From Bacteroidales bacterium KA00344 (lineage in GTDB: Bacteria; Bacteroidota; Bacteroidia; Bacteroidales; Bacteroidaceae), in the NCBI GenBank assembly GCA_001552765.1, contig KQ959459.1:1-64000 (forward strand): DNA of 64,000 nt, in the 5' to 3' direction. Numbering within the stretch: the first letter of the stretch is position 1; the number at the start of each line of letters is the position of its first letter. The notes below the pieces were generated by a model. The model searched no databases, was not told the origin of the DNA, and saw nothing but the letters and a program-made list of their open reading frames with translations. Below are positions 1-64,000 of the stretch, one piece after another. The translations under genes and the position numbers were made by a program.

Positions 1-373
1 AGACAGGCATGAACGTCTGGAGGACTATTGAGAGGGAATCACATATCTCAATTCACTCGGACACACCATATTGGCTATTGTGGCAGATGGCTTCAAGGGG
101 CTCAGGAAGATGTTCTCCAGGTATAAATTCCAGCTTTGTCAGTTTTACCAGGTGCTGACAGTCAAGGCCAAGCTGACTTCCAGACCCAAGCTGGAAGCCT
201 CTCAGGAATTGCTCAGGCTCACGCTTATGTTATGTCACACGGACAATGCCTTGGAATCGCTAAACTCTGAATTGAAGATAAAATTGAACCTGCACAGGGG
301 TATGAGTGTGGAGAGAAGAAAGATACTATCTCGTTTTATTAAATTAGTTTTTCCAATTGTGAAGACTCTATAA
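1..373 (+). pseudogene. Transposase remnant (IS256/IS1249-like), truncated and internally deleted
   Basis: The readable frame from base 2 gives a transposase-like stretch (ERLEDY, then a TGA at 29-31, then GITYLNSLGHTILAIVADG). It continues to the stop at 371-373. The part around ADGFKGLRKMF and CQFYQV resembles the DDE transposases of Prevotella IS elements. After RPKLEASQELL the frame jumps to a C-terminal piece (TDNALESLNSELKIKL), so the catalytic middle appears deleted. The in-frame stop, internal deletion and absence of a visible terminal inverted repeat all say it is inactive. The 5' part lies outside the window. Family assignment is from memory of these motifs. Confidence 0.6.
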
Positions 374-431
374 TAATATGCTCCCAGATTGGCCTTATCG
401 TTGATATTTAGTATTTTTGCAACTCAAAGGT

Positions 432-962
432 ATGAGTCACAAACCAAATTTTTCTTCAAAACACATGATTAAGAAAGGCAAAATCAGAGTACTTTTTATT
501 TGTCTCGGAAACATTTGCCGCTCTCCTGCGGCTAATGGCATCATGCAAAAAATGATTGATGAACGAGGCGTCACACAGCATTTCTATATTGATTCGGCAG
601 GAATAGGCAACTGGCACGTAGGCGACTTGCCCGATGCACGTATGCGTCGGCACGGACAGTCGCGTGGCTACAACTTCAATCACCATGCTCGCCAGTTTGA
701 AGCAACCTCCGATTTTAATAATTTCGACCTCATTGTCACAATGGATGAAGACAATTATCGTACAATTACACGCATGGCTCATGGCGATGATGAACGAAAA
801 AAGGTTGTGCGCATGACCAACTATCTGAAACGCAACCCACACGCTACAAGCGTTCCCGACCCTTATTATGGTGGAGAGAGCGATTTTGAACTGGCGCTCG
901 ACCTGATAGAAGACGGATGCGAAAACCTTCTAAACGAATTGATGGAATCTACTTATGTATAA
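432..962 (+). CDS. Low-molecular-weight protein-tyrosine phosphatase
   Basis: Cytoplasmic phosphatase that removes phosphate from phosphotyrosine through a cysteinyl intermediate. The signature P-loop CLGNICRS (C-x5-R) lies near the N-terminus after the strand IRVLFI, and the general-acid loop VPDPYYGG lies near the C-terminus, as in LMW-PTPs. The ATG at 432 gives 176 residues; a further ATG at 465 (MIKKGKIRVLF) would give 165, closer to the usual ~155-160, so the true start is open. A longer reading from a TTG at 417 looks unlikely. The gene overlaps the next one by 8 bases, so the two are probably co-transcribed. Confidence 0.9.
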   Translation: MSHKPNFSSKHMIKKGKIRVLFICLGNICRSPAANGIMQKMIDERGVTQHFYIDSAGIGNWHVGDLPDARMRRHGQSRGYNFNHHARQFEATSDFNNFDLIVTMDEDNYRTITRMAHGDDERKKVVRMTNYLKRNPHATSVPDPYYGGESDFELALDLIEDGCENLLNELMESTYV

Positions 963-1587
963 ATTGATCATACTCGATTTTGACGGTACCATTGGCGATA
1001 CCAACAAAATTATCATCGACACCATGCAGGCCACACTCAGGGAATTAAAGCTCCCCATGCGCTCACGCGAGGAATGTTGCAAAACCATTGGCCTGCCCCT
1101 GAAAGTAGGTTTCCGCACGATGATGCCACTCACCGATGAGCAAAACGAAGAATGTTTCAATACCTACAACCGCATTTTCGATGAAAACAACCGAGATAAC
1201 AAGGTAGAGATGTTTCCCGGCGTGAAAGAGGCCATCAAACAATGGCACAACGCCGGCACTATTATTACGCTGGCCAGCAGTCGTGGAAACGCTTCCCTGA
1301 CTAACTTTGTCGAGCAAATGCAACTTGGCAAGTATATTTCCTTAATACTCGGAGCCGAAGATGTAGAATTAGCCAAGCCCAACCCCTACCCTGTGTTGAA
1401 AACCCTGAAACATTTCAATATTGCTCCGGAAGATACATTGGTGGTGGGCGATATGAGTTTTGACATCCTTATGGGTAAACGTGCGGGATGCCACACTTGT
1501 GCAGTAACCTATGGTAATGGTACAGAAGAGGAACTGCGTGCAGCCGGTGCAGAACAGATCGTCGATTCCTTTTTAAACATAAAATAA
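955..1587 (+). CDS. HAD-superfamily phosphatase (phosphoglycolate phosphatase-like)
   Basis: A 210-residue HAD hydrolase. The N-terminal DFDGT motif carries the nucleophile and acid/base aspartates. SSR around residue 103 is motif II, the lysine in KPNPYP is motif III, and VVGDMSFD is motif IV. A helical cap of the Gph/PGMB type sits between residues 15 and 90. The substrate cannot be told from sequence; phosphoglycolate or a sugar phosphate is likely. The ATG lies inside the end of the phosphatase gene upstream (8-base overlap), suggesting translational coupling. Confidence 0.85.
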   Translation: MYKLIILDFDGTIGDTNKIIIDTMQATLRELKLPMRSREECCKTIGLPLKVGFRTMMPLTDEQNEECFNTYNRIFDENNRDNKVEMFPGVKEAIKQWHNAGTIITLASSRGNASLTNFVEQMQLGKYISLILGAEDVELAKPNPYPVLKTLKHFNIAPEDTLVVGDMSFDILMGKRAGCHTCAVTYGNGTEEELRAAGAEQIVDSFLNIK

Positions 1588-1635
1588 ATAATCTTTTGCT
1601 CACCATTAATTAGTAGTAAAAATATTAACAAACAC

Positions 1636-1696
1636 TTGCGTATATTTCGCGTATTTGAAAACAAAAACAGTTTGGTGAGATATACGCGAAGCATGA
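1636..1696 (+). repeat. Dispersed palindromic repeat, core copy A
   Basis: The left arm TTTCGCGTATTT is followed by GAAAACAAA and an imperfect complementary right arm ATATACGCGAAGCAT. Similar cores occur at 28585-28645 (opposite orientation), 45897-45957 and 53109-53167. Sequence right of the core (a GGAGCTTT near 1750) also has a counterpart right of copy C. Confidence 0.6.
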
Positions 1697-1777
1697 GCAA
1701 AGTTTGCAACCTTCTGCACATCACGTAGTTACAACTTTCTGACACTTGCGGAGCTTTTTATACTTGTTTTTTGTCCT

Positions 1778-1884
1778 GCCGTTACTATTTAATGGCAGTG
1801 CGTTTCGGGTGTCAAGGCATGCCGTCTAGGTCTCTTTCGTCCTGCGTCTAAGGCTTACACGCACAGCCATTAAATAGTAACGGC
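1778..1884. repeat. Long inverted repeat, possible structured RNA or small palindromic element
   Basis: Arms GCCGTTACTATTTAATGGC (1778-1796) and its exact complement (1866-1884). After one mismatch six more pairs form (GTGCGT 1798-1803 with ACGCAC 1859-1864). The stem is therefore about 25 pairs around a 55-base loop that is richer in G+C than its surroundings. There is no T-tract on either side, so a simple terminator is unlikely. Confidence 0.7.
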
Positions 1885-2041
1885 GGCAAGAAAAATATAA
1901 TATGACGATAAAAGTGAGAATAAAAGCCTAAAAGTTCATATTGCTCTCTCTGGATGGGACTATAAAGATGACAGAAAAATAGTGAAGTTTTATTGACAAA
2001 AATTTATTAAAAAATCACCACAAAAACAAAACAACCAACCC

Positions 2042-2635
2042 TTAAATTTTATTGATATCCACATATCCATGCATCACGGCATAGATGGTCAGGGCCGAAA
2101 CGCTTTTCACACCCAGCTTTTCCATAATGTTTTTGCGATGGGTAATTACAGTGGTCAAACCTATGTTCAACCGGTCCGCAATCTCCTTATTGATAAATCC
2201 CTCTACGATTAGGGCAAGCACCTCTATCTCTCTGTCTGATAAAACCTTGTTAGACAACGTCTTTGTCATGGGCGGCAAATTCTTGCCATGAGCATGAGCG
2301 CGCTGTTCAAGAATCAGAAGAGAACGCACCAATTGTTCTTCAGATACATTAATGCAAAGACAATGGAAACCACTGGGCTGGGTCGCCGGGTCGTTACTTG
2401 TAGTGAGAACAATCGTTTTATGTTGCCTTTCGAGAAAATATGGACGGTGAGAAATGAGGATGTCCTGAGCTATGAAATAGTGAAAAAAAGTGTCAGGATC
2501 GCTGTTTCCCAATTCTTCGAACGATGCAAACGTATGCACGTCCATAATGGGGATCACGTGTTGGAGAATCTGTTTCAAACCCAACACCGACAGAATGTTG
2601 GAATCAATGATAGCAATTTTAGGTTCCTTCATCAT
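2042..2635 (-). CDS. LuxR-type DNA-binding regulator with degenerate receiver domain
   Basis: A 197-residue protein with a C-terminal LuxR/NarL helix-turn-helix (LSDREIEVLALIVEGFINKE, then TTVITHRKNIMEKLGV) at about residues 130-190. The N-terminal ~120 residues have the length and opening (IAIIDSN) of a response-regulator receiver. The position expected for the phosphoacceptor aspartate reads ILISHRP, so phosphorylation is doubtful. Its start overlaps the stop of the upstream hemerythrin regulator gene in an ATGA arrangement. The two HTH domains are clearly related (shared NKEIAD, TVITHR and LTIYA blocks). Probably a transcription factor working with its neighbour; targets unknown. Confidence 0.85.
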   Translation of the reverse strand: MMKEPKIAIIDSNILSVLGLKQILQHVIPIMDVHTFASFEELGNSDPDTFFHYFIAQDILISHRPYFLERQHKTIVLTTSNDPATQPSGFHCLCINVSEEQLVRSLLILEQRAHAHGKNLPPMTKTLSNKVLSDREIEVLALIVEGFINKEIADRLNIGLTTVITHRKNIMEKLGVKSVSALTIYAVMHGYVDINKI

Positions 2636-3588
2636 AACTTTACACTACTGATATCTACCAGATTGTTAACAATGGCGTAGATGGTGAGACCCGCCGGAGA
2701 ATGAATCTGAAGTTTGCGGGTGATGTTTCGACGATGGGTGATAACGGTATTGACAGAGATGCACAAATGGTCAGCTATTTCCTTGTTGGTCATGCCCTGC
2801 ACCAAAGCAATAATAACATCCTTTTCTCGGTCTGACAAAGTTTCTTGTGAGCCGGGAGTATTGTTAATCATATTGCTTATCCTCACACTCACATCGCTCT
2901 GGTTAGATTTCTTTTCGAGACGGCGGATTACGGGTATGAATATCTCATCTTCGACGTCAGCATGTTCCTTGAGCCATTGCTCACAGTTGTATATCTCATA
3001 GAGAGCCGCTGTGAGTTGATTGTTGCGTAAACCATCGGAAGGCAGATATTTAATAATGATATTCTTCAGTTCGCTCAACTTTCGGTCTATCTGTGTATGG
3101 TGTTTGGAAAATGTCTCAATGTCATAATTAGACGACACATTTCCTTTTTCGAGTTCTTCCACATAGGGGAATACCATTTTTTCCTCATACTGCATATGCT
3201 TGCGTATGTTGTAAGCATATTCATCGAAAAGCTTTAGAATAAGTCGGGCCAAATTGTCATTCTCGTCAAGAGCACGCTCCAAAGAACGACGGATGTGGGG
3301 AAGTTCAAAGTCGAGATAATAAACATGACTTGCCTTGAGATATTGCATGAGTGTAGAGATGGATAGTCGGTCGTCATTTTCATAGTTGCGATAGCCATTA
3401 ATTGTGAAATTAATAACAGCAAGAAATGTATATGTGTCCACATTTTGGCTTTCACAAACCTCCCTCACTGTCTTGTCGCCAAACCCTAAGTTGATACCAA
3501 ATGAACCGAGACTTTGCAAGGTGTTATAATTGTCGCTGATGATAGAAATAAGTTTATCATCAGGCTCGTACATCTTATAATTCTTCAT
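2632..3588 (-). CDS. RIC-like/hemerythrin sensor fused to a LuxR helix-turn-helix
   Basis: A 318-residue fusion. Residues 1-55 resemble the DUF542 domain of Ric/ScdA iron-sulfur repair proteins (SLGSFGINLGFGDKTVREVC), but the usual Cys-Cys pair is absent. Residues 85-225 form a hemerythrin-type four-helix bundle with candidate di-iron ligands H88, H98, H131 (HMQYEEKMVFP), H163/H164, H209 and E213 (HADVEDEIFIP). Residues 250-310 are a LuxR HTH (LSDREKDVIIALVQG, NTVITHRRNI). Inference: a transcription factor that reads O2, NO or redox state through a di-iron site. It is co-transcribed with the degenerate-receiver LuxR gene that it overlaps by four bases. Confidence 0.85.
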   Translation of the reverse strand: MKNYKMYEPDDKLISIISDNYNTLQSLGSFGINLGFGDKTVREVCESQNVDTYTFLAVINFTINGYRNYENDDRLSISTLMQYLKASHVYYLDFELPHIRRSLERALDENDNLARLILKLFDEYAYNIRKHMQYEEKMVFPYVEELEKGNVSSNYDIETFSKHHTQIDRKLSELKNIIIKYLPSDGLRNNQLTAALYEIYNCEQWLKEHADVEDEIFIPVIRRLEKKSNQSDVSVRISNMINNTPGSQETLSDREKDVIIALVQGMTNKEIADHLCISVNTVITHRRNITRKLQIHSPAGLTIYAIVNNLVDISSVKL

Positions 3589-3784
3589 CTCTACCGTTCT
3601 TTATTGCATATATAGGTTACAAAATAACTAAAAAAAAACGATATACCCAAGCAATTTGTTGAACATTTTCTCAAACAAAACGTATAATACTTATAAATGA
3701 TGATGCAAGTGGCCGACAGCATGAGTATTTGGCTCCTTTGGGCTCGAGCAAAAAAAACACCTAAAATGTGTCAATTTTTGTTGC

Positions 3785-5884
3785 TTATCCCAAAAGATCC
3801 TTCTTAAAAGCCTGCCTATAATCGCAACCCTCACGCCATCGTGAACAGCCATAAGCTGTTTTGCCCTTAACAATATGGCCTTGTCCACATTTGGGACACA
3901 AATCTCCTTCCTTCACCAAAACGTTTGGTGACGAGGAAGTTTGTTGTTGTTTGATGGTTGTCTTGGATTTGGTCGAACGTTTTTGAGGAGTCTTTGGGGT
4001 TGATTTTTTTGCACCTCCCTTTGTAGAATCAGTAGGCTTGGGTTCAGGCTTTGTTTCTCCTCCCTCTATTTGGCGGTTGCTATTATCATGTAACACGTCC
4101 TGCACAATTTTAGTAACCTGTTCTTTCAGTTCGTCAATAAATTGTTGCGGACTGTATTTTTTCGCCTCAATATCACGCAGTTTTTTCTCCCAGATACCAG
4201 TCAGTTCGCAACTTGTAAGCAATCGTTCATGAATGGTCTCTACAAGTTGGATGCCGGTCGGGGTTGCCACAAGGTTTTTGCGTTCTCGTCGGATATAATG
4301 ACGTTTGAATAAGGTTTCAATAATTCCGGCACGCGATGACGGACGCCCAATGCCGTTTTCCTTCATTGCCGAGCGAAGTTCCTCGTCGTCTACAAACTTT
4401 CCTGCAGTTTCCATAGCTCGCAATAAGGTCGCCTCGGTATAGTGTTTGGGAGGAGTGGTCTGTTTCTCCGTCAGTGTAGGTTGGTGCGCTCCCGACTCTC
4501 CTTTTACGAATGTGGGCAACGTATGCTCTTCGTCGTCTTTCTTAGCGTTTTCTTCATCCGGCTCTTCGTCTTTGGAATAGACGTCTCGCCATCCCGGATC
4601 GAGGATTTCCTTGCCGGTTGTTTTAAATTCCACCTTATCAACTTCGCCCAATACCGTTGTTGTGGAAAACTTACAATCCGGATAGAATGCAGCAATAAAC
4701 CGTCGTGCAATCAGGTCGTACACCTTTAATTCAAAGTTGGTCAGACCATTTGCCGTCTGTCCTGTCGGAATAATAGCGTGGTGGTCCGTCACTTTTGAGG
4801 TATCGAAAATACGTTTGGTTTTTGGCAACTTTGGGCTTATCTCTGCCAGTTTTTTAATGGTGTCGAGATAAGGTTTCTTTCCCGCTGTCATCATCTGGCT
4901 CACACCATTCAGTATATTCGGACATTTCGGATAGATGTCGTCAGAGAGATACTGTGTGTCTACACGTGGATAGGTGGTGAGTTTTTTCTCATAAAGTCCC
5001 TGTATCAGATTGAGCGTCATCTCTGCCGAGAAACCAAATTTACGATTGCAGTCCACCTGTAGCGAAGTAAGGTCGTAGAGTTGTTTGGGCTTCTCGCTAC
5101 CCTTCTTTTTCTGTACACTTGTCACCGTAAAAGGCTTGCCGTCAATAGTAACAAAGTCTTTTTCTCCCTCCTCTCTCGACATATATTTGCCCGATGTTGC
5201 AGTAAACAAGGTGTCCCTATAAATGGTGGACAGCACCCAATAAGGCTCCGGCTTGAAACTGTCTATCTCTTTTTGTCGATTTACAATCAAGGCGAGCGTG
5301 GGCGTTTGTACCCTTCCAACCGACAGCACCTGATGGTCGCGCCCATACATCAGTGTGTAGAGCCGTGTGGCATTCATGCCCAGCATCCAGTCGCCTATGG
5401 CACGACAAAGTCCTGCCATGTAAAGACTTTCATAATTACGCTGTTCCTTCAGATTGTTGAATCCTTCTTTAATGGCCTCGTCGGTCATCGACGAAATCCA
5501 TAAACGTTTCACCGGGCACTTGACTTGAGCCATCTGCATCACCCATCGCTGGATGAGTTCACCCTCTTGGCCCGCATCACCGCAGTTCACAATCATTTCA
5601 GCCTTGCTATACAGACGCTCAATGGTTTTGAACTGACGTTCAATGCTCTCGCTGGGAATTAATTTTATACCGAAACGTTGCGGTATCATTGGCAAAGCTG
5701 CCAATGTCCAGAATTTCCAATTGGTCATGTAATCGTTGGGCTCCTTCAGCTCACAAAGGTGCCCGAAAGTCCATGTCACCTGGTAGCCATTGCCTTCCAT
5801 GTAACCATCCTTGGACACGTTCGCCCCAAGAATTCTTGCAATATCACGTGCCACACTGGGTTTCTCCGCAATACAAACTATCAT
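3785..5884 (-). CDS. topB: DNA topoisomerase III (type IA)
   Basis: A 699-residue type IA topoisomerase that relaxes and decatenates DNA by single-strand passage. The N-terminal Toprim domain opens with VCIAEKPSVARDIARILGA and contains NCGDAGQEGELIQ. The catalytic tyrosine lies in LTTYPRVDTQYLSDD near residue 310. The GRPSSRAGIIETLF region is the usual C-terminal part of the core. A lysine/threonine-rich linker leads to one zinc-finger-like segment with four cysteines (CPKCGQGH, YGCSRWREGC). The length is normal for TopB. A -7-like box (TAACTTTG on the minus strand, 5907-5914) lies just upstream of the start. Confidence 0.95.
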   Translation of the reverse strand: MIVCIAEKPSVARDIARILGANVSKDGYMEGNGYQVTWTFGHLCELKEPNDYMTNWKFWTLAALPMIPQRFGIKLIPSESIERQFKTIERLYSKAEMIVNCGDAGQEGELIQRWVMQMAQVKCPVKRLWISSMTDEAIKEGFNNLKEQRNYESLYMAGLCRAIGDWMLGMNATRLYTLMYGRDHQVLSVGRVQTPTLALIVNRQKEIDSFKPEPYWVLSTIYRDTLFTATSGKYMSREEGEKDFVTIDGKPFTVTSVQKKKGSEKPKQLYDLTSLQVDCNRKFGFSAEMTLNLIQGLYEKKLTTYPRVDTQYLSDDIYPKCPNILNGVSQMMTAGKKPYLDTIKKLAEISPKLPKTKRIFDTSKVTDHHAIIPTGQTANGLTNFELKVYDLIARRFIAAFYPDCKFSTTTVLGEVDKVEFKTTGKEILDPGWRDVYSKDEEPDEENAKKDDEEHTLPTFVKGESGAHQPTLTEKQTTPPKHYTEATLLRAMETAGKFVDDEELRSAMKENGIGRPSSRAGIIETLFKRHYIRRERKNLVATPTGIQLVETIHERLLTSCELTGIWEKKLRDIEAKKYSPQQFIDELKEQVTKIVQDVLHDNSNRQIEGGETKPEPKPTDSTKGGAKKSTPKTPQKRSTKSKTTIKQQQTSSSPNVLVKEGDLCPKCGQGHIVKGKTAYGCSRWREGCDYRQAFKKDLLG

Positions 5885-6104
5885 AATTTCAACCTATATG
5901 AATGTACAAAGTTACTAAAACTTTGGGCAAATACTACTTAATCAGCAATGTAATCGTAATTCTTCCGTGATTTTGTTTTATCGATTAGACTAAAAATATG
6001 AGAAACACAAGAAGATTCACGTCAGGAAAATCCATGTATGAAAATAGCACAAATATAGAAAGAAATAGCAAGTAAGAGTGATGAAAGACGGGGCGGCATT
6101 ATGC

Positions 6105-7409
6105 TTACTTACCAAAACGACAGATGGCATCGCAGACAGTTTCCACTTCTGCATCGGTCATTGCCTGATTGCATGGAATGCTCAATTCGCATTGGTGGAT
6201 GCGTTCGGTAATGGGAAAGCTCAAGGAGTTCCATTCCCGATAACATACCTGTTGGTGTGGCGGAATGGGATAATGGATCATCGTACCAATGCCTTTTTCT
6301 TCCAAATATCGCTGCAGTTCGTCGCGACGATCGCACAGCACGGGGAAGATATGATACACACAATCTTCGTTACGAAAACTTCCGACTGTGTTTGAGGGTA
6401 AAGCAGATTCCCACTCCGCTTTACCGGGTAGCACAATCAAGGGATTATCGATGTTGCTATAATAATAATCGGCTATAGTTTTACGACGTATATTATCATC
6501 GTCAAGATACTTCAATTTAACACTCAACACGGCGGCTTGTATTTCATCGAGCCGACTGTTTCGGCCCAAATACGGAAACACATATTTTTTGCTTGAGCCA
6601 TAATTGCCCAAAGCTCTGATAATATCTGCCAACGTTTCGTCATTGGTGGTCACCGCACCGGCGTCTCCAAATGCACCCAAATTTTTGCCGGGATAAAAAG
6701 AATGGGCAGCCGCATCGCCCAAAGCCCCAGTATGTGATAATTTACAATTCATAATTTTCAATTCACAATTAGGTGCATCAGGGTACCCTATTTTTGGTTC
6801 TTTATTTATGAATTGTGAATTATGATTTATGAATTGTGAACAGTCTTTCTCCTCTTTCGCGTCAGCCAATTGTGAATTATGAATTATGAATTGTGAATTA
6901 CCACACCCTTGTGCCTGCGCATTATCCTCAATTAGTTTAAGATGATGACGATTGCAGATACGTTGGATAGCAGGGGTGTAGGCATTCCTTCCATAAAGAT
7001 GAACAATAAGAATGGCTCGTGTGCGAGACGTGATGGCTTGCTCTATCAGATTTTCATTAATCTGCAGCGTGTCTTCACAAGGCTCTACCAAGACAGGAAT
7101 AAGCCCATTCTCAGTAATCGAAAGCATGGATGCGATATAGGTGTTGGCTGGCACAATGACTTCGTCGCCGTCGTGGAGAATGCCCATCTCCTTATAGGCA
7201 CGGAAGATGAGCGTCAGGGCATCGAGGCCGTTGCCACAGCCCACGCAATGCTGCGTACCGATGTAATCGGCATATTCCTTTTCAAACTTAGCATTGGCTT
7301 CACCCTGAAGATACCAACCGGAGTTTACCACTCGTGCCACGGCTTCTTGTATTTCGTCGCCGTGCATGGCGGTGACAGCTTGCAAAGACAGATAAGGAAT
7401 ATGGTTCAT
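6105..7409 (-). CDS. fdtB: DegT/DnrJ/EryC1 sugar aminotransferase (FdtB-like) with repeat-derived insertion
   Basis: PLP-dependent aminotransferase that would put an amino group on a dTDP-3-keto-6-deoxyhexose, giving 3-amino-3,6-dideoxyhexose for surface glycans. The family features are [10 protein letters not shown] (PLP phosphate), [13 protein letters not shown] (PLP-ring aspartate) and [15 protein letters not shown] with the Schiff-base lysine K242. It has 434 residues against about 365-375 in the family. The excess is residues ~170-226, lying between EDNAQAQGC and [12 protein letters not shown], where relatives have only a few residues. That stretch ([31 protein letters not shown]) is translated low-complexity repeat DNA. 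Whether the enzyme still folds is unknown. The neighbouring FdtA-like gene supports the pathway. Confidence 0.85.
6732..6902. repeat. AATTGTGAATTATGAATT-type low-complexity repeat inserted in fdtB
   Basis: Three blocks of the same degenerate unit lie at about 6738-6770, 6805-6840 and 6868-6900. They are built from AATTGTGAA, TTATGAATT and complements, with unique spacer between them. The first block is inverted relative to the other two. The whole stretch is close to 57 codons and keeps the fdtB frame open. Repeats of this type are common between genes in Bacteroidetes; an in-gene copy is unusual. Confidence 0.85.
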
Positions 7410-7445
7410 GTTAAAAAATATAATGTTGAAAAGGCTGTCATCGGT

Positions 7446-8387
7446 CTATAATTCCCACTCGTACCAATCATAGCACACACCGCGACCACCGAAGCCCTCT
7501 TTTTGATAGACAAGACCCTCGTTGAGCACCTGCCCCCGTTGCTCATTGGATGTACCGAAATCGAAATACGGGCAGTGGCGATAGTCCTGCGTGAGAATGG
7601 TTCGGAATATGGCATCGAGGGCATGCTTGCGCTTGCCTTCGGGCGAGGCCGAAATATATTGCGCGTGCACAACACGAGGCGTGACGTAGAGCAGCACCCC
7701 TCCCAGTACCTCGTTGCCGAGCCGGGCGGTGTAGAGTTTGATGTTGTCGGGAAAGGCGGCGTGCAACCGTTGCATCTCCTCGAGCGTATGCACCGGAGCC
7801 ACATGGTGAGTGGTTTTCAGGTTTTCGGTGAGCACTTTCCAGAATGGAGCATAGTCAGCATCGCCCAATTTCACTTCTATGCCATGCGTATGCGCCTTGT
7901 CGGCACCCCAGGATCGGATACGGCTCCACTTCAAACTGTTCGAAGACCTGATGACAGACGCAATGCTCCTGACCGTCAGCCGCGCCCGGCAAACATTGAA
8001 GACGGCATACAAATCTTCCTCGGCCGGCAACCGATGATATATCCACGGAATCGGCTTGTAGAGAACCCGATGAAAGCCTTGGGCACGAAGGTAGTTGTTG
8101 ATGTGGCGGAAAATGTCGCAAACCTCTGCCGTCTTGGTCTTATCAAGCGTGAGCAACCCACCATAAGTAAGCCCTTGGTGCGACCACAACACGTCTGCCT
8201 CCTGATTGGCCGGAAGCACGGCGACGAGTGCATTATCGTTCCAGACCATCAGCGAATGGTCGTGGAAACGATCGCTGTGATAGTCCATGTAGTCGCGGCA
8301 AAACAAGAACGTGCCTTGCTTGGACCGTGCAACGAAATTATCCCAAGCCGTCTTCCGATCAGCAGTGTATCGTGTTATTTCAAACAT
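7446..8387 (-). CDS. GNAT/FemAB-like acyltransferase of the amino-sugar cluster
   Basis: A 313-residue protein with the double-GNAT layout of FemAB-like acyltransferases. The N-terminal half carries GTFLFCRDYMDYHSDRF and SHQGLTYGGLL. The C-terminal half carries LGGVLLYVTPRVVHAQYI, HALDAIFRTIL and FDFGTSNE. The start overlaps the end of the fdtA-like gene by 13 bases, and fdtB follows 36 bases downstream. Inference: it acylates the amino group that FdtB adds, taking the place of the hexapeptide acyltransferase FdtC of other species. The acyl donor and acceptor are not shown by sequence. Codons are visibly richer in G+C than in flanking genes. Confidence 0.75.
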   Translation of the reverse strand: MFEITRYTADRKTAWDNFVARSKQGTFLFCRDYMDYHSDRFHDHSLMVWNDNALVAVLPANQEADVLWSHQGLTYGGLLTLDKTKTAEVCDIFRHINNYLRAQGFHRVLYKPIPWIYHRLPAEEDLYAVFNVCRARLTVRSIASVIRSSNSLKWSRIRSWGADKAHTHGIEVKLGDADYAPFWKVLTENLKTTHHVAPVHTLEEMQRLHAAFPDNIKLYTARLGNEVLGGVLLYVTPRVVHAQYISASPEGKRKHALDAIFRTILTQDYRHCPYFDFGTSNEQRGQVLNEGLVYQKEGFGGRGVCYDWYEWEL

Positions 8388-8785
8388 GAGTTCACATAGT
8401 TTCTATATTCGTCATAGTCACGAATATAGTCCTCCTCGTCGAAGGGAAGTTCTGCCAGCACAAGGCACACGGCTCCCGACGAGAAATCTTCCAGCGTGCG
8501 CCACACTCCGGTCTGTACGATAAGCCCCTGATAGGGGTGGTTCAGCAGGAAAGAAGATTTGTGCTCGGTGTCGTCCAAGGTGACGGTGAACGACCCACTC
8601 ACGGCAACAATTATTTGTCGGCATTGTTTATGAGCGTGACCGCCTCGGTGTTCTCCTCCGGGAACATCGTAAACCCAATATACTCTGCTTATCTTGAAAG
8701 GTACCTCCTTAAACTGTTCGACTACCGTGAGGTTGCCCCGGGGGTCCAATATCTTGGGGAGGTCTATGATTTCACCTAATTTCAT
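8375..8785 (-). CDS. fdtA: FdtA-like sugar 3,4-ketoisomerase (WxcM-type cupin)
   Basis: A 136-residue single cupin. Within the family these enzymes convert dTDP-4-keto-6-deoxyglucose to the 3-keto isomer, the substrate of FdtB. Motifs are YDVPGGEHRGGHAHKQC (cupin histidines), IVAVSGSFTVTLDD, WRTLEDFSSGAVCLVLAEL and YIRDYDEYRNYV, matching FdtA/QdtA almost block for block. It lies 4 bases after purT and overlaps the GNAT gene by 13 bases. Whether the product is the galacto (Fuc3N) or gluco (Qui3N) epimer cannot be read from sequence. Confidence 0.9.
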   Translation of the reverse strand: MKLGEIIDLPKILDPRGNLTVVEQFKEVPFKISRVYWVYDVPGGEHRGGHAHKQCRQIIVAVSGSFTVTLDDTEHKSSFLLNHPYQGLIVQTGVWRTLEDFSSGAVCLVLAELPFDEEDYIRDYDEYRNYVNSCLK

Positions 8786-8789
8786 ACGC

Positions 8790-9971
8790 TTATTTTTTCA
8801 TATATGGGTCTGTTCCCAACACCGTTTTGGCCAACCGCTTGGCCTTGTCGCGCAGGAAGTTCATGTCGCTTCCCACCTCGTCGTAGCACAGCACCACGCC
8901 CATGCGGCGGCCAACATGAGCTTGCAACTTGCCAAAGATGCGAACCCGTGCACGGTCTTCGCCGCACACTTCTTCGAGCTGATAATCCAAAGGCATATCG
9001 GACTCGACGGGCGAGAGCACCACCGCCGACACTCCGTGATGTTCCAAGTGGATAGCCGGGATAGGCAAACCCATGACTGCACGGAAGTGCAGTTCAAACT
9101 CGCTGAGGTTGGTACAGTGGCTGAGGGTCACCATACCGGTGTCGTGAGGCCTCGGACTAAGCTCCGAGAAGATGACTTCTCCCTGCTTCGTCAGGAAAAA
9201 CTCTACACCCCAGAGTCCGGCTCCGGTCAGTGCCTTGGTCACTTCGTCGGCCATGTGTTCGGCTGTTTTCAGGGCTTCATTAGGAATTTGGAAAGGCATC
9301 CAGCTTTCGCGGTAATCGCCGCCTTTTTGGACGTGTCCAATCGGAGGGCAAAACAAAGTCGGTCCGTTCTGTTGTGTAATGGTGAGCAATGTGAACTCGG
9401 AATCGAAGTCGATGAACTCTTCGATGATAACCTCCCTCACATCGCCGCGGCCCTCTTCCATCGCCTCGCGGAAAGCTTCTTCCAACTCTTCCTCGTTATG
9501 CACATAACTCTGACCGTGCCCGGAGGATGACATCAGAGGCTTGACCACACACGGATAACCGATTTGGTCGGCGGCATGCTTGAACTCCTCAAAGGTTTTG
9601 GCATAGAAATACTGGGCTGTGCGCAGCCCGAGCTCGCGCGAAGCCAAGTCGCGGATAGCCCTCCGGTTCATCGTATAGTTCACCGCCCGGGCCGAGGGGA
9701 CAACCTGTATGCCCGCCTTTTCGAAGTCGAAAAGGCGCTCGGTGCGAATGGCCTCAATCTCCGGCACAATGATGTCGGGGTGATGCCGCTCCACCACGGC
9801 AGCCAAGGCATCGCCGTCGAGCATGGAAAACACCTCGCATTCGTCGGAGACCTGCATGGCCGGTGCTTCTTTATAATGATCACAAGCCACCACATATTGT
9901 CCGGCTCTCTTGGCCGCAATGGCAAACTCCCTGCCCAGTTCGCCTGAGCCTAATAATAAAATCTTCTTCAT
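8790..9971 (-). CDS. purT: Formate-dependent phosphoribosylglycinamide formyltransferase
   Basis: A 393-residue ATP-grasp enzyme of purine synthesis that makes formyl-GAR from GAR, formate and ATP. The N-terminal nucleotide-binding strand is [31 protein letters not shown], the ATP-grasp lysine region [15 protein letters not shown] and the metal-binding [16 protein letters not shown] are all present. The length matches PurT. It is the first of four tightly spaced genes (4-base gap to fdtA), an odd partner for sugar genes. Like fdtA and the GNAT gene it is G+C-richer than the surroundings. Confidence 0.95.
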
Positions 9972-10000
9972 TTTTACAACGGATGTTCTGTCCTACTATA

Positions 10001-10333
10001 TTAAACTACACCTATTTTCTGTTTTACGGTGTCTGAGAACTCTTGCTGTATCATTTGCCATTCAGGCGTGATGGCTATTTTCCGAAGGTCTTTTGCTATG
10101 ATCTCGTTAATCACTTCCGGCTTCACTCGATGCTTTTTCGCAATATCAGCCAATGGTTTTTGTGGTGTCCCAAACAGGCCATAACAGTCACAAATTATTT
10201 CCTTGTCGAGTGCTCCAAGCATAGTAATCAATATATCCATGTTAGCCTTGTTTTGCTCACTGACCAACAAAACAGAATCGTTCATCAGCTTTAAAAAGTT
10301 ATGTACTTGTTTTGCGTATGCATCCATTGCCAT
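10001..10333 (-). CDS. Small unknown protein with possible helix-turn-helix
   Basis: A 110-residue soluble protein, not recognised. The segment LADIAKKHRVKPEVINEIIAKDLRKI (residues ~61-86) reads like a sigma-region-4 or HTH-type helix pair. There is no signal peptide and no cysteine cluster. It sits 6 bases after the phosphoesterase and 29 before purT in the same direction, so it is probably a member of the minus-strand gene string. Function is unknown. Confidence 0.65.
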   Translation of the reverse strand: MAMDAYAKQVHNFLKLMNDSVLLVSEQNKANMDILITMLGALDKEIICDCYGLFGTPQKPLADIAKKHRVKPEVINEIIAKDLRKIAITPEWQMIQQEFSDTVKQKIGVV

Positions 10334-10339
10334 GTTAGT

Positions 10340-10834
10340 TTAACGTTTACCTAATGTAATAACCTCACAATCGGTGAAATTATTGCCCTCAATGGTCAGC
10401 CTGACAAGTGTTTGTTCCTTGTGCCACCCCGTCTTTCCGGCTGCACCCGGATTGATATGCAACAGATTGAGATGTTTATCCGGCATCACTTTGAGGATGT
10501 GAGAGTGGCCGGAAATGAACAGTTGGGGAGGATTGCTGCGTAGCTCTGTGGCTATCGATCTGTCATATCGGCCGGGATAGCCACCAATGTGGGTCATCAG
10601 CACCTCTATGTTTTCAACCTTAAAACGGAGAAATTCAGGATAGCGCACGCGCAGTTTATCATCATCTATATTACCGTGTACGGCCCGAAAACGTGGCTTC
10701 AAGGCTTCAAAACGATTAGAAACATCTATATTCCCAATATCGCCGGCATGCCATATCTCATCACATTCGGCAAAATAGGTTTCGTATCGATCGTCCCAAT
10801 AACCGTGAGTATCACTGATAATTCCTACTTTCAT
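10340..10834 (-). CDS. YfcE/MJ0936-type metallophosphoesterase
   Basis: A 164-residue calcineurin-like phosphoesterase. The metal-binding motifs appear in order: ISDTHG (residues 6-11), HAGDIG, HGNIDD, THIGG and GHSHI with the closing histidines. It belongs to the small YfcE group, which hydrolyses phosphodiesters in vitro; the physiological substrate is unknown. Its ATG shares one base with the stop of the cytidylate-kinase-like gene upstream (TGATG), a sign of translational coupling. Confidence 0.9.
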   Translation of the reverse strand: MKVGIISDTHGYWDDRYETYFAECDEIWHAGDIGNIDVSNRFEALKPRFRAVHGNIDDDKLRVRYPEFLRFKVENIEVLMTHIGGYPGRYDRSIATELRSNPPQLFISGHSHILKVMPDKHLNLLHINPGAAGKTGWHKEQTLVRLTIEGNNFTDCEVITLGKR

Positions 10835-11493
10835 CAGTCGTTGGATTGATTCCCTAATTTATGATTGCATGGCAAATTAAACCTCTTGCGAATAAAATCG
10901 GCGATAAAACCTGCTGTTGCATCAATTCCTAACAAACTTGAGTTGATGCAAAGATCGTAACTTTCAGAATGTCCCCAATGCTTGCCGGTATAATAATTAT
11001 AATAGGATGCGCGGTTGTCGTCTTGGTGATTGATGTATTTTCGAGCTGTCGCACGGTCGCAATCACATCGTTTACATATACGCTGTATGCGTTGGTCCAT
11101 ACTTGCGGTGATAAAGATATTGACCGTGTTCTTATAGTCGCGCAGCACATAGTCTGCTGTTCTGCCCACAAACACAGAGTTCCCTTCTTGGGCAGCCTTG
11201 CGTATTGCATCACTTTGGAAAAGGTAAAGATTTTCCTGAGAGAAATTATTTTTATAAAAATTGTTCTCGCCAAGCAATGGTACGTGCACATGGAACAAGG
11301 ATTTCAGAAAGCCTTTCTTCTCATCGTTTTGCTCAAAGAACTTCTCACTGAAACCGCTTTCTTTTGCTGCGAGATTAAGCAATTCCTTATCATAGAATGT
11401 ACAGCCAAATTCCTCGGCAAGCCGTTTGGCAATAGCACGGCCACCCGAACCTATCTGACGACCTATGTTAATAATAATTTTGGGGTTGTCCAT
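10834..11493 (-). CDS. Cytidylate kinase-like protein
   Basis: A 219-residue P-loop protein of the cytidylate-kinase-like family found beside, and distinct from, the essential Cmk. The P-loop is GRQIGSGGRAIAKRLAEEFG near the N-terminus. FVGRTADYVLRDY and IFITASMDQRIQRICKR resemble the nucleotide-binding and lid parts of kinases. YDLCINSSLLG near the C-terminus is typical of the family. The substrate is unproven. It follows the MATE gene with a 5-base gap and overlaps the phosphoesterase gene. Confidence 0.8.
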   Translation of the reverse strand: MDNPKIIINIGRQIGSGGRAIAKRLAEEFGCTFYDKELLNLAAKESGFSEKFFEQNDEKKGFLKSLFHVHVPLLGENNFYKNNFSQENLYLFQSDAIRKAAQEGNSVFVGRTADYVLRDYKNTVNIFITASMDQRIQRICKRCDCDRATARKYINHQDDNRASYYNYYTGKHWGHSESYDLCINSSLLGIDATAGFIADFIRKRFNLPCNHKLGNQSND

Positions 11494-11498
11494 AGTGT

Positions 11499-12857
11499 TT
11501 ATTTTAATTGCTTATTGAATTTACTCATGAAGACAAACATAATGCCTGCGGTCACAATGGCCGATGTTAAGTCGGATGCCGGGAGTGAATACCAAACACC
11601 ATCCACCCCGAAGAAATTTGGTAAGACGGCCAAAAGGGGTAACAGGAATAGCAGCTGGCGCGACAGAGAAAGGAATATACTAATCCTGACCTTGCCGATG
11701 CATTGGAAGAAATTGGTTACGACCATTTGGAAGCCAATAACCGGGAAGACCAGCATATTAATGCGAATAGCCTTGACAGACAGCCGAATAAGAGTGTCGT
11801 CTGTAGTAAACATACGAGCACAAAAATTGGGGATAAACATGGCAATGAGCCATCCCACAGTCATGATGCACGTGGCCGTGAGGATAGATAGCTTTAGGAC
11901 GCGCATCAGTCGGTCTGTCTGCTGACTGCCATAGTTATAGCCGGCAATGGGCTGCATCCCTTGATTTACCCCCATGATAAACATTACGAATACCGTACCA
12001 ATGGCATTTGCAATTCCGTATGAGCCGACAGAAAGATCGCCTCCATATTTCACAAACTGATTGTTCATAAAGATAACTACGACACAGGCACACACGTTCA
12101 TGAGAAAAGGAGATATGCCGATGCCAAGGATATTCTTTACAAGGTCGGTCTTCAACTTATAAATGTTGCGCTTAAAATGCAGTATTTGGCTCTTATCGGC
12201 CAGTAAATGTGTCTGATATATAAGTGCAAGCGACTGTGATATGATGGTTGCTAAAGCCGCTCCGCGTATTCCCCATCCCCACCAAAAGATGAAGAACACA
12301 TCCAGCAAGATATTCATCACTACCGTAAAAATAGTGGAATACATGGCCTGACGAGGTTTACCGGCCGATCGCAACACAGCATTCATACCAAAATACATGT
12401 GAGTAATCATGTTTCCGGCAAGAATAACTTGCATGAAATCGCGTGCATAAGATATGGTTTGCAAACTTGCACCAAAGAACAGAAGAATAGGATCAAGGAA
12501 CGCAAGACAAACTACAGCAAACACAAAACCTACGAGAAGATTCAACGTAACAGTGTTGCCCAGCAATTTAATGGCTGTTTGATAATCGCGCTGCCCTAAC
12601 TTTACAGATATGGCTGTAGAGGCTCCCACCCCTACGGCTGCACCGAAGGCAGCGGAAAGGTTCATAAAAGGGAAGGTAATTGCAAGTCCGGAAATAGCCA
12701 TCGCGCCAACTACATGACCAATGAATATACGGTCGATAATATTATACAAAGACGATGCAGTCATCGCAATGATGGCTGGCAGGGCATACTGCAGCAACAA
12801 TTTGCCTACAGGTTTTGTGCCCAATTCTAACGTTGCCTGCTTGTTATCTCTATCCAT
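11499..12857 (-). CDS. MATE-family multidrug efflux transporter
   Basis: Inner-membrane cation/drug antiporter with about 12 hydrophobic helices. Starting at the ATG at 12857 (MDRDNKQATLELG) gives 452 residues. A longer start at 12878 would lie upstream of the -7 box TACTTTTG (minus strand, 12868-12875), so it is disfavoured. Family hallmarks are the two similar halves and the opening LGTKPVGKLLLQYALPAIIAM. It heads a run of eight close minus-strand genes ending at fdtB. Substrate unknown. Confidence 0.92.
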   Translation of the reverse strand: MDRDNKQATLELGTKPVGKLLLQYALPAIIAMTASSLYNIIDRIFIGHVVGAMAISGLAITFPFMNLSAAFGAAVGVGASTAISVKLGQRDYQTAIKLLGNTVTLNLLVGFVFAVVCLAFLDPILLFFGASLQTISYARDFMQVILAGNMITHMYFGMNAVLRSAGKPRQAMYSTIFTVVMNILLDVFFIFWWGWGIRGAALATIISQSLALIYQTHLLADKSQILHFKRNIYKLKTDLVKNILGIGISPFLMNVCACVVVIFMNNQFVKYGGDLSVGSYGIANAIGTVFVMFIMGVNQGMQPIAGYNYGSQQTDRLMRVLKLSILTATCIMTVGWLIAMFIPNFCARMFTTDDTLIRLSVKAIRINMLVFPVIGFQMVVTNFFQCIGKVRISIFLSLSRQLLFLLPLLAVLPNFFGVDGVWYSLPASDLTSAIVTAGIMFVFMSKFNKQLK

Positions 12858-12867
12858 AGGACACCTG

Positions 12868-12875
12868 CAAAAGTA
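12868..12875 (-). promoter_or_regulatory. -7 box of the MATE gene
   Basis: TACTTTTG on the minus strand fits the Bacteroidetes -7 consensus TAnnTTTG, 10 bases before the ATG at 12857. No convincing -33 element was seen, and the leader would be very short. Confidence 0.45.
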
Positions 12876-12884
12876 CAAAAAAGA

Positions 12885-12916
12885 TTTGGAGTTTCGCCTT
12901 TTTCCAACTACTTTTG
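12885..12916 (+). promoter_or_regulatory. Promoter of the subtilase gene
   Basis: TTTG at 12885-12888, 20 bases, then TACTTTTG at 12909-12916. This is a full match to the Bacteroidetes -33/-7 pattern, 25 bases before the ATG at 12942. Confidence 0.7.
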
Positions 12917-12941
12917 CAATGAATACATAGAAAAGATATTA

Positions 12942-14360
12942 ATGAAAAAAACACTACTTATTCTCTTTTTGGCAGTGGGCTCTATGACTGTCCTGGCTCA
13001 ACACAACAGTAAAGTACCCTACCCCGACGGTCAATTTAATATTTTCAGAGTAAGTTTGAAAGACAAGAAAGGATCAGAATACTCTTTGAAACATCCGGAA
13101 AGATTCTTGTCTGAGAAAGCCCTCAAACGAAGAAAAAGACAAAATTTACCCATCGACTCCACAGATCTTCCTCTATCTAAGAAATATATCACCAAACTTA
13201 CAAAGGAAGGATTGCAGATTATTGGTGGCAGCAAATGGAACAATACTGTTCTTATCAAGTCGTCTGAGGCATACCTGACTCCCCAACTGGCTCATTTGCC
13301 ATTTGTTACAAACTGCATAAAAGTGTTCACTGCACCCGACTCTGTCTTTCTTTCACGCATCGATTCTGTCGTTGTGGACTCCGCAGCCATGACAGAAACT
13401 TCCTCCCATCGTTACGGTCGTGGACGACATCAAATAGAAATGCTCAACGGACTCAAGCTGCACGATGCAGGATTTAAGGGCGACGGTATGCTCATTGCTA
13501 TCGTAGACGGAGGCTACATGAATGTAAACCGTATAGATTATTTCAAAAACGTGAACATCATTGGACAGCGTGACTTTGTATATCCTTATACTGCCAATCT
13601 GTATGATGAACTCGATCATGGCACAATGGTACTCTCGGATATTGGTGCTAATGTGGATGGCAAATTTATTGGGACTGCGCCTCACGCTTCATTCATTCTT
13701 TTAAGAAGTGAGGATGGACGCACGGAGAGCTTGGTCGAAGAAGATTATTGGGCACAGGCTGTGGAGTATGCCGACTCTATTGGGGCTGATGTAGTGAACT
13801 CATCACTCGGTTATTCAAGATTCGACGACAAGACTACCAATCATAAATATGTAGAGCAGGACGGCAAAACAACACTTATTTCGCGCACGGCATCCATGAT
13901 AGCCAATAAGGGAATGTTGCTTGTTAACAGTGCCGGTAATGAGGGAATGGGTACATGGAAACGCACAAACTGTCCGGCCGATGCCACCAATATTCTGGCA
14001 GTTGCAGCTCTCAGTGCAGATAGTGTGAATGCCAAGTTCAGCTCTGTAGGCCCCTCGTATGACGGCCGGGTGAAACCGGATGTCGCCGCTCAGGGTGTAA
14101 AATCCACTGTTATTGACGGCTCAGGCGTCATCACTACAGCCAACGGTACTTCGTTTGCCTCTCCCATCACCTGCGGTATGGTGGCGTGTCTGTGGCAGGC
14201 TTTGCCACATAAGACAGCTGTTGAAATAATGAATTTGGTTCGCAGGTCGGCCGATCGCGCTTCGACGCCTGACAATATTTACGGTTATGGCGTACCGGAC
14301 TATTGGAAGGCGTATCAAGAAGGGATAAATGAAAAGGGAAGAGTGAAAAGAAAAGAATGA
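12942..14360 (+). CDS. Secreted subtilisin-family serine protease (S8)
   Basis: A 472-residue exported protease. The signal peptide KKTLLILFLAVGSMTVLAQ is followed by a prodomain-like region to about residue 160. The catalytic triad is visible: D189 in IAIVDGGY, H226 in DHGTMV and S404 in GTSFASP, with oxyanion N333 in NSAGNEG. There is no T9SS C-terminal domain, so it may be periplasmic or exported otherwise. The last ~10 residues (KGRVKRKE) and the bases up to xseA are a purine-rich GAAGAGTGAA-like tract, suggesting the C-terminus was altered by repeat DNA. Confidence 0.9.
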   Translation: MKKTLLILFLAVGSMTVLAQHNSKVPYPDGQFNIFRVSLKDKKGSEYSLKHPERFLSEKALKRRKRQNLPIDSTDLPLSKKYITKLTKEGLQIIGGSKWNNTVLIKSSEAYLTPQLAHLPFVTNCIKVFTAPDSVFLSRIDSVVVDSAAMTETSSHRYGRGRHQIEMLNGLKLHDAGFKGDGMLIAIVDGGYMNVNRIDYFKNVNIIGQRDFVYPYTANLYDELDHGTMVLSDIGANVDGKFIGTAPHASFILLRSEDGRTESLVEEDYWAQAVEYADSIGADVVNSSLGYSRFDDKTTNHKYVEQDGKTTLISRTASMIANKGMLLVNSAGNEGMGTWKRTNCPADATNILAVAALSADSVNAKFSSVGPSYDGRVKPDVAAQGVKSTVIDGSGVITTANGTSFASPITCGMVACLWQALPHKTAVEIMNLVRRSADRASTPDNIYGYGVPDYWKAYQEGINEKGRVKRKE

Positions 14361-14405
14361 AGAATTTAGGAAAGAAAGAATAAATTATTAGGGAAGGGAA
14401 GAATG
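14325..14405 (+). repeat. Purine-rich GAAGAGTGAA-like tract across the subtilase stop codon
   Basis: Nearly all A/G from the last codons of the subtilase gene to the xseA start, with units such as GGGAAGAGTGAAAAG and GAATGAAGAAT. A related tract lies at 28931-28990. It also supplies the ribosome-binding region of xseA. Confidence 0.5.
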
Positions 14406-15701
14406 AGCCACACAACACTTACTCTTTTTGAGCTCAACTCAATTGTACGTGAAGTGCTTGAAACCGCGTTTGATTCCGCTTATTGGGTAGAGGCCGAACT
14501 GTCGGAAGCACGAGAAGTTCGTGGGCATTGCTACATGGAACTTGTGCAGAAAGACTTATTCTCTGCCACTCCCGTAGCACGTGCTTCGGCTAAGTGTTGG
14601 AAGTCTAAATGGTCAAACCTGCGACCTAAATTCGAACGGATTACCGGACAACCATTTCATGCGGGCATGAAAGTGATGCTATTGGTAACGGCCAATTTTC
14701 ACGAAGCTTATGGCTTTTCATGGATTGTACAGGACATTGATCCTACCTACACAATGGGTGATATGGCTCGCAAACGACTCCAAATCATTCGACAACTCCA
14801 AGAACAGGGTGTCTTTGAAATGCAGAAAGGGCTGACCATTCCTAAGTTTGCTCAGCGCATAGCTGTCATATCCAGTGAAAATGCAGCAGGATATGGCGAT
14901 TTCTGTAATCAGCTTGAAGCCAACGATTACGGCTTTAAGTTCTACACAAAACTGTTTCCTGCCACCATGCAGGGGGAACAAGTTGAACCGACCATCATAG
15001 CTGCTCTCAATCAAATCAATCTTCATGTGGACCGCTTCGATGTGGTAGTGATCATCCGTGGCGGTGGTGCCACAGCCGATATGAGTGGCTTCGACACATT
15101 AACGTTGGCTGAAAATGTTGCTAATTTCCCACTGCCCATCATAACGGGCATTGGACATGAACGTGATGAAAGCGTCTTAGACATGGTTTCCAACATTCGA
15201 GTAAAGACACCTACGGCAGCAGCAGCCTATCTCATAGACAATTTAGCTGATGTATGGTCACTGATAGAAGACTGTCAAAACCATATCACTACCTACGTAA
15301 AATATCGTATGGAACAGGAACGTAACCGTCTCACACGATGCTCCGAACACATCCCCATGCTATTCTCTTTAGTAAAGACCAGACAGGAAGCACGACTCCA
15401 GCAGCTGTCCGTACAAATGGTGACGCATATCAATAACTATCTTTCCCTATGTCGGCATCGTCTGCAACTCATCAGCACAAGCATCCATCCTGCTGTCGAA
15501 CATCGTATTCTCAAAGAATCAAATCATATTGAGCAACTCGACATAATGCTTAAATCCCTTGACCCTCAGATTCTTTTGAAACGTGGCTATAGTATTACAA
15601 TGTACAATGGGAAAAGTGTTCGTGATGCTTCGAAACTCCAAAAGGGAAATGAAATAGAAACTCTTGTGGAGCATGGAAAAATTATATCCGTAGTGAAATA
15701 A
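14403..15701 (+). CDS. xseA: Exodeoxyribonuclease VII large subunit
   Basis: A 432-residue catalytic subunit of ExoVII, which digests single-stranded DNA from both ends. An OB-fold occupies residues 1-110 (YWVEAELSEAREVRGHCYMEL). The catalytic core contains IAVISSENAAGYGDF, VVIIRGGGATADMSGFD, LPIITGIGHERDESVLD and VKTPTAAAAYLID, the standard XseA blocks. A coiled-coil region follows, with the C-terminal LKRGYSITMYNGKSV segment. The XseB subunit gene follows 43 bases downstream. Confidence 0.95.
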   Translation: MSHTTLTLFELNSIVREVLETAFDSAYWVEAELSEAREVRGHCYMELVQKDLFSATPVARASAKCWKSKWSNLRPKFERITGQPFHAGMKVMLLVTANFHEAYGFSWIVQDIDPTYTMGDMARKRLQIIRQLQEQGVFEMQKGLTIPKFAQRIAVISSENAAGYGDFCNQLEANDYGFKFYTKLFPATMQGEQVEPTIIAALNQINLHVDRFDVVVIIRGGGATADMSGFDTLTLAENVANFPLPIITGIGHERDESVLDMVSNIRVKTPTAAAAYLIDNLADVWSLIEDCQNHITTYVKYRMEQERNRLTRCSEHIPMLFSLVKTRQEARLQQLSVQMVTHINNYLSLCRHRLQLISTSIHPAVEHRILKESNHIEQLDIMLKSLDPQILLKRGYSITMYNGKSVRDASKLQKGNEIETLVEHGKIISVVK

Positions 15702-15744
15702 AATTATATGAACGTAACAAAATACTAAAATTCAAAACGCACAA

Positions 15745-15936
15745 ATGGCTACAGAAACGAAATATGAAGATGCTGTCCGTCAGCTGGAAAATATTGTTGA
15801 GAAGCTGGAAAACAATGAATTGGGCATCGACGAAATGTCCAAACAACTAAAGAAAGCACAACAACTCATCAAACTGTGTAAAGACCGGCTAACCAAAACC
15901 GATGCTGAAATACAGAAAATATTGACAGACAATTAG
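15745..15936 (+). CDS. xseB: Exodeoxyribonuclease VII small subunit
   Basis: A 63-residue helical subunit that coats the coiled coil of XseA. The family signature YEDAVRQLENIVEKLENNEL is followed by LKKAQQLIKLCKDRL. Length and position just after xseA are typical, and the two are almost certainly co-transcribed. Confidence 0.95.
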   Translation: MATETKYEDAVRQLENIVEKLENNELGIDEMSKQLKKAQQLIKLCKDRLTKTDAEIQKILTDN

Positions 15937-15952
15937 AATTTATATACAAAAA

Positions 15953-15984
15953 GTTGCAAAGTATTGTTATTATTTGTAATTTTG
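15953..15984 (+). promoter_or_regulatory. Promoter of ilvE
   Basis: GTTG at 15953-15956, 20 bases, then TAATTTTG at 15977-15984. It fits the -33/-7 pattern and lies 40 bases before the ATG at 16024. Confidence 0.6.
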
Positions 15985-16023
15985 CAATAAATCAGCAGCA
16001 TCTGCTTTAAAATTTAAATCATT

Positions 16024-17040
16024 ATGAAAGAATTGGATTGGGCTAATTTATCTTTCGGTTACATGAAGACCGACTACAACGTACGTTGCAACTATCGTGA
16101 TGGAAAATGGGGCGAGATAGAGGTGAGTTCAGACGAGTATCTCAACCTGCACATGGCAGCAACCTGCCTGCACTATGGGCAGGAGGCTTTTGAGGGACTT
16201 AAGGCCTACCGCTGCCCCGATGGCAAAGTGCGCATCTTTAGAGTAGAAGACAACGCAGCCCGTCTGCAAAGTACCTGTCGTGGCATTCTCATGCCTGAAG
16301 TTCCTACAGAGCTCTTTGTAGAAATGGTTAAGAAGGTGGTACGTCTCAATCAGGAGTATATTCCTACCTATGAGAGCGGTGCCACGCTTTATATTCGCCC
16401 ACTTCTCATTGGTACTAGCGCTCAAGTGGGTGTGCATCCGGCATCAGAATATTGCTTTCTAATCTTCGTAACTCCTGTTGGTCCCTACTTCAAGGGAGGT
16501 TTTTCGAGCAATCCTTACGTTATCATCCGTGACTATGACCGTGCTGCTCCGCTTGGCACCGGTATATATAAAGTAGGTGGAAACTATGCAGCCTCTTTAA
16601 AAGCCAATTCCATTGCTCACGAAAAAGGATATGCCAGCGAGTTCTATCTCGACTCCAAGGAAAAGAAATATGTAGACGAATGTGGTGCGGCGAACTTCTT
16701 TGGCATCAAAAACAATACCTATGTCACACCAAAATCGAGTTCTATTCTACCCTCCATCACCAACAAGAGCCTCATGCAAATAGCTGAAGACCTCGGATTG
16801 AAAGTGGAACGCAGGCCTATACCGGAAGAAGAACTCGAAACCTTCGAAGAGGCCGGAGCCTGCGGTACGGCAGCCGTTATCTCACCTATTTCCTATCTTG
16901 ACGACATCGAAACCGGCAAACGCTACGATTTCGGAGAGAAACCTGGACCTTGGTCTAAGAAACTCTACGACACCCTTCGAGGCATCCAATACGGCACTGT
17001 TGAGGATAAGCACGGTTGGACCACTGTAGTCATTGAATAA
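16024..17040 (+). CDS. ilvE: Branched-chain amino acid aminotransferase
   Basis: A 338-residue fold-type IV PLP enzyme for the last step of valine, leucine and isoleucine synthesis. Motifs are CLHYGQEAFEGLKAY, the PLP-lysine segment GIYKVGGNYAASLKA, EFYLDSKEKKYVDECGAANFF and EEAGACGTAAVISPI. The size matches bacterial IlvE of the eukaryote-like branch. It has its own promoter and a strong terminator downstream (17059-17092), so it is probably monocistronic. Confidence 0.95.
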   Translation: MKELDWANLSFGYMKTDYNVRCNYRDGKWGEIEVSSDEYLNLHMAATCLHYGQEAFEGLKAYRCPDGKVRIFRVEDNAARLQSTCRGILMPEVPTELFVEMVKKVVRLNQEYIPTYESGATLYIRPLLIGTSAQVGVHPASEYCFLIFVTPVGPYFKGGFSSNPYVIIRDYDRAAPLGTGIYKVGGNYAASLKANSIAHEKGYASEFYLDSKEKKYVDECGAANFFGIKNNTYVTPKSSSILPSITNKSLMQIAEDLGLKVERRPIPEEELETFEEAGACGTAAVISPISYLDDIETGKRYDFGEKPGPWSKKLYDTLRGIQYGTVEDKHGWTTVVIE

Positions 17041-17058
17041 ACGGATATATTATTATAT

Positions 17059-17096
17059 AAGTTGTTTTACCTTTAGCTGGTAAGACAACTTTTTTA
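17059..17096 (+). terminator. Terminator after ilvE
   Basis: A 13-pair stem (AAGTTGTTTTACC with GGTAAGACAACTT, one G-U) followed by a run of six T, 18 bases after the ilvE stop. Confidence 0.85.
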
Positions 17097-17116
17097 TTAA
17101 CCTAAAATTTAAAATA

Positions 17117-17749
17117 ATGGGAACTACAAATGATTACAAAAACCGGGCGCTCGCATCGCTCGATTCCAGATGGACAACACCTGTTCTCTGTACACTGGTT
17201 TACTATTTGATCTTTCTTGCTATTAGTATTATGACTAATACTCAAGGTGAAGACATCGGCGCAAACACGTTCTCAATAGTGCTCTATATCGCCGCCATAC
17301 CGCTGGCATGGTCGTTAAGCGTGTTGTTTCTGGATTTGATACGCGGGGAGCAGGTTTCCGTCAGTTCTCTATTTCGCGGATACAAAAAACCTTGGTGGAG
17401 CAAGAGTTTGCTTATTCCATTGCTTGTTGGCATCTACACTTTACTCTGGACGATGCTGTTCATCATCCCCGGTTTTATTAAAAGCTACTCTTATGCCATG
17501 ACCCACTTTGTCTACAGAGACAACCAGGAAATGGGTTGCGATGCAGCCATAGAGGAAAGTATGAGACTCATGGATGGCCACAAGATGGACTTGTTTATTC
17601 TCGACTTGAGTTTCATCGGGTGGCTGTTGCTTTCCATTCTCACACTAGGCATTGGTCTGCTGTGGCTGGTTCCTTATGTGCAAGCCGCTCATGCACATTT
17701 CTATGAAGACTTAATTCGTGAACGGGGAGCATCCGTTCAGCAGATATAA
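17117..17749 (+). CDS. DUF975-like integral membrane protein
   Basis: A 210-residue membrane protein with about five hydrophobic segments. The pattern SLFRGYKKPWW, PGFIKSYSYAMTHFVYRDN and CDAAIEESMRLMDGHKMDLF is characteristic of the DUF975 family (short amphipathic segments between helices, then a conserved SMRLMDGHK motif). Function is unknown. It begins just after the ilvE terminator. No good promoter box was seen. Confidence 0.8.
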   Translation: MGTTNDYKNRALASLDSRWTTPVLCTLVYYLIFLAISIMTNTQGEDIGANTFSIVLYIAAIPLAWSLSVLFLDLIRGEQVSVSSLFRGYKKPWWSKSLLIPLLVGIYTLLWTMLFIIPGFIKSYSYAMTHFVYRDNQEMGCDAAIEESMRLMDGHKMDLFILDLSFIGWLLLSILTLGIGLLWLVPYVQAAHAHFYEDLIRERGASVQQI

Positions 17750-17779
17750 TCCCTTCTTTGATTAAAAGATACCTGTGTT

Positions 17780-17834
17780 ACGCTGTGGCTCACCGACCGG
17801 ATTACCATAACATTCTTTCAGTGAGTTACAGCGT
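17780..17834 (+). other. Hairpin downstream of the DUF975 gene
   Basis: ACGCTGTGGCTCACCGA (17780-17796) pairs with TCAGTGAGTTACAGCGT (17818-17834) using two G-U pairs and one mismatch. There is no T-tract worth the name, so a terminator function is only possible. Confidence 0.4.
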
Positions 17835-17915
17835 TTTCGTATAGACAAGCTGATATTCTTACCTTTTCGGCTGCGTGAATTTAGGTGATTATAGATTATC
17901 ACAATCCGGAACAAC

Positions 17916-18743
17916 TTATTCCTCCCATTTGTATGTTACAGAGGCAACAGGAACTTCGGGAGACAGATATACCGAGTACTGCTTGACCAATCCCTTTTCT
18001 ATCGTATATTCATAAGTTGTAGACTGATTTGAACGTATAGAAGAAACGTTCTCGCTATGAACCAAATGTTTGGGCAATTTGCCCAGATAACCCACCCGTT
18101 GCAACGGATAAAGGTTGGCATTGGGAGCAGGAATGGTAAATTGCGGTTGCGCACTTGATAAAGTATAGAAGTAATTCCTGCGCTCAACAGTCTCTTGTTT
18201 ACTGCTGCTTATAAAAGTCTTCAGGTCATCCTGTTCCCAAATATATTCATGCTCCTCGTTCAAAGTATTCCCATTACCCATAAACCTATTCTCAACATTA
18301 ATTTTTACAAGCTGTCTGTCATGATTATACCGCATTTTGAAATGGTAGACAGTATGACCATGTATAACGCCCGAAACGCTGTCTATCAATCCGTTCCGTA
18401 GAAATAGCGTGTCCGTGTAGACAAGCGCTGCATTGGGAATGCGCATACGGTCTGTCATTTCAGCATATATACGCTGCTGCTGATCATCATATTGGAAGCT
18501 GATCTCTCTTTCCACCACATTACTCTTGTAGGAAACATAGGAAATAAGGCGATGCTTCTTATCATATTTATAAGCTGCGTGCCCATCCTTCCACAGCTCC
18601 ATGTTGAGAAGCGGAATCGAATGGCGAGATGGCATGGGCAGGTCGGGAGAGGCTCCGTCTGTCTCACAAGAAATCATTCCAAGTGAAATACCAGCCAACA
18701 CTACACTGCTTGATAAGCGCCACAAAAATTTCTTTTTCATCAT
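17916..18743 (-). CDS. Lipoprotein, DUF4595-like
   Basis: A 275-residue lipoprotein from the ATG at 18743 (MMKKKFLW). A signal helix leads to the lipobox GMISC, then an acidic start (ETDGASPDL). The body repeats short beta-hairpin units such as YKYDKKHRLISYVSY, FQYDDQQQRIYAE and MRYNHDRQLVKI, an RHS/YD-like pattern typical of the DUF4595 lipoproteins of Bacteroidales. Probably attached to the outer membrane or surface. Function is unknown. A longer start 30 bases upstream would spoil the signal peptide. Confidence 0.75.
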   Translation of the reverse strand: MMKKKFLWRLSSSVVLAGISLGMISCETDGASPDLPMPSRHSIPLLNMELWKDGHAAYKYDKKHRLISYVSYKSNVVEREISFQYDDQQQRIYAEMTDRMRIPNAALVYTDTLFLRNGLIDSVSGVIHGHTVYHFKMRYNHDRQLVKINVENRFMGNGNTLNEEHEYIWEQDDLKTFISSSKQETVERRNYFYTLSSAQPQFTIPAPNANLYPLQRVGYLGKLPKHLVHSENVSSIRSNQSTTYEYTIEKGLVKQYSVYLSPEVPVASVTYKWEE

Positions 18744-18906
18744 GTTATTAAATTGTGGATTGAATAAAAACACGACAACAGTTGATTCTATAACGCAGCG
18801 CCGATGCTTTTATTACATCTTCTAACAGTTTTAAAACGCTTTCCCCTTTCACAATATGATATCATTTTTGAAACACATATTTATAACGCAGGCATCAGAA
18901 AAATCA

Positions 18907-18952
18907 AAAAAGAACTGGAGAAACAACAAAGAATGTTTCTCCAGTTCTTTTT
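18907..18952 (-). terminator. Terminator of the T9SS-exported protein gene
   Basis: A perfect 18-pair stem (AAAAAGAACTGGAGAAAC with GTTTCTCCAGTTCTTTTT) around a 10-base loop, 87 bases past the minus-strand stop at 19039. A/T tails on both sides allow bidirectional action. Confidence 0.85.
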
Positions 18953-19038
18953 ATTAAATTGTCATTATTTCGACTTACCGCTTGTCAATTTTTATTTTGA
19001 ATAAGCAACCGGTTTTCGAAAGCATTTACTTTTTAAGT

Positions 19039-22000
19039 CTAATCGGTAATCACTAGTTTTCTACCTGTCCTGTCGGCAGTGTTTTTTCCGATGATGATAT
19101 ATACACCCGGTACCAATCCCAATTTGGGGAATGTTCTTTCATTTGACAGACTGATTTCTTTCACCAAAGTTCCTGCAAGGTCATAGATAAGGAAATCTCC
19201 TGACAATGTTTCGCTATGCAGGTCAATGCTTGTCTTAATGTCTTCAAACATGGTAGCCTTGGTATTCATCAGCACGAATCTATTCTGATTCATACGCTTA
19301 CCATCTGTTGTAAACGTATAAGAGAGCGTGTCAGCATCAAACGGGATGATCATCCTTGATTGACAGTCTACCAATTTCAGGTTATCATATTGATCAAGAT
19401 CTTTTTTGGTCGCCTTGATATAATACGTACCCTCCTTGGCGATCTTCGTCGTAATGTTTGCCTTGGTAATGTCATTGGTTGTATTGACTTGCCAAATACC
19501 ATCTTTCGTTGTTGAATAGATGGCTGTCGGCATCATTTCACCACCAAGTTTACTACCATCCCAACCATTGTCGAATCCTTCTGTCGCATTTTCTGATTCG
19601 CAAAGCCACATTTGGTCGCCGGTATTCTCGCCCAAAAGAGTAATCTTCACAAAACCAACAGGGCGGCTGCTTGTCATAAACAGAGGTTTGGCTCTTTGTG
19701 GAAGCGATGCTGTCGTCATGACATTATTGTTATAACTCAATTTCACCTCTGTCGGAGTGGTGCTGTAAACGGTTTTGTCCTTCGTATATTTGAGGAGGAA
19801 GCCCTGCATAGAAGGAATTTCATTCATGTCAAGTATTGCTGCTATATCGATTGGAACAGCCGTGTAGGTGCCAGCACCCTTTGCATCTTTATTGCTTAGC
19901 GTAGCAGTCCAGTCTTTTCCACTTCCTGTGTTATAGAGATAAACCGTTTTTTCTAAGTCGTCTGGGAATGTAATCGAATTGATTTTGATTGGCGCGGTGA
20001 ACGAATTGCCAAACAAATTTTGTCCTAATCCCCATCTAACGAACGACTCTTCGCCATTTGCACCATCCACCTTGGCAGCCTCACGCGTGAGTTTCAATGT
20101 AACATCGTTATAATTGAGATAGCCTCGCAGTGGCATTGTTCTCGGTTCGTCAAGACGGATGGAATATGCCTTGAACGCATGCATCGTTTCACCTTTTGCT
20201 AAGTTTCTAAACTTATGGTAAAACTCTTTTTCAGCATTGTGCGCCTCATCATAAACATAGAGTCTTGACTTTGGGAATTGTGCTGCCGACATTTCTGCAA
20301 ACGGTATTCCGAAGAATTGGTCGGTCGAATTGATGTGGATTGTTCTTCCGAACGTCGGCGAACCAGTGAGGTTGTCCGTCCAAGTCTCCTTTACGGCCTT
20401 GGTAAGTACGTTCATCTGAACTTCTGCATAAATCTTGTCTTTCTCTACTCCTTGATAGCGTGCGACAAATGTTCCGTTGGCCTTGCCATTAGAGCCTGCT
20501 TCTATTTTCAGGCGCACGGGGGCATATTTACCGTTATTATCTTTCTGATGTTCAAATCCCACAGTTGAGGTTTTTACATATAAAGCGGAGCCTTGAGGAA
20601 TAACCATGGCCTTTTGGCTTTCATTAACGAGATTTGTTGCAGTGAAATTCAACGGCAGTCTTCCTGTGCCGGTCAGTCGGCAATCGTTCACCGCTGCATG
20701 GCCGTTGTTGTTTTCCTCGGTTGCAAAAACAATGTCTTCCCCTTCAGTAGGTACTTTGTTAGCTGTCCAGTTAGACGCAACGCTGAAGTTGTCACCATTG
20801 TTCTCATCGGTGCTTCCCATCCAGTAGTTCTTTTGCTCATTTCGAGTAACAACAAATTTTACCAATCTTGTTCCTCCCGAAGAACCCGAACATGAGGTGT
20901 TGCCGGTAAACTGAGTCCGGATTTCATAAGTATATGTTCCTGGCTCCGTGAAAGTAACGTAGATATTATTACCGTTTTGCTTCAATTCGTTCTTTCCGTT
21001 CGTGATATCATACCAAGCAACATCATAAACGTGGTTTGAAACGGGGAGAGAAACTTGCCATGGTTTCATACCATCAGTAATGTCAATATAGACATTATCT
21101 TTAACCTCATTACCTTTAGGAGTTTTCACAATGACTTGAGGAAGGTCAGCAGTCGTCAGGTCAACAACCTTTTTCATGTTGCAACTGCCTTCAGATCCAT
21201 AAACAATTTTAACAGCGTAGATGCCTTTTACAAGATCTTTCCACACCACATTTGCCTGTTCAGTTGAATGCGCTGTGTACGTTTGGATGGCAGATCCTTG
21301 CGGATTTCCGTTTGCATCTGCTTTATAAAGTTCATACGTAGCCGGCATGGTAACTGTCTTTCCACTTTGTAAGGAAACAGAAATATTACCTTTCTTCGCA
21401 TTAACATCACAAGATGCTCCAGTCACGTCAAAAGCATTCACCTCGCTTTCCTTAAAAACAAACTTATATGATTTTGCCCAATAGGGGTCAGGCTGATCCA
21501 CAGGCTTCCAAGAAGCGGTGCCATCATTCTCATGGATGTTCATGACCTTATAAGGAGAATATGTGCGTTTTTCTTTTGCAATTGCCGAATAAACCTCTTC
21601 GTCTCCAGGAGACCATATATCGGCACCGCTAGAAATATAGGGATAATAGCTGATGCCGAAATAGACGTCGTCTTTCAAATCACTCGGTTTGTCAGTACTG
21701 TAAGTCCAATCGTCGGAAGTCGAGCTTTTAACTTTTTGGGTAACATATCCATACTGCAAAGTTGATCTGGAATACAAATCCTTGTCCCTAGTAGTCCCAA
21801 AGTCAAAATTCACCTTGTTGCTTTGGTTATCACAACTGTATTCAACCAAAACTCCCTCGCCATACCCATGGTCTCTTCTCAGCTTATAAGTCATCAAGTT
21901 GTCGGCTTCAATTGTGATCTCTGTGTCTTTTGTTCTTCCGCATTGGTCCTTTAGCGTAAACACATAATCACCTGCCGGCAAATCTCCGATGTTGTAGTGG

Positions 22001-23640
22001 CCGTTTGGCTTGGTGAAGTCTATCGTCTGCGGGAAGTTAATTGTTTTTTGATATTCGTGGTCGTCACCAAAATCAGTGATCATAAAGTTCTTCTTGCCAT
22101 CAGGCCTGTTTACAATCACTTGGAAAGGACCTTCCAAGTTGATAGTAGAGAAAACGATGCCGGCTGTATTGCCGTGTATACCCAAACTCTTTCTTTGAAA
22201 TGTCCTGTAGCGCGGTTGTGAAGCATAATAAGCCATATCCGGCTTGGGATCACTAAAAATAAATTCGCGTTCAAAATCTGTTTGCGGATTACCTGTGGAA
22301 TAAACCATCTTGTACACACCAGGCCCAGGTAAATAGAATGTGAATCTTTTTTCGATATCAAATTGTTCTGTCCACATGGGGACCTCCATCAAAGGCTCAG
22401 AAGGATAGGTATGGTCGGCGTTTCGCTTATAGATTTTTGCATTGCGATGCTCCTCGTCCATAAAATAATAAACATGCTTACCACCCAAAGACTTCCTTCC
22501 TTCAAAACTATAAGACAATTTATAAGATGTATCTTTCCATCCACAATCATCTGTCGGTGTTCCATACGTCCATGCTCCGAGCCACAACATATCCTTCACA
22601 GTAGTGTCCCAAAAATAGAAATCTTTTGTTTTCTCTCCTTCGCAAAGCTGTGTATATTTTATATCATATCTTCGATCCTTGATGTCTAACTTTCCGTTGT
22701 CAAAGGGGATTTTAAAGAAATAACGATAATAACCACTCCAAAATTTATGGGTATAAGCGGAGGCAAATTCGAGCGGGTACCACTCTCCATCATTATCCTT
22801 AGCCCTAATTTTAGCCGTTTTCACCAACATATCCAATGCTTCCTGCAAGCTCTTCTCGTCATCGCATGCAATCTTAAACGACGTATAATAGTCGAATGTG
22901 TCCTTCCCCGTACGCTTGACAAAATAATTGGATCCATCTGGCCAGAATTCAGGAGAAACAGACTGAATAGAATTTATGGAAGCAGATGCTTTCCTTCCCT
23001 TGGCATCGGTCACCTCGACCGTTACTTTGTCATCTTCTACTAAATTGTCGATCACCCAACCCCTATCGGAGGTACTTTCTTTAGTCCTGATATCGCTTCC
23101 TCCTCTATAATGTGTAATAGTTGCTTTGTAACTAAACGGTTTTGCACCTCCGGCCAGGTCAACATTTACATATCCCAGAGAGCCGCATGTCACATTCTTT
23201 TTTGTCAGGGTTAATTTCGGCGCCGGTGGTTCTGGTAATTCCACCACCTGAATGTCATGCAAATGGGTGTGTTCGCTGCCATCTGTTTGCTGGAAAAACA
23301 CCTTATAGTCGCCTGCCTTGACGTTGTTCCATGTGATTTCCCAAACGTTGGGATTTGTGGATTTTTGTGTGAGCACATTGTCCAACAACTGTGTGGTTTC
23401 ACCCATCACCAACTTGTTTTCATCCGATGCCAAACGTAACTGCGCCTGTCCGTTGGGAGCTTCGTTGTCTTTGAGCGTAACGGTCAGCGTGATGCTGCTG
23501 ACTTTGTCGCCTCCCACATCCACTTTCGACACCTTACTGTTCGAAGAAGTCACGTCCACATACTCAAAAGCCGACATGGGCAAGCAGAAGACCAAGAGCA
23601 TGAAGATTATAGATGCGGTTATGTGTAAAAACTGCTTCAT
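19039..23640 (-). CDS. Very large T9SS-exported surface protein
   Basis: A 1533-residue protein starting at the ATG at 23640. The signal peptide is KQFLHITASIIFMLLVFCLPMSAF. The C-terminal ~75 residues (GDFLIYDLAGTLVKEISLS, LGLVPGVYIIIGKN, GRKLVITD) form a type A T9SS sorting domain. The protein therefore passes the outer membrane by type IX secretion and is anchored or released. The middle holds several Ig/SprB-like modules (SLGYVNVDLAGGAKPFSYKA, SCDVNAKKGNISVSLQSGK, GMKPWQVSLP), then a segment opening WMGSTDENNGDNFSVASNW as seen before passenger domains. No enzyme motif was found. Adhesion or gliding-type surface function is an inference. Confidence 0.85.
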   Translation of the reverse strand: MKQFLHITASIIFMLLVFCLPMSAFEYVDVTSSNSKVSKVDVGGDKVSSITLTVTLKDNEAPNGQAQLRLASDENKLVMGETTQLLDNVLTQKSTNPNVWEITWNNVKAGDYKVFFQQTDGSEHTHLHDIQVVELPEPPAPKLTLTKKNVTCGSLGYVNVDLAGGAKPFSYKATITHYRGGSDIRTKESTSDRGWVIDNLVEDDKVTVEVTDAKGRKASASINSIQSVSPEFWPDGSNYFVKRTGKDTFDYYTSFKIACDDEKSLQEALDMLVKTAKIRAKDNDGEWYPLEFASAYTHKFWSGYYRYFFKIPFDNGKLDIKDRRYDIKYTQLCEGEKTKDFYFWDTTVKDMLWLGAWTYGTPTDDCGWKDTSYKLSYSFEGRKSLGGKHVYYFMDEEHRNAKIYKRNADHTYPSEPLMEVPMWTEQFDIEKRFTFYLPGPGVYKMVYSTGNPQTDFEREFIFSDPKPDMAYYASQPRYRTFQRKSLGIHGNTAGIVFSTINLEGPFQVIVNRPDGKKNFMITDFGDDHEYQKTINFPQTIDFTKPNGHYNIGDLPAGDYVFTLKDQCGRTKDTEITIEADNLMTYKLRRDHGYGEGVLVEYSCDNQSNKVNFDFGTTRDKDLYSRSTLQYGYVTQKVKSSTSDDWTYSTDKPSDLKDDVYFGISYYPYISSGADIWSPGDEEVYSAIAKEKRTYSPYKVMNIHENDGTASWKPVDQPDPYWAKSYKFVFKESEVNAFDVTGASCDVNAKKGNISVSLQSGKTVTMPATYELYKADANGNPQGSAIQTYTAHSTEQANVVWKDLVKGIYAVKIVYGSEGSCNMKKVVDLTTADLPQVIVKTPKGNEVKDNVYIDITDGMKPWQVSLPVSNHVYDVAWYDITNGKNELKQNGNNIYVTFTEPGTYTYEIRTQFTGNTSCSGSSGGTRLVKFVVTRNEQKNYWMGSTDENNGDNFSVASNWTANKVPTEGEDIVFATEENNNGHAAVNDCRLTGTGRLPLNFTATNLVNESQKAMVIPQGSALYVKTSTVGFEHQKDNNGKYAPVRLKIEAGSNGKANGTFVARYQGVEKDKIYAEVQMNVLTKAVKETWTDNLTGSPTFGRTIHINSTDQFFGIPFAEMSAAQFPKSRLYVYDEAHNAEKEFYHKFRNLAKGETMHAFKAYSIRLDEPRTMPLRGYLNYNDVTLKLTREAAKVDGANGEESFVRWGLGQNLFGNSFTAPIKINSITFPDDLEKTVYLYNTGSGKDWTATLSNKDAKGAGTYTAVPIDIAAILDMNEIPSMQGFLLKYTKDKTVYSTTPTEVKLSYNNNVMTTASLPQRAKPLFMTSSRPVGFVKITLLGENTGDQMWLCESENATEGFDNGWDGSKLGGEMMPTAIYSTTKDGIWQVNTTNDITKANITTKIAKEGTYYIKATKKDLDQYDNLKLVDCQSRMIIPFDADTLSYTFTTDGKRMNQNRFVLMNTKATMFEDIKTSIDLHSETLSGDFLIYDLAGTLVKEISLSNERTFPKLGLVPGVYIIIGKNTADRTGRKLVITD

Positions 23641-23787
23641 TATTGTCATAAAATTAAATCGGAGTAAAAAACAATCCGATGTGTTTATGGTTTTGTTATG
23701 GAGAAATAAATGATTATTTTTACTGCTTGTACATAGTGGTCTCCTCCGCTACCTACCACAGCATCATAGCTTGAGCCAACAACCTGT

Positions 23788-23952
23788 TTAGGGATTGGGC
23801 CATTTCCAACTTTGGGAATCATCGTCCCATACCATTCCGTCTTGATAATCATCGCCCTGCACCTCTGCATCGTTCTGTGATCCTATATTCGGACCAACAA
23901 TTTGCAAAGGAAACAGCATGATAGATGGTTTGAAATACTGTTTACGCTTCAT
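23788..23952 (-). CDS. Small 54-residue peptide upstream of the T9SS protein
   Basis: ATG at 23952, TAA at 23788-23790. It opens MKRKQYFKPSIMLFPLQ and ends in an acidic, tryptophan-bearing tail (GDDYQDGMVWDDDSQSWKWP). The opening matches the MKKxxYxKP pattern of short peptides that occur many times in Bacteroidales genomes, often next to exported protein genes. It has no hydrophobic signal sequence. It is followed by 147 bases and then the large T9SS gene in the same direction. Function is unknown. Confidence 0.6.
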   Translation of the reverse strand: MKRKQYFKPSIMLFPLQIVGPNIGSQNDAEVQGDDYQDGMVWDDDSQSWKWPNP

Positions 23953-24290
23953 TTTATTTACTTTTAAGACTGTTTCTGAACAGCCTATTTATATGAATAC
24001 AGGCAAAGGTACGAATAATTATAAAAATTACAAAAAATATTATATAAATTAAAACAAAATTAAAGGTTAATACAGTCAAAGGAGTTAAGACTATACTGTT
24101 TCAACCCTCTATAAGAAGGAAACGTATAGTCTTAACTCCTGACTTCTTATCAGACGAACAGTAGATTCTTATATATAATACCGTTCGGTTCTATAGTCTA
24201 TCCTTGGAACAAGTAACTTTGAGTTGTGGCTGTATACTTCCTCTAACACACACACAAGCTGAACTCACCATTCATGTTCCACTTTCAAAT
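23953..24290. other. Non-coding region with a long hairpin
   Basis: 338 bases without a gene between the small peptide and the NfnAB fusion, both on the minus strand. The right half is unremarkable. The hairpin at 24081-24139 is listed separately, and the bases 24003-24060 are almost pure A/T, suiting a promoter region for the peptide and T9SS gene. Confidence 0.6.
24081..24139 (-). terminator. Long hairpin downstream of the NfnAB fusion gene
   Basis: GGAGTTAAGACTATAC (24081-24096) pairs perfectly with 24124-24139. After a one-base bulge, five more pairs form (GTTTC with GAAAC), leaving a 16-base loop. On the minus strand only a TTT follows, so it may be a weak terminator or a structured site upstream of the T9SS unit. 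Confidence 0.5.
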
Positions 24291-26663
24291 TCACGCCAAC
24301 AGCTTTTCTGCCATGCTCTGAGCTGCCCGTCGTCCGTCACCCATAGCCAATATTACCGTTGCACCACCACGTACAATGTCGCCTCCGGCATAAAGGCTGG
24401 GGATTGAAGACTGCATTTGGTCGTTCACTACAATTGTATTCTTGCGTCCCAATTCCAGTCCGGGTATCGATGTCGGTACCAATGGATTGGGAGATACACC
24501 CACTGCAACCACAACCTGATCACATTCCAACGTTACTGTCTTGCCGGTAGCAATAGGTCTGCGTCGTCCGGAAGCATCGGGCTCACCCAGTTCCATTACG
24601 TCCAAGACAGCAGCCGCAATCCTGCCGTTTTCATCGCCAATATATTCCTTGGGATTATGAAGGGTCATGAAGTTGATACCTTCTTCCTTGGCATGTTTCA
24701 CCTCCTCCAAACGGGCGGGCATTTCTGCTTCCGACCTGCGATATACCAGTGTTACGTCGGCTCCGAGACGCTTAGCTGTACGACAAGAGTCCATAGCCGT
24801 GTTGCCGCCACCCACAACCATTACTTTTTTGCCAAGAATAATGGGTGTGTCGGTTTCAGGGTTGGCTGCATCCATCAGGTTTACGCGCGTCAGATATTCG
24901 TTGCTCGACATCACATTGATAAGATTTTCACCGGGAATACCCATGAAATTGGGCAGTCCGGCTCCGGAAGCAACAAAAATCCCCTTGAATCCTTTGGCTT
25001 TCAATTCTTCCACAGTGATGGTTTTGCCAATGATGGTATCTGTTTGGAAATGCACGCCAAGTCTTCTTAAATTGTCAATCTCCACGTCTACAATGTGGTT
25101 GGGCAGACGAAATTCCGGAATGCCGTATTTAAGTACACCTCCCACTTCATGCAGGGCTTCGAATACGTAAACCTCAAATCCTTTTTTCACCATGTCGCCT
25201 GCAAAGCTCAATCCTGCTGGTCCGGAGCCAACCACAGCCACCTTGATGCCATTGCTTGATGCAACATTAGGTATGGCCATTTGACCGCTTTCGCGTTCAT
25301 AGTCGGCAGCAAATCGTTCCAAATAGCCGATGGCCACAGCAGGCTCGTTCATTCTGAGATGCACACAGCGGCTCTCACATTGTTTTTCTTGCGGACACAC
25401 TCGCCCACACACTGCCGGCAAAGCAGAAGTCATCTTCAACACTTTGGCAGCTTCGAGGAAAGCACCGCGTTCTATGTTTTTGATAAACGAGGGAATATCA
25501 ATATTAACCGGGCAACCCTCAACACAGGTAGGTTTGGGACAGTCCAAACAGCGATGAGCCTCTCTGACAGCCATCTCTGCAGTCAATCCGAGGTTTACCT
25601 CCTCCAATCGTGTTGTAGCACGATAGACAGGGTCAAGCTCCGGCATCTTCACACGTTCGATTTTAGTGCGTTCCTTTCCTTTCATAGAAGTTCGTAACTC
25701 CTTTCTCCACTGAGCATTACGGTCGGTAAGTGATGCTGCGTCTTCAGCTTTTTCATCTCGATTTTCACCATTGGGAGATAGGGAGCCTTTGTTCAGGGAA
25801 ACCGTCTCTATATTCTGTATTTCCTTTCCGTTGTCAGAAATGGAGCAAGTTTGATAATTCTCCATTTCCTCCTTTTCCACATTCCTAAAGGTGCCCATGC
25901 GTTTCATCATCTCGTCCCAATCCACCAAATCTCCGTTAAATTCCGGACCGTCGATGCAAACGAATTTGGTTTTGCCTCCAATGGTCAGGCGACAGGCTCC
26001 ACACATTCCCGTTCCGTCTACCATGATGGTGTTCAATGACACATCATTGGGAATATTGTATTTTTGGGCTAACATCGAAGTAAACTTCATCATCATGGGA
26101 GGACCGATAGCAATTACCTTGTCTACTTTCTCCCGCTTGATAACCTGTTCTACCCCAACGGTTACCACACCTTTTTGTCCCCGGCTGCCGTCATCTGTCA
26201 TAATGATAACCTCATCACTATATTGTTTCACATCATCTTCCATGATGACAAGCTCCTTTGTGCGACCTGCCAACACAGAAATGACACGATTTCCTGCTTT
26301 TTTGAGCGCAGTGAGAATAGGCAGTATGGCGGCGATACCAATGCCTCCACCGGCACATATCACCGTTCCGTAGTTTTCTATTTTCGATGGAGTTCCCAGT
26401 GGCCCTACAATATCATTGACGCTATCGCCTTCATTGAGTCTGCAAAACTTCGCAGACGACAGACCAACCTCCTGAACAACCATTGTCAGCGTACCTTTTT
26501 CTACATTGGCCTTAGCAATCGTATAAGGTACCCGCTCACTCTTTTTGTCTACCCTTACGATAATAAAGTTACCGGGGCGACAACTTTTAGCAATCAGTGG
26601 AGCTTCTACCTCAAAGCAATATACCTTCTCAGAAAACTGCTTTTTGCTTATAATTTTGTTCAT
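24291..26663 (-). CDS. Fused NfnA/NfnB-type (sulfide dehydrogenase/GltD-like) oxidoreductase
   Basis: 790 residues joining two proteins. Residues 1-~270 are a ferredoxin-NADP reductase-like subunit (FAD/NAD) with a C-terminal [2Fe-2S] cysteine set (GTGMCGACRLTIGG, KFVCIDG). After a loose linker of ~60 residues, the rest is a glutamate-synthase-small-subunit-like flavoprotein. It has two [4Fe-4S] cysteine groups (CLDCPKPTCVEGCPVNID, CGRVCPQEKQCESRC), an FAD fold (VVGSGPAGLSFAGDM) and an NADPH fold (VVGGGNTAMDSCRTAKRLGA). In relatives the two subunits form NADH-dependent ferredoxin:NADP+ oxidoreductase. There is no large glutamate synthase gene next to it, which supports that role over glutamate synthesis. 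Confidence 0.88.
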   Translation of the reverse strand: MNKIISKKQFSEKVYCFEVEAPLIAKSCRPGNFIIVRVDKKSERVPYTIAKANVEKGTLTMVVQEVGLSSAKFCRLNEGDSVNDIVGPLGTPSKIENYGTVICAGGGIGIAAILPILTALKKAGNRVISVLAGRTKELVIMEDDVKQYSDEVIIMTDDGSRGQKGVVTVGVEQVIKREKVDKVIAIGPPMMMKFTSMLAQKYNIPNDVSLNTIMVDGTGMCGACRLTIGGKTKFVCIDGPEFNGDLVDWDEMMKRMGTFRNVEKEEMENYQTCSISDNGKEIQNIETVSLNKGSLSPNGENRDEKAEDAASLTDRNAQWRKELRTSMKGKERTKIERVKMPELDPVYRATTRLEEVNLGLTAEMAVREAHRCLDCPKPTCVEGCPVNIDIPSFIKNIERGAFLEAAKVLKMTSALPAVCGRVCPQEKQCESRCVHLRMNEPAVAIGYLERFAADYERESGQMAIPNVASSNGIKVAVVGSGPAGLSFAGDMVKKGFEVYVFEALHEVGGVLKYGIPEFRLPNHIVDVEIDNLRRLGVHFQTDTIIGKTITVEELKAKGFKGIFVASGAGLPNFMGIPGENLINVMSSNEYLTRVNLMDAANPETDTPIILGKKVMVVGGGNTAMDSCRTAKRLGADVTLVYRRSEAEMPARLEEVKHAKEEGINFMTLHNPKEYIGDENGRIAAAVLDVMELGEPDASGRRRPIATGKTVTLECDQVVVAVGVSPNPLVPTSIPGLELGRKNTIVVNDQMQSSIPSLYAGGDIVRGGATVILAMGDGRRAAQSMAEKLLA

Positions 26664-26878
26664 GTGAAATTAAATATTAAGGATTTATAGCGTTAGGCTG
26701 CTGAGATGAAATAACGCTACGGGATATTCCACACAGCAAGCCCCTTATGTTTGTTATCAATGATCATATATCGAATTGGCAACCAAGACTGAATAAATAA
26801 GCAAATTACTCTAAATCAGCACCATCGAGATGTGAGTCTTGTATATGATCTTCCGAATCATAGCAATATGTTTACCAA

Positions 26879-28168
26879 TTAGAAATTTTTATCATCGAGC
26901 ATATCGAAACCACAGTATGGTACCAGCACCTTGGGTACACGTATGCCTTCTGAAGTTTGATTGTTTTCGATGATGGCAGCCACAATACGCGGCAATGCCA
27001 AGGCAGAGCCGTTCAGGGTGTGACAGAGTTCCGTCTTTTTGGTGTCTTCACGACGATAGCGACAGTGCAGACGATTAGCCTGATAGCTCTCGAAATTTGA
27101 AACCGAAGAAACTTCAAGCCAGCGTTTCTGGGCAGCACTCCATACCTCAAAATCATAGCAAATGGCTGAGGTAAAACTCATATCACCACCGCATAGACGC
27201 AGAATGTGATAAGGGAGTTCCAACTTTTGGAGCAAGCCCTCTACGTGGTTTAGCATTTCTGTCAGGCTTTCGTATGAATGTTCAGGCGTATCAATACGCA
27301 CAATCTCCACCTTATCAAACTGGTGCAGACGATTCAGTCCGCGCACATCTTTTCCGTATGACCCAGCCTCACGACGAAAACAAGCTGAGTAAGCACAACG
27401 CTTAACCGGCAGTTCTTTTTCTTCAAGAATCACGTCGCGGAATATATTGGTAACAGGCACCTCTGCTGTTGGAATGAGGTATAAATTATCCATATTGGCA
27501 TGGTACATCTGTCCTTCTTTGTCGGGCAGCTGTCCTGTTCCATATCCGGAAGCCTCATTCACCACGTATGGGGGTTGCACTTCCAGATAGCCGGACTTGC
27601 GGGCCTCTTCAAGGAAGAAGGCTTCCAAAGCGCGTTGAAATCTTGCCATCTTGCCCAAATATAGTGGAAATCCGGCCCCCGTAATCTTTACACCAAGGTC
27701 GAAATCCACAAGATTGTATTGCTTGAGCAAGTCCCAATGGCAAAGTGCATGCTCTCCTAAATCAGGAATACATCCGCCTTCCTTTACAACCACATTATCG
27801 TTAGCATCCTTACCTTCAGGAACGTCTGCGTGTGGAATGTTGGGGATTTCGAGGAGTATGTTGGTCATGTCCTCCTGAGCCTTGTTCATCACTTCCTGAA
27901 GCGCCTTGTCTTGGGCCTTCAGCTCAGCTATTTTGTTTTTTATCTCGTTGGCCTCATCCTTCTTTCCCTCTTTCATCAAGTCGCCTATCTGCTTGGAGAT
28001 AAGCTTTTGCTGCTGCTTGTTTGCATCCAGCTCTTGTTGCGACTCGCGACGTACCTTATCGTATTCCAACACCTTGTCTATTGCCTCGCGAGCGCCTTCG
28101 AAATGTTTTTTCTCCAGTCCTTTAATGACACGCTCTGTTTCCTCATTGATGAGTTTAAGTGTAAGCAT
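26879..28168 (-). CDS. serS: Seryl-tRNA synthetase
   Basis: A 429-residue class II synthetase. An N-terminal antiparallel coiled coil (residues ~30-100, rich in K/E/Q) binds the tRNA long arm. The catalytic domain has motif 2 (CAYSACFRREAGSYGKDVRG, then LHQFDKVE) and motif 3 (LNGSALALPRIVAAIIENNQ). Length and order are standard. It has its own promoter and stands apart from its neighbours. Confidence 0.97.
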   Translation of the reverse strand: MLTLKLINEETERVIKGLEKKHFEGAREAIDKVLEYDKVRRESQQELDANKQQQKLISKQIGDLMKEGKKDEANEIKNKIAELKAQDKALQEVMNKAQEDMTNILLEIPNIPHADVPEGKDANDNVVVKEGGCIPDLGEHALCHWDLLKQYNLVDFDLGVKITGAGFPLYLGKMARFQRALEAFFLEEARKSGYLEVQPPYVVNEASGYGTGQLPDKEGQMYHANMDNLYLIPTAEVPVTNIFRDVILEEKELPVKRCAYSACFRREAGSYGKDVRGLNRLHQFDKVEIVRIDTPEHSYESLTEMLNHVEGLLQKLELPYHILRLCGGDMSFTSAICYDFEVWSAAQKRWLEVSSVSNFESYQANRLHCRYRREDTKKTELCHTLNGSALALPRIVAAIIENNQTSEGIRVPKVLVPYCGFDMLDDKNF

Positions 28169-28204
28169 AATGCTATGTTTTTGTTTTTATATCAATTATA
28201 TCAG

Positions 28205-28236
28205 GCAAAAGTACAAAAAAACTACGAATGTGCAAA
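28205..28236 (-). promoter_or_regulatory. Promoter of serS
   Basis: On the minus strand, TTTG (28233-28236), a 20-base spacer, then TACTTTTG (28205-28212), 36 bases before the start codon. Confidence 0.7.
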
Positions 28237-28584
28237 CGAAATCTTTTTTTAGTTACCGACTTTCATAAATGAATATTTGAAAATATTATCAAAGCATCCG
28301 TTTATGTGATTGAATACGGGCTTTTGTACCTATGCTGTATTTTGGCTTAAAAGGAATAAAACGGAAAAGTATGCTTTATATGTTTAGGAACACGAAATGG
28401 TCTTCTGCAGTTTTTTAGAGACTCAAGCCATGTGTAACGCAGAGACGGAGGGGGCCCGGCTCTGCTTCAGGATATAGGCGCTATGTTCATGCTTTAGGGA
28501 GTTAATCTTAAAAGTGTCGCTCTTATTCCAAACTCAGGTTATGAAGAATTTAAATTGGTTAATTATATTGACATAATGCCCTCA

Positions 28585-28918
28585 GATTTTCGCTTATTTC
28601 AAAACAAGTTTACTTTTGTTTGAAATACGCTAAAATTGCGATATTTTGTAAATAGCTGACAATCAGTGATTTTGAAAAAATGCCCTTTGTTCTGCTGTTT
28701 TTCCGCTTGCGATAGAGTATCTAACGGCATGATGAAAAGGCCTCAATCGCTGTGCGATTGGGACTCTTCCGCACTACCAATAAGGCTTAACCATGTCGTG
28801 AGAAAGCCTCAATCACAGCGCTCTTGCAATTTTAGAGAATGCTCGACCCGGTTTTGACGAAAAAAGATAGCCCTTTTTACTCCAGATGTTTCAAAAATAA
28901 TGTTCGGAAAATGGTAAT
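28585..28918 (+). repeat. Dispersed non-coding element, full copy B
   Basis: Opens with the palindromic core (TTTTCGCTTATTT, AAAACAAG, TTTGTTTGAAATACGC) and ends with ATAGCCCTTTTTACTCCAG and AAATGGTAAT. The reverse complement of 52808-53167 aligns along the whole length: GAAATACGC, TGCGAT, ATTTTG, CTGATAnTCAG, GATTTTGAAAA, CATGATG, GCCCTTTTTnCTCCAGAT and ATGGTAAT all recur in the same order. The interior has diverged and contains no open frame of note. Confidence 0.65.
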
Positions 28919-28930
28919 AAAATTTTATAA

Positions 28931-28990
28931 AATGAAGAATATGAATTAAAGTGAAGAGTGAGGTGTGAAGAGTGAAGAATGAGGAGTAAA
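28931..28990 (+). repeat. GAAGAGTGAA-type low-complexity tract
   Basis: Degenerate purine-rich units (AAGTGAAGAGTGAGGTG, GAAGAGTGAAGAATGAGG) of the kind scattered between Bacteroidetes genes. Compare the tract at 14325-14405. Confidence 0.6.
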
Positions 28991-29000
28991 GAAATAAAAT

Positions 29001-29042
29001 AAATGACAAGTGCTTGGAAAAAGGACCGAACACTTGTCATTT
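29001..29042 (-). terminator. Terminator of bcp
   Basis: AAATGACAAGTG pairs exactly with CACTTGTCATTT around an 18-base loop, downstream of the minus-strand bcp stop at 29154. Confidence 0.75.
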
Positions 29043-29153
29043 AAACGAAGTAATGTGCTATGATATTGTAGTTTTATCTGTGTTTCTATGATGCATTATT
29101 ACACTTCATACGCTTTTGTATGAAGACATTTCGATTTCAGAATCGTAGCGTAC

Positions 29154-29606
29154 TTATTCACCAAGAATTTGTGCAGCGTGTTCCTTGACCTTAATTTGTT
29201 TAGGTTTGAAGATTTGCTCGATGACACCATTCTCATCTGTAACGAACGTAGTACGGAAAGTACCCATATAAGTACGGCCATACATTTTCTTTTCACCATA
29301 GACACCTAATGCTGTAACCAGCTTGAGCTCTGTATCGGCTATCAACGGGAACGGAAGTTGATGCTTCTCTATAAATTTCTTGTGCGACTTCTCATCTTGA
29401 ATACTTACGCCTACAACGGCGTAACCTTTCTTGAGCAAGGTGTTGTAATTGTCACGCAGGTTGCAGGCCTGATTGGTGCAACCGGATGTCATATCTTTGG
29501 GATAAGCATAGAGCACAAGTTTTTTTCCTTTAAAGTCACTCAATCGGATTTCGTTCCCATCTTGATCTTTTCCGAGGTATTCCGGTAATTTTTCTCCTAT
29601 TTCCAT
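29154..29606 (-). CDS. bcp: Thiol peroxidase, Bcp/PrxQ type
   Basis: A 150-residue peroxiredoxin that reduces hydroperoxides using thioredoxin. Peroxidatic C43 and resolving C48 lie in DMTSGCTNQACNLRDN, the PrxQ arrangement in which both are on one helix. FPLIADTELKLV and YMGTFRTTFVTDENGVI are further family blocks. Length normal. It stands alone with a clear terminator. Confidence 0.95.
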   Translation of the reverse strand: MEIGEKLPEYLGKDQDGNEIRLSDFKGKKLVLYAYPKDMTSGCTNQACNLRDNYNTLLKKGYAVVGVSIQDEKSHKKFIEKHQLPFPLIADTELKLVTALGVYGEKKMYGRTYMGTFRTTFVTDENGVIEQIFKPKQIKVKEHAAQILGE

Positions 29607-30124
29607 TTTGTCGAATTTAAATGTGTATTTTGAATTATCTTAATTATAACGTGTCACTAAAAAAGTGAATAACTTTTAATTATACCGTCTCTCATCATGG
29701 ACTGAAATTCACCTGAACTTTGCATTAAAACCAAAGCAAACCATGAGGTGAAAGCCTATATAACGGGGTGCAAAGCTATTTATTTAATACTTGATTTTCA
29801 TATCTGTTGTTTTAATTAATAAATAAATTGATTGTAAATTTACAAATATTTTATTACAAATCGTGAATAAGCAATGATTTTAACACTATTGAAGTCTATT
29901 GTGGAATTATATTGGATATTATGAATAAAATGGTCTTCCAACAATAGCATAGCTATACTTTATGGAAGCACTCGTTATAAAAAGACGTTATCGTTTTGAG
30001 CCGAAAAGAAAGCAGGGTATTGCAAATAAGAAAAGTCCTTATCCTGCATTGGATGCTGGACAAAGACGATATGTGGGAAGGTAATTAGGTAGTGTATCAC
30101 CTCAATAGTCCCTAATATAAAAAA
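29607..30124. other. Non-coding region
   Basis: 518 mostly A/T-rich bases between two minus-strand genes. Nothing more than a 40-codon open frame at 29962-30084 was seen, and it has no supporting feature. No strong hairpin or repeat recognised. Confidence 0.5.
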
Positions 30125-30817
30125 TCAAAATGGTACGACTGGTTTCCAAAAATCGCTGATTTGATTGAGCTTCAAGTTCTTTTTCCAAACATTAGTCTTT
30201 ATAAAATGCTCTTCATAAATAGCCCTGTCCCGCTCAGGATAAATATTACCTTGCCAATATTGTCTTAATTCAGCAACCTTGACGAGGCGTCCATTGGTGC
30301 ATACATATTTGGCATATTTATTCTCTGCGGCAGAAACATGCCCTCTTGAAAGAATACACTTGTATTTGTCGCTGATTACGGGGTTAGGTATATCTCTGAA
30401 TTCTTCTATTTTGTCATAATGTTCTGTTTTAGGATTCCACACTCTGGCATCAAAATATTCTGTGCCTGAAGCTCCAAAACTGCCCAAATAAAACAATACG
30501 TCTTCTTTTATTCCGTCAAAGTTCAAGTCAGTCAACAGACAACTATCAATACGTTCTCCATTTGGTACAAAATCATCGTCCTCAGGATATTTGTATCCGA
30601 AGCGATGAATGGTCTTGTCTCCACATTTAATAATCACTTCATAATCAACATCGTCAACCTCATGCCCTATAATAAGTCTTAGAGTGTCATCATTACTTTT
30701 CATAGAAGAATCTGAGGTTGCTGCATACTGTGGAACACATTTCGTTTTATTCTCAGTGCATCCCAATAGTAAAAGAGAACTACAAAAAACGAGTAGAGTT
30801 ACATATAATTTTTTCAT
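30125..30817 (-). CDS. Lipoprotein, XAC2610-like
   Basis: A 230-residue lipoprotein. The signal KKLYVTLLVFCSSLLLLGC ends in a lipobox with C20. The middle part (LLTDLNFDGIKEDVLFYLGS, RVWNPKTEHYDKIEEFRDIPNP, KYKCILSRGHVSA) follows the pattern of XAC2610-related periplasmic proteins, in which a D-x-N-x-D-G loop precedes a beta structure. Some relatives inhibit lysozyme-type enzymes; that role here is only a possibility. It is transcribed away from its right-hand neighbour. Confidence 0.7.
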   Translation of the reverse strand: MKKLYVTLLVFCSSLLLLGCTENKTKCVPQYAATSDSSMKSNDDTLRLIIGHEVDDVDYEVIIKCGDKTIHRFGYKYPEDDDFVPNGERIDSCLLTDLNFDGIKEDVLFYLGSFGASGTEYFDARVWNPKTEHYDKIEEFRDIPNPVISDKYKCILSRGHVSAAENKYAKYVCTNGRLVKVAELRQYWQGNIYPERDRAIYEEHFIKTNVWKKNLKLNQISDFWKPVVPF

Positions 30818-30840
30818 ACTACTTTTTAAATTTATGACTA

Positions 30841-30848
30841 CAAATATA
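30841..30848 (-). promoter_or_regulatory. -7 box of the lipoprotein gene
   Basis: TATATTTG on the minus strand, 24 bases before the ATG at 30817. No clear -33 element. Confidence 0.4.
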
Positions 30849-31023
30849 CATATATTTTTGAAATGGTGTAAGAATGAACAATTATTTTATACCGCAATAT
30901 ACACCAATGAAAGCTGATTCTAGGGAATATCGAGATAACACATCAAGGACATTATCGAAAAATAAATAACAGCTCCATAAAGAAAAACGGATTTTTAAAG
31001 CCAAGAGATATGATGAAGACAAA

Positions 31024-31061
31024 AATAGTATAACTTTGCACTTACTCATGGAATCCGTCCG
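31024..31061 (+). repeat. Promoter-associated ~35-nt repeat, copy 1
   Basis: AATAGTATAACTTTGCACTT followed by ACTCATGGAATCCGTCCG. It carries a -7 box TAACTTTG (31031-31038), about 115 bases before the beta-propeller gene. Nearly identical to 49574-49612 on the minus strand and related to 54222-54254. The box explains why an upstream start codon at 31036 for the next gene is wrong. Confidence 0.7.
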
Positions 31062-31152
31062 AAAGTTAACCATAATAATATATTCTAAAATATTCCTATT
31101 TTTCTTTATCTCTCAAAATATTTTCTTTATCTTTGTTTTTAAAATACCGGCT

Positions 31153-32295
31153 ATGAAGAAACTCAAGATATATCTTTTCATAACGTTACTGTCTCTATCC
31201 GTATCGACACTATGTGCTCAGCGGGGAAGGGTAAAACCTAAGAAAAAGGTTGCTGCTGTCGAGGAATCTCCTGAACAGAAATTATATAAAACAATGTTGC
31301 CGACTACAGCAAAAGTTATGTTTATTGATAGTGTTGTAGTAGGTAAGGAGGAGTTTATCTCAAAGTTGCCCATCAATCATGCGGCAGGGAAACTGTCAGT
31401 GACATTTTCCAATAGCAAAAAAATAATGTTAGGGCAATATGAGAACGACTTTGCCGATCGTCGCCTTTATGCTAAAGGGGACACGGCTGGCACGGCACTC
31501 TACAGTCAAGTTTTATTGGGAAGTGGTTGGGGTAAACAGAATGCTCTGAGCGAAATAAGTGAGAAGGAATTTCCTTTCCAGAACTTCCCCTTTCTATGCA
31601 CAGATGGAGTGACCTTGTTTTTTGCTGCTAAAGGTCAAAACAGCATTGGAGGATACGATATTTTCATGACCTCCTTTGACAGTGATAAGGGAGCATGGTA
31701 TGCACCGCAGAATTACGGACTACCCTACAACTCTACAGCCAATGATTATTTGTTGGCTATTAACGACTTGGACTCCTTAGGGTGGTTGGTAACCGACCGC
31801 TATCAGAATGAGGACAGTGTGTGTATCTATACTTTCGTGCCCACTTATCCCCGCTTGGATTTTACAAGTGAGGATTTAACCCAAAGCCAATTAGAAAGCT
31901 TTGCCAAGATAAGTGACATTAGCCAAACGTGGAGGTTTGGAGATAGGCAGAAAGCACTTCGTCGAAGGGACGCTATGATTGCGAGGACAACAGGAATACA
32001 AGTCGGAGAAAACATGTGCTTTGTCATTAATGACGACCGAATTGTAAGCTCTGTATCTGATTTTAAATCTGAGAAAAGCAGAATGCTCTATAAACAATTA
32101 CAGGAATTACGTTCCATGATGCAATCAACCCGGAAGGTTCTGGAAGATAAAAGGGAGGGCTATGCGAACGGAAACAAGGGAGCAAAGGCAGACTTGACGG
32201 ATGACATACTGCGGTTGGAGAATGAACTCTCCCATCAAAACGCTGACATTAAATTACTGGAAAAAAAGATAAGACGACTTGAATTAACACCTTAA
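31153..32295 (+). CDS. Exported WD40-like beta-propeller protein with C-terminal coiled coil
   Basis: A 380-residue protein from the ATG at 31153 (MKKLKIYLFITLLSLSVST, cleavage after LCAQ). A basic patch (RGRVKPKKKVA) follows the signal. Residues ~120-240 contain propeller-like blades (FPFLCTDGVTLFFAAKGQNS, GGYDIFMTSFD, NDYLLAINDLDSLGWLVTD) of the PD40/WD40 kind common in OmpA-linked Bacteroidetes proteins. The last ~80 residues are a coiled coil. No peptidoglycan-binding domain is present. Function is unknown. It lies 39 bases before the phosphorylase gene. Confidence 0.75.
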   Translation: MKKLKIYLFITLLSLSVSTLCAQRGRVKPKKKVAAVEESPEQKLYKTMLPTTAKVMFIDSVVVGKEEFISKLPINHAAGKLSVTFSNSKKIMLGQYENDFADRRLYAKGDTAGTALYSQVLLGSGWGKQNALSEISEKEFPFQNFPFLCTDGVTLFFAAKGQNSIGGYDIFMTSFDSDKGAWYAPQNYGLPYNSTANDYLLAINDLDSLGWLVTDRYQNEDSVCIYTFVPTYPRLDFTSEDLTQSQLESFAKISDISQTWRFGDRQKALRRRDAMIARTTGIQVGENMCFVINDDRIVSSVSDFKSEKSRMLYKQLQELRSMMQSTRKVLEDKREGYANGNKGAKADLTDDILRLENELSHQNADIKLLEKKIRRLELTP

Positions 32296-32334
32296 AATAA
32301 TATATCATATAACCATTTAATAAAACAAGCAATT

Positions 32335-33207
32335 ATGGATACTTATATTGCAGAATCAGAATTGATAATTAATAGTGATGGCTCTATATTCCATCTTCAC
32401 CTTCGGCCGGAACAGTTAGCTGACAAAGTAATCCTTGTGGGTGATCCCGGACGCGTAAACTTGGTTGCTTCGCACTTTGAAAACAAGGAGTTTGAAGTGG
32501 AAAGTCGCGAATTTCGCACGGTGACAGGAACTTACAAGGGTAAACGAATTACTGTGGTAAGCACGGGTATAGGATGTGACAATATTGACATTGTGGTTAA
32601 TGAGCTCGATGCGTTGGCCAACATTGACTTTGAAACCCGTCATGTAAAACCGTCGCTGCGTTCTCTCACGCTCGTACGTATAGGCACTTGTGGTGGACTG
32701 CAGGAATTTACCCCAGTAGGCACTTATATTGCCAGTGAGAAAAGCATCGGATTTGATGGACTGCTTAATTTCTACGCCGGGCGGAATGAGGTGTGTGACC
32801 TTGAATTTGAGGAAGCATTCAAAAAACACATGGATTGGAATCCTCAGAAAGGTGCTCCCTATGTGATCGATGCCAATAAGGAAACCCTCGATCGCATAGC
32901 TTGTGACGACATGGTACGTGGTGTGACTATTGCCTGCGGAGGATTTTATGGCCCGCAGGGACGTGAACTTCGTGTTCCGTTGGCAGATCCCAACCAGAAC
33001 GCCAAAGTAGAAGCCTTTGAATATAAAGGCTACCGCATCACTAATTTTGAAATGGAGTCTTCGGCTTTGGCCGGGTTGGCCAAACTTTTGGGACACAAGG
33101 CACTGACCTGTTGTATGGTAATAGCCAACCGACGGGTTAAGGAAGCCAATACCGGATATAAAAACTCTATTGATGGACTGATTAAAACAGTGTTAGATAG
33201 AATTTAA
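32335..33207 (+). CDS. Nucleoside phosphorylase (uridine phosphorylase family)
   Basis: A 290-residue PNP/UDP-family enzyme that splits nucleosides with phosphate in pyrimidine or purine salvage. The phosphate-binding GDPGRV sits near the N-terminus; STGIGCDNIDIVVNEL, RIGTCGGLQ and FEMESSALAGLAKLLGH (ribose-binding Met-Glu) are the family signatures. Preference for uridine is likely but not certain. A strong terminator follows. Confidence 0.9.
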   Translation: MDTYIAESELIINSDGSIFHLHLRPEQLADKVILVGDPGRVNLVASHFENKEFEVESREFRTVTGTYKGKRITVVSTGIGCDNIDIVVNELDALANIDFETRHVKPSLRSLTLVRIGTCGGLQEFTPVGTYIASEKSIGFDGLLNFYAGRNEVCDLEFEEAFKKHMDWNPQKGAPYVIDANKETLDRIACDDMVRGVTIACGGFYGPQGRELRVPLADPNQNAKVEAFEYKGYRITNFEMESSALAGLAKLLGHKALTCCMVIANRRVKEANTGYKNSIDGLIKTVLDRI

Positions 33208-33225
33208 GTTCCCGTTTCATAAAAG

Positions 33226-33267
33226 AAAATAGAGCAATGACTCCCTTAAAGAGTCTGCTCTATTTTT
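33226..33267 (+). terminator. Terminator after the nucleoside phosphorylase
   Basis: AAAATAGAGCA pairs with TGCTCTATTTT, and inside it GACTC pairs with GAGTC. A T-run follows. It begins 19 bases after the stop at 33207. Confidence 0.85.
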
Positions 33268-33300
33268 ATGTTATTTTATCTGTAGGCAAAACCACTCATT

Positions 33301-34686
33301 ATGCTCAATACAGACACTATTGTTGCCTTAGCAACGCCTTCCGGAGGCGCCATCGGGATGGTAAGACTTAGCGGCCCCGACGCTATAGCCATTACATCAC
33401 GCCTTTTTAAGCCAAAGAACACAAAAAAAAAATTGCGTGAAGCACAAGCCAATACACTTCATTATGGCATACTTCATACATTAAAAGGCGATGAGATTGA
33501 TGAGGTGATGGTAAGTGTATATCATGCTCCACACAGTTATACAGGTGAGGAGAGTGTTGAAATTACTTGTCATGGCTCAAGCTATATTATGCAAAGTGCT
33601 GTACATGCCTTAATTGATGCAGGAGCAAGGCAGGCCCGTCCGGGAGAGTACACACAACGAGCATATCTCAATGGGAAGATGGACCTTTCGCAGGCAGAAG
33701 CTGTGGCCGACTTGATAGCGTCTACTAATAGAGCTACCCATAAAATTGCATTAAGTCAGCTGAAAGGACATTTTAGCAACAAACTTTTAATATTACGGGA
33801 CCAATTGCTTAAAATGACCAGTCTTTTGGAGCTTGAACTTGATTTCAGCGATCATGAAGATCTGGAATTTGCCAATCGTGATGAACTGAAAGCACTCGCC
33901 TGTACAATCAGCAACCATATCAAGTCTCTGACCCATTCATTCGAAACGGGAAAAGCACTGAAGAAAGGAATACCTGTGGCCATAGTGGGTAATACAAACG
34001 TGGGCAAAAGCACTTTACTCAATCAGTTGTTACATGAGGAAAAGGCTATTGTCAGTGATGTGCATGGAACAACCAGAGATGTGATAGAAGATACTATGGA
34101 AATTCATGGGGTGACCTTCCGCTTTATTGATACTGCCGGACTGCGCCATACGCAAGATAAAGTGGAGCGTATCGGTATTGAGCGAGCCTATCAAAAATTG
34201 GAAGAAGCAGCCATTGTACTATGGGTGATAGATCAGCAACCTACACAAAAGGAAAGTGATCAAATTCTCTCACACATTGAGGATAAGAAAGTCGTTCTTG
34301 TTAAGAATAAGGCAGACTTGATCTCCTCTTCAAACGCCTCCTTAGCTTTTCCTTCTCTCCCCTCTCCTCTTTTACATATATCCATTAGTGCTAAACATGG
34401 GCAGGGGATTCAAGAATTAGAGGAACTCATCTATGCTACCGCCGATATTCCGGAACTTGACGAGAACTCTGTCATCGTGACCAACGCCCGTCATTATGAA
34501 GCTCTCAGTCGGGCTCAAGTCAGTATCTCACGTGTAATTGAAGGGTTGGATCTAAATCTTAGTGGAGACCTTCTTGCAGAAGACCTCCGTATCTGTCTTG
34601 AAGAATTGGCTGAGATAACCGGTGGTGCAATAACATCCAACGAAGTTCTTGGGAATATTTTTAAACATTTTTGCATCGGCAAATAA
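33301..34686 (+). CDS. mnmE: tRNA uridine-5-carboxymethylaminomethyl modification GTPase
   Basis: A 461-residue enzyme that, with MnmG, modifies the wobble uridine of several tRNAs. The N-terminal folate-binding domain contains TPSGGAIGMVRLSG. The G domain has GNTNVGKSTLL (G1), GTTRD (G2), DTAGLRHT (G3) and KNKADL (G4). The C-terminus is the invariant FCIGK with its cysteine. Between G4 and the SAKHGQG loop lies a serine/proline-rich stretch encoded by a pyrimidine-rich tract (34325-34377); the total length remains normal. Confidence 0.97.
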   Translation: MLNTDTIVALATPSGGAIGMVRLSGPDAIAITSRLFKPKNTKKKLREAQANTLHYGILHTLKGDEIDEVMVSVYHAPHSYTGEESVEITCHGSSYIMQSAVHALIDAGARQARPGEYTQRAYLNGKMDLSQAEAVADLIASTNRATHKIALSQLKGHFSNKLLILRDQLLKMTSLLELELDFSDHEDLEFANRDELKALACTISNHIKSLTHSFETGKALKKGIPVAIVGNTNVGKSTLLNQLLHEEKAIVSDVHGTTRDVIEDTMEIHGVTFRFIDTAGLRHTQDKVERIGIERAYQKLEEAAIVLWVIDQQPTQKESDQILSHIEDKKVVLVKNKADLISSSNASLAFPSLPSPLLHISISAKHGQGIQELEELIYATADIPELDENSVIVTNARHYEALSRAQVSISRVIEGLDLNLSGDLLAEDLRICLEELAEITGGAITSNEVLGNIFKHFCIGK

Positions 34687-34834
34687 CTGATAAATTTACA
34701 ATGAGAGACCGCTTTCTTCCAAAGATAAATTCATTTTGTAATTGCAGTCTGAATCTACAATTTTCATTTAAAATTACATTTGGACTTACATAATAATATG
34801 TAGCGCACCTACGTTTCATCATTAAATGTCTATT

Positions 34835-35542
34835 ATGAAAAAAACTCTCGTCGTTATCGCTCTTGTGTGGTCAGCTACAACCATAAATGCTCAAAGTAAC
34901 ACAGGAACAATCTCTGTAATTCCACACGTTGGCGTCACATTCTCCAACATTACTAAAGAATCCATGGGCTTTGGCCATTCATCAGATGTCCAAAATGGTA
35001 AGACTCAGGTTGGTCCCGTCGCCGGTGCAGATTTACAGTATCAAGCTCATCCAGCTCTTGGTATATCGATCGGGGTAAACTATCAACGTATGGGTTGCAC
35101 CTATGACGACACCGACCTTTCGCAAGCAGATGCCGGAGAACACACGGTCTATCAAAATAGCCACACCTATATACACTATCTCGGTGTGCCGTTGATGGGA
35201 CACCTCTACGTGGCTAAAAACTTTGCCATCAACGCAGGCGTCCAGGCATCCTTCCTACTGAGCAACAATATGCATACGGAATCCTCGAACGTCACCATCG
35301 GAACTGATGGAAGTTACACCTACCAAAAGGAAACTGAAAAACTGAATGTAGAAAACAAAAATATCCGCAAGTTTAACCTCAGCATACCGGTAGGCGTTTC
35401 TTATGAATATGAAAACGTAGTGTTGGATATTCGTTATCAATTTGGCTTGTCGAAAGTGTACAAATCCCTAATCGGCAACGGCAACAAAAACAAAGCTGTT
35501 GTTATCACCGCAGGTTATAAATTCAACTTTGGCAGCATTTAG
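34835..35542 (+). CDS. Small outer-membrane beta-barrel protein
   Basis: A 235-residue protein from the ATG at 34835; the signal KKTLVVIALVWSATTINAQ ends in a cleavable AQ. Alternating hydrophobic strands (ALGISIGVNYQRMGCTY, YLGVPLMGHLYVAKNFAINAGVQASFLLS, FNLSIPVGVSYEYENVVLDIRYQFGLSKVY) and a final KFNFGSI with aromatic end fit an eight-stranded OmpW/OMP_b-brl_2 type barrel. Role unknown. Confidence 0.85.
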   Translation: MKKTLVVIALVWSATTINAQSNTGTISVIPHVGVTFSNITKESMGFGHSSDVQNGKTQVGPVAGADLQYQAHPALGISIGVNYQRMGCTYDDTDLSQADAGEHTVYQNSHTYIHYLGVPLMGHLYVAKNFAINAGVQASFLLSNNMHTESSNVTIGTDGSYTYQKETEKLNVENKNIRKFNLSIPVGVSYEYENVVLDIRYQFGLSKVYKSLIGNGNKNKAVVITAGYKFNFGSI

Positions 35543-35555
35543 ACAACAGTGCTAA

Positions 35556-35584
35556 GACACCATTGAGCAAATGTCAATGGTGTC
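35556..35584. terminator. Bidirectional terminator between the barrel gene and luxS
   Basis: A perfect 11-pair stem GACACCATTGA / TCAATGGTGTC with a 7-base loop, between two converging genes (stops at 35542 and 35592). Confidence 0.75.
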
Positions 35585-35591
35585 GCATTAT

Positions 35592-36071
35592 TTACTCAGG
35601 ATAGACAAGATTTTCTGGTTTTATCCTTTCGAGCACTTCTTCTACATACTTTCGGGCTTCCCATTTGGCCATTGGCAAATCGTGAAGCAGGTAACTGCCG
35701 CAATCGCGTGGTAAAGCCCCGGGGATATCGCCCTCAAAATTTATCACAAAACGGAAAGCTCTGATCATCAAGTCTACAATATCTTTTGACTCCAAATCCC
35801 CTCGCATGAGCAAGTAGTTTCCCGTCAGACAGCCCATTGGCCCCCAATAGATAATACGATCTTTCCATTCTGTATCATTTCTGAGATAGGTTGCCACCAG
35901 ATGCTCCATTGTATGAATGGCACCATTGTGTAGTGTCGGCTCCCGATTGGGCTCTTTCATGCGAATGTCAAAAGTAGTAATTATCTCCTCGCCTACCTGA
36001 TCCTTTCGGGAGACATAAATGCCACGTAGCAATTTGTTGTGGTTTATAGTGAACGATGGTATTTTCTTCAT
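35592..36071 (-). CDS. luxS: S-ribosylhomocysteine lyase (autoinducer-2 synthase)
   Basis: A 159-residue metalloenzyme that cleaves S-ribosylhomocysteine to homocysteine and DPD, the precursor of AI-2. Metal ligands are H53 and H57 (HTMEH) and C124 (RDCGSY); catalytic C81 is in GCLTG. It lies 28 bases after mtnN, which makes its substrate, so the pair forms the activated-methyl recycling unit. Whether AI-2 is used for signalling is not shown. Confidence 0.97.
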   Translation of the reverse strand: MKKIPSFTINHNKLLRGIYVSRKDQVGEEIITTFDIRMKEPNREPTLHNGAIHTMEHLVATYLRNDTEWKDRIIYWGPMGCLTGNYLLMRGDLESKDIVDLMIRAFRFVINFEGDIPGALPRDCGSYLLHDLPMAKWEARKYVEEVLERIKPENLVYPE

Positions 36072-36099
36072 TTCGTTTATATGTTTTTAAATTCTGTTG

Positions 36100-36798
36100 T
36101 TAAATGATTTCCTTTAAAAATGCCTTTGTTATCTCAAAACTACCTTCTGCCATACGGTTCCAGAAGTCATAGTATTGCGCGCCACCTTCATCTTTCAAAG
36201 GAACATCACTGATAATACGGAAGGATATAAATGGTGTTTTATAGATATGACATGTCTGCGCTATAGAACAGCTCTCCATATCCACAGCAGTTGTTTCAGG
36301 GAACTGTTTTAATATTCCTATCATCTTTTCCCTGCTGTCTACAAACCATTCTCCGCTAACGGTCAATCCACTTTTTACCTTAAACTCAGCACACCTTTCG
36401 TTCAGTTTCAAGGCCTTATCTACCAAATCTTCAGGCGATTTGTATCGAGCAGGCATACCCATAATTTGACCGTATTCAACCTCTGCCCCACAGTAGGCAT
36501 CGTGGTACGCACATTCTGTCGCTACCACAACATCCAGAGGATTCAGCGCTGGGTCGGCTCCTCCGGCAACTCCCGTAGAAATCAACAAGTCAGGATGGTA
36601 GCCATCAATCATTTCCACAGCGCCTATAGCTGAATTGACCTTTCCTATACCACATTGCTGCATGATAACTTCCGCATCGCCCATACGACCAATCACAAAG
36701 TCTTTGAAATTGCGGTGTTCTGTATGCGCTTCGTCGAGCAAAGTCTTGAGTTGCACGAACTCTTTATCCATTGCAACTATAATTCCTATTCGCTTCAT
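36100..36798 (-). CDS. mtnN: 5'-methylthioadenosine/S-adenosylhomocysteine nucleosidase
   Basis: A 232-residue nucleosidase that cleaves adenine from SAH and methylthioadenosine. IGIIVAMDKEF at the N-terminus, STGVAGGADP, TAVDMESCSIAQTCH (ribose-binding Met-Glu) and SFRIISDVP are the family blocks, with the catalytic acid Asp in the last. Directly upstream of luxS in the same direction. A minus-strand -7-like box TAACTTTG (36803-36810) lies immediately before the start. Confidence 0.95.
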   Translation of the reverse strand: MKRIGIIVAMDKEFVQLKTLLDEAHTEHRNFKDFVIGRMGDAEVIMQQCGIGKVNSAIGAVEMIDGYHPDLLISTGVAGGADPALNPLDVVVATECAYHDAYCGAEVEYGQIMGMPARYKSPEDLVDKALKLNERCAEFKVKSGLTVSGEWFVDSREKMIGILKQFPETTAVDMESCSIAQTCHIYKTPFISFRIISDVPLKDEGGAQYYDFWNRMAEGSFEITKAFLKEII

Positions 36799-36872
36799 AC
36801 GGCAAAGTTACAAAAATCAAAGTATATTGCACCTTTTATCTTTAAACTTTTATTTTTTTAGCAAAAAATACA

Positions 36873-36880
36873 TACCTTTG
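36873..36880 (+). promoter_or_regulatory. -7 box of the YfhO gene
   Basis: TACCTTTG fits TAnnTTTG, 33 bases before the ATG at 36913. The -33 element is unclear in a T-rich tract. Confidence 0.45.
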
Positions 36881-36912
36881 TCCGACATAATATAAACGTT
36901 TATATCTGATAT

Positions 36913-39417
36913 ATGGAAAGTTTGAAGAAATGTCTACCGGATTTTCTGGCAGTCCTACTTTTTGTTGTAATTTCCTTTGCCTATTTCACACCCGCTGTCT
37001 TTGAAGGACGTATTCTTTATCGCCACGACTCGTCGGCTGGGCGAGGTGCCGGACAAGAGGCTAAGGAATATTTTGAAAAGACGGGCGAACGCACTCGATG
37101 GACCAACTCGACCTTCAGCGGAATGCCTACCTACCAGACCTCTCCTTCATACAACAGCACCGATATGCTGAATCAAGTTTCCAGTGCTTACCATTTAGGA
37201 TTGCCGGAAAACGTTTGGTATGTATTTGCCTATTTATTAGGCTTTTATATATTGCTTCGAGCTTTCAATTTTCGACAATATTTAGCCACTTTGGGAGCTA
37301 TAATTTGGGCCTTCTCCAGCTATTTCTTCATCATTATTGCTGCAGGGCACATATGGAAAGTCATGGCATTAGCTTATCTGCCCCCGATGATAGGAGGACT
37401 GGTGCTGACATATCGAGGTAAATACTTATGGGGCTTTATCGTAACTGCCATATTCACTGCCTTTGAGATCAAAGCCAACCATGTGCAGATGACCTATTAT
37501 TATCTGTTTATCATTCTTTTCATGGTAGTGGCTTGGCTTGTTAAATCTATCCGCGAAAAACAGATGACACAGTTTTGGAAGGCCTCGCTCGTTGCAGTTG
37601 CCGCCGCCGCTATAGGTATCTGTATAAACCTGTCCAACCTTTATCACACATGGCAATATTCTCAAGAGAGTATGCGCGGCAAGAGCGAACTGGTTAAAAA
37701 GAACTCGGACAATCAAACCAGCAGTGGACTTGACCGAGACTACATTACACAATGGAGCTACGGTATCAGCGAAACATGGACTCTACTCGTGCCCAACACT
37801 AAGGGCGGAGCCAGTGTGCCTTTGGCAAATAATGCTAAGGCAATGGAAAAAGCAGACCCTAACTTCATACAGATATACCAACAGTTGGGGCAGTATTGGG
37901 GTGAACAGCCGGGTACGAGTGGCCCAGTATATGTAGGTGCCTTTGTGCTGATGCTATTCGTCTTAGGCCTGTTTATTGTCAAAGGACCCATGAAATGGGC
38001 ACTGCTCGCAGCAACAATCCTTTCTATATTACTATCATGGGGTAGAAATTTCATGGGATTCACGAATTTCTTCCTTGATTATATACCGATGTATGCCAAG
38101 TTCAGAACAGTGGCCTCTATATTGGTTATAGCCGAATTTGGTATTCCCTTGTTGGCTGTCATAACCTTGAAGAAAATTGTCGACACGCCCGATATTCTCT
38201 CGAAAAACATGAAGTGGGTTTATACGAGTTTTGCACTTACGGGAGGCGTAGCCTTACTTTTTTATCTGGCTCCTACCCTGTTTTTCTCTGACTTTATATC
38301 CAGTACGGAAAACCAAGCACTCTCACAGATTCCACAGGAATATCTCAATCCGCTAAAGAGTAATCTCGTAGCCATTCGCCAATCCATATTTACTGCCGAT
38401 GCCCTACGTTCGTTCGGAATTGTGCTCATAGGCTCACTGATTCTGCTGCTCTTCAAGGCAAAGAAGCTAAATGCCAAGTTTATGGTGGGCTGTATCACAG
38501 TGTTATGTCTTATTGATATGTGGCAGGTGAACAAACGCTATCTCAACGATGGAATGTTTGTAGAAAAAAGTGTTCGCGAAACGCCACAACAGATGACTGC
38601 TACTGACCGACAGATTCTCATGGATAAGTCGTTAAACTACCGTGTTCTCAATCTGGCATCCAATACATTTAATGAGAACGAAACTTCGTACTATCACAAG
38701 AGCATAGGTGGATATCACGCAGCTAAACTGCGTAGATACCAGGAAATGATTGATGCCTACATTGCTCCGGAGATGCAAAAGATGCTTCCGGCCATTGCCA
38801 ATGCCGAAGGAGATATAACTAAGGTAGACGGCGACTCCATCTACCCGGTACTCAATATGCTCAACACCAAATATATCATCATGGGCTTGCAGAACGGGCA
38901 GACAGTACCTATTCATAATCCGTATGCTGCCGGCAACGCATGGTTTATAGACAAAATTAGTTATGTTGACAATGCCAATGAGGAGATTGAGGGCGTAGGT
39001 AAAATCAATTTAAAACATGAAGCGGTTGCAGATAAGAAGTTTGAACAGCAACTTGGGCAAGCAACTACGCAAGGAAGCACGGCTATAGCTACGCTCAAAA
39101 CCTACGAACCAAATGCGCTTACCTATGAGGTGAATTCTGATAAGGGGGGAATTCTCGTCTTTTCTGAGATATATTATCCGGGTTGGACAGCTACTGTAGA
39201 CGGTCAGCGTGCGGAGCTTGGTCGCGTAAACTATATTCTAAGGGCCATGAACATAAAACCTGGCAAACACGAGGTTGCGTTGAGTTTTCATCCCAGTTCT
39301 ATTCGTACAACTGAGTCCGTTGCCTATGCTTCGTATGGCATTCTGTTTGTTTTGATTGCCTTAGGATTGTTCTTCGAATGGAAAAAGCGAAAGCAACCCA
39401 TTAGACCGACGGAATAA
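36913..39417 (+). CDS. YfhO-family large membrane protein
   Basis: An 834-residue protein with about 12-13 transmembrane helices in the first ~550 residues and a soluble C-terminal region, ending in one more helix (YASYGILFVLIALGLFFEW). The periplasmic start RHDSSAGRGAGQEAKEYF and TNSTFSGMPTYQTSP matches YfhO-type proteins. The soluble part ends with VFSEIYYPGWTATVDG, the family's conserved close. YfhO of Bacillus takes part in glycosylating lipoteichoic acid; the acceptor here is unknown. Confidence 0.88.
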   Translation: MESLKKCLPDFLAVLLFVVISFAYFTPAVFEGRILYRHDSSAGRGAGQEAKEYFEKTGERTRWTNSTFSGMPTYQTSPSYNSTDMLNQVSSAYHLGLPENVWYVFAYLLGFYILLRAFNFRQYLATLGAIIWAFSSYFFIIIAAGHIWKVMALAYLPPMIGGLVLTYRGKYLWGFIVTAIFTAFEIKANHVQMTYYYLFIILFMVVAWLVKSIREKQMTQFWKASLVAVAAAAIGICINLSNLYHTWQYSQESMRGKSELVKKNSDNQTSSGLDRDYITQWSYGISETWTLLVPNTKGGASVPLANNAKAMEKADPNFIQIYQQLGQYWGEQPGTSGPVYVGAFVLMLFVLGLFIVKGPMKWALLAATILSILLSWGRNFMGFTNFFLDYIPMYAKFRTVASILVIAEFGIPLLAVITLKKIVDTPDILSKNMKWVYTSFALTGGVALLFYLAPTLFFSDFISSTENQALSQIPQEYLNPLKSNLVAIRQSIFTADALRSFGIVLIGSLILLLFKAKKLNAKFMVGCITVLCLIDMWQVNKRYLNDGMFVEKSVRETPQQMTATDRQILMDKSLNYRVLNLASNTFNENETSYYHKSIGGYHAAKLRRYQEMIDAYIAPEMQKMLPAIANAEGDITKVDGDSIYPVLNMLNTKYIIMGLQNGQTVPIHNPYAAGNAWFIDKISYVDNANEEIEGVGKINLKHEAVADKKFEQQLGQATTQGSTAIATLKTYEPNALTYEVNSDKGGILVFSEIYYPGWTATVDGQRAELGRVNYILRAMNIKPGKHEVALSFHPSSIRTTESVAYASYGILFVLIALGLFFEWKKRKQPIRPTE

Positions 39418-39540
39418 TATACAACTGATTTATAAGTCTACAAGCATTAGGCACATACGAAATGTGTAGGAATTGAGATGGGGTTACATAGTCATGAAGT
39501 CAAAATTCCTACACATGAAGGAATAGATAAACTATCAACT

Positions 39541-39994
39541 ATGTACACATACGAATATCCTCATCCGGCCATTACTGCCGATTGCATTGTTTTCGCAAAG
39601 AGTGGCGAAGATACCAAGGTATTGCTTATCAAGCGAAAAAACGCTCCATGCAAAGGATATTGGGCTTTTCCCGGCGGTTTTATGAATATTGATGAAACTA
39701 CTGAAGAGACTGCCAAACGTGAACTTGAAGAAGAAACAGGACTTAAAGTAAACGAGATATATCAAAGTAGGAGCATTCTCTAAAGTAGACCGTGACCCGC
39801 GCGAAAGAGTTGTAACAATAGCCTATTATACTATTCTTGAAAATGTTATTAGGGTACAAGGAGGTGACGACGCAAGTGAAGCACAATGGTTTAGCATTAA
39901 TGATTTACCACCTTTAGCGTTCGATCACACAGAGATTCTCCAACAAGCCATTGCTCTATTGCATCATGCCCACCCAGCTACTTCTAAAGCATAA
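39541..39994 (+). pseudogene. NUDIX hydrolase interrupted by a one-base frameshift
   Basis: Starts MYTYEYPHPAITADCIVF and holds a complete Nudix box (GGFMNIDETTEETAKRELEE then ETGL). After EIYQ (39754-39765) the frame runs into a stop at 39781-39783. Shifting by one base at the AAA of 39764-39766 restores the family sequence (VGAFSKVDRDPRERVVTIAY and so on) to a stop at 39992-39994. Together the parts give the normal ~150 residues. One extra A is the simplest cause: a real mutation, a sequencing error, or programmed slippage (least likely). Confidence 0.85.
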
Positions 39995-40069
39995 GTTCGT
40001 ACTTCTTTCACCCCTAAACTTATCTATATTTTACGTCAAACTAATAGTTGCTGATTCTAAACACTGAAA

Positions 40070-40888
40070 ATGGAATTTCGTACGATAGTAAACATAGAGC
40101 CGTCTCTTTGGAAAATAGAGCCTTGCGAACGCATGCTTTTTGTAGGCTCGTGTTTTGCCGATAATATGGGGAAGCGATTTCAGGAGGCAAGATTTCGTGC
40201 GGTGGTAAATCCCTATGGCGTGATGTATAATCCGGCAAGTATTCTTCACACTGTTGAACGCTTGTTCGAGGAGAATAAAATGCCTTTTGAACCTAACAAA
40301 AAAGGTACTGCCGTGTTTACTCTCGGTACCAATCATGTATATATTCTCAAGGAAACCGGCAAGATAGTAGACAACTGTCAGAAGCGTCCTCAACGTTTAT
40401 TTGAGGAACGAGAACTATCCATAGACCAATGTGCACATTATCTTGAACAAGCCATTGAGCTTATTCGATCACGCTTTCCACTCGTTCGTTTTATCCTTAC
40501 AGTAAGTCCAATTCGCTACCGAAAGTATGGCTATCACGGCAGTCAGCTGTCTAAAGCAACGCTATTGTTAGCCATAGAAAAAGCCATAAACTCCACAAAT
40601 GTTTCTTACTTCCCATCCTACGAAATCATCAACGACGAACTGCGTGACTATCGATTCTACAAAGAGGATATGCTGCATCCTTCCGACCAAGCTGTAGATT
40701 ACATCTACCAACGAATGGCCGAAACTTTCTTCTCGCCCTCTACTTTTAGCTTTCTCAAAGCATGGAAACCTATTCGCGAGGCCCTCTCCCATCAACCTTT
40801 CAATCCGGAAAGTGAGGAATATAGATCATTTCTCGCCAAAGCAAAAGAACAAGAGAAAGCTCTGTTACAACAGTATAAAGAGGATTAA
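40070..40888 (+). CDS. GSCFA-domain protein
   Basis: A 272-residue protein of the GSCFA family, named after the motif seen here as FVGSCFADNMG at residue ~25. NPYGVMYNP and TLGTNHVY follow; FILTVSPIRYRKYGYHG and YFPSYEIINDELRDYRFYKEDMLHPS carry the conserved catalytic-looking residues. The fold is related to SGNH esterases, and such proteins are thought to act on carbohydrate or lipid esters. The substrate is unknown. Confidence 0.9.
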   Translation: MEFRTIVNIEPSLWKIEPCERMLFVGSCFADNMGKRFQEARFRAVVNPYGVMYNPASILHTVERLFEENKMPFEPNKKGTAVFTLGTNHVYILKETGKIVDNCQKRPQRLFEERELSIDQCAHYLEQAIELIRSRFPLVRFILTVSPIRYRKYGYHGSQLSKATLLLAIEKAINSTNVSYFPSYEIINDELRDYRFYKEDMLHPSDQAVDYIYQRMAETFFSPSTFSFLKAWKPIREALSHQPFNPESEEYRSFLAKAKEQEKALLQQYKED

Positions 40889-41127
40889 TTGCCATTTTCC
40901 CCTCTTCCTCTCCTCCCAACATCATATTACGAACGACCGAACTTCCGTATTGTAATGCTACATTGTTAATAAATAGGGTCTACTAGTTTGAAGATTGAAG
41001 ATTCAAAATCGAATTCCCCATTGAAAATAGAATTTCCCTTCAAAAGAATGAGTTTTTCTGTTTTTATTTGTATTTTTGCCATATCTGTCATTTTCTTTTT
41101 AAAAGAGAATTTTGCGACATGACAAAC

Positions 41128-41152
41128 ACCTGAGCAATTTTTTTGCTCAGGT
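41128..41152 (+). promoter_or_regulatory. Leader hairpin of the AIPR gene
   Basis: ACCTGAGCAA / TTGCTCAGGT, a perfect 10-pair stem with a five-T loop, between the -7 box and the coding start. It could be an attenuator, an operator, or the terminator of an upstream transcript. Confidence 0.6.
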
Positions 41153-41198
41153 ATAAAAATAAATACAAGAGTTTCGGTATAAAAAATAAATACAAGAG
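41150..41198 (+). repeat. Tandem direct repeat before the AIPR start codon
   Basis: GGTATAAAAATAAATACAAG plus AG at 41150-41171, repeated with one extra A at 41176-41198. The second copy ends 5 bases before the ATG at 41204, so it covers the ribosome-binding region. Possible protein-binding site. Confidence 0.75.
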
Positions 41199-41203
41199 CA
41201 GTA

Positions 41204-42954
41204 TGAACAATATAATTGATATCATTAAGTCTGAAATTGCACAGAAGTATTATCAACAGAATTTTCCTAATGACGGGCAACGTTTTGTTGCATGGTATAT
41301 GCGAAATATACACCTACTCGACCAGCGTCAAACTAAGGATGCCATAACTGACGGACAGGGAGACAAACAGATTGACGCGACGTATATTGATGAGGACGAA
41401 CAAAAGATTTATATTGTTCAGGGGAAGTTCTATCTTGGCGAAAGTGTTGATGCAGAACCCGTTCGAGAAGTGATTTCTTCTTGGAGCCAATTCCATGACC
41501 TTGCAAAACTTCAGGAAAATGCTAATGCTAAATTGAAAACAAAAATTTATGAGATTGCAAATGCCTTGGAAGATGATGCTTATTGCATCTGCTTTGAATT
41601 AATAACCACTTCATCATTCACCCCTAGTGCTCAGCAAGATATTAATGCTTTCCAGTCCAAACTTGCCGAAGATGAGGATTCTGATTTCAATGCACAGTTT
41701 TCCGTCATAGACAAACAAGGATTAGCAGATACTTACAATCGTGTTTTAGAGCAGACCAACCCTATCCTAAATCATGTTATTACTTTGGAAAAAGGTAAAT
41801 ATTTGAAGACAGAGCTAAGCTCTACTAATGTACTTCTTGCAACTTTGCCACTAAAAGAATGTATTAAGATACCAGGTATTAAGGATGGCTCACTATTCCA
41901 GAAGAACGTGCGACAGAGTCTTGGTATCAACAACTCCGTAAACAAAAAAATAAAGAACACTATCAACAACCCAGATAAATGTAGAGATTTCTTTTTCTTC
42001 CATAACGGAATAACTGCCATTTGCAACAAGATGGAAGAGATAGAACCTGGTGTCTTTAAATTCTATGCTTTGAATGTTGTGAATGGATGTCAATCATTAA
42101 ATACCATTCTCAGTTGTAGTGAAAATGTAAAGAAACGGGATGATGCCTACATTCTTTTCCGTTTTTATGAAATTCCTCAGCGAGATAGGGCCGACTCTAT
42201 CAGTACGAATACGAATACACAAAGTACCGTAAAGGCTCGTGATCTTAGAAGTAATAGCCGTCAAGTTCTGAAACTTAGAAAGGCTTTTGAACAACAATTT
42301 CCAGAAGGCTTCTTAGCAACAAAACGAGGTGAGGCTATACCTGCCGACAGGGATCGAAATAAAGTGGTAGAACTATCCCTTTTAGGTAAACAGCTAACCG
42401 CTTGGTATATGCAACGTCCAAATTTATCCTATGGCGAAACCAAAATCTTTGACAAGTACTTCAATACACTTTTCAAGAATGAATACGCTCCTGCCGACAT
42501 CTTATCTTTAACAATATGGATGAATAAAATAATGGAAGCATGGACAGATGAAAATCCTCTCGGACTAAATGAGGATGTCCTTACAATGAAAGCGTATGCT
42601 CCTTATCATATGCTTTATGCTATTTCTGCTATCTGTGCAAAATGTAACAAGCAAACAAGCGTTCCCTCTCCATCAGAGTGTCTGCGACTCTCGCAAGTAT
42701 TTAACATTACTGATTCTGTTATACAATTAGCAGCTAACTGCTTAAACAACGCCATTGAAACAGAAATAAACAAAAATCAGTTAGACGAGAAAACCTTTAT
42801 CCCACAGAATTGGATAAAGAGTAAAGCAAGCATTAATGCTATTAACAGTGCTGTTATCAACTGTTTCTCGTTTAATCCTTATGCGAAAGAATTGGAATCA
42901 AAACTAAAAATGGATGCTAAACACTTCTCGTACAGAGTTCAGGCAGATAACTAA
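41204..42954 (+). CDS. AIPR-family protein with N-terminal restriction-nuclease-like motif (phage-defence candidate)
   Basis: A 583-residue protein from the ATG at 41204 (MNNIIDIIKSEIAQKYYQQN). The central and C-terminal part follows the AIPR (abortive infection phage resistance) family: KNVRQSLGINNSVNKKI, FFFFHNGITAICNKM, NVVNGCQSLNTI and STVKARDLRSNSRQ. The N-terminus has GQGDKQIDATYIDEDEQKIYIVQGKF. There D58, with Q73 and K75, resembles a PD-(D/E/Q)XK nuclease site. No methylase or other defence gene is adjacent, so it stands alone. The role is inferred from the family; nuclease activity is unproven. Confidence 0.85.
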
Positions 42955-43070
42955 AATCTGGGCATGATGACAATTTAACATTCCCCGCACAAATTGCAAG
43001 ATTCATCTTGATTTATATACAGTACAACATGCTCTCTGTACGGTGAAGCGGTTAGAATTATGTGAAACTT

Positions 43071-43086
43071 TGGCACTCTCTGTGCA
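43071..43086 (+). promoter_or_regulatory. Weak sigma-54-like site upstream of trmB
   Basis: TGGCAC then TCTCT then GTGCA: the -24 GG and -12 GC are separated correctly (10 bases between), but the -12 block has one mismatch from TTGCA. 129 bases before the trmB start codon. Confidence 0.25.
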
Positions 43087-43215
43087 GGTATCACCAAAGA
43101 ATCTCTCAGTTTGTCTGTAACGGAAAGAATTTGGTAATTAACATAATTTGTAAAATATTAAAAACAAGAATAGTAGGCTCGTCTTAACAAGCCGTTTCTA
43201 CCAAAACAAAAGTTC

Positions 43216-43986
43216 ATGGGTAAAGGAAAATTAGCTAAGTTTGCAGAGATGAAGACGATGAGGAACGTCTTCGAATATCCCTATTCTGTTGTTGATAACG
43301 TGCCTTTTACAATGAAAGGACACTGGAGAGAAGAATATTTTCATAACGCCAACCCCATCGTTTTAGAGTTGGGATGTGGCAAGGGAGAATATGCCGTAGG
43401 ACTTGCTAAGCTTTTTCCGGATGTCAATTTTATTGGGGTCGATATCAAAGGAGCACGAATGTGGACAGGAGCTAAGCAGGCTTTAGAGCAAAATCTGCCC
43501 AATGTGGCTTTTCTTCGTACTAACATTGAAATTATCGACCGTTTCTTTGGTAAAGACGAAGTGCAGGAGATATGGCTTACTTTCTCTGATCCCCAGATGA
43601 AAAATCCACGCAAGCGGCTCACATCAACTTTCTTTATGGAGCGCTATCGCAGGTTTCTCATAGACGGAGGATTGATCCATTTGAAAACAGATTCCAATTT
43701 TCTGTTCACCTATACCAAATTTATGGTGGAAAAAAATAATCTCCCCACAGACTTCTGCACAGAGGACCTATACAATGATACGCCTGAAAAATTAGTGGGA
43801 TCCCCTATCCTTACCATCCAAACCTATTATGAATCAATGTGGATGGCACGTGGGCTCAACATTCGATATATGCGTTTTCATCTCCCCCAACAAGGCGTAC
43901 TTGATGAGCCGGATGTAGAAATTCCACTCGACGAATATAGAAGCTATCACCGCAATAAACGCAGCAGCCTGGAAACCTCCAAATAG
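43216..43986 (+). CDS. trmB: tRNA (guanine-N7-)-methyltransferase
   Basis: A 256-residue SAM-dependent enzyme that methylates G46 of tRNA. The SAM-binding loop is [43 protein letters not shown] and [18 protein letters not shown] are the TrmB motifs, though the usual FPDPW here reads [20 protein letters not shown] follows. Slightly longer than the E. coli enzyme. It stands alone between AIPR and the converging MATE gene. Confidence 0.93.
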
Positions 43987-44087
43987 ATATTGCTCAGACC
44001 GAGCTACCCTATTCCTTATATTAAACAACAGCATAGTCATGAACAAGCATACAAGATCATGCGATATCTATAATATATTTTTACTGT

Positions 44088-45449
44088 TTATGGTTTCTGC
44101 AATTGTTTTCCCAACTTTCGAAGCGTTAATACAAACACCGTGCAGACCAATATGCCGGTAATGACCCATGTCACAGGATAGCAAATCATGAGATTTTCAA
44201 ATCCCGGCCACACGGGCGTAATGAAAAACACCCATATTAATCGAAACACGCAGGTTCCGAAAATGGTGAGCAGAGCAGGCTCTAAAGAGTGTCCAAAACC
44301 ACGCATAGCTGATGAGGGTATGTCATAGGAAGCAGCTATGGCCTGAAACACTAACACGTATTCCATTCTTAGTTTGGCATAATAGACCACTTCCGAATCG
44401 GACGTAAACAATGATAACACTTCGTTTGCAAAAGTCATAAACAACATATTACCCACAAAGCAGGACGCTGCACCCCCTATCATGCATATCCAGAAAATAC
44501 GTTTGCAACGAGCCATCTGACCTGCACCGTAGTTTTGTCCAATGAATGTCACGGCGGCACCACTAAATGCACTCATCAAAAAATAGCAGTAACTGTCGAA
44601 AGTTTGTGATACCGATGCACCGGCAACTGCTGCCGACCCATAGCCGTTGATGGCACTCTGAATGAAAATATTGCTCAACGAGAACACCATACTCTGAAAT
44701 CCTGCCGGTACACCTATTTGTAGAATACGTTTGAGTTCGGTGCCGTAGATGCGAATATGGCGTACGTTGAGTTGAAAAGCACCCTTTTCTTGTCGCAACA
44801 ACCATACAATAACGCCTGCACAAAACACATTAGCAATGTCTGTAGCTATGGCCACGCCAACCACACTCATGTGGAAGCCAATAACCAGTAACAAGTTGAG
44901 CAAGGTGTTGATCACTCCTGCAACAACCAGCACATACAAGGGACGCTTTGTGTCACCTTTGCTCCTCAGAATAGAGGCGCCAAAATTGTAAATCATGAAA
45001 AAAGGCGCACCAAGAAAATAAACGCGAAGATACAAAATAGCATCCTCTAAAATATTAACCGGTGTTTCCATTAACTCAAGCACCGGTCGGGAAACTATGA
45101 TGCCCAGAAACAACAGAAAAATACCACTGGCCAATGCAAGGGCTGCAGTGGTACTCACAGCATGACGCAAACTCTTGTTGTCGCGTTGTCCTATATGATT
45201 GGCAAGAATAACGCTGGCTCCAATAGAAATTCCAACAAAGAAATTAATCATCAGATTGATGAGAAAAGTATTGGCACCAACAGCAGCCAATGCCTCGCTG
45301 CTGGCGAACTTTCCAACAATAGCCACATCGACAGAAACAAACAGCTGTTGCAGAATGCTACTTGCTGCAAATGGCATCGCAAACTTCAATATCTTGGCCA
45401 GCAAGGGGCCGTTGAGCATATCTATTTCATTGTTTCGCGTCATCCACAA
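44088..45449 (-). CDS. MATE-family efflux transporter (second)
   Basis: A 453-residue inner-membrane antiporter with about 12 helices in two related halves. It opens DMLNGPLLAKILKFAMPFAASSILQQLF, typical of MATE proteins. An ATG six bases further in (45443) is an equally good start. It is a paralogue of the 11499-12857 gene, but only distantly similar. Single gene with its own promoter. Substrate unknown. Confidence 0.92.
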   Translation of the reverse strand: MWMTRNNEIDMLNGPLLAKILKFAMPFAASSILQQLFVSVDVAIVGKFASSEALAAVGANTFLINLMINFFVGISIGASVILANHIGQRDNKSLRHAVSTTAALALASGIFLLFLGIIVSRPVLELMETPVNILEDAILYLRVYFLGAPFFMIYNFGASILRSKGDTKRPLYVLVVAGVINTLLNLLLVIGFHMSVVGVAIATDIANVFCAGVIVWLLRQEKGAFQLNVRHIRIYGTELKRILQIGVPAGFQSMVFSLSNIFIQSAINGYGSAAVAGASVSQTFDSYCYFLMSAFSGAAVTFIGQNYGAGQMARCKRIFWICMIGGAASCFVGNMLFMTFANEVLSLFTSDSEVVYYAKLRMEYVLVFQAIAASYDIPSSAMRGFGHSLEPALLTIFGTCVFRLIWVFFITPVWPGFENLMICYPVTWVITGILVCTVFVLTLRKLGKQLQKP

Positions 45450-45470
45450 TCTACATTTTCACTGTTGATA

Positions 45471-45502
45471 CAAAGGTACCCCTTTTTAAAGTTTCACACA
45501 AA
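45471..45502 (-). promoter_or_regulatory. Promoter of the second MATE gene
   Basis: Minus strand: TTTG (45499-45502), a 20-base spacer, TACCTTTG (45471-45478), 22 bases before the start codon. Confidence 0.7.
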
Positions 45503-45896
45503 ATTATGGTCACGATTTTACGCTCTTTAAAAGCTATACATATGATGTAATTAGATAGTTGTTGCATGATTTCTATTCCTGCTCTATATTGATAAATGTA
45601 AATAAAACTATAACACAAACATGACTGAAATTCCGGACGAAATAGAAGAGAATTATGCGGTTTTCTACAAACTGACGCACGATATTCTTATCAACTTTTC
45701 ATCGTTCCATTGCGTTTAAGCCTTCATGCAAGTCCCTTTCGATAGTAACCACGAGCAGGTTACAGCCTAATCAGCTGTTCTAAAGGTAATAATCGCAATA
45801 CCATTAAACCCTAACGGCAAGCGTAAAACAAAACTTTATTGACATCAAAAAAAATAAAAATAAGCTAAACGACTGTTTACCAACTCTATACAAAAA

Positions 45897-45957
45897 ACGC
45901 GTATTTTTCGCTTTTTTGAAAACAAATGCATCCTTGTTTTAAATAAGCAAAATATGA
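45897..45957 (+). repeat. Dispersed palindromic repeat, core copy C
   Basis: ACGCGTATTTTTCGC, then TTTTTTGAAAACAAATG and CTTGTTTTAAATAAGC, the same layout as copies A and D. Downstream, CATCGGAGCTTTA (45990-46002) parallels TTGCGGAGCTTTT after copy A. Confidence 0.55.
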
Positions 45958-46256
45958 GAGTCTTTTTGTTGTAATAATTCAATAATTACATCGGAGCTTT
46001 AAGAACCCAGTGCGAGTGAACTTTCATATTATCTCACTGCTGTCTCATTTAGGATAATCTGAACAGATTAGCTTTGAGAATGAAAAATATCCTGATGTAT
46101 TAGGAAAAAATATTATAATTATAGTAAGTGCCATTGCTTATCTTCCCATGTAATAATGAGGAAAATAATAATAAAAAAGAAATTTTTGGACAGAAGCTAT
46201 TACCCCCAAAAAATCTAAATACATTCTATATAATATTTGCTACAATGATAACAAAA

Positions 46257-46285
46257 AAGTCAGCTTGCATTTTGCAAGCTGACTT
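46257..46285 (-). terminator. Terminator of prs
   Basis: AAGTCAGCTTGCA pairs perfectly with TGCAAGCTGACTT over a 3-base loop, with an A-run on the left (a T-run on the minus strand). It lies 30 bases past the prs stop. Confidence 0.85.
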
Positions 46286-46314
46286 ATTTGTTATAGCAAT
46301 GTCTAGCATTCCAC

Positions 46315-47253
46315 TTATATCAGATATTGAGAAGATATGCTCTCATTGTTTACTACACGACGGATTGTCTCGGCAATCATGTCAGCCACGCTCAGTTGCA
46401 CTACCTTAGAACAGCGCTGGGTGTAAGGAATGGAGTCGGTAAACACCATCTCCTGAAGTGCCGAATTCTCTACACGCTCATTAGCCGGACCACTCATCAC
46501 GCAGTGAGAAGCACAGGCCCTAACACTCAAAGCACCTGCTTCCATCATCACATCGGCAGCCTTTGTGATAGTTCCGGCGGTGTCTACCATATCATCTATG
46601 ATGATCACATTTTTACCCTTAACATCACCTATGATCTGCAAACTCGCCACAACATTGGCACGGGCGCGCGTTTTGTTGCAAAGTACGAGTGGACAGCCCA
46701 GGTATTTAGCGTAGTTGTTGGCACGTTTAGAGCCACCAACATCCGGAGATGCTATGACAAGGTCTTTGAGATGTAAACTCTGAAGATAGGGAAGTATCAC
46801 AGCTGAGGCATACAAATGATCTACGGGAACATTGAAGAAGCCCTGTATCTGGTCAGCATGCAGGTCCATCGTAATCAGTCGGTCAATGCCGGCAACACTC
46901 AGTAAGTCGGCCACCAGTTTGGCCCCAATGCTTACTCTTGGCTTGTCCTTACGGTCTTGACGAGCCCAACCGAAATAGGGTATAACAGCAATAATTTGCC
47001 GGGCAGAGGCTCGCTTGGCGGCGTCAATCATCAAGAGCAATTCCATTAAGTTGTCTGATTTTGGGAAAGTACTCTGTACCAGAAAAACGTCGCGTCCTCT
47101 GATAGACTCCTCGTAAGAAACAGCAAACTCACCATCAGAGAATCTCGTAACGACTAAATTGCCCAATGGACAGTTCAAACTTGCACAAATTTTCTCTGCG
47201 AGGTATCTTGAACGCGTACCTGAGAATACTAAAAAAGAGCTTTTTTCACTCAT
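46315..47253 (-). CDS. prs: Ribose-phosphate pyrophosphokinase
   Basis: A 312-residue PRPP synthase from the ATG at 47253 (MSEKSSFLVFSGTRSRYLA). RFSDGEFAVSYEESIRGRDVFLVQS, YFGWARQDRKDKPRVSIGAKL (flexible ATP loop), DLHADQIQGFF, and the PRPP-binding VIIIDDMVDTAGTITKAA are all standard. PRPP feeds nucleotide, histidine and tryptophan synthesis. A -7 box TACTTTTG (minus strand, 47351-47358) lies upstream, with a leader of about 90 bases. Confidence 0.96.
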   Translation of the reverse strand: MSEKSSFLVFSGTRSRYLAEKICASLNCPLGNLVVTRFSDGEFAVSYEESIRGRDVFLVQSTFPKSDNLMELLLMIDAAKRASARQIIAVIPYFGWARQDRKDKPRVSIGAKLVADLLSVAGIDRLITMDLHADQIQGFFNVPVDHLYASAVILPYLQSLHLKDLVIASPDVGGSKRANNYAKYLGCPLVLCNKTRARANVVASLQIIGDVKGKNVIIIDDMVDTAGTITKAADVMMEAGALSVRACASHCVMSGPANERVENSALQEMVFTDSIPYTQRCSKVVQLSVADMIAETIRRVVNNESISSQYLI

Positions 47254-47401
47254 GTCATTCAATGTGTTTTATATATAATGTAGACCTTTAATTTCACAAG
47301 GAATGCGGATAATGATTTCAAGAGAGTTCTCTTATCTTCGCTTTCACGTGCAAAAGTATAAAAAATACTTGGAATAGACTATATAATTTGAAAATAAAAA
47401 T

Positions 47402-47409
47402 TAACTTTG
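47402..47409 (+). promoter_or_regulatory. -7 box of nspC
   Basis: TAACTTTG, 17 bases before the preferred ATG at 47427. It lies inside the longer frame that begins at 47388 and so argues against that earlier start. Confidence 0.5.
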
Positions 47410-47426
47410 CACGAAAACGAAATGAT

Positions 47427-48608
47427 ATGAAAATAGACGTGACTACATTCAAAGAAATACATCGTCCCATGTATATTCTTGAAGAGGCCAAACTTCGCAA
47501 AAACCTTGATCTCATTACCCGTGCTGCCCAAGAGGCCAACGTTGAAATCATATTGGCATTCAAAGCCTTTGCGCTTTGGAAAACGTTCCCCATATTTCGC
47601 GAATATATCCACTCAGTAACGGCAAGTTCTCTTGGCGAAGCCCGTCTTGGACGAGAAGAATTTGGGGCTCCCGTACATACCTATTCGCCTGCTTACACCG
47701 ACTATGAAATAGACACTATCGCCAAATGTTCAAGCCATCTTACATTCAACTCGCTATCACAAATGGAACGCTATGCGGCACGAACAAAGAAAGTGAATCC
47801 AGACATTAGTTTAGGACTGCGCATCAATCCGGAATATAGCGAAATAGCTAACATTCTGTATGACCCTTGTGCGCCCGGCTCCAGATTTGGGATCAGAGCA
47901 GATAGGCTTTCTGAACAGTTACCCGCCGGAATCGATGGTTTCCACTGCCATTGTCATTGTGAAAATGGGGCAGATGTATTTCAAAGAACGTTAGGTCATA
48001 TTGAACAGAAGTTTGCCAAATGGTTCGGACAAATTAAATGGATCAATTTTGGTGGTGGACATCTCATGACACATAAAGATTATGATATTGATCTGTTGAT
48101 CAAAATTTTGTCCGATTTCCATAAACGGTACCCCCATTTGCATATTATTCTTGAGCCGGGAAGTGCGTTTCTTTGGCAAACGGGTCCTCTTGTGAGTCAG
48201 ATCGTAGACATTGTCGAAGACAAGGGAATACGCACTGCAATATTGAACGTGAGTTTTGCCTGTCACATGCCCGACTGTCTCGAAGGGCCATATTGGCCGG
48301 CCGTAAGAAACGCACAGACCTTTGAAAGCGCAGACGGTACACCAGTGCAAAAGGAAAAAATAAAAAATATATACCGACTCGGTGGAAATTCGTGTCTAAG
48401 TGGTGATTTTATGGGGTATTGGAGTTTTGACCATGAACTCCAAATAGGTGAAAACATTATCTTTGAAGATATGATACACTACACCACTGTCAAGACAAAT
48501 ATGTTTAATGGAGTTACTCATCCATCTATAGCTTTGGCTCATATCGATGGAGAATTAGAGATTCTTCGCGAGTACAATTACGAAGATTATAAGAACAGGA
48601 TGGATTAG
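47427..48608 (+). CDS. nspC: Carboxynorspermidine decarboxylase
   Basis: A 393-residue PLP enzyme of the alanine-racemase-like (fold III) decarboxylases. It makes norspermidine or spermidine from the carboxylated form in the alternative polyamine pathway. The PLP lysine is in ILAFKAFALW; SRFGIRADRL, FHCHCHCENGAD, WINFGGGHLM, LEPGSAFLW and GGNSCLSGDFMGYW are the NspC blocks. The partner dehydrogenase gene is not in this window. A strong terminator follows. Confidence 0.95.
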   Translation: MKIDVTTFKEIHRPMYILEEAKLRKNLDLITRAAQEANVEIILAFKAFALWKTFPIFREYIHSVTASSLGEARLGREEFGAPVHTYSPAYTDYEIDTIAKCSSHLTFNSLSQMERYAARTKKVNPDISLGLRINPEYSEIANILYDPCAPGSRFGIRADRLSEQLPAGIDGFHCHCHCENGADVFQRTLGHIEQKFAKWFGQIKWINFGGGHLMTHKDYDIDLLIKILSDFHKRYPHLHIILEPGSAFLWQTGPLVSQIVDIVEDKGIRTAILNVSFACHMPDCLEGPYWPAVRNAQTFESADGTPVQKEKIKNIYRLGGNSCLSGDFMGYWSFDHELQIGENIIFEDMIHYTTVKTNMFNGVTHPSIALAHIDGELEILREYNYEDYKNRMD

Positions 48609-48752
48609 AGGAAAAATCACAAATCTAAACTATGTAGTGCTTTCTGTCTTAAATTCATATTACGAAATCAACCAATTGAAAATTTCTTAAGACTAAAGAC
48701 GAGGTGCATTTCCTTAGACTGATATTTTAAATCAATCTCAAATATATAATAT

Positions 48753-48795
48753 AAAACAAGCACAACAGAAAGATATTTTGTTGTGCTTGTTTTTG
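48753..48795 (+). terminator. Terminator after nspC
   Basis: AAAACAAGCACAACA pairs with TGTTGTGCTTGTTTT around an 11-base loop. It lies between the converging nspC and rpsP, and is probably used by both. Confidence 0.85.
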
Positions 48796-48863
48796 ATATA
48801 GCCCTTTAATTATCAGGGCATTTGTGTTCTAAAAAAGAATATTCAATAATACACTGCTACCGC

Positions 48864-49430
48864 TTATTCTGCAGCGGGAGCCTCTTCTGTTGCAGGAGCT
48901 TCCTCAGCAGCGGTCTCTTCGGCAGCCTCTGCTGCAGCTGCAGCTTCAGCCTCCGCTTTGGCAGCGGCTTCAGCAGCCTTCTTGTCTGCTATCTTCTTAG
49001 CGATAGCCTCATTCACACTCTTTTCCTGCTTCAATGCCTTGGCAGCCAGTTCTTCACGGCTCTTAACCTCTGCGTTACGAACATCAGTAAGTTTCTGTTC
49101 CTTACCGGCTTTCCATGCGTCAAATTTCTGCTGACAAGCAGCTTCGTCGAAAGCGCCTTTCTTTACGCCACCCTTAAGGTGTTTCATCATGTACACGCCC
49201 TCGCGTTTGAGGATGTTACGAACGGTGTCTGTAGGTTGAGCACCTGTTTCTACCCAATAGAGAGCACGCTCGAAATTCAAATCTACGGTTGCAGGATTGG
49301 TGTTTGGATTGTAGGTACCAATCTTTTCTGTAATTTTACCATCTCGTGGAGCTCTTACATCAGCGATGACGATGCTGTAAAATGCATAGTTCTTACGACC
49401 GCCGCGCTGTAATCTAATTTTTGTTGCCAT
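48864..49430 (-). CDS. rpsP: 30S ribosomal protein S16 with long Ala/Glu-rich tail
   Basis: A 188-residue protein. Residues 1-85 are S16 ([55 protein letters not shown]). The remaining ~100 residues form a lysine-rich, then alanine/glutamate-rich tail ([18 protein letters not shown]), as in other Bacteroidetes S16 proteins. S16 helps assemble the 30S subunit. A -7 box TAACTTTG lies at 49489-49496 (minus). It is not next to trmD or rimM here. Confidence 0.96.
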
Positions 49431-49488
49431 TTTGTTTTAAAACTTTAAATGAGGTTTGAATTATGCTCCCATCTCGTGGAAGCGGGTG

Positions 49489-49496
49489 CAAAGTTA
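49489..49496 (-). promoter_or_regulatory. -7 box of rpsP
   Basis: TAACTTTG on the minus strand followed by CACCCGC, 59 bases before the rpsP start codon. Confidence 0.5.
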
Positions 49497-49573
49497 CTAA
49501 ATTTAACCCATACTCCACTCTATATCAATCGAATTATGCCTCTTTATTAAGGTTCTTTAAGACTTTATAATGT

Positions 49574-49612
49574 CGGAGCGGATTCCATAAGCAAGTGCAA
49601 AGTTATACTATT
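49574..49612 (-). repeat. Promoter-associated ~35-nt repeat, copy 2
   Basis: On the minus strand it reads AATAGTATAACTTTGCACTT followed by GCTTATGGAATCCGCTCCG. It differs from copy 1 (31024-31061) at about three positions and shares 22 bases exactly with copy 3. It includes a -7 box pointing to rpsP. Confidence 0.7.
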
Positions 49613-49843
49613 TTGGCATAGTCATCTGTTTACAACATATTTTATGCTTTAGATCCTATAACATTATCTACAACAATGCCTGCTACTTGAGATTGGGGTA
49701 AATAATATAGCAGAAAAGCTGTTAGAAAGTACACATTACCTGCGCTTCATCAGAGACAGACTTGAGTTTTACGGGCTAAGATAATAAAGTGAATATACCA
49801 CACTAAAGAGTCTAATGTTAAATGCTTACCCTCTATCTAAATA

Positions 49844-50788
49844 TCATGATGACCGACCGGACTTCCGCGTTCGAAATTTAGCTCCATAGGCAAATGGATT
49901 AAAATGCGGAACGCCTTGATTAGAAAGATAAACGCCAACCAATATCAGGGCAGAGCCGACGTATGCTAACAGCGTCATGGGTTCGTCAAGCACCAAGGCA
50001 GAGAACACTACCGTCGATACTGGATTAAGATAGATGTAATTGCTTGCTTTCAAAGCGCCCAATCGCTTGCTGACCCAACTCCATAATACAAAGCATCCAA
50101 AACTTGCCACAAATCCCAAGAACAACAAATTTGCCCATACCGCTGGTTTTAGGAAGTCCTCCAATGGGAATTGCCAGGGATGTATCAAGAACACCGGCAA
50201 CACCGTGAGCAATCCGTAGAAAAAGACCTTGCGTGTCACAAATACTACATTATAATCGGCCATTTTGCGCAACAACAGACTATACACTGCCCAACAGAGT
50301 GCGGCACTCAATGCCAATATATCGCCCAAAGGATTAAGTTTAAGCATAAACTGACCGTTAAATACGACCAGTGCCACTCCTAATACTGCTGCAACAGATC
50401 CTAAAACAAGTCCCTTGTTGGCTTTCACGCTTTTTAAAAAGGCCAGCGCAAGAAGCGTTGTCAGCAACGGAGCGGTGCAGACTATAAACGACACATTGTT
50501 TACATAGTCTATCCTTACGGCTTCATTTTCTGTCACAAAATACATGGATCCACCCGTCATACCCAATAACACAAACAGCAATTCGTCCTTCAGACTGTTA
50601 GCCCAAAGCCGACGCGGAGAGATGGTCCATATACATAGATATGCGAAAAAGAAACGCAAGGCAAATATTTCGTGTGCCGAAAGTCCGTGCATAAGCAGAA
50701 CTTTGGAATTGACAAAGGTACAACCCCATATCAAAACCACCACCGCTGCCAATAAATGATAGCCAATTTGGCCTTTTGTATTACTCAT
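49844..50788 (-). CDS. EamA/DMT-family transporter
   Basis: A 314-residue inner-membrane carrier with ten helices in two EamA repeats. The first repeat begins LLAAVVVLIWGCTFVNSKVL, the second around LGDILALSAALCWAVYSLLLRKM, each with the family's helix-1 tryptophan. It may export metabolites or amino acids; the substrate is not readable. It follows the YjbQ gene by 105 bases on the same strand. Confidence 0.88.
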   Translation of the reverse strand: MSNTKGQIGYHLLAAVVVLIWGCTFVNSKVLLMHGLSAHEIFALRFFFAYLCIWTISPRRLWANSLKDELLFVLLGMTGGSMYFVTENEAVRIDYVNNVSFIVCTAPLLTTLLALAFLKSVKANKGLVLGSVAAVLGVALVVFNGQFMLKLNPLGDILALSAALCWAVYSLLLRKMADYNVVFVTRKVFFYGLLTVLPVFLIHPWQFPLEDFLKPAVWANLLFLGFVASFGCFVLWSWVSKRLGALKASNYIYLNPVSTVVFSALVLDEPMTLLAYVGSALILVGVYLSNQGVPHFNPFAYGAKFRTRKSGRSS

Positions 50789-50893
50789 CTTCTTTTTTAT
50801 CCTTTATACAATATTTTCTTTTTTCTCCAATTAATTCAGAATTGACGCAAAATATATACAGGCGAATAATCTTTGTTAGATTTCCTGATGATG

Positions 50894-51304
50894 CTATGCC
50901 GTAATGGTAGCAACGATGTGCCGCAATCCTCCATGTTCCCTAAATTCACACAAATATATTCCCTGCCACGTGCCCAAAGCCAGATGACCATCTATGATTG
51001 GGATGTTGAGAGATACGCCAACCATTGTGCTTTTGGCATGAGCACTCATATCCGTCGGCCCTTCGTCCTGATGCCAATAACTTGGATCTCCGTCAGGAAC
51101 TAGCTTTTCCATGATACCCTTCAGGTCATGACGCACATCGGGGTCACAGTTCTCATTGATGGTCAGTCCGCAACTTGTATGCTGCACAAAGAGATTGAGC
51201 ATACCCGTTTTAGGAAACATAGGCAGCTGCTGCATAATCTCTCTTGTTACTAAATGAAAACCTCTTGGAAAAGGACCAAGCGTAAAAGTCACCTGTTTTA
51301 TCAT
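50894..51304 (-). CDS. YjbQ/UPF0047 family protein
   Basis: A 136-residue protein of the YjbQ family, members of which show weak thiamine-phosphate synthase activity. Conserved blocks are FVQHTSCGLTINENCDPDVR, YWHQDEGPTDMSAHAKSTMVG and LALGTWQGIYLCEFREHGG, with the His residues that form the metal-like site. The physiological role is unclear. It sits between the uracil permease and EamA genes, all in one direction. Confidence 0.93.
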   Translation of the reverse strand: MIKQVTFTLGPFPRGFHLVTREIMQQLPMFPKTGMLNLFVQHTSCGLTINENCDPDVRHDLKGIMEKLVPDGDPSYWHQDEGPTDMSAHAKSTMVGVSLNIPIIDGHLALGTWQGIYLCEFREHGGLRHIVATITA

Positions 51305-51379
51305 GATTACTTGTTTTTATTGACTGGTGTGAATATCATCCTGCGAAATCGGTAAGTACTCCTCTACTTCTTGGATTCA

Positions 51380-52594
51380 TTAATTAGGGTTTTCCTCTTC
51401 CTTGTCTTGGGGCAATAGCAAATTGAGTACTACTCCAACCAGCGCACTCAGACCGATACCGCTGATGGCAAAGCTTCCCCACGACAAGATGGCTCCGCCG
51501 ATACCCATTGTCAGTGTTACGGATATGATGATTGTATTTCGAGTCACATTCATATCTACTTTGTTGTGCACCAAGTTCTGTATACCGACACTCGCTATCG
51601 TACCAAAAAGCAGCAACATGATGCCACCCAAAACCGCTACGGGAATACTCTGTAGCAAGGCGGATAGCTTACCGATAACCGAGAACACTACAGCCGTAGC
51701 AGCTGAAATGCGTATCACCTGCGGATTGGTAACTTTTGTGATACTCATTGCGCCCGTCACCTCAGAGTAGGTTGTTACCGGAGGACCACCAAGGAAACTT
51801 GCCGCCAAACAGGCCAAACCGTCTCCGAACATGGTACGGTGCAATCCGGGCTCAGCTACAAAATCTTTTTGAGCCACCGCTCCAACAACATATACATCCC
51901 CAATATGCTCTATTACAGGTGCGATGGCCACCGGTATCATGTATAGAAACGGCTCCCATGCAAAGGCGGGCCAATGAAAATTGACAATAGACGGAGGTAG
52001 AGCAAACCAAGGTGCGGCCTTTACAGCCGTGAGGTCGACTTCGCTCATAGCCAACGCCACCAAATAACCCACGATAATCCCGCAGATAATAGGTACTAAT
52101 TTGACAAGACCTCGACCAAGCGACAATACCACAATAGAAGTTATCAAAGAAATGAAAGCGAGTATCCAGTTATCTTTAGCCATGTCAACGGCTGATGTGG
52201 AAAGCGACAAGCCTATGAGAATGATGACCGGACCAATAACCACAGGCGGGAAAAGCCTGTCTAACAGTTTTTTGCCTTGCCACTTAATCAGTGCCGACAT
52301 CACGAAATAAACCAGCGACACTCCGATAATACCAGCCAACGTCCCAGGCATCCCCCATTGCTTGCTGGCAGCAATGATTGGTGCGATAAAGGCAAAGCTG
52401 CTGCCCAAAAAGATAGGCACCTTGCCTTTGGTAACGAAATGGAAAAGAAATGTTCCGATACCGGCCGTCATCAGTGCTGTAGCCGGGTCAAGCCCAACTA
52501 ATAAAGGAACAAGCACTGTTGAGCCGAACGCGATGAAAAGAAACTGTACGCCAAGTATGGTTTTCTTAAATGGTGAAAGAGATTCGCTGTTCAT
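51380..52594 (-). CDS. uraA: Uracil-xanthine permease (NCS2 family)
   Basis: A 404-residue inner-membrane proton symporter for uracil or related bases. It has 14 short helices; IFLGSSFAFIAPIIA (substrate-binding strand), VAIAPVIEHIGDVYVVGAV and GDGLACLAASFLGGPPVTTYSEVTGAMSIT are NCS2 signatures, the last two holding the substrate-contacting glutamates. The PPVTTYSEN-like motif and short length favour uracil. Probably the first gene of a three-gene set with YjbQ and EamA. Confidence 0.9.
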   Translation of the reverse strand: MNSESLSPFKKTILGVQFLFIAFGSTVLVPLLVGLDPATALMTAGIGTFLFHFVTKGKVPIFLGSSFAFIAPIIAASKQWGMPGTLAGIIGVSLVYFVMSALIKWQGKKLLDRLFPPVVIGPVIILIGLSLSTSAVDMAKDNWILAFISLITSIVVLSLGRGLVKLVPIICGIIVGYLVALAMSEVDLTAVKAAPWFALPPSIVNFHWPAFAWEPFLYMIPVAIAPVIEHIGDVYVVGAVAQKDFVAEPGLHRTMFGDGLACLAASFLGGPPVTTYSEVTGAMSITKVTNPQVIRISAATAVVFSVIGKLSALLQSIPVAVLGGIMLLLFGTIASVGIQNLVHNKVDMNVTRNTIIISVTLTMGIGGAILSWGSFAISGIGLSALVGVVLNLLLPQDKEEENPN

Positions 52595-53385
52595 AATACG
52601 TTGATAAAAGATGATGATCCAAGATGACTTGAGTCATACACAGACCATCTTATTTTTATACAAATTATCGGCGTACAAAGGTATAGAGATTTCTTTAGAA
52701 AACAGCATGCATAACCCCTATTTATAAACAAATATTGCAAGCTGTTCAAAATATAAATACATATTCCTTATACCCACTTTGGCACCACCCTTCAAAATGT
52801 TAAAAAAGATTACCATTTTTCGGTGATTATTTCCGGACGATCTGGAGCAAAAAGGGCTATGTTTCTACCCTTGCGACCAACTCATCCCATCCGAAAACTG
52901 TCTGAAAAATATGTTTTTAATATTGCCATACTGCGATTACGCCCTATCCACTATATGAAAAGGCTTTAACCATCATGCGAAAAGAGCTTATTTATATGGC
53001 GATTAGGCCTCTTTGACACTGTCATTCCATATCTAATCGCAACCCATAAAAATATCAGCACAACAACGGATTTTCAAAACAGCCTGACTATCAGCAAAAT
53101 ATAAATCATCGCATATTTCGCGTATTTCCAACAAAGATAGATCTTTTTTAAAATACGAGAAGCATAAAGAGGGTTTTGTAAATAAAAATACCAATGCAAC
53201 ATGCGAGCAAACACTCTACTAATCACGCTTCAAACTGCGAGCGATGATTTTTTTTCGATTTCGACAAGACTTCCGGAGCAAACTAGCTATGGTCATCAGA
53301 AAATAGACGAGCCTTACAAAATCGATAAATCAGGATTTACGACACATATTGAATTCCGACTATACTTCATCTACCCGTAACGTCT
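52595..53385. other. Long non-coding region with a full copy of the dispersed element
   Basis: 791 bases without a gene, holding repeat copy D (52808-53167). The parts on both sides (52595-52807 and 53168-53385) show no feature. Confidence 0.65.
52808..53167 (-). repeat. Dispersed non-coding element, full copy D
   Basis: Reverse orientation to copy B. The right end is the palindromic core (GCATATTTCGCGTATTT at 53112-53128, AAATACGAGAAGCAT ending at 53165). The left end reads TTACCATTTTTCGG and TCTGGAGCAAAAAGGGCTAT. Order and spacing of the shared blocks match 28585-28918 throughout, with a lightly diverged middle. Confidence 0.65.
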
Positions 53386-54004
53386 CTACAAGGCGCGCCG
53401 TATTTGTTGTGGACATTTCGGCAGGCAGGCTTCACAATCAACACATTGTATGGCCCGTCCTGTTTCGGGAATGGCTTCCATATATTTAGTTCGGAACGCT
53501 TCAAGTTTTTCAGTATAATCGGGAGCGGTTTTGTCCGTCGGTATAGATTTGTCGTTTACCGCTTCATTATACACAGCGAAGTTGGAAGGTATGGCTACAC
53601 CGTATGGACAAGGTAGACAATAATGGCAGTCGGTACATGGAATCACGGGAATACCCGCCATTTGGTCAACAATCCTTGCCATAAAATCGTTCTCTTGCGG
53701 TGTGCATGGATCCAGAGGAGAGAATGTCCTCACATTTTCCTGCAAAACATCCATCGTGGTCATTCCACTCAAGGTAACCAATATGTTAGGATGCGACCCT
53801 ACCCAACGGAAGGCCCACGATGCAGGGCTTGCCCCGGACGCCTTGCTTCAAACTCCTGTCTGACATCGTCGGGAACTTTGGCCAACCTTCCACCAAGCAA
53901 TGGCTCCATTACCACACATTGCAAGCCAGCTTTCTCGCATTTGAGCCCATACCCATTCCTAACCGTTTCAGGAATTCGCGGCGAGTAAGATTGTTGTTGT
54001 TCAT
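53386..54004 (-). pseudogene. Aldo/keto reductase with ferredoxin domain, broken
   Basis: Begins at 54004 with MNNNNLTRREFLKRLGMGMG, a twin-arginine-type signal. Near 53940-53946 it jumps to a C-terminal part of the reductase (KCEKAGLQCVVMEPLLGGRL) in another frame: most of the barrel is deleted. A further one-base loss near 53822-53832 (in GGGCAAGCCC, read on the minus strand) shifts the frame to SPASWAFRWVGSHPNILVT. The rest stays open to the stop at 53386, with two cysteine clusters (CTDCHYCLPCPYG, CVDCEACLPKCP) for 4Fe-4S centres. With two lesions it is surely inactive. Confidence 0.8.
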
Positions 54005-54221
54005 TGATGTTTTGTGTTGATAGGTGTATGTTCTTGTATGTGACCTTGCAAATATAACTGTTTATCTGAAAATATTGACCGATAACACCAATAAAAATAC
54101 GTTAAACTAACGATAGTGATTTATACCATTCACTTTAAATGTGAAGTTCTGGTAGACATGGCGGAAAGCAATCATGGAAATATGAGCAAGAACGTTATAA
54201 AATGATTTTACAACAGCATTA

Positions 54222-54254
54222 TATGATTTTGCACTTGCTTATGGAATCCGCCCG
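54222..54254 (+). repeat. Promoter-associated ~35-nt repeat, copy 3
   Basis: TATGATTTTGCACTTGCTTA followed by TGGAATCCGCCCG. It shares 22 bases exactly with copy 2, but its -7 box is degenerate. It points to rplU, 168 bases away. Confidence 0.6.
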
Positions 54255-54331
54255 CCTGCCCCAAAATGTTAATATCTACTAAATACGCTATAAATCTATA
54301 GTTATAGATACCATATATTGAAGTTTTTTAG

Positions 54332-54339
54332 TAATTTTG
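54332..54339 (+). promoter_or_regulatory. -7 box of rplU-rpmA
   Basis: TAATTTTG, 82 bases before the rplU ATG; the -33 element is not clear. Confidence 0.45.
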
Positions 54340-54421
54340 CATCTGATTTACTCCGCGGAGGCTCAAAAAGTAATGACAACCGTTGTTCGCCTTGCGGAAA
54401 AACCCGTTTATATTAATAATA

Positions 54422-54739
54422 ATGTACGCAATTGTAGAAATTAACGGTCAGCAGTTTAAAGCTGAGCAGGGCAAGAAGCTCTTTGTACATCACATGAAGG
54501 ATGTAGAAGTCGGCAAGACTGTTGAGTTCGACAAAGTGCTGCTCGTAGACAATGACGGAGCAGTTAAAGTCGGCGCGCCTAAAGTAGAAGGTGCAAAAGT
54601 TGTAGTAGAAGTAGTGAATCCGCTTGTTAAGGGTGACAAGGTCATCGTTTTCAAGATGAAGCGTCGTAAGGACTCTCGTAAGAAGAACGGTCATCGCGCT
54701 CAATTCACTGAGTTAGAAGTTAAACAAGTAATCGCTTAA
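54422..54739 (+). CDS. rplU: 50S ribosomal protein L21
   Basis: A 105-residue protein starting at the ATG at 54422 ([20 protein letters not shown]). [47 protein letters not shown] are L21 features. A longer in-frame reading upstream is an artefact: family proteins begin at MYAIVE. It is followed by rpmA after 17 bases, the usual pairing. Confidence 0.97.
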
Positions 54740-54756
54740 ATCAGGAGGTATTCATT

Positions 54757-55047
54757 ATGGCACATAAAAAAGGTGTAGGTAGTTCTAAGAACGGACGTGA
54801 ATCAGCTTCACAAAGATTAGGCGTTAAGATTTGGGGTGGTCAGAAAATTATTGCCGGCAATATTATTGTTCGCCAGCGTGGCAATAAGCACTTCCCCGGT
54901 GAGAATGTTGGTCAGGGCAAAGACGACACATTGTATGCTTTGACTGATGGCGTTGTGTATTTCCATAAGGGAGCGCGCAATAAGAGTACCGTCTCCGTAC
55001 TCTCTCCAGAGGCTTACGCTGACAAAACTAAGAAAGCTGAAGCTTAA
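54757..55047 (+). CDS. rpmA: 50S ribosomal protein L27
   Basis: A 96-residue protein of the large subunit near the peptidyl-transferase site. It opens [20 protein letters not shown] and contains [23 protein letters not shown], as in bacterial L27. The tail has a few extra alanine and lysine residues. Preceded by a good AGGAGG ribosome-binding site; followed by a terminator. Confidence 0.97.
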
Positions 55048-55078
55048 AAAGTTAACAACTTATTCCAAACAAACATAG

Positions 55079-55108
55079 AAGCCTGTTCCTATTGGGAGCA
55101 GGCTTTCT
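55079..55108 (+). terminator. Terminator after rpmA
   Basis: AAGCCTGTTCC pairs with GGAGCAGGCTT (one G-U pair), followed by a short T-stretch, 31 bases after the rpmA stop. Confidence 0.8.
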
Positions 55109-55216
55109 GCATATATATGGTTTTAAGAATACAAAGGCTTGGGATTCTACCAACTTCATTGTAAGGGGAACCACTTCGGATCCACACAGAGGTGTACCTT
55201 TTATTTATATATACCG

Positions 55217-55248
55217 TTTGGATTTCTCAGATAAAAAAACTACCTTTG
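55217..55248 (+). promoter_or_regulatory. Promoter of addA-addB
   Basis: TTTG at 55217-55220, 20 bases, TACCTTTG at 55241-55248, 33 bases before the start at 55282. Confidence 0.7.
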
Positions 55249-55281
55249 TTATAACTAAAATCATAGATAACAGGACGCGCC

Positions 55282-58200
55282 ATGACATCTATCAACAAAC
55301 CGCTTACCATCTATAAAGCCAGTGCAGGAAGTGGAAAGACCTTTACGCTGGCTGTAGAATATATCAAGCTGCTCGTGCAGGAGCCGCAGAACTATCGCTA
55401 TATTCTTGCGGTGACCTTTACCAACAAGGCTACCGAGGAGATGAAAATGCGTATATTGAGCCAACTTTACGGCATTGCCAACGAATTACCGGATTCAGAA
55501 CTCTATATGAAATGTATTCGAGAAGCATTTCCAAACAAGGCAGATAGGATTATACGTAACAGAGCTAAGGAGGCGATGGAGCTCATTTTACATCATTATC
55601 ATTATTTCCGTGTAGAGACTATCGACAGTTTTTTTCAAAGCATATTGCGCAATCTCGCACGCGAACTTGGGCTAACTGCTAACCTTCAAGTTGGTCTGAA
55701 CGATGCGGAAGTAGAGTCGCAAGCCGTAGATAATATCATCGAGAATATACAACAAGACAACGATCCTCTGCTTTCATGGATTATGGATTTCGTAAAGGAA
55801 AAGGTAGACGACGAGAAAAACTGGAACGTTATCGGACAGATCAAAGACTTTGGGAAAAACATTTTCAAGGACTTCTATAAAGATCACCAGAAAGAACTGC
55901 AACGCATTATGAATACCCCCGGTTTCTTCAAGGAATACAATTCGAAACTGAGGGCCATGAAGAAAGAAGCCAGTGAAACGATGGCAGCCTTTGCCAAAGA
56001 ATATCGGGACATAGCAGAAAAATACCAACTGGAGGATGCCCATTTCAGCAGGGGAAAGCAAAATGCGCCAGGTTATTTCGAAAAATTGGCATCGGGAGAT
56101 TTTGTCAAGGACGATTTTCCATCCAACACAATACTCAAAGCTTGTGACGATCCGACTTTAATGCTCAGAAAGGCCGATATCGACACACCACATGGCCGGG
56201 TAATCATCAACGAGGTTGGGCCACTGCTCATCCGCGCTGAAAAAGAACGCAAGAAAATGTGCTATATTGTCAATTCTGTGGATTTGACACTACGAAACCT
56301 GCATGAACTTCGGTTGTTGGGACGCATTGAGCAAGAAGTCAACAACATCAATACCAGCACCAACAACTATCCGCTTAGCAACACACAAAAACTATTGAGT
56401 GACCTTATTGACAAACAAGACTCTCCCTTTATCTACGAAAAGACAGGAGCACAGTTGCGGTATATCATGATTGACGAGTTTCAAGACACAAGCACGGTAC
56501 AGTGGGACAATTTCAAGGTGTTGTTGGATGATTGCTTGGCACATAACAATGGGTCGCTCATCGTTGGAGACGTGAAACAGAGTATCTATCGTTGGCGAAA
56601 TGGAGACTGGCGTCTTCTGCAAAACTTGACACAGGAAAACGATAGTCGCATAAAAGTAGAATTTCGTGATACGAACTATCGTTCCAAACCCAACATCATA
56701 CGATTTAACAACACATTCTTCATGTTAGGTGCAAAGATAACTTCTGACGAAGCACTTAGTATGCTACAATCCAATGATGCACCGACTTCTCTGATTAAAG
56801 AGGCGCTTGATATTAAGCGGGCTTATGAGGACGTGGTCCAAAAGATAGCTCCCAAAAACCTCACGGTGGCAGAAAGTGAGGCTGGCTCTGTAAATATAAA
56901 ACTCTTGCCAAGGAGTGATTATGAGAAAAATATGATAAGTGAGGTGCAACATATCCTGGAGCATCTGTTATCTTCGGGTATTCCACCGAAGAAGATAGCC
57001 ATTCTTGTTAGAAAAAATACTCATATTCAACTGTTGGCCAACTATTTTCAGCAAAATCCCATTACTGTGAATGGTGAGCATCAAATGATAAACATGGTTT
57101 CCGATGAGGCTTTCCGACTTGATGCCTCCTTAGCTGTATGCACTATCGTCAGAGCCATGTATCTACTCGTTCATCCCGAAGATAATTTAGTTACGGCAGC
57201 ATTGGTAAAGGTCTATCAAAAAATATGTTCCGGAGAGAGTTCTATCGACGACAGTTGTCTCTTTATTGATAATGACAACCTACGTGCCCTTCTGCCAACC
57301 GAATTGACAGAGCAGAGCGAAATACTCCTCTCTACCCCACTCGTAGATATGGCAGAAAAGCTCTATCACATTTTCAAACTCAACAAACTTGATGACCAAA
57401 GTGCCTATGTATGTGCGTTCTTTGACAAGCTTTCCGACTTCATGCAAAATCACGTTGCAACTGTGGAAGAGTTTATCAAGGAATGGGAAAACACAATATC
57501 GAAAAAAGCCATACACAGTGATGAAGTGAATGGAATAAGATTACTGACCATACACAAAAGTAAAGGATTGGAATTCGATAATGTCATTATTCCCTATTGT
57601 GATTGGGACTTAGAAAAGCAAGGAGAAGTGATTTGGATGTTGCCACAGGAGGAGCCGTACAGTAAACTTCCGGTTGTTCCGGTAAATTTATCTGCCCAAA
57701 AATTGCAAAATTCTATATATGGCGAAGAGTACCAGAGTGAACATCTTAAAAACTATGTAGACAATCTGAACTTGCTCTATGTGGCCTTTACACGAGCTGG
57801 AAGCAATCTCTTTATTATCGGAAGAAACGAATACGCCAAATATCCATCTACGCTTATAAAGCAGGTTATAAGCTATAAGGATAGTGATTCTGACCATAAG
57901 AGTGAAAACTTTACTCAGAATCCGGAGAATCCCCAACTCATTTTCTTACCCGACCACATCGTGCAACAAGACGATAATGGGGTGACCACATTTTGCTTAG
58001 GAAATCTGTGCATGGACGAAGAAAAAAAGGAAAAGACCACCCGTAATGTTTTTGAGCAAACAGAAGAAGGTATCAATGTTACGATTCAAGAATACAAAGA
58101 CAAGACTGTTTTCCGACAGAGCAATAACAGCACCGATTTCATTACCCCCGACGAAGAATTGGAAAAACAGCAAAAACAACGTAGCTATATACAAACCGGT

Positions 58201-58629
58201 AATATTCTCCACGCTCTGTTTGCCTCAATACGTAACGTAAATGATGTGAACAAAGCTATCGACCAAATGGAATTTGACGGCGTGCTGTATGACAAGCCCA
58301 TGAACAGAAACGAATTGCGACGTATCATAGACGACCGATTGAAAACACCGCAAGTGGCAGATTGGTTTTCTCCGACATGGAAAGTTTATAACGAATGTAC
58401 AATCCTTTCTTACGACCATGAAATCGGACAGATAAAAGAAAATCGTCCCGATAGGGTTATTTATAATAAAAAAGAAATGATTGTCATTGATTTTAAGACC
58501 GGGAAGGAGTACGAAAGCCATCATGTGCAGGTGAGAAACTACATGAGTTTGCTACGCAACATGGGCTACGACAATGTGTCAGGATTCCTGTGGTACATAC
58601 GGACCAATCGGATTGTGAGAATTAGTTAG
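55282..58629 (+). CDS. addA: ATP-dependent helicase/nuclease subunit A (UvrD/RecB-like)
   Basis: An 1115-residue helicase-nuclease that processes double-strand breaks for recombination. It contains the Walker A GSGKT at residues 16-20, VTFTNKATEEM (motif Ia), IDEFQDTS (motif II), VGDVKQSIYRWR (motif III), GIRLLTIHKSKGLEFDNVI (motif V) and LLYVAFTRAG (motif VI). The C-terminus has a nuclease segment IVIDFKTGKEYESHHVQV. AddB follows 37 bases downstream. The C-terminal nuclease domain seems short, but its key Asp-x-Lys is present. Confidence 0.93.
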   Translation: MTSINKPLTIYKASAGSGKTFTLAVEYIKLLVQEPQNYRYILAVTFTNKATEEMKMRILSQLYGIANELPDSELYMKCIREAFPNKADRIIRNRAKEAMELILHHYHYFRVETIDSFFQSILRNLARELGLTANLQVGLNDAEVESQAVDNIIENIQQDNDPLLSWIMDFVKEKVDDEKNWNVIGQIKDFGKNIFKDFYKDHQKELQRIMNTPGFFKEYNSKLRAMKKEASETMAAFAKEYRDIAEKYQLEDAHFSRGKQNAPGYFEKLASGDFVKDDFPSNTILKACDDPTLMLRKADIDTPHGRVIINEVGPLLIRAEKERKKMCYIVNSVDLTLRNLHELRLLGRIEQEVNNINTSTNNYPLSNTQKLLSDLIDKQDSPFIYEKTGAQLRYIMIDEFQDTSTVQWDNFKVLLDDCLAHNNGSLIVGDVKQSIYRWRNGDWRLLQNLTQENDSRIKVEFRDTNYRSKPNIIRFNNTFFMLGAKITSDEALSMLQSNDAPTSLIKEALDIKRAYEDVVQKIAPKNLTVAESEAGSVNIKLLPRSDYEKNMISEVQHILEHLLSSGIPPKKIAILVRKNTHIQLLANYFQQNPITVNGEHQMINMVSDEAFRLDASLAVCTIVRAMYLLVHPEDNLVTAALVKVYQKICSGESSIDDSCLFIDNDNLRALLPTELTEQSEILLSTPLVDMAEKLYHIFKLNKLDDQSAYVCAFFDKLSDFMQNHVATVEEFIKEWENTISKKAIHSDEVNGIRLLTIHKSKGLEFDNVIIPYCDWDLEKQGEVIWMLPQEEPYSKLPVVPVNLSAQKLQNSIYGEEYQSEHLKNYVDNLNLLYVAFTRAGSNLFIIGRNEYAKYPSTLIKQVISYKDSDSDHKSENFTQNPENPQLIFLPDHIVQQDDNGVTTFCLGNLCMDEEKKEKTTRNVFEQTEEGINVTIQEYKDKTVFRQSNNSTDFITPDEELEKQQKQRSYIQTGNILHALFASIRNVNDVNKAIDQMEFDGVLYDKPMNRNELRRIIDDRLKTPQVADWFSPTWKVYNECTILSYDHEIGQIKENRPDRVIYNKKEMIVIDFKTGKEYESHHVQVRNYMSLLRNMGYDNVSGFLWYIRTNRIVRIS

Positions 58630-58666
58630 AGATAAGAAAACAAGCATTTATTAATACATAGAAATC

Positions 58667-61627
58667 ATGAAGTCTTTCCTACAATATGTGGCTAAGGATG
58701 TATTGGCTAAACACCCTGAAGGACTGAGCGACGTGGCAGTGGTGTTCCCCAACAAACGCGCCTCACTCTTCTTTAATCAGGCTCTTTTCGAAGAAACACA
58801 GATGCCTTTATGGAGCCCTGCATACATAACCATAAGTGAACTGTTCCGACAACACTCCGAGCTGAAGGTGCCCGACCAAATACTCCTTATCTTTAAACTT
58901 TACAACACATTTTGCGATGTAATTGGCACAGATGAGCCACTCGACCATTTCTATTCATGGGGACAAATGCTGCTTGCCGACTTTGACGACATAGATAAAA
59001 ACATGGCCGATGCCGACAAACTCTTTATCAACTTAGAGGCATGGCAGGAGATAAAAGACTTTTCTTTCCTAAGCGAAAAACAGAGAGAGAGTTTAGAAAA
59101 ATTCTTTGGCAAATTGCTGGATAAAACAGAAATGCAGCAGCGTTTCAATGATTTGTGGCGACATTTGGCAAGCATATACCATAGTTATAAACAAAGTCTG
59201 ACAGCAGAGGGATTGGCTTATGAAGGTATGTTGTATCGAAATGTAGTTGAGACGGAGCAAATAGATTTTCAATATAAGCACTATATTTTCATAGGATTTA
59301 ACCTGTTACAAAAGGTAGAGCAGCAACTATTCCGCAAACTAAAGGCAAGAGGAATGGCGGAATTTTACTGGGACTATGATGAATATTATATTAACAACAC
59401 CAATGAAGCTGGTAAATATATCGCGAAATATATTGATAAATTCCCAAATGAATTATCTCCTTCGCGCATCTCACAACATCTCCCGTATGAAAATATTTAC
59501 AACAATATGGCCTCTCCCAAAGATATTACATATATCTCTGCGCCTACAGAGAACGTTCAAGCCAGATATGTAAGCGAGTGGCTGAAGCAAGGCGACCGCA
59601 TCAAGGCGGGTAGTCGCACAGCTATTGTGTTGGGAAACGAGAATCTGTTGGAAAATGTTATTCACAGCCTTCCGGAAGAGGTAGAGAATGTAAACATAAC
59701 AACCGGCTATCCTTTGGCGTCGTCACCGGTCAGCACTTTAGTAAATTTATTACTTAATCTACAGTTAAGAGGAAAAGTGGAAAGGTCTGATAAATACAGA
59801 CTTAAGTATGTTAGCCAAATATTAAGACATCCTTACGCCAAATACATTTCCGACGATTGCTTGTTGCTGCTTAATGAACTAAACTCTGGCAAGCATTATT
59901 ATCCCACTCGCAAGTTGCTCACCGAAGGATACGATGAAGCGTTAAACGTGCTTTTTGCAGATGTGTCTGCGGATGATGGAAAACTCCCTATCCTCTCAAG
60001 AATAGCTGCCGTTCTCAAACTTGTCGGCATAGGAGCAAGAGAAGAAAATAATCCGTTGATGCATGAGTCCATATTCAGAATGTACACTCTGATAAACCGT
60101 TTGGATGAAATTATGATTCCTACGATTGCAGAAATGGAACTGGCATTTGGAAACGTTGATAAAAAAAGTGGAAAACAATTGGTGTCTGTTACTATTCTTC
60201 AACGACTCATAACGCAAATGATACAAAGCACCTCCATTCCATTTCATGGTGAACCGCTACTCGGTATTCAGATTATGGGTGTTCTTGAGACGCGTAACTT
60301 GGATTTTGACCATGTGCTACTTCTATCATGCAACGAGGGGAATCTCCCCAAGAACATAAACGACGCATCGTTTATCCCTCACTCGCTTCGTGCCGGTTAC
60401 GAACTTACAACCATAGAAAACAAAGTAGGTATCTATGCCTATTATTTCTATTCACTCCTGCAACGAGCTAAAGATGTGACACTCACATTCAACAATTCCA
60501 CCGATGATGGACAACAGGGAGAAATGAGCCGGTTTATGTTACAGTTCATGGTAGAGAATGCGGAGAAGCATCGCATGAATCATAAAACATTACAATCCGG
60601 GCAAAATGCTACACTATTAAGACGCTTGCCGATAAAGAAAGATAATCTTATAAAAGATAAACTGGACGCTATAGAGCGGCTCTCCCCATCGGCAATCAAC
60701 CGATATTTGAGATGCCAACTGCAATTTTATTATAATACTATTTGCCATCTTCGGGAGGAAAATAACGAAGATGAAGACGAAATCGACAACGTGATGTTTG
60801 GAAATATATTCCACAGAACGGCCGAATTGATATATCTTGATTTATCTCATCATTACAAAAAAACAATTACAACGGATGCAATAACAGCACTGCAAAAAGA
60901 TAATCTTAGGCTCGAACAGCATCTAGATCAGGCTTTCCGTGAAATTGTTTTCAAGGTAAATGACCATCATTTTACACCTCAATATAACGGATTACAACGT
61001 CTCAACAAAAAAGCAGTAAAGCTTTATATTGATAGGCTTTTAGCACTTGATAAACAGCTCGCACCGTTTGACATCTTGGCATTGGAGGAGAGTTTCTATG
61101 ACAACCTGACATTTGAGGTACGGGGAGAAGAACGTACAATCAGAGTGGGAGGCCAGATAGACCGTCTGGATTGCATTGTAAAAGACGGAAAAAACATGAT
61201 ACGAGTTGTTGATTATAAGACAGGAACACCGTTATCTTCTATTCCATCAAAGGTAGAAGATATTTTTGAGCCAAAGTATATAGACAGTAAACACACTGCA
61301 TATTATCTACAGGCATTTCTCTATGCCGGTATCATACGTCACGGAGCAGACGCCTTAAAAACCATCAACAAAGAGCAACTGCCTGTTTCGCCGGCCCTTT
61401 TCTTTATTCGGCAGACCGCTTCCACTGACTACAATCCTATTCTGCAAATTGGAGCAGGCAGGGGCAAGCGAGAGACTATAGACGATATTAACACGAAATA
61501 TGATGATTTTATTATGGGACTGAAACAACTTTTAGGAAATATCTTTGATTTCGAACAACCTTTCCTACCTACTGAAGATGGTACACGCTGTGCATCCTGT
61601 CCATATAACAATATCTGCGGATTATAA
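58667..61627 (+). CDS. addB: AddB-like nuclease/helicase-like subunit
   Basis: A 986-residue partner of AddA. The N-terminus has VAVVFPNKRASLFFNQAL in place of an intact ATPase loop. The C-terminal PD-(D/E)XK nuclease has IRVVDYKTGTPLSS. Four cysteines of an iron-sulfur cluster surround it: one in INRYLRCQLQF and three in CASCPYNNICG at the end. This is the hallmark of AddB. It follows addA in one operon. Length is shorter than the Bacillus protein, as in other Bacteroidetes. Confidence 0.9.
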   Translation: MKSFLQYVAKDVLAKHPEGLSDVAVVFPNKRASLFFNQALFEETQMPLWSPAYITISELFRQHSELKVPDQILLIFKLYNTFCDVIGTDEPLDHFYSWGQMLLADFDDIDKNMADADKLFINLEAWQEIKDFSFLSEKQRESLEKFFGKLLDKTEMQQRFNDLWRHLASIYHSYKQSLTAEGLAYEGMLYRNVVETEQIDFQYKHYIFIGFNLLQKVEQQLFRKLKARGMAEFYWDYDEYYINNTNEAGKYIAKYIDKFPNELSPSRISQHLPYENIYNNMASPKDITYISAPTENVQARYVSEWLKQGDRIKAGSRTAIVLGNENLLENVIHSLPEEVENVNITTGYPLASSPVSTLVNLLLNLQLRGKVERSDKYRLKYVSQILRHPYAKYISDDCLLLLNELNSGKHYYPTRKLLTEGYDEALNVLFADVSADDGKLPILSRIAAVLKLVGIGAREENNPLMHESIFRMYTLINRLDEIMIPTIAEMELAFGNVDKKSGKQLVSVTILQRLITQMIQSTSIPFHGEPLLGIQIMGVLETRNLDFDHVLLLSCNEGNLPKNINDASFIPHSLRAGYELTTIENKVGIYAYYFYSLLQRAKDVTLTFNNSTDDGQQGEMSRFMLQFMVENAEKHRMNHKTLQSGQNATLLRRLPIKKDNLIKDKLDAIERLSPSAINRYLRCQLQFYYNTICHLREENNEDEDEIDNVMFGNIFHRTAELIYLDLSHHYKKTITTDAITALQKDNLRLEQHLDQAFREIVFKVNDHHFTPQYNGLQRLNKKAVKLYIDRLLALDKQLAPFDILALEESFYDNLTFEVRGEERTIRVGGQIDRLDCIVKDGKNMIRVVDYKTGTPLSSIPSKVEDIFEPKYIDSKHTAYYLQAFLYAGIIRHGADALKTINKEQLPVSPALFFIRQTASTDYNPILQIGAGRGKRETIDDINTKYDDFIMGLKQLLGNIFDFEQPFLPTEDGTRCASCPYNNICGL

Positions 61628-61689
61628 ATGGATTATATTACCTCCGAGTATAAGTGAAATGAGATTTATAACATGATATAATTATAAAT

Positions 61690-61705
61690 TGGCACAATAG
61701 TTGCT
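61690..61705 (+). promoter_or_regulatory. Sigma-54-type promoter candidate of clpC
   Basis: TGGCAC (61690-61695), AATAG, TTGCT (61701-61705): a complete match to the -24/-12 consensus TGGCAC-N5-TTGCW with the required 10 bases between GG and GC. The clpC ATG lies 59 bases further. No TAnnTTTG box was found here. Confidence 0.55.
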
Positions 61706-61764
61706 CTTATTAGATGTACAACATACGATAAATATAATTTTTGAAAAGTAGAAAGGACATAAAT

Positions 61765-64000
61765 ATGACCAGTCAATTTTCACCTAAAGTATCAGAAATA
61801 CTTGCCTTCAGCAGAGAAGAGGCGACACGTCTGGCCAGTAGCTATGTTGGGCCGGAGCACCTCCTGCTCGGCATTCTCAGGGAAAAGGGTGGTCCCGTAA
61901 TAGACCTCCTCAATCATTTAGAACTCAATATTCTCGGTATTAAATATGCTTTGGAAGAACGTGTACGCACCGACCAAGTGGGTACACCGTTCCAAACCAA
62001 CGACCCTGTGCTCAATGACAAGGCCAGCAACATATTGAAATTAGCTGTTCTTGAAGCTCGGATTCAGCACACCCAAATGGTTGATGTGCAACATTTGTTG
62101 CTTGCCATATTACACGACCAAATGAACAACGGAGCTAAAGAAGTGCTTGAAAATAACAACTTAACCTACGAAAAGGCTATTCAATTGTTAAAAAAGAAGC
62201 CGATGACAGACGGTTTAGGCCTATCTGATGAGGATGAAGAAGAACTTGATGATACAATATCAAGCCATCAACAGGATGGTAACCTTCGTCGTACAACGAC
62301 TGCTGCTCAGCCCCAGGGCAAGAGTAACACTCCTATTTTAGATAATTTCTCAACAGATTTAACACGCGCGGCAACTGAGGAAAAATTAGACCCAGTAGTA
62401 GGTCGTGAAAAGGAGATCCAGCGTGTTACGGAAATTCTGTGTCGCCGAAAAAAGAACAACCCTATATTAATAGGAGAGCCGGGTGTGGGTAAAAGTGCCA
62501 TTGTAGAGGGACTTGCACAGCTTATTTCGAAGCGTCTTACTTCTCCTGTGTTGTTCAATCGTCGTGTGGTAAGCCTTGACATGACGGCCATTGTAGCAGG
62601 AACGAAGTATAGAGGCCAATTTGAAGAGCGTATTCGTGCACTCTTGAAGGAACTGGAGCAAAATCCGGACATTATAGTATTTATTGATGAGATACATACA
62701 CTCATCGGCGCTGGCTCTACTCCGGGCAGTATGGATGCGGCCAATATCATGAAACCGGCCTTGGCACGCGGTACCATTCAATGTATCGGAGCCACTACAC
62801 TCGACGAGTTCCGGAATTCTATAGAGAAGGACGGTGCTTTGGAACGTCGTTTCCAAAAGGTATTGGTGGAGCCGACAACACCCGAGGAAACCCTCCAAAT
62901 ATTGGAAAATATAAAAGACAGGTATGAAGAACATCACCATGTCAGCTACACCAATGACGCTATCGAGGCTTGTATAAAACTCACCGAAAGATACATCACA
63001 GACCGTTTCTTCCCTGACAAAGCCATTGATGCACTCGATGAAGTAGGCTCTCGAGTACATTTGCAAAACGCAAAAGTACCGAAGGAAATTACCGATATGG
63101 AGAAGCAGATAGAAAACGTGAAGGTGAAGAAGCAGCAAGCTGTGAGCAACCAAAATTTCGAACTTGCCGCAGGTTTCCGTGATAAACAAACGGAATTGGA
63201 GCAAGAATTGGAGAATATGCAACAGCGTTGGCAACAAGGCGACGCTGCCTCTCGACAAATCGTAAACGAACAAGAGGTAGCCGATGTAGTCTCAATGATG
63301 ACCGGAGTGCCCGTACAACGTATGGTAGAGGCCGAAGGTGCACGGTTGAGAAACATGGCTAACGTGCTCAAAGAAAATGTAATTGGGCAGGATCAGGCCA
63401 TCAACAAAATGGTAAAGGCCATTCAGCGAAATCGTGTAGGACTGAAAGCGCACAATCGCCCCATTGGAGCATTCATGTTCCTGGGACCTACCGGAGTTGG
63501 GAAAACATATCTTGCCAAGAAACTGGCTGAAAACATGTTTGGCTCAGAAGATGCCCTAATTCGCATTGACATGAGTGAGTATACAGAAGCCTTCAACGTT
63601 TCCCGACTCATTGGAGCACCTCCGGGATATGTGGGTTACGAAGAAGGCGGACAACTCACCGAGCAGGTGCGACGTCACCCCTACTCCATTGTTTTGCTTG
63701 ATGAGATTGAAAAGGCACATGGCAACGTCTACAATCTATTGCTCCAAGCATTAGACGAAGGCCGACTGACCGATGGTAACGGCCGTACCGTGGATTTCCG
63801 CAACACAGTAATCATCATGACCTCCAATGCGGGAACACGGCAGTTGAAGGAATTCAGTCGTGGTGTTGGATTTAATGCCGGTGGCATTTCCAATGTAGCT
63901 AATATGGACGAGCAAGACAAGGAATACGCACGCTCGGTAATACAGAAAAGCCTGAGCAAGCAATTCTCGCCCGAATTCCTCAACCGTTTAGACGAGATTA
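61765..64000 (+). CDS. clpC: ATP-dependent Clp protease ATP-binding subunit ClpC (C-terminus outside window)
   Basis: AAA+ unfoldase that feeds ClpP; 745 residues are visible and the frame runs open off the window. Residues 1-150 are the double Clp-N domain (FSREEATRLASSYVGPEHLL). The first ATPase domain has GEPGVGKSAIVEG near residue 237 and VFIDEIHTLIGAG. A UVR-like coiled segment (residues ~445-475, FELAAGFRDKQTELE) separates it from the second, which has GPTGVGKTYLAKKLA near residue 573 and VLLDEIEKAH. The UVR segment separates it from ClpA/ClpB. It starts 137 bases after addB. Confidence 0.95.
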   Translation, partial: MTSQFSPKVSEILAFSREEATRLASSYVGPEHLLLGILREKGGPVIDLLNHLELNILGIKYALEERVRTDQVGTPFQTNDPVLNDKASNILKLAVLEARIQHTQMVDVQHLLLAILHDQMNNGAKEVLENNNLTYEKAIQLLKKKPMTDGLGLSDEDEEELDDTISSHQQDGNLRRTTTAAQPQGKSNTPILDNFSTDLTRAATEEKLDPVVGREKEIQRVTEILCRRKKNNPILIGEPGVGKSAIVEGLAQLISKRLTSPVLFNRRVVSLDMTAIVAGTKYRGQFEERIRALLKELEQNPDIIVFIDEIHTLIGAGSTPGSMDAANIMKPALARGTIQCIGATTLDEFRNSIEKDGALERRFQKVLVEPTTPEETLQILENIKDRYEEHHHVSYTNDAIEACIKLTERYITDRFFPDKAIDALDEVGSRVHLQNAKVPKEITDMEKQIENVKVKKQQAVSNQNFELAAGFRDKQTELEQELENMQQRWQQGDAASRQIVNEQEVADVVSMMTGVPVQRMVEAEGARLRNMANVLKENVIGQDQAINKMVKAIQRNRVGLKAHNRPIGAFMFLGPTGVGKTYLAKKLAENMFGSEDALIRIDMSEYTEAFNVSRLIGAPPGYVGYEEGGQLTEQVRRHPYSIVLLDEIEKAHGNVYNLLLQALDEGRLTDGNGRTVDFRNTVIIMTSNAGTRQLKEFSRGVGFNAGGISNVANMDEQDKEYARSVIQKSLSKQFSPEFLNRLDEI

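Follow-up and report, generated by a model that had tools for sequence, protein, structure and literature searches.

The peptide gene P0001 lies in a 64,000-nucleotide stretch of contig KQ959459.1 from Bacteroidales bacterium KA00344, referred to here as the window. An earlier note on this DNA had described, at positions 23788-23952, a 54-residue frame with an MKRKQYFKP-type opening and an acidic, Trp-containing tail. The frame is there, on the minus strand and read from 23952 to 23788; on the plus strand the same interval is interrupted by an internal stop. The predicted product has an acidic, Trp-bearing C-terminus and a pI of 4.4. After a gap of 138 nt, the minus strand continues with a gene (19039..23649) for a giant exported protein of 1536 residues from the first ATG, or 1533 from the Met of a signal-peptide-like start that we place by eye at residue 4. 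The 1533-residue length claimed for this protein thus holds for the second start; its description as cargo of the type IX secretion system (T9SS) stands less firmly, as the type A sorting tail (19048..19215, minus strand) is a weak match to the TIGR04183 profile, scoring 21.1 bits in one scan and 23.4 bits in a genome search against a cut-off of 23. The host has the PorU sortase (NF033707, 890 bits at G000:C61).

Upstream of P0001, a promoter-like site of the form TTTG-N19-TACCTTTG (24004..24034, minus strand), starting 82 nt ahead of the ATG of the peptide, is a match by consensus only, to that of Bacteroides-type promoters. The full motif is present in three of six upstream regions (the window at -82, G046 at -95 and G191 at -82), its -7 half alone in two paralogues, and nothing of it in G029; the whole window, on both strands, holds seven full motifs. 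No motif of this type lies between peptide and giant, and a sigma-70-type scan returned sites at chance level only. The spacer between the two genes (23650..23787, minus strand) has no Rfam match and no terminator-like site, and folds into a modest hairpin just ahead of the giant (z-score -1.77); an attenuator or riboswitch at this position was rejected on these grounds. Extra constraint on the spacer was considered and dropped, since orthologue spacers are very similar but the recombined giant has equally similar blocks. A small frame placed like this might matter through its translation, not its product, setting the expression of its neighbour by attenuation before the giant, or by coupling or termination where other members follow cargo genes. 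That the peptide is the first gene past the promoter-like site and that a hairpin directly precedes the giant would agree with such a role. However, the fold is weak and terminator-like sites are lacking, the spacers of the two paralogues read are unlike, most members read (among the matches listed) stand after a cargo gene and not before one, and the amino acids themselves are under selection, all of which makes a purely regulatory frame quite improbable.

Orthologues of the peptide have 76-89% identity to it, and paralogues 39-48%. Named relatives come from Prevotella sp. BV3P1, a Prevotellaceae MAG and two Hoylesella timonensis records, and the host genome itself carries a P0001 paralogue (46-48% identity) that precedes a paralogous giant. 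The earlier note had made its case depend on conservation of the frame over synonymous change in relatives, and the frame is so conserved: six pairs drawn from four orthologues give pN/pS values of 0.20-0.52 for the P0001 frame and of at least 0.72 for the two alternative frames at the locus, and the window compared with G046 has a surplus of synonymous change (Fisher P about 0.0015, from rounded counts). Because the surplus of silent change occurs in the peptide frame only, we rejected an in-frame upstream extension of the giant across the peptide, for which L023 and L024 have an open frame; this extension is also countered by the giant's own signal-peptide-like start. The 54-residue frame is very probably a real gene kept by selection, and translation of its product is predicted. 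A spurious frame without a product, as its length below the usual cut-offs might suggest, is scarcely credible in the face of the codon-position pattern, the conserved paralogues and family, and the 344 to 28 excess of family matches described below.

In a search of 200 genomes of the genus, the N-terminus of the giant was found at seven places in four genomes, each time with the peptide just upstream (7/7), and P0001-type peptides at nine places in six genomes. One of the two peptide matches without a giant lies inside a longer unrelated frame (L029), and the other (L030) is a more distant member preceding a lipoprotein-like gene. A profile search of 398 genomes of the genus added three close members, two in G310 and one in G231, which likewise precede giants of the same kind, in one case with a masked stretch in between. 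The orthologous peptide-giant pairs occupy differing genomic surroundings. The giant genes (19039-23649 in the window, and its orthologues) are mosaics in which blocks of 0-5% and of 20-28% difference alternate between species, a pattern that suggests frequent recombination. Differing surroundings and recombined blocks are what one would expect of a mobile cassette, in which peptide and giant travel together and are linked by co-inheritance only. We think this very unlikely, as the link to an exported neighbour holds across many genes with a common C-terminal tail, described below, whose peptides differ.

The first clue to a wider family came from weaker profile matches, short MKKxYxxP frames that immediately followed genes whose products end alike at the C-terminus. 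The pattern ATGAARAARNNNTAYNNNNNNCC, searched in 60 genomes of the genus with the reversed pattern as control, gave 344 matches versus 28 reversed ones, with at least one match in 59 of the 60 genomes; peptides of this kind do recur, as had been claimed. Among the matches listed out of the 344, we examined 131 distinct ones in 130 loci (30 + 100) and kept 111, leaving out before any counts four long genes, five frames shorter than 35 residues and 11 recurrent frames (MKKRY(L/F)(A/P)PS, recurring across genomes) that were set apart by eye as something else; one of the 111, L057, apparently represents a separate conserved type. These 111 listed peptides, hereafter YxxP peptides, are 38-86 residues long (median 62) and, on average, carry a net positive charge over the first 25 residues before turning strongly acidic. 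About 20 N-terminal residues are common to them (MKKxYxxPx[TIM][EK][VI][VIL]x[LMI]); the sequence is free thereafter, and no common residue was seen in the C-terminal parts. Among the listed peptides, a pI below 5 was found for 97/111 and a Trp within the last 20 residues for 81/111; 107/111 have no hydrophobic run of more than five in the first 35 residues, and a lipobox-like stretch occurs in one (1/111). Nine of 11 chosen pairs of similar members have a pN/pS of 0.45 or less (the other two, 0.87 and 1.28). No convincing Pfam or NCBIfam match was obtained for any of 112 peptides, P0001 and the 111 from the matches listed; the earlier note had said that such peptides have no assigned function.

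P0001 is a variant member, with one extra residue ahead of the Tyr compared with the usual MKKxYxxP. Its K4, Y6 and P9 are invariant in the alignment of 112 peptides, 111 of which were picked from the matches listed by that very pattern. The loose form M.{2,8}Y..P is fitted by 4 of the 292 ATG-started frames of 30-119 residues in the window, and among these four only P0001 has Lys or Arg after the Met. It shows all the traits by which we recognise the family, namely the K, Y and P of the opening, an acidic C-terminal part and an adjoining exported protein, and very probably belongs to this large unannotated family of tiny acidic peptides of Prevotella-type bacteria. Recurrence in Bacteroidales as a whole, as the earlier note had it, was not borne out: of 29 loci read at the level of the order, 28 came from other families, and none of these 28 held a clear member. 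Members of the YxxP group seem to occur mainly within the taxonomic family of the host. L057, L202 and L225 point to a different-looking family of small acidic peptides, MKK(L/V)Y(A/D)DP, of about 50 residues and present in several families of the order; L202 and L225, both from the order-level loci, have the common opening but read as the L057 type.

The genes beside these peptides are of one prevailing kind. Among the matches listed, 83 of the 111 peptides start within 150 nt after the end of a same-strand gene (median 21 nt), and 80 of these 83 preceding genes end in a common C-terminal tail when scored with a model built from the other half. The three tail-less neighbours are an Mfa_like_1 gene (L116), a gene similar by eye (L098) and one whose sequence is cut (L067). 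As controls, 84 of the 112 other gene ends listed in these loci were scored, and the tail was found on four, all near a peptide but farther off or on its other side. For the converse test, loci were chosen by the tail alone; with seven of the 95 tail frames too close to an end to be used, 88 could be evaluated. Among these listed tails, 52/88 are followed within 150 nt by the start of a Y..P peptide under a looser peptide definition (M.{2,10}Y..P, 30-130 residues), versus 0/29 other genes in the same loci and 2/87 on the antisense strand; the tails used were high-scoring among those listed, their profile, made from peptide-linked tails, may favour peptide-linked ones, and they include near-duplicates (L334 and L339 yield one peptide). 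Over all loci, a peptide stands beside 3/159 non-tail genes, one of them the fimbrillin-like gene of L116 and the other two chance-like. The earlier note had placed such peptides near exported proteins and called for a collection of them and a test of association with T9SS genes; both the proximity, mostly to proteins with a T9SS-type tail, and the association proved to hold. That P0001 is a gene and family member, and that it is linked to exported proteins, is in our judgement nearly certain.

The association has exceptions. Within 150 nt, 36 of the 88 listed tail genes have no peptide, including two with one at 163 and 172 nt, and a peptide is thus not required beside every cargo. Some peptide-less tail genes are immediately followed by a different gene whose start resembles an export signal. 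In the host genome, the 12 genes with a TIGR04183 tail (11 of them over the cut-off) all lack a peptide in the 150 nt downstream; the two giants alone are accompanied by one, on the upstream side. The position described in the earlier note therefore stands for the window but not as a general rule, being a minority arrangement in a family whose usual place, among the members read, is immediately downstream of the cargo gene. The host genome also contains a tail gene with a YxxP peptide (L353, 8612-15157), where the adjoining same-strand large gene ends, by eye, in an AraC-like segment.

Peptides and tails also vary together. The excess of pattern matches correlates with the number of tails across 61 genomes of the family (rho 0.54) and across the PorU-positive ones (rho 0.40). 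Within genomes, peptide similarity tracks tail similarity (rho 0.29 versus a shuffled mean of 0.08, P 0.001), which may be merely joint duplication; between genomes it does not (P 0.13). We also considered that the YI..P segment of the peptide copies the last hairpin of the tail, and discarded this mimicry after it failed a profile comparison (hhalign 1.7%).

The common tail, with the consensus end Y.L.G..V..P.KG.YI.NGKK...K, is largely missed by existing models: TIGR04183 reaches E 0.01 on only 8 of the 83 tails (among the matches listed), and conversely one of the 12 TIGR04183 tails of the host passes the short-tail profile at E 0.001. The tail profile nevertheless aligns with eleven TIGR04183 tails of the host genome (hhalign probability 94.9). 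Among 61 genomes of the family, the tail occurs in all 43 that are PorU-positive and in one of the 18 that are PorU-negative, with at least 1569 tails in the former, a count that may take in a few classic type A tails, versus one in the latter; PorU was the sole T9SS component searched for this co-distribution. Searched against solved chains at E 1, the tail profile gave five matches, three of which (4kca, 7jvi and 8bbl) had an E of 0.016 or lower, and a structural model of the 85-residue tail is confident over about its last 35 residues. T9SS tails track the core components of the system with few exceptions, according to a review (PMC10202324). Its co-occurrence with PorU and its alignment to the type A tails lead us, by sequence comparison, to regard the tail as very probably a T9SS sorting signal that has gone unlabelled, divergent but type-A-like. 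An example is L059:1221-1475. If the assignment is right, at least about 36 genes per PorU-positive genome of the sample carry a sorting tail mostly missed by TIGR04183. In a study on the rumen, T9SS use by Segatella and Xylanibacter was judged by TIGR04183 genes (PMC11107044); conclusions drawn in this way might then need revisiting.

Not every member adjoins T9SS cargo, and the claim of an exported T9SS partner holds chiefly, but not throughout. The family pattern exceeds its control by 145 to 16 in the 43 PorU-positive genomes and only modestly, by 26 to 16, in the 18 PorU-negative ones. Of ten loci read from PorU-negative genomes, three have family-like peptides, and the gene that follows is fimbrillin-like at L254, lipoprotein-like at L240 and of the radical SAM type at L250. 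G010, a genome of the genus without PorU, has three members (L056, L098 and L099) and no tail gene in the stretch examined. Members beside tail-less genes and in PorU-negative genomes indicate that the partner need not be T9SS cargo. Two loci have the appearance of biosynthetic clusters. At L350 (7376-9351, G063:C39), which resembles a RiPP cluster, three tandem YxxP peptides with similar second halves (VCE.E.Q and GPPGIF parts) are divergent from a radical SAM/SPASM gene (TIGR04133, 511 bits against a cut-off of 425, scanned as L197). At L351 (7586-9163, G565:C7, a PorU-negative genome), the frame immediately ahead of a radical SAM gene encodes a 148-residue peptide that opens with MKKxYxxP.

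These two loci raise the question whether the whole family consists of RiPP-like or otherwise processed precursors. The N-terminal 20-25 residues would then serve as a leader, recognised in trans by one maturase or peptidase-transporter common to the members; the product would be the variable acidic part, either set free or joined to the surface protein expressed with it. A conserved N-terminus with a free C-terminus is the expected design, and 38/111 peptides (among the matches listed) have a GG, GA or GS step after a hydrophobic residue at positions 16-32. However, a motif scan of 350 sequences, many of which span only 2-5 kb and some of which lack a peptide, detected a radical SAM gene in just two, and none in the window or next to the tail-linked members read. 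Nor did the C-terminal parts show any residue in common. No NCBIfam lasso or GG-type precursor model matched at E 0.1 save lasso_cyano with one member (1/112, E 0.08), and the lasso leader motif beyond YxxP is found in 0/111 of the listed peptides; membership of the lasso peptides themselves was rejected on this evidence. Such precursors would, moreover, leave the tie to tail genes and PorU unaccounted for. We regard a precursor role as possible, if on the whole unlikely. The AlphaFold2 model of P0001, with no notable helix or strand, pLDDT 84-89 over the first 20 residues and low values for the remainder, is compatible with this reading and with the accessory role proposed below, and no relative among solved structures was obtained for P0001 at E 1.

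The leading reading, to which we assign a tentative probability of about 0.4, is that the peptides are cytosolic, cargo-linked accessories whose N-terminus docks on a common factor. A peptide of this kind would be translated next to its cargo off a common mRNA and would remain in the cytosol, acting as an escort or adaptor. The conserved N-terminus would dock on one shared factor of the cell, and the variable, acidic, Trp-bearing part would serve the particular cargo of that peptide, either prior to export toward the T9SS or in the course of it. What suggests this to us is the combination of a common N-terminus with a free acidic C-terminus, the lack of an export-type stretch, the position at cargo genes and the T9SS dependence of the common setting. 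Applied to the window, we hypothesise from sequence that P0001 contributes to the expression or secretion of the giant, as the earlier note had hinted.

A related proposition joins elements of the two preceding readings: in Prevotella-type bacteria, many T9SS surface proteins might each be paired, by way of the sorting tail that present models mostly overlook, with a dedicated leader-bearing micropeptide, and the occurrence of the same opening beside radical SAM genes raises the idea that such a peptide, perhaps in modified form, may travel with its surface protein or decorate it. This would be a new layer of type IX secretion; we rate it as unlikely. If micropeptide and cargo are indeed paired, many tiny unannotated genes would become testable partners of Prevotella-type surface proteins, and the choice or handling of cargo before the T9SS would gain a concrete new candidate. 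Among the papers listed by searches of an open-access library, none dealt with these peptides or with this tail, and none reported the strong tie of the family to T9SS-type surface proteins.

Several known systems invite comparison with the accessory reading and its rivals. PorP/SprF-type proteins are outer-membrane proteins. For type B cargo of the T9SS, an accessory of this type is usually encoded beside the individual cargo, as stated in the same review (PMC10202324). YxxP peptides are also encoded beside individual cargo, but they are acidic, 38-86 residues long and without a Sec-type stretch. The short tail resembles the type A tail (TIGR04183 / PF18962) in that it aligns with it (hhalign 94.9%) and co-occurs with PorU, and differs in having its own consensus end and in the few listed tails (8/83) that the type A model reaches at E 0.01. 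The leader motif of lasso precursors, given as YxxPxLxxxGxxxxxTx in a published account (PMC6856326), shares with the YxxP peptides the Tyr-x-x-Pro in a short N-terminal, leader-like part, whereas its further Gly and Thr occur in 0/111 of the listed peptides. The TIGR04133 radical SAM/SPASM system ('rSAM_w_lipo') is comparable in that, at L350, three tandem peptides with the same type of opening adjoin such a gene, and differs in that the window and the surroundings of the tail-linked members read showed no radical SAM gene by motif scan. Type III secretion chaperones are small, acidic, often encoded next to their cargo, and form folded dimers of about 15 kDa. P0001, in contrast to these dimers, is predicted to be without clear structure; compared by description, the YxxP peptides are like the chaperones in being small, acidic and encoded beside the cargo.
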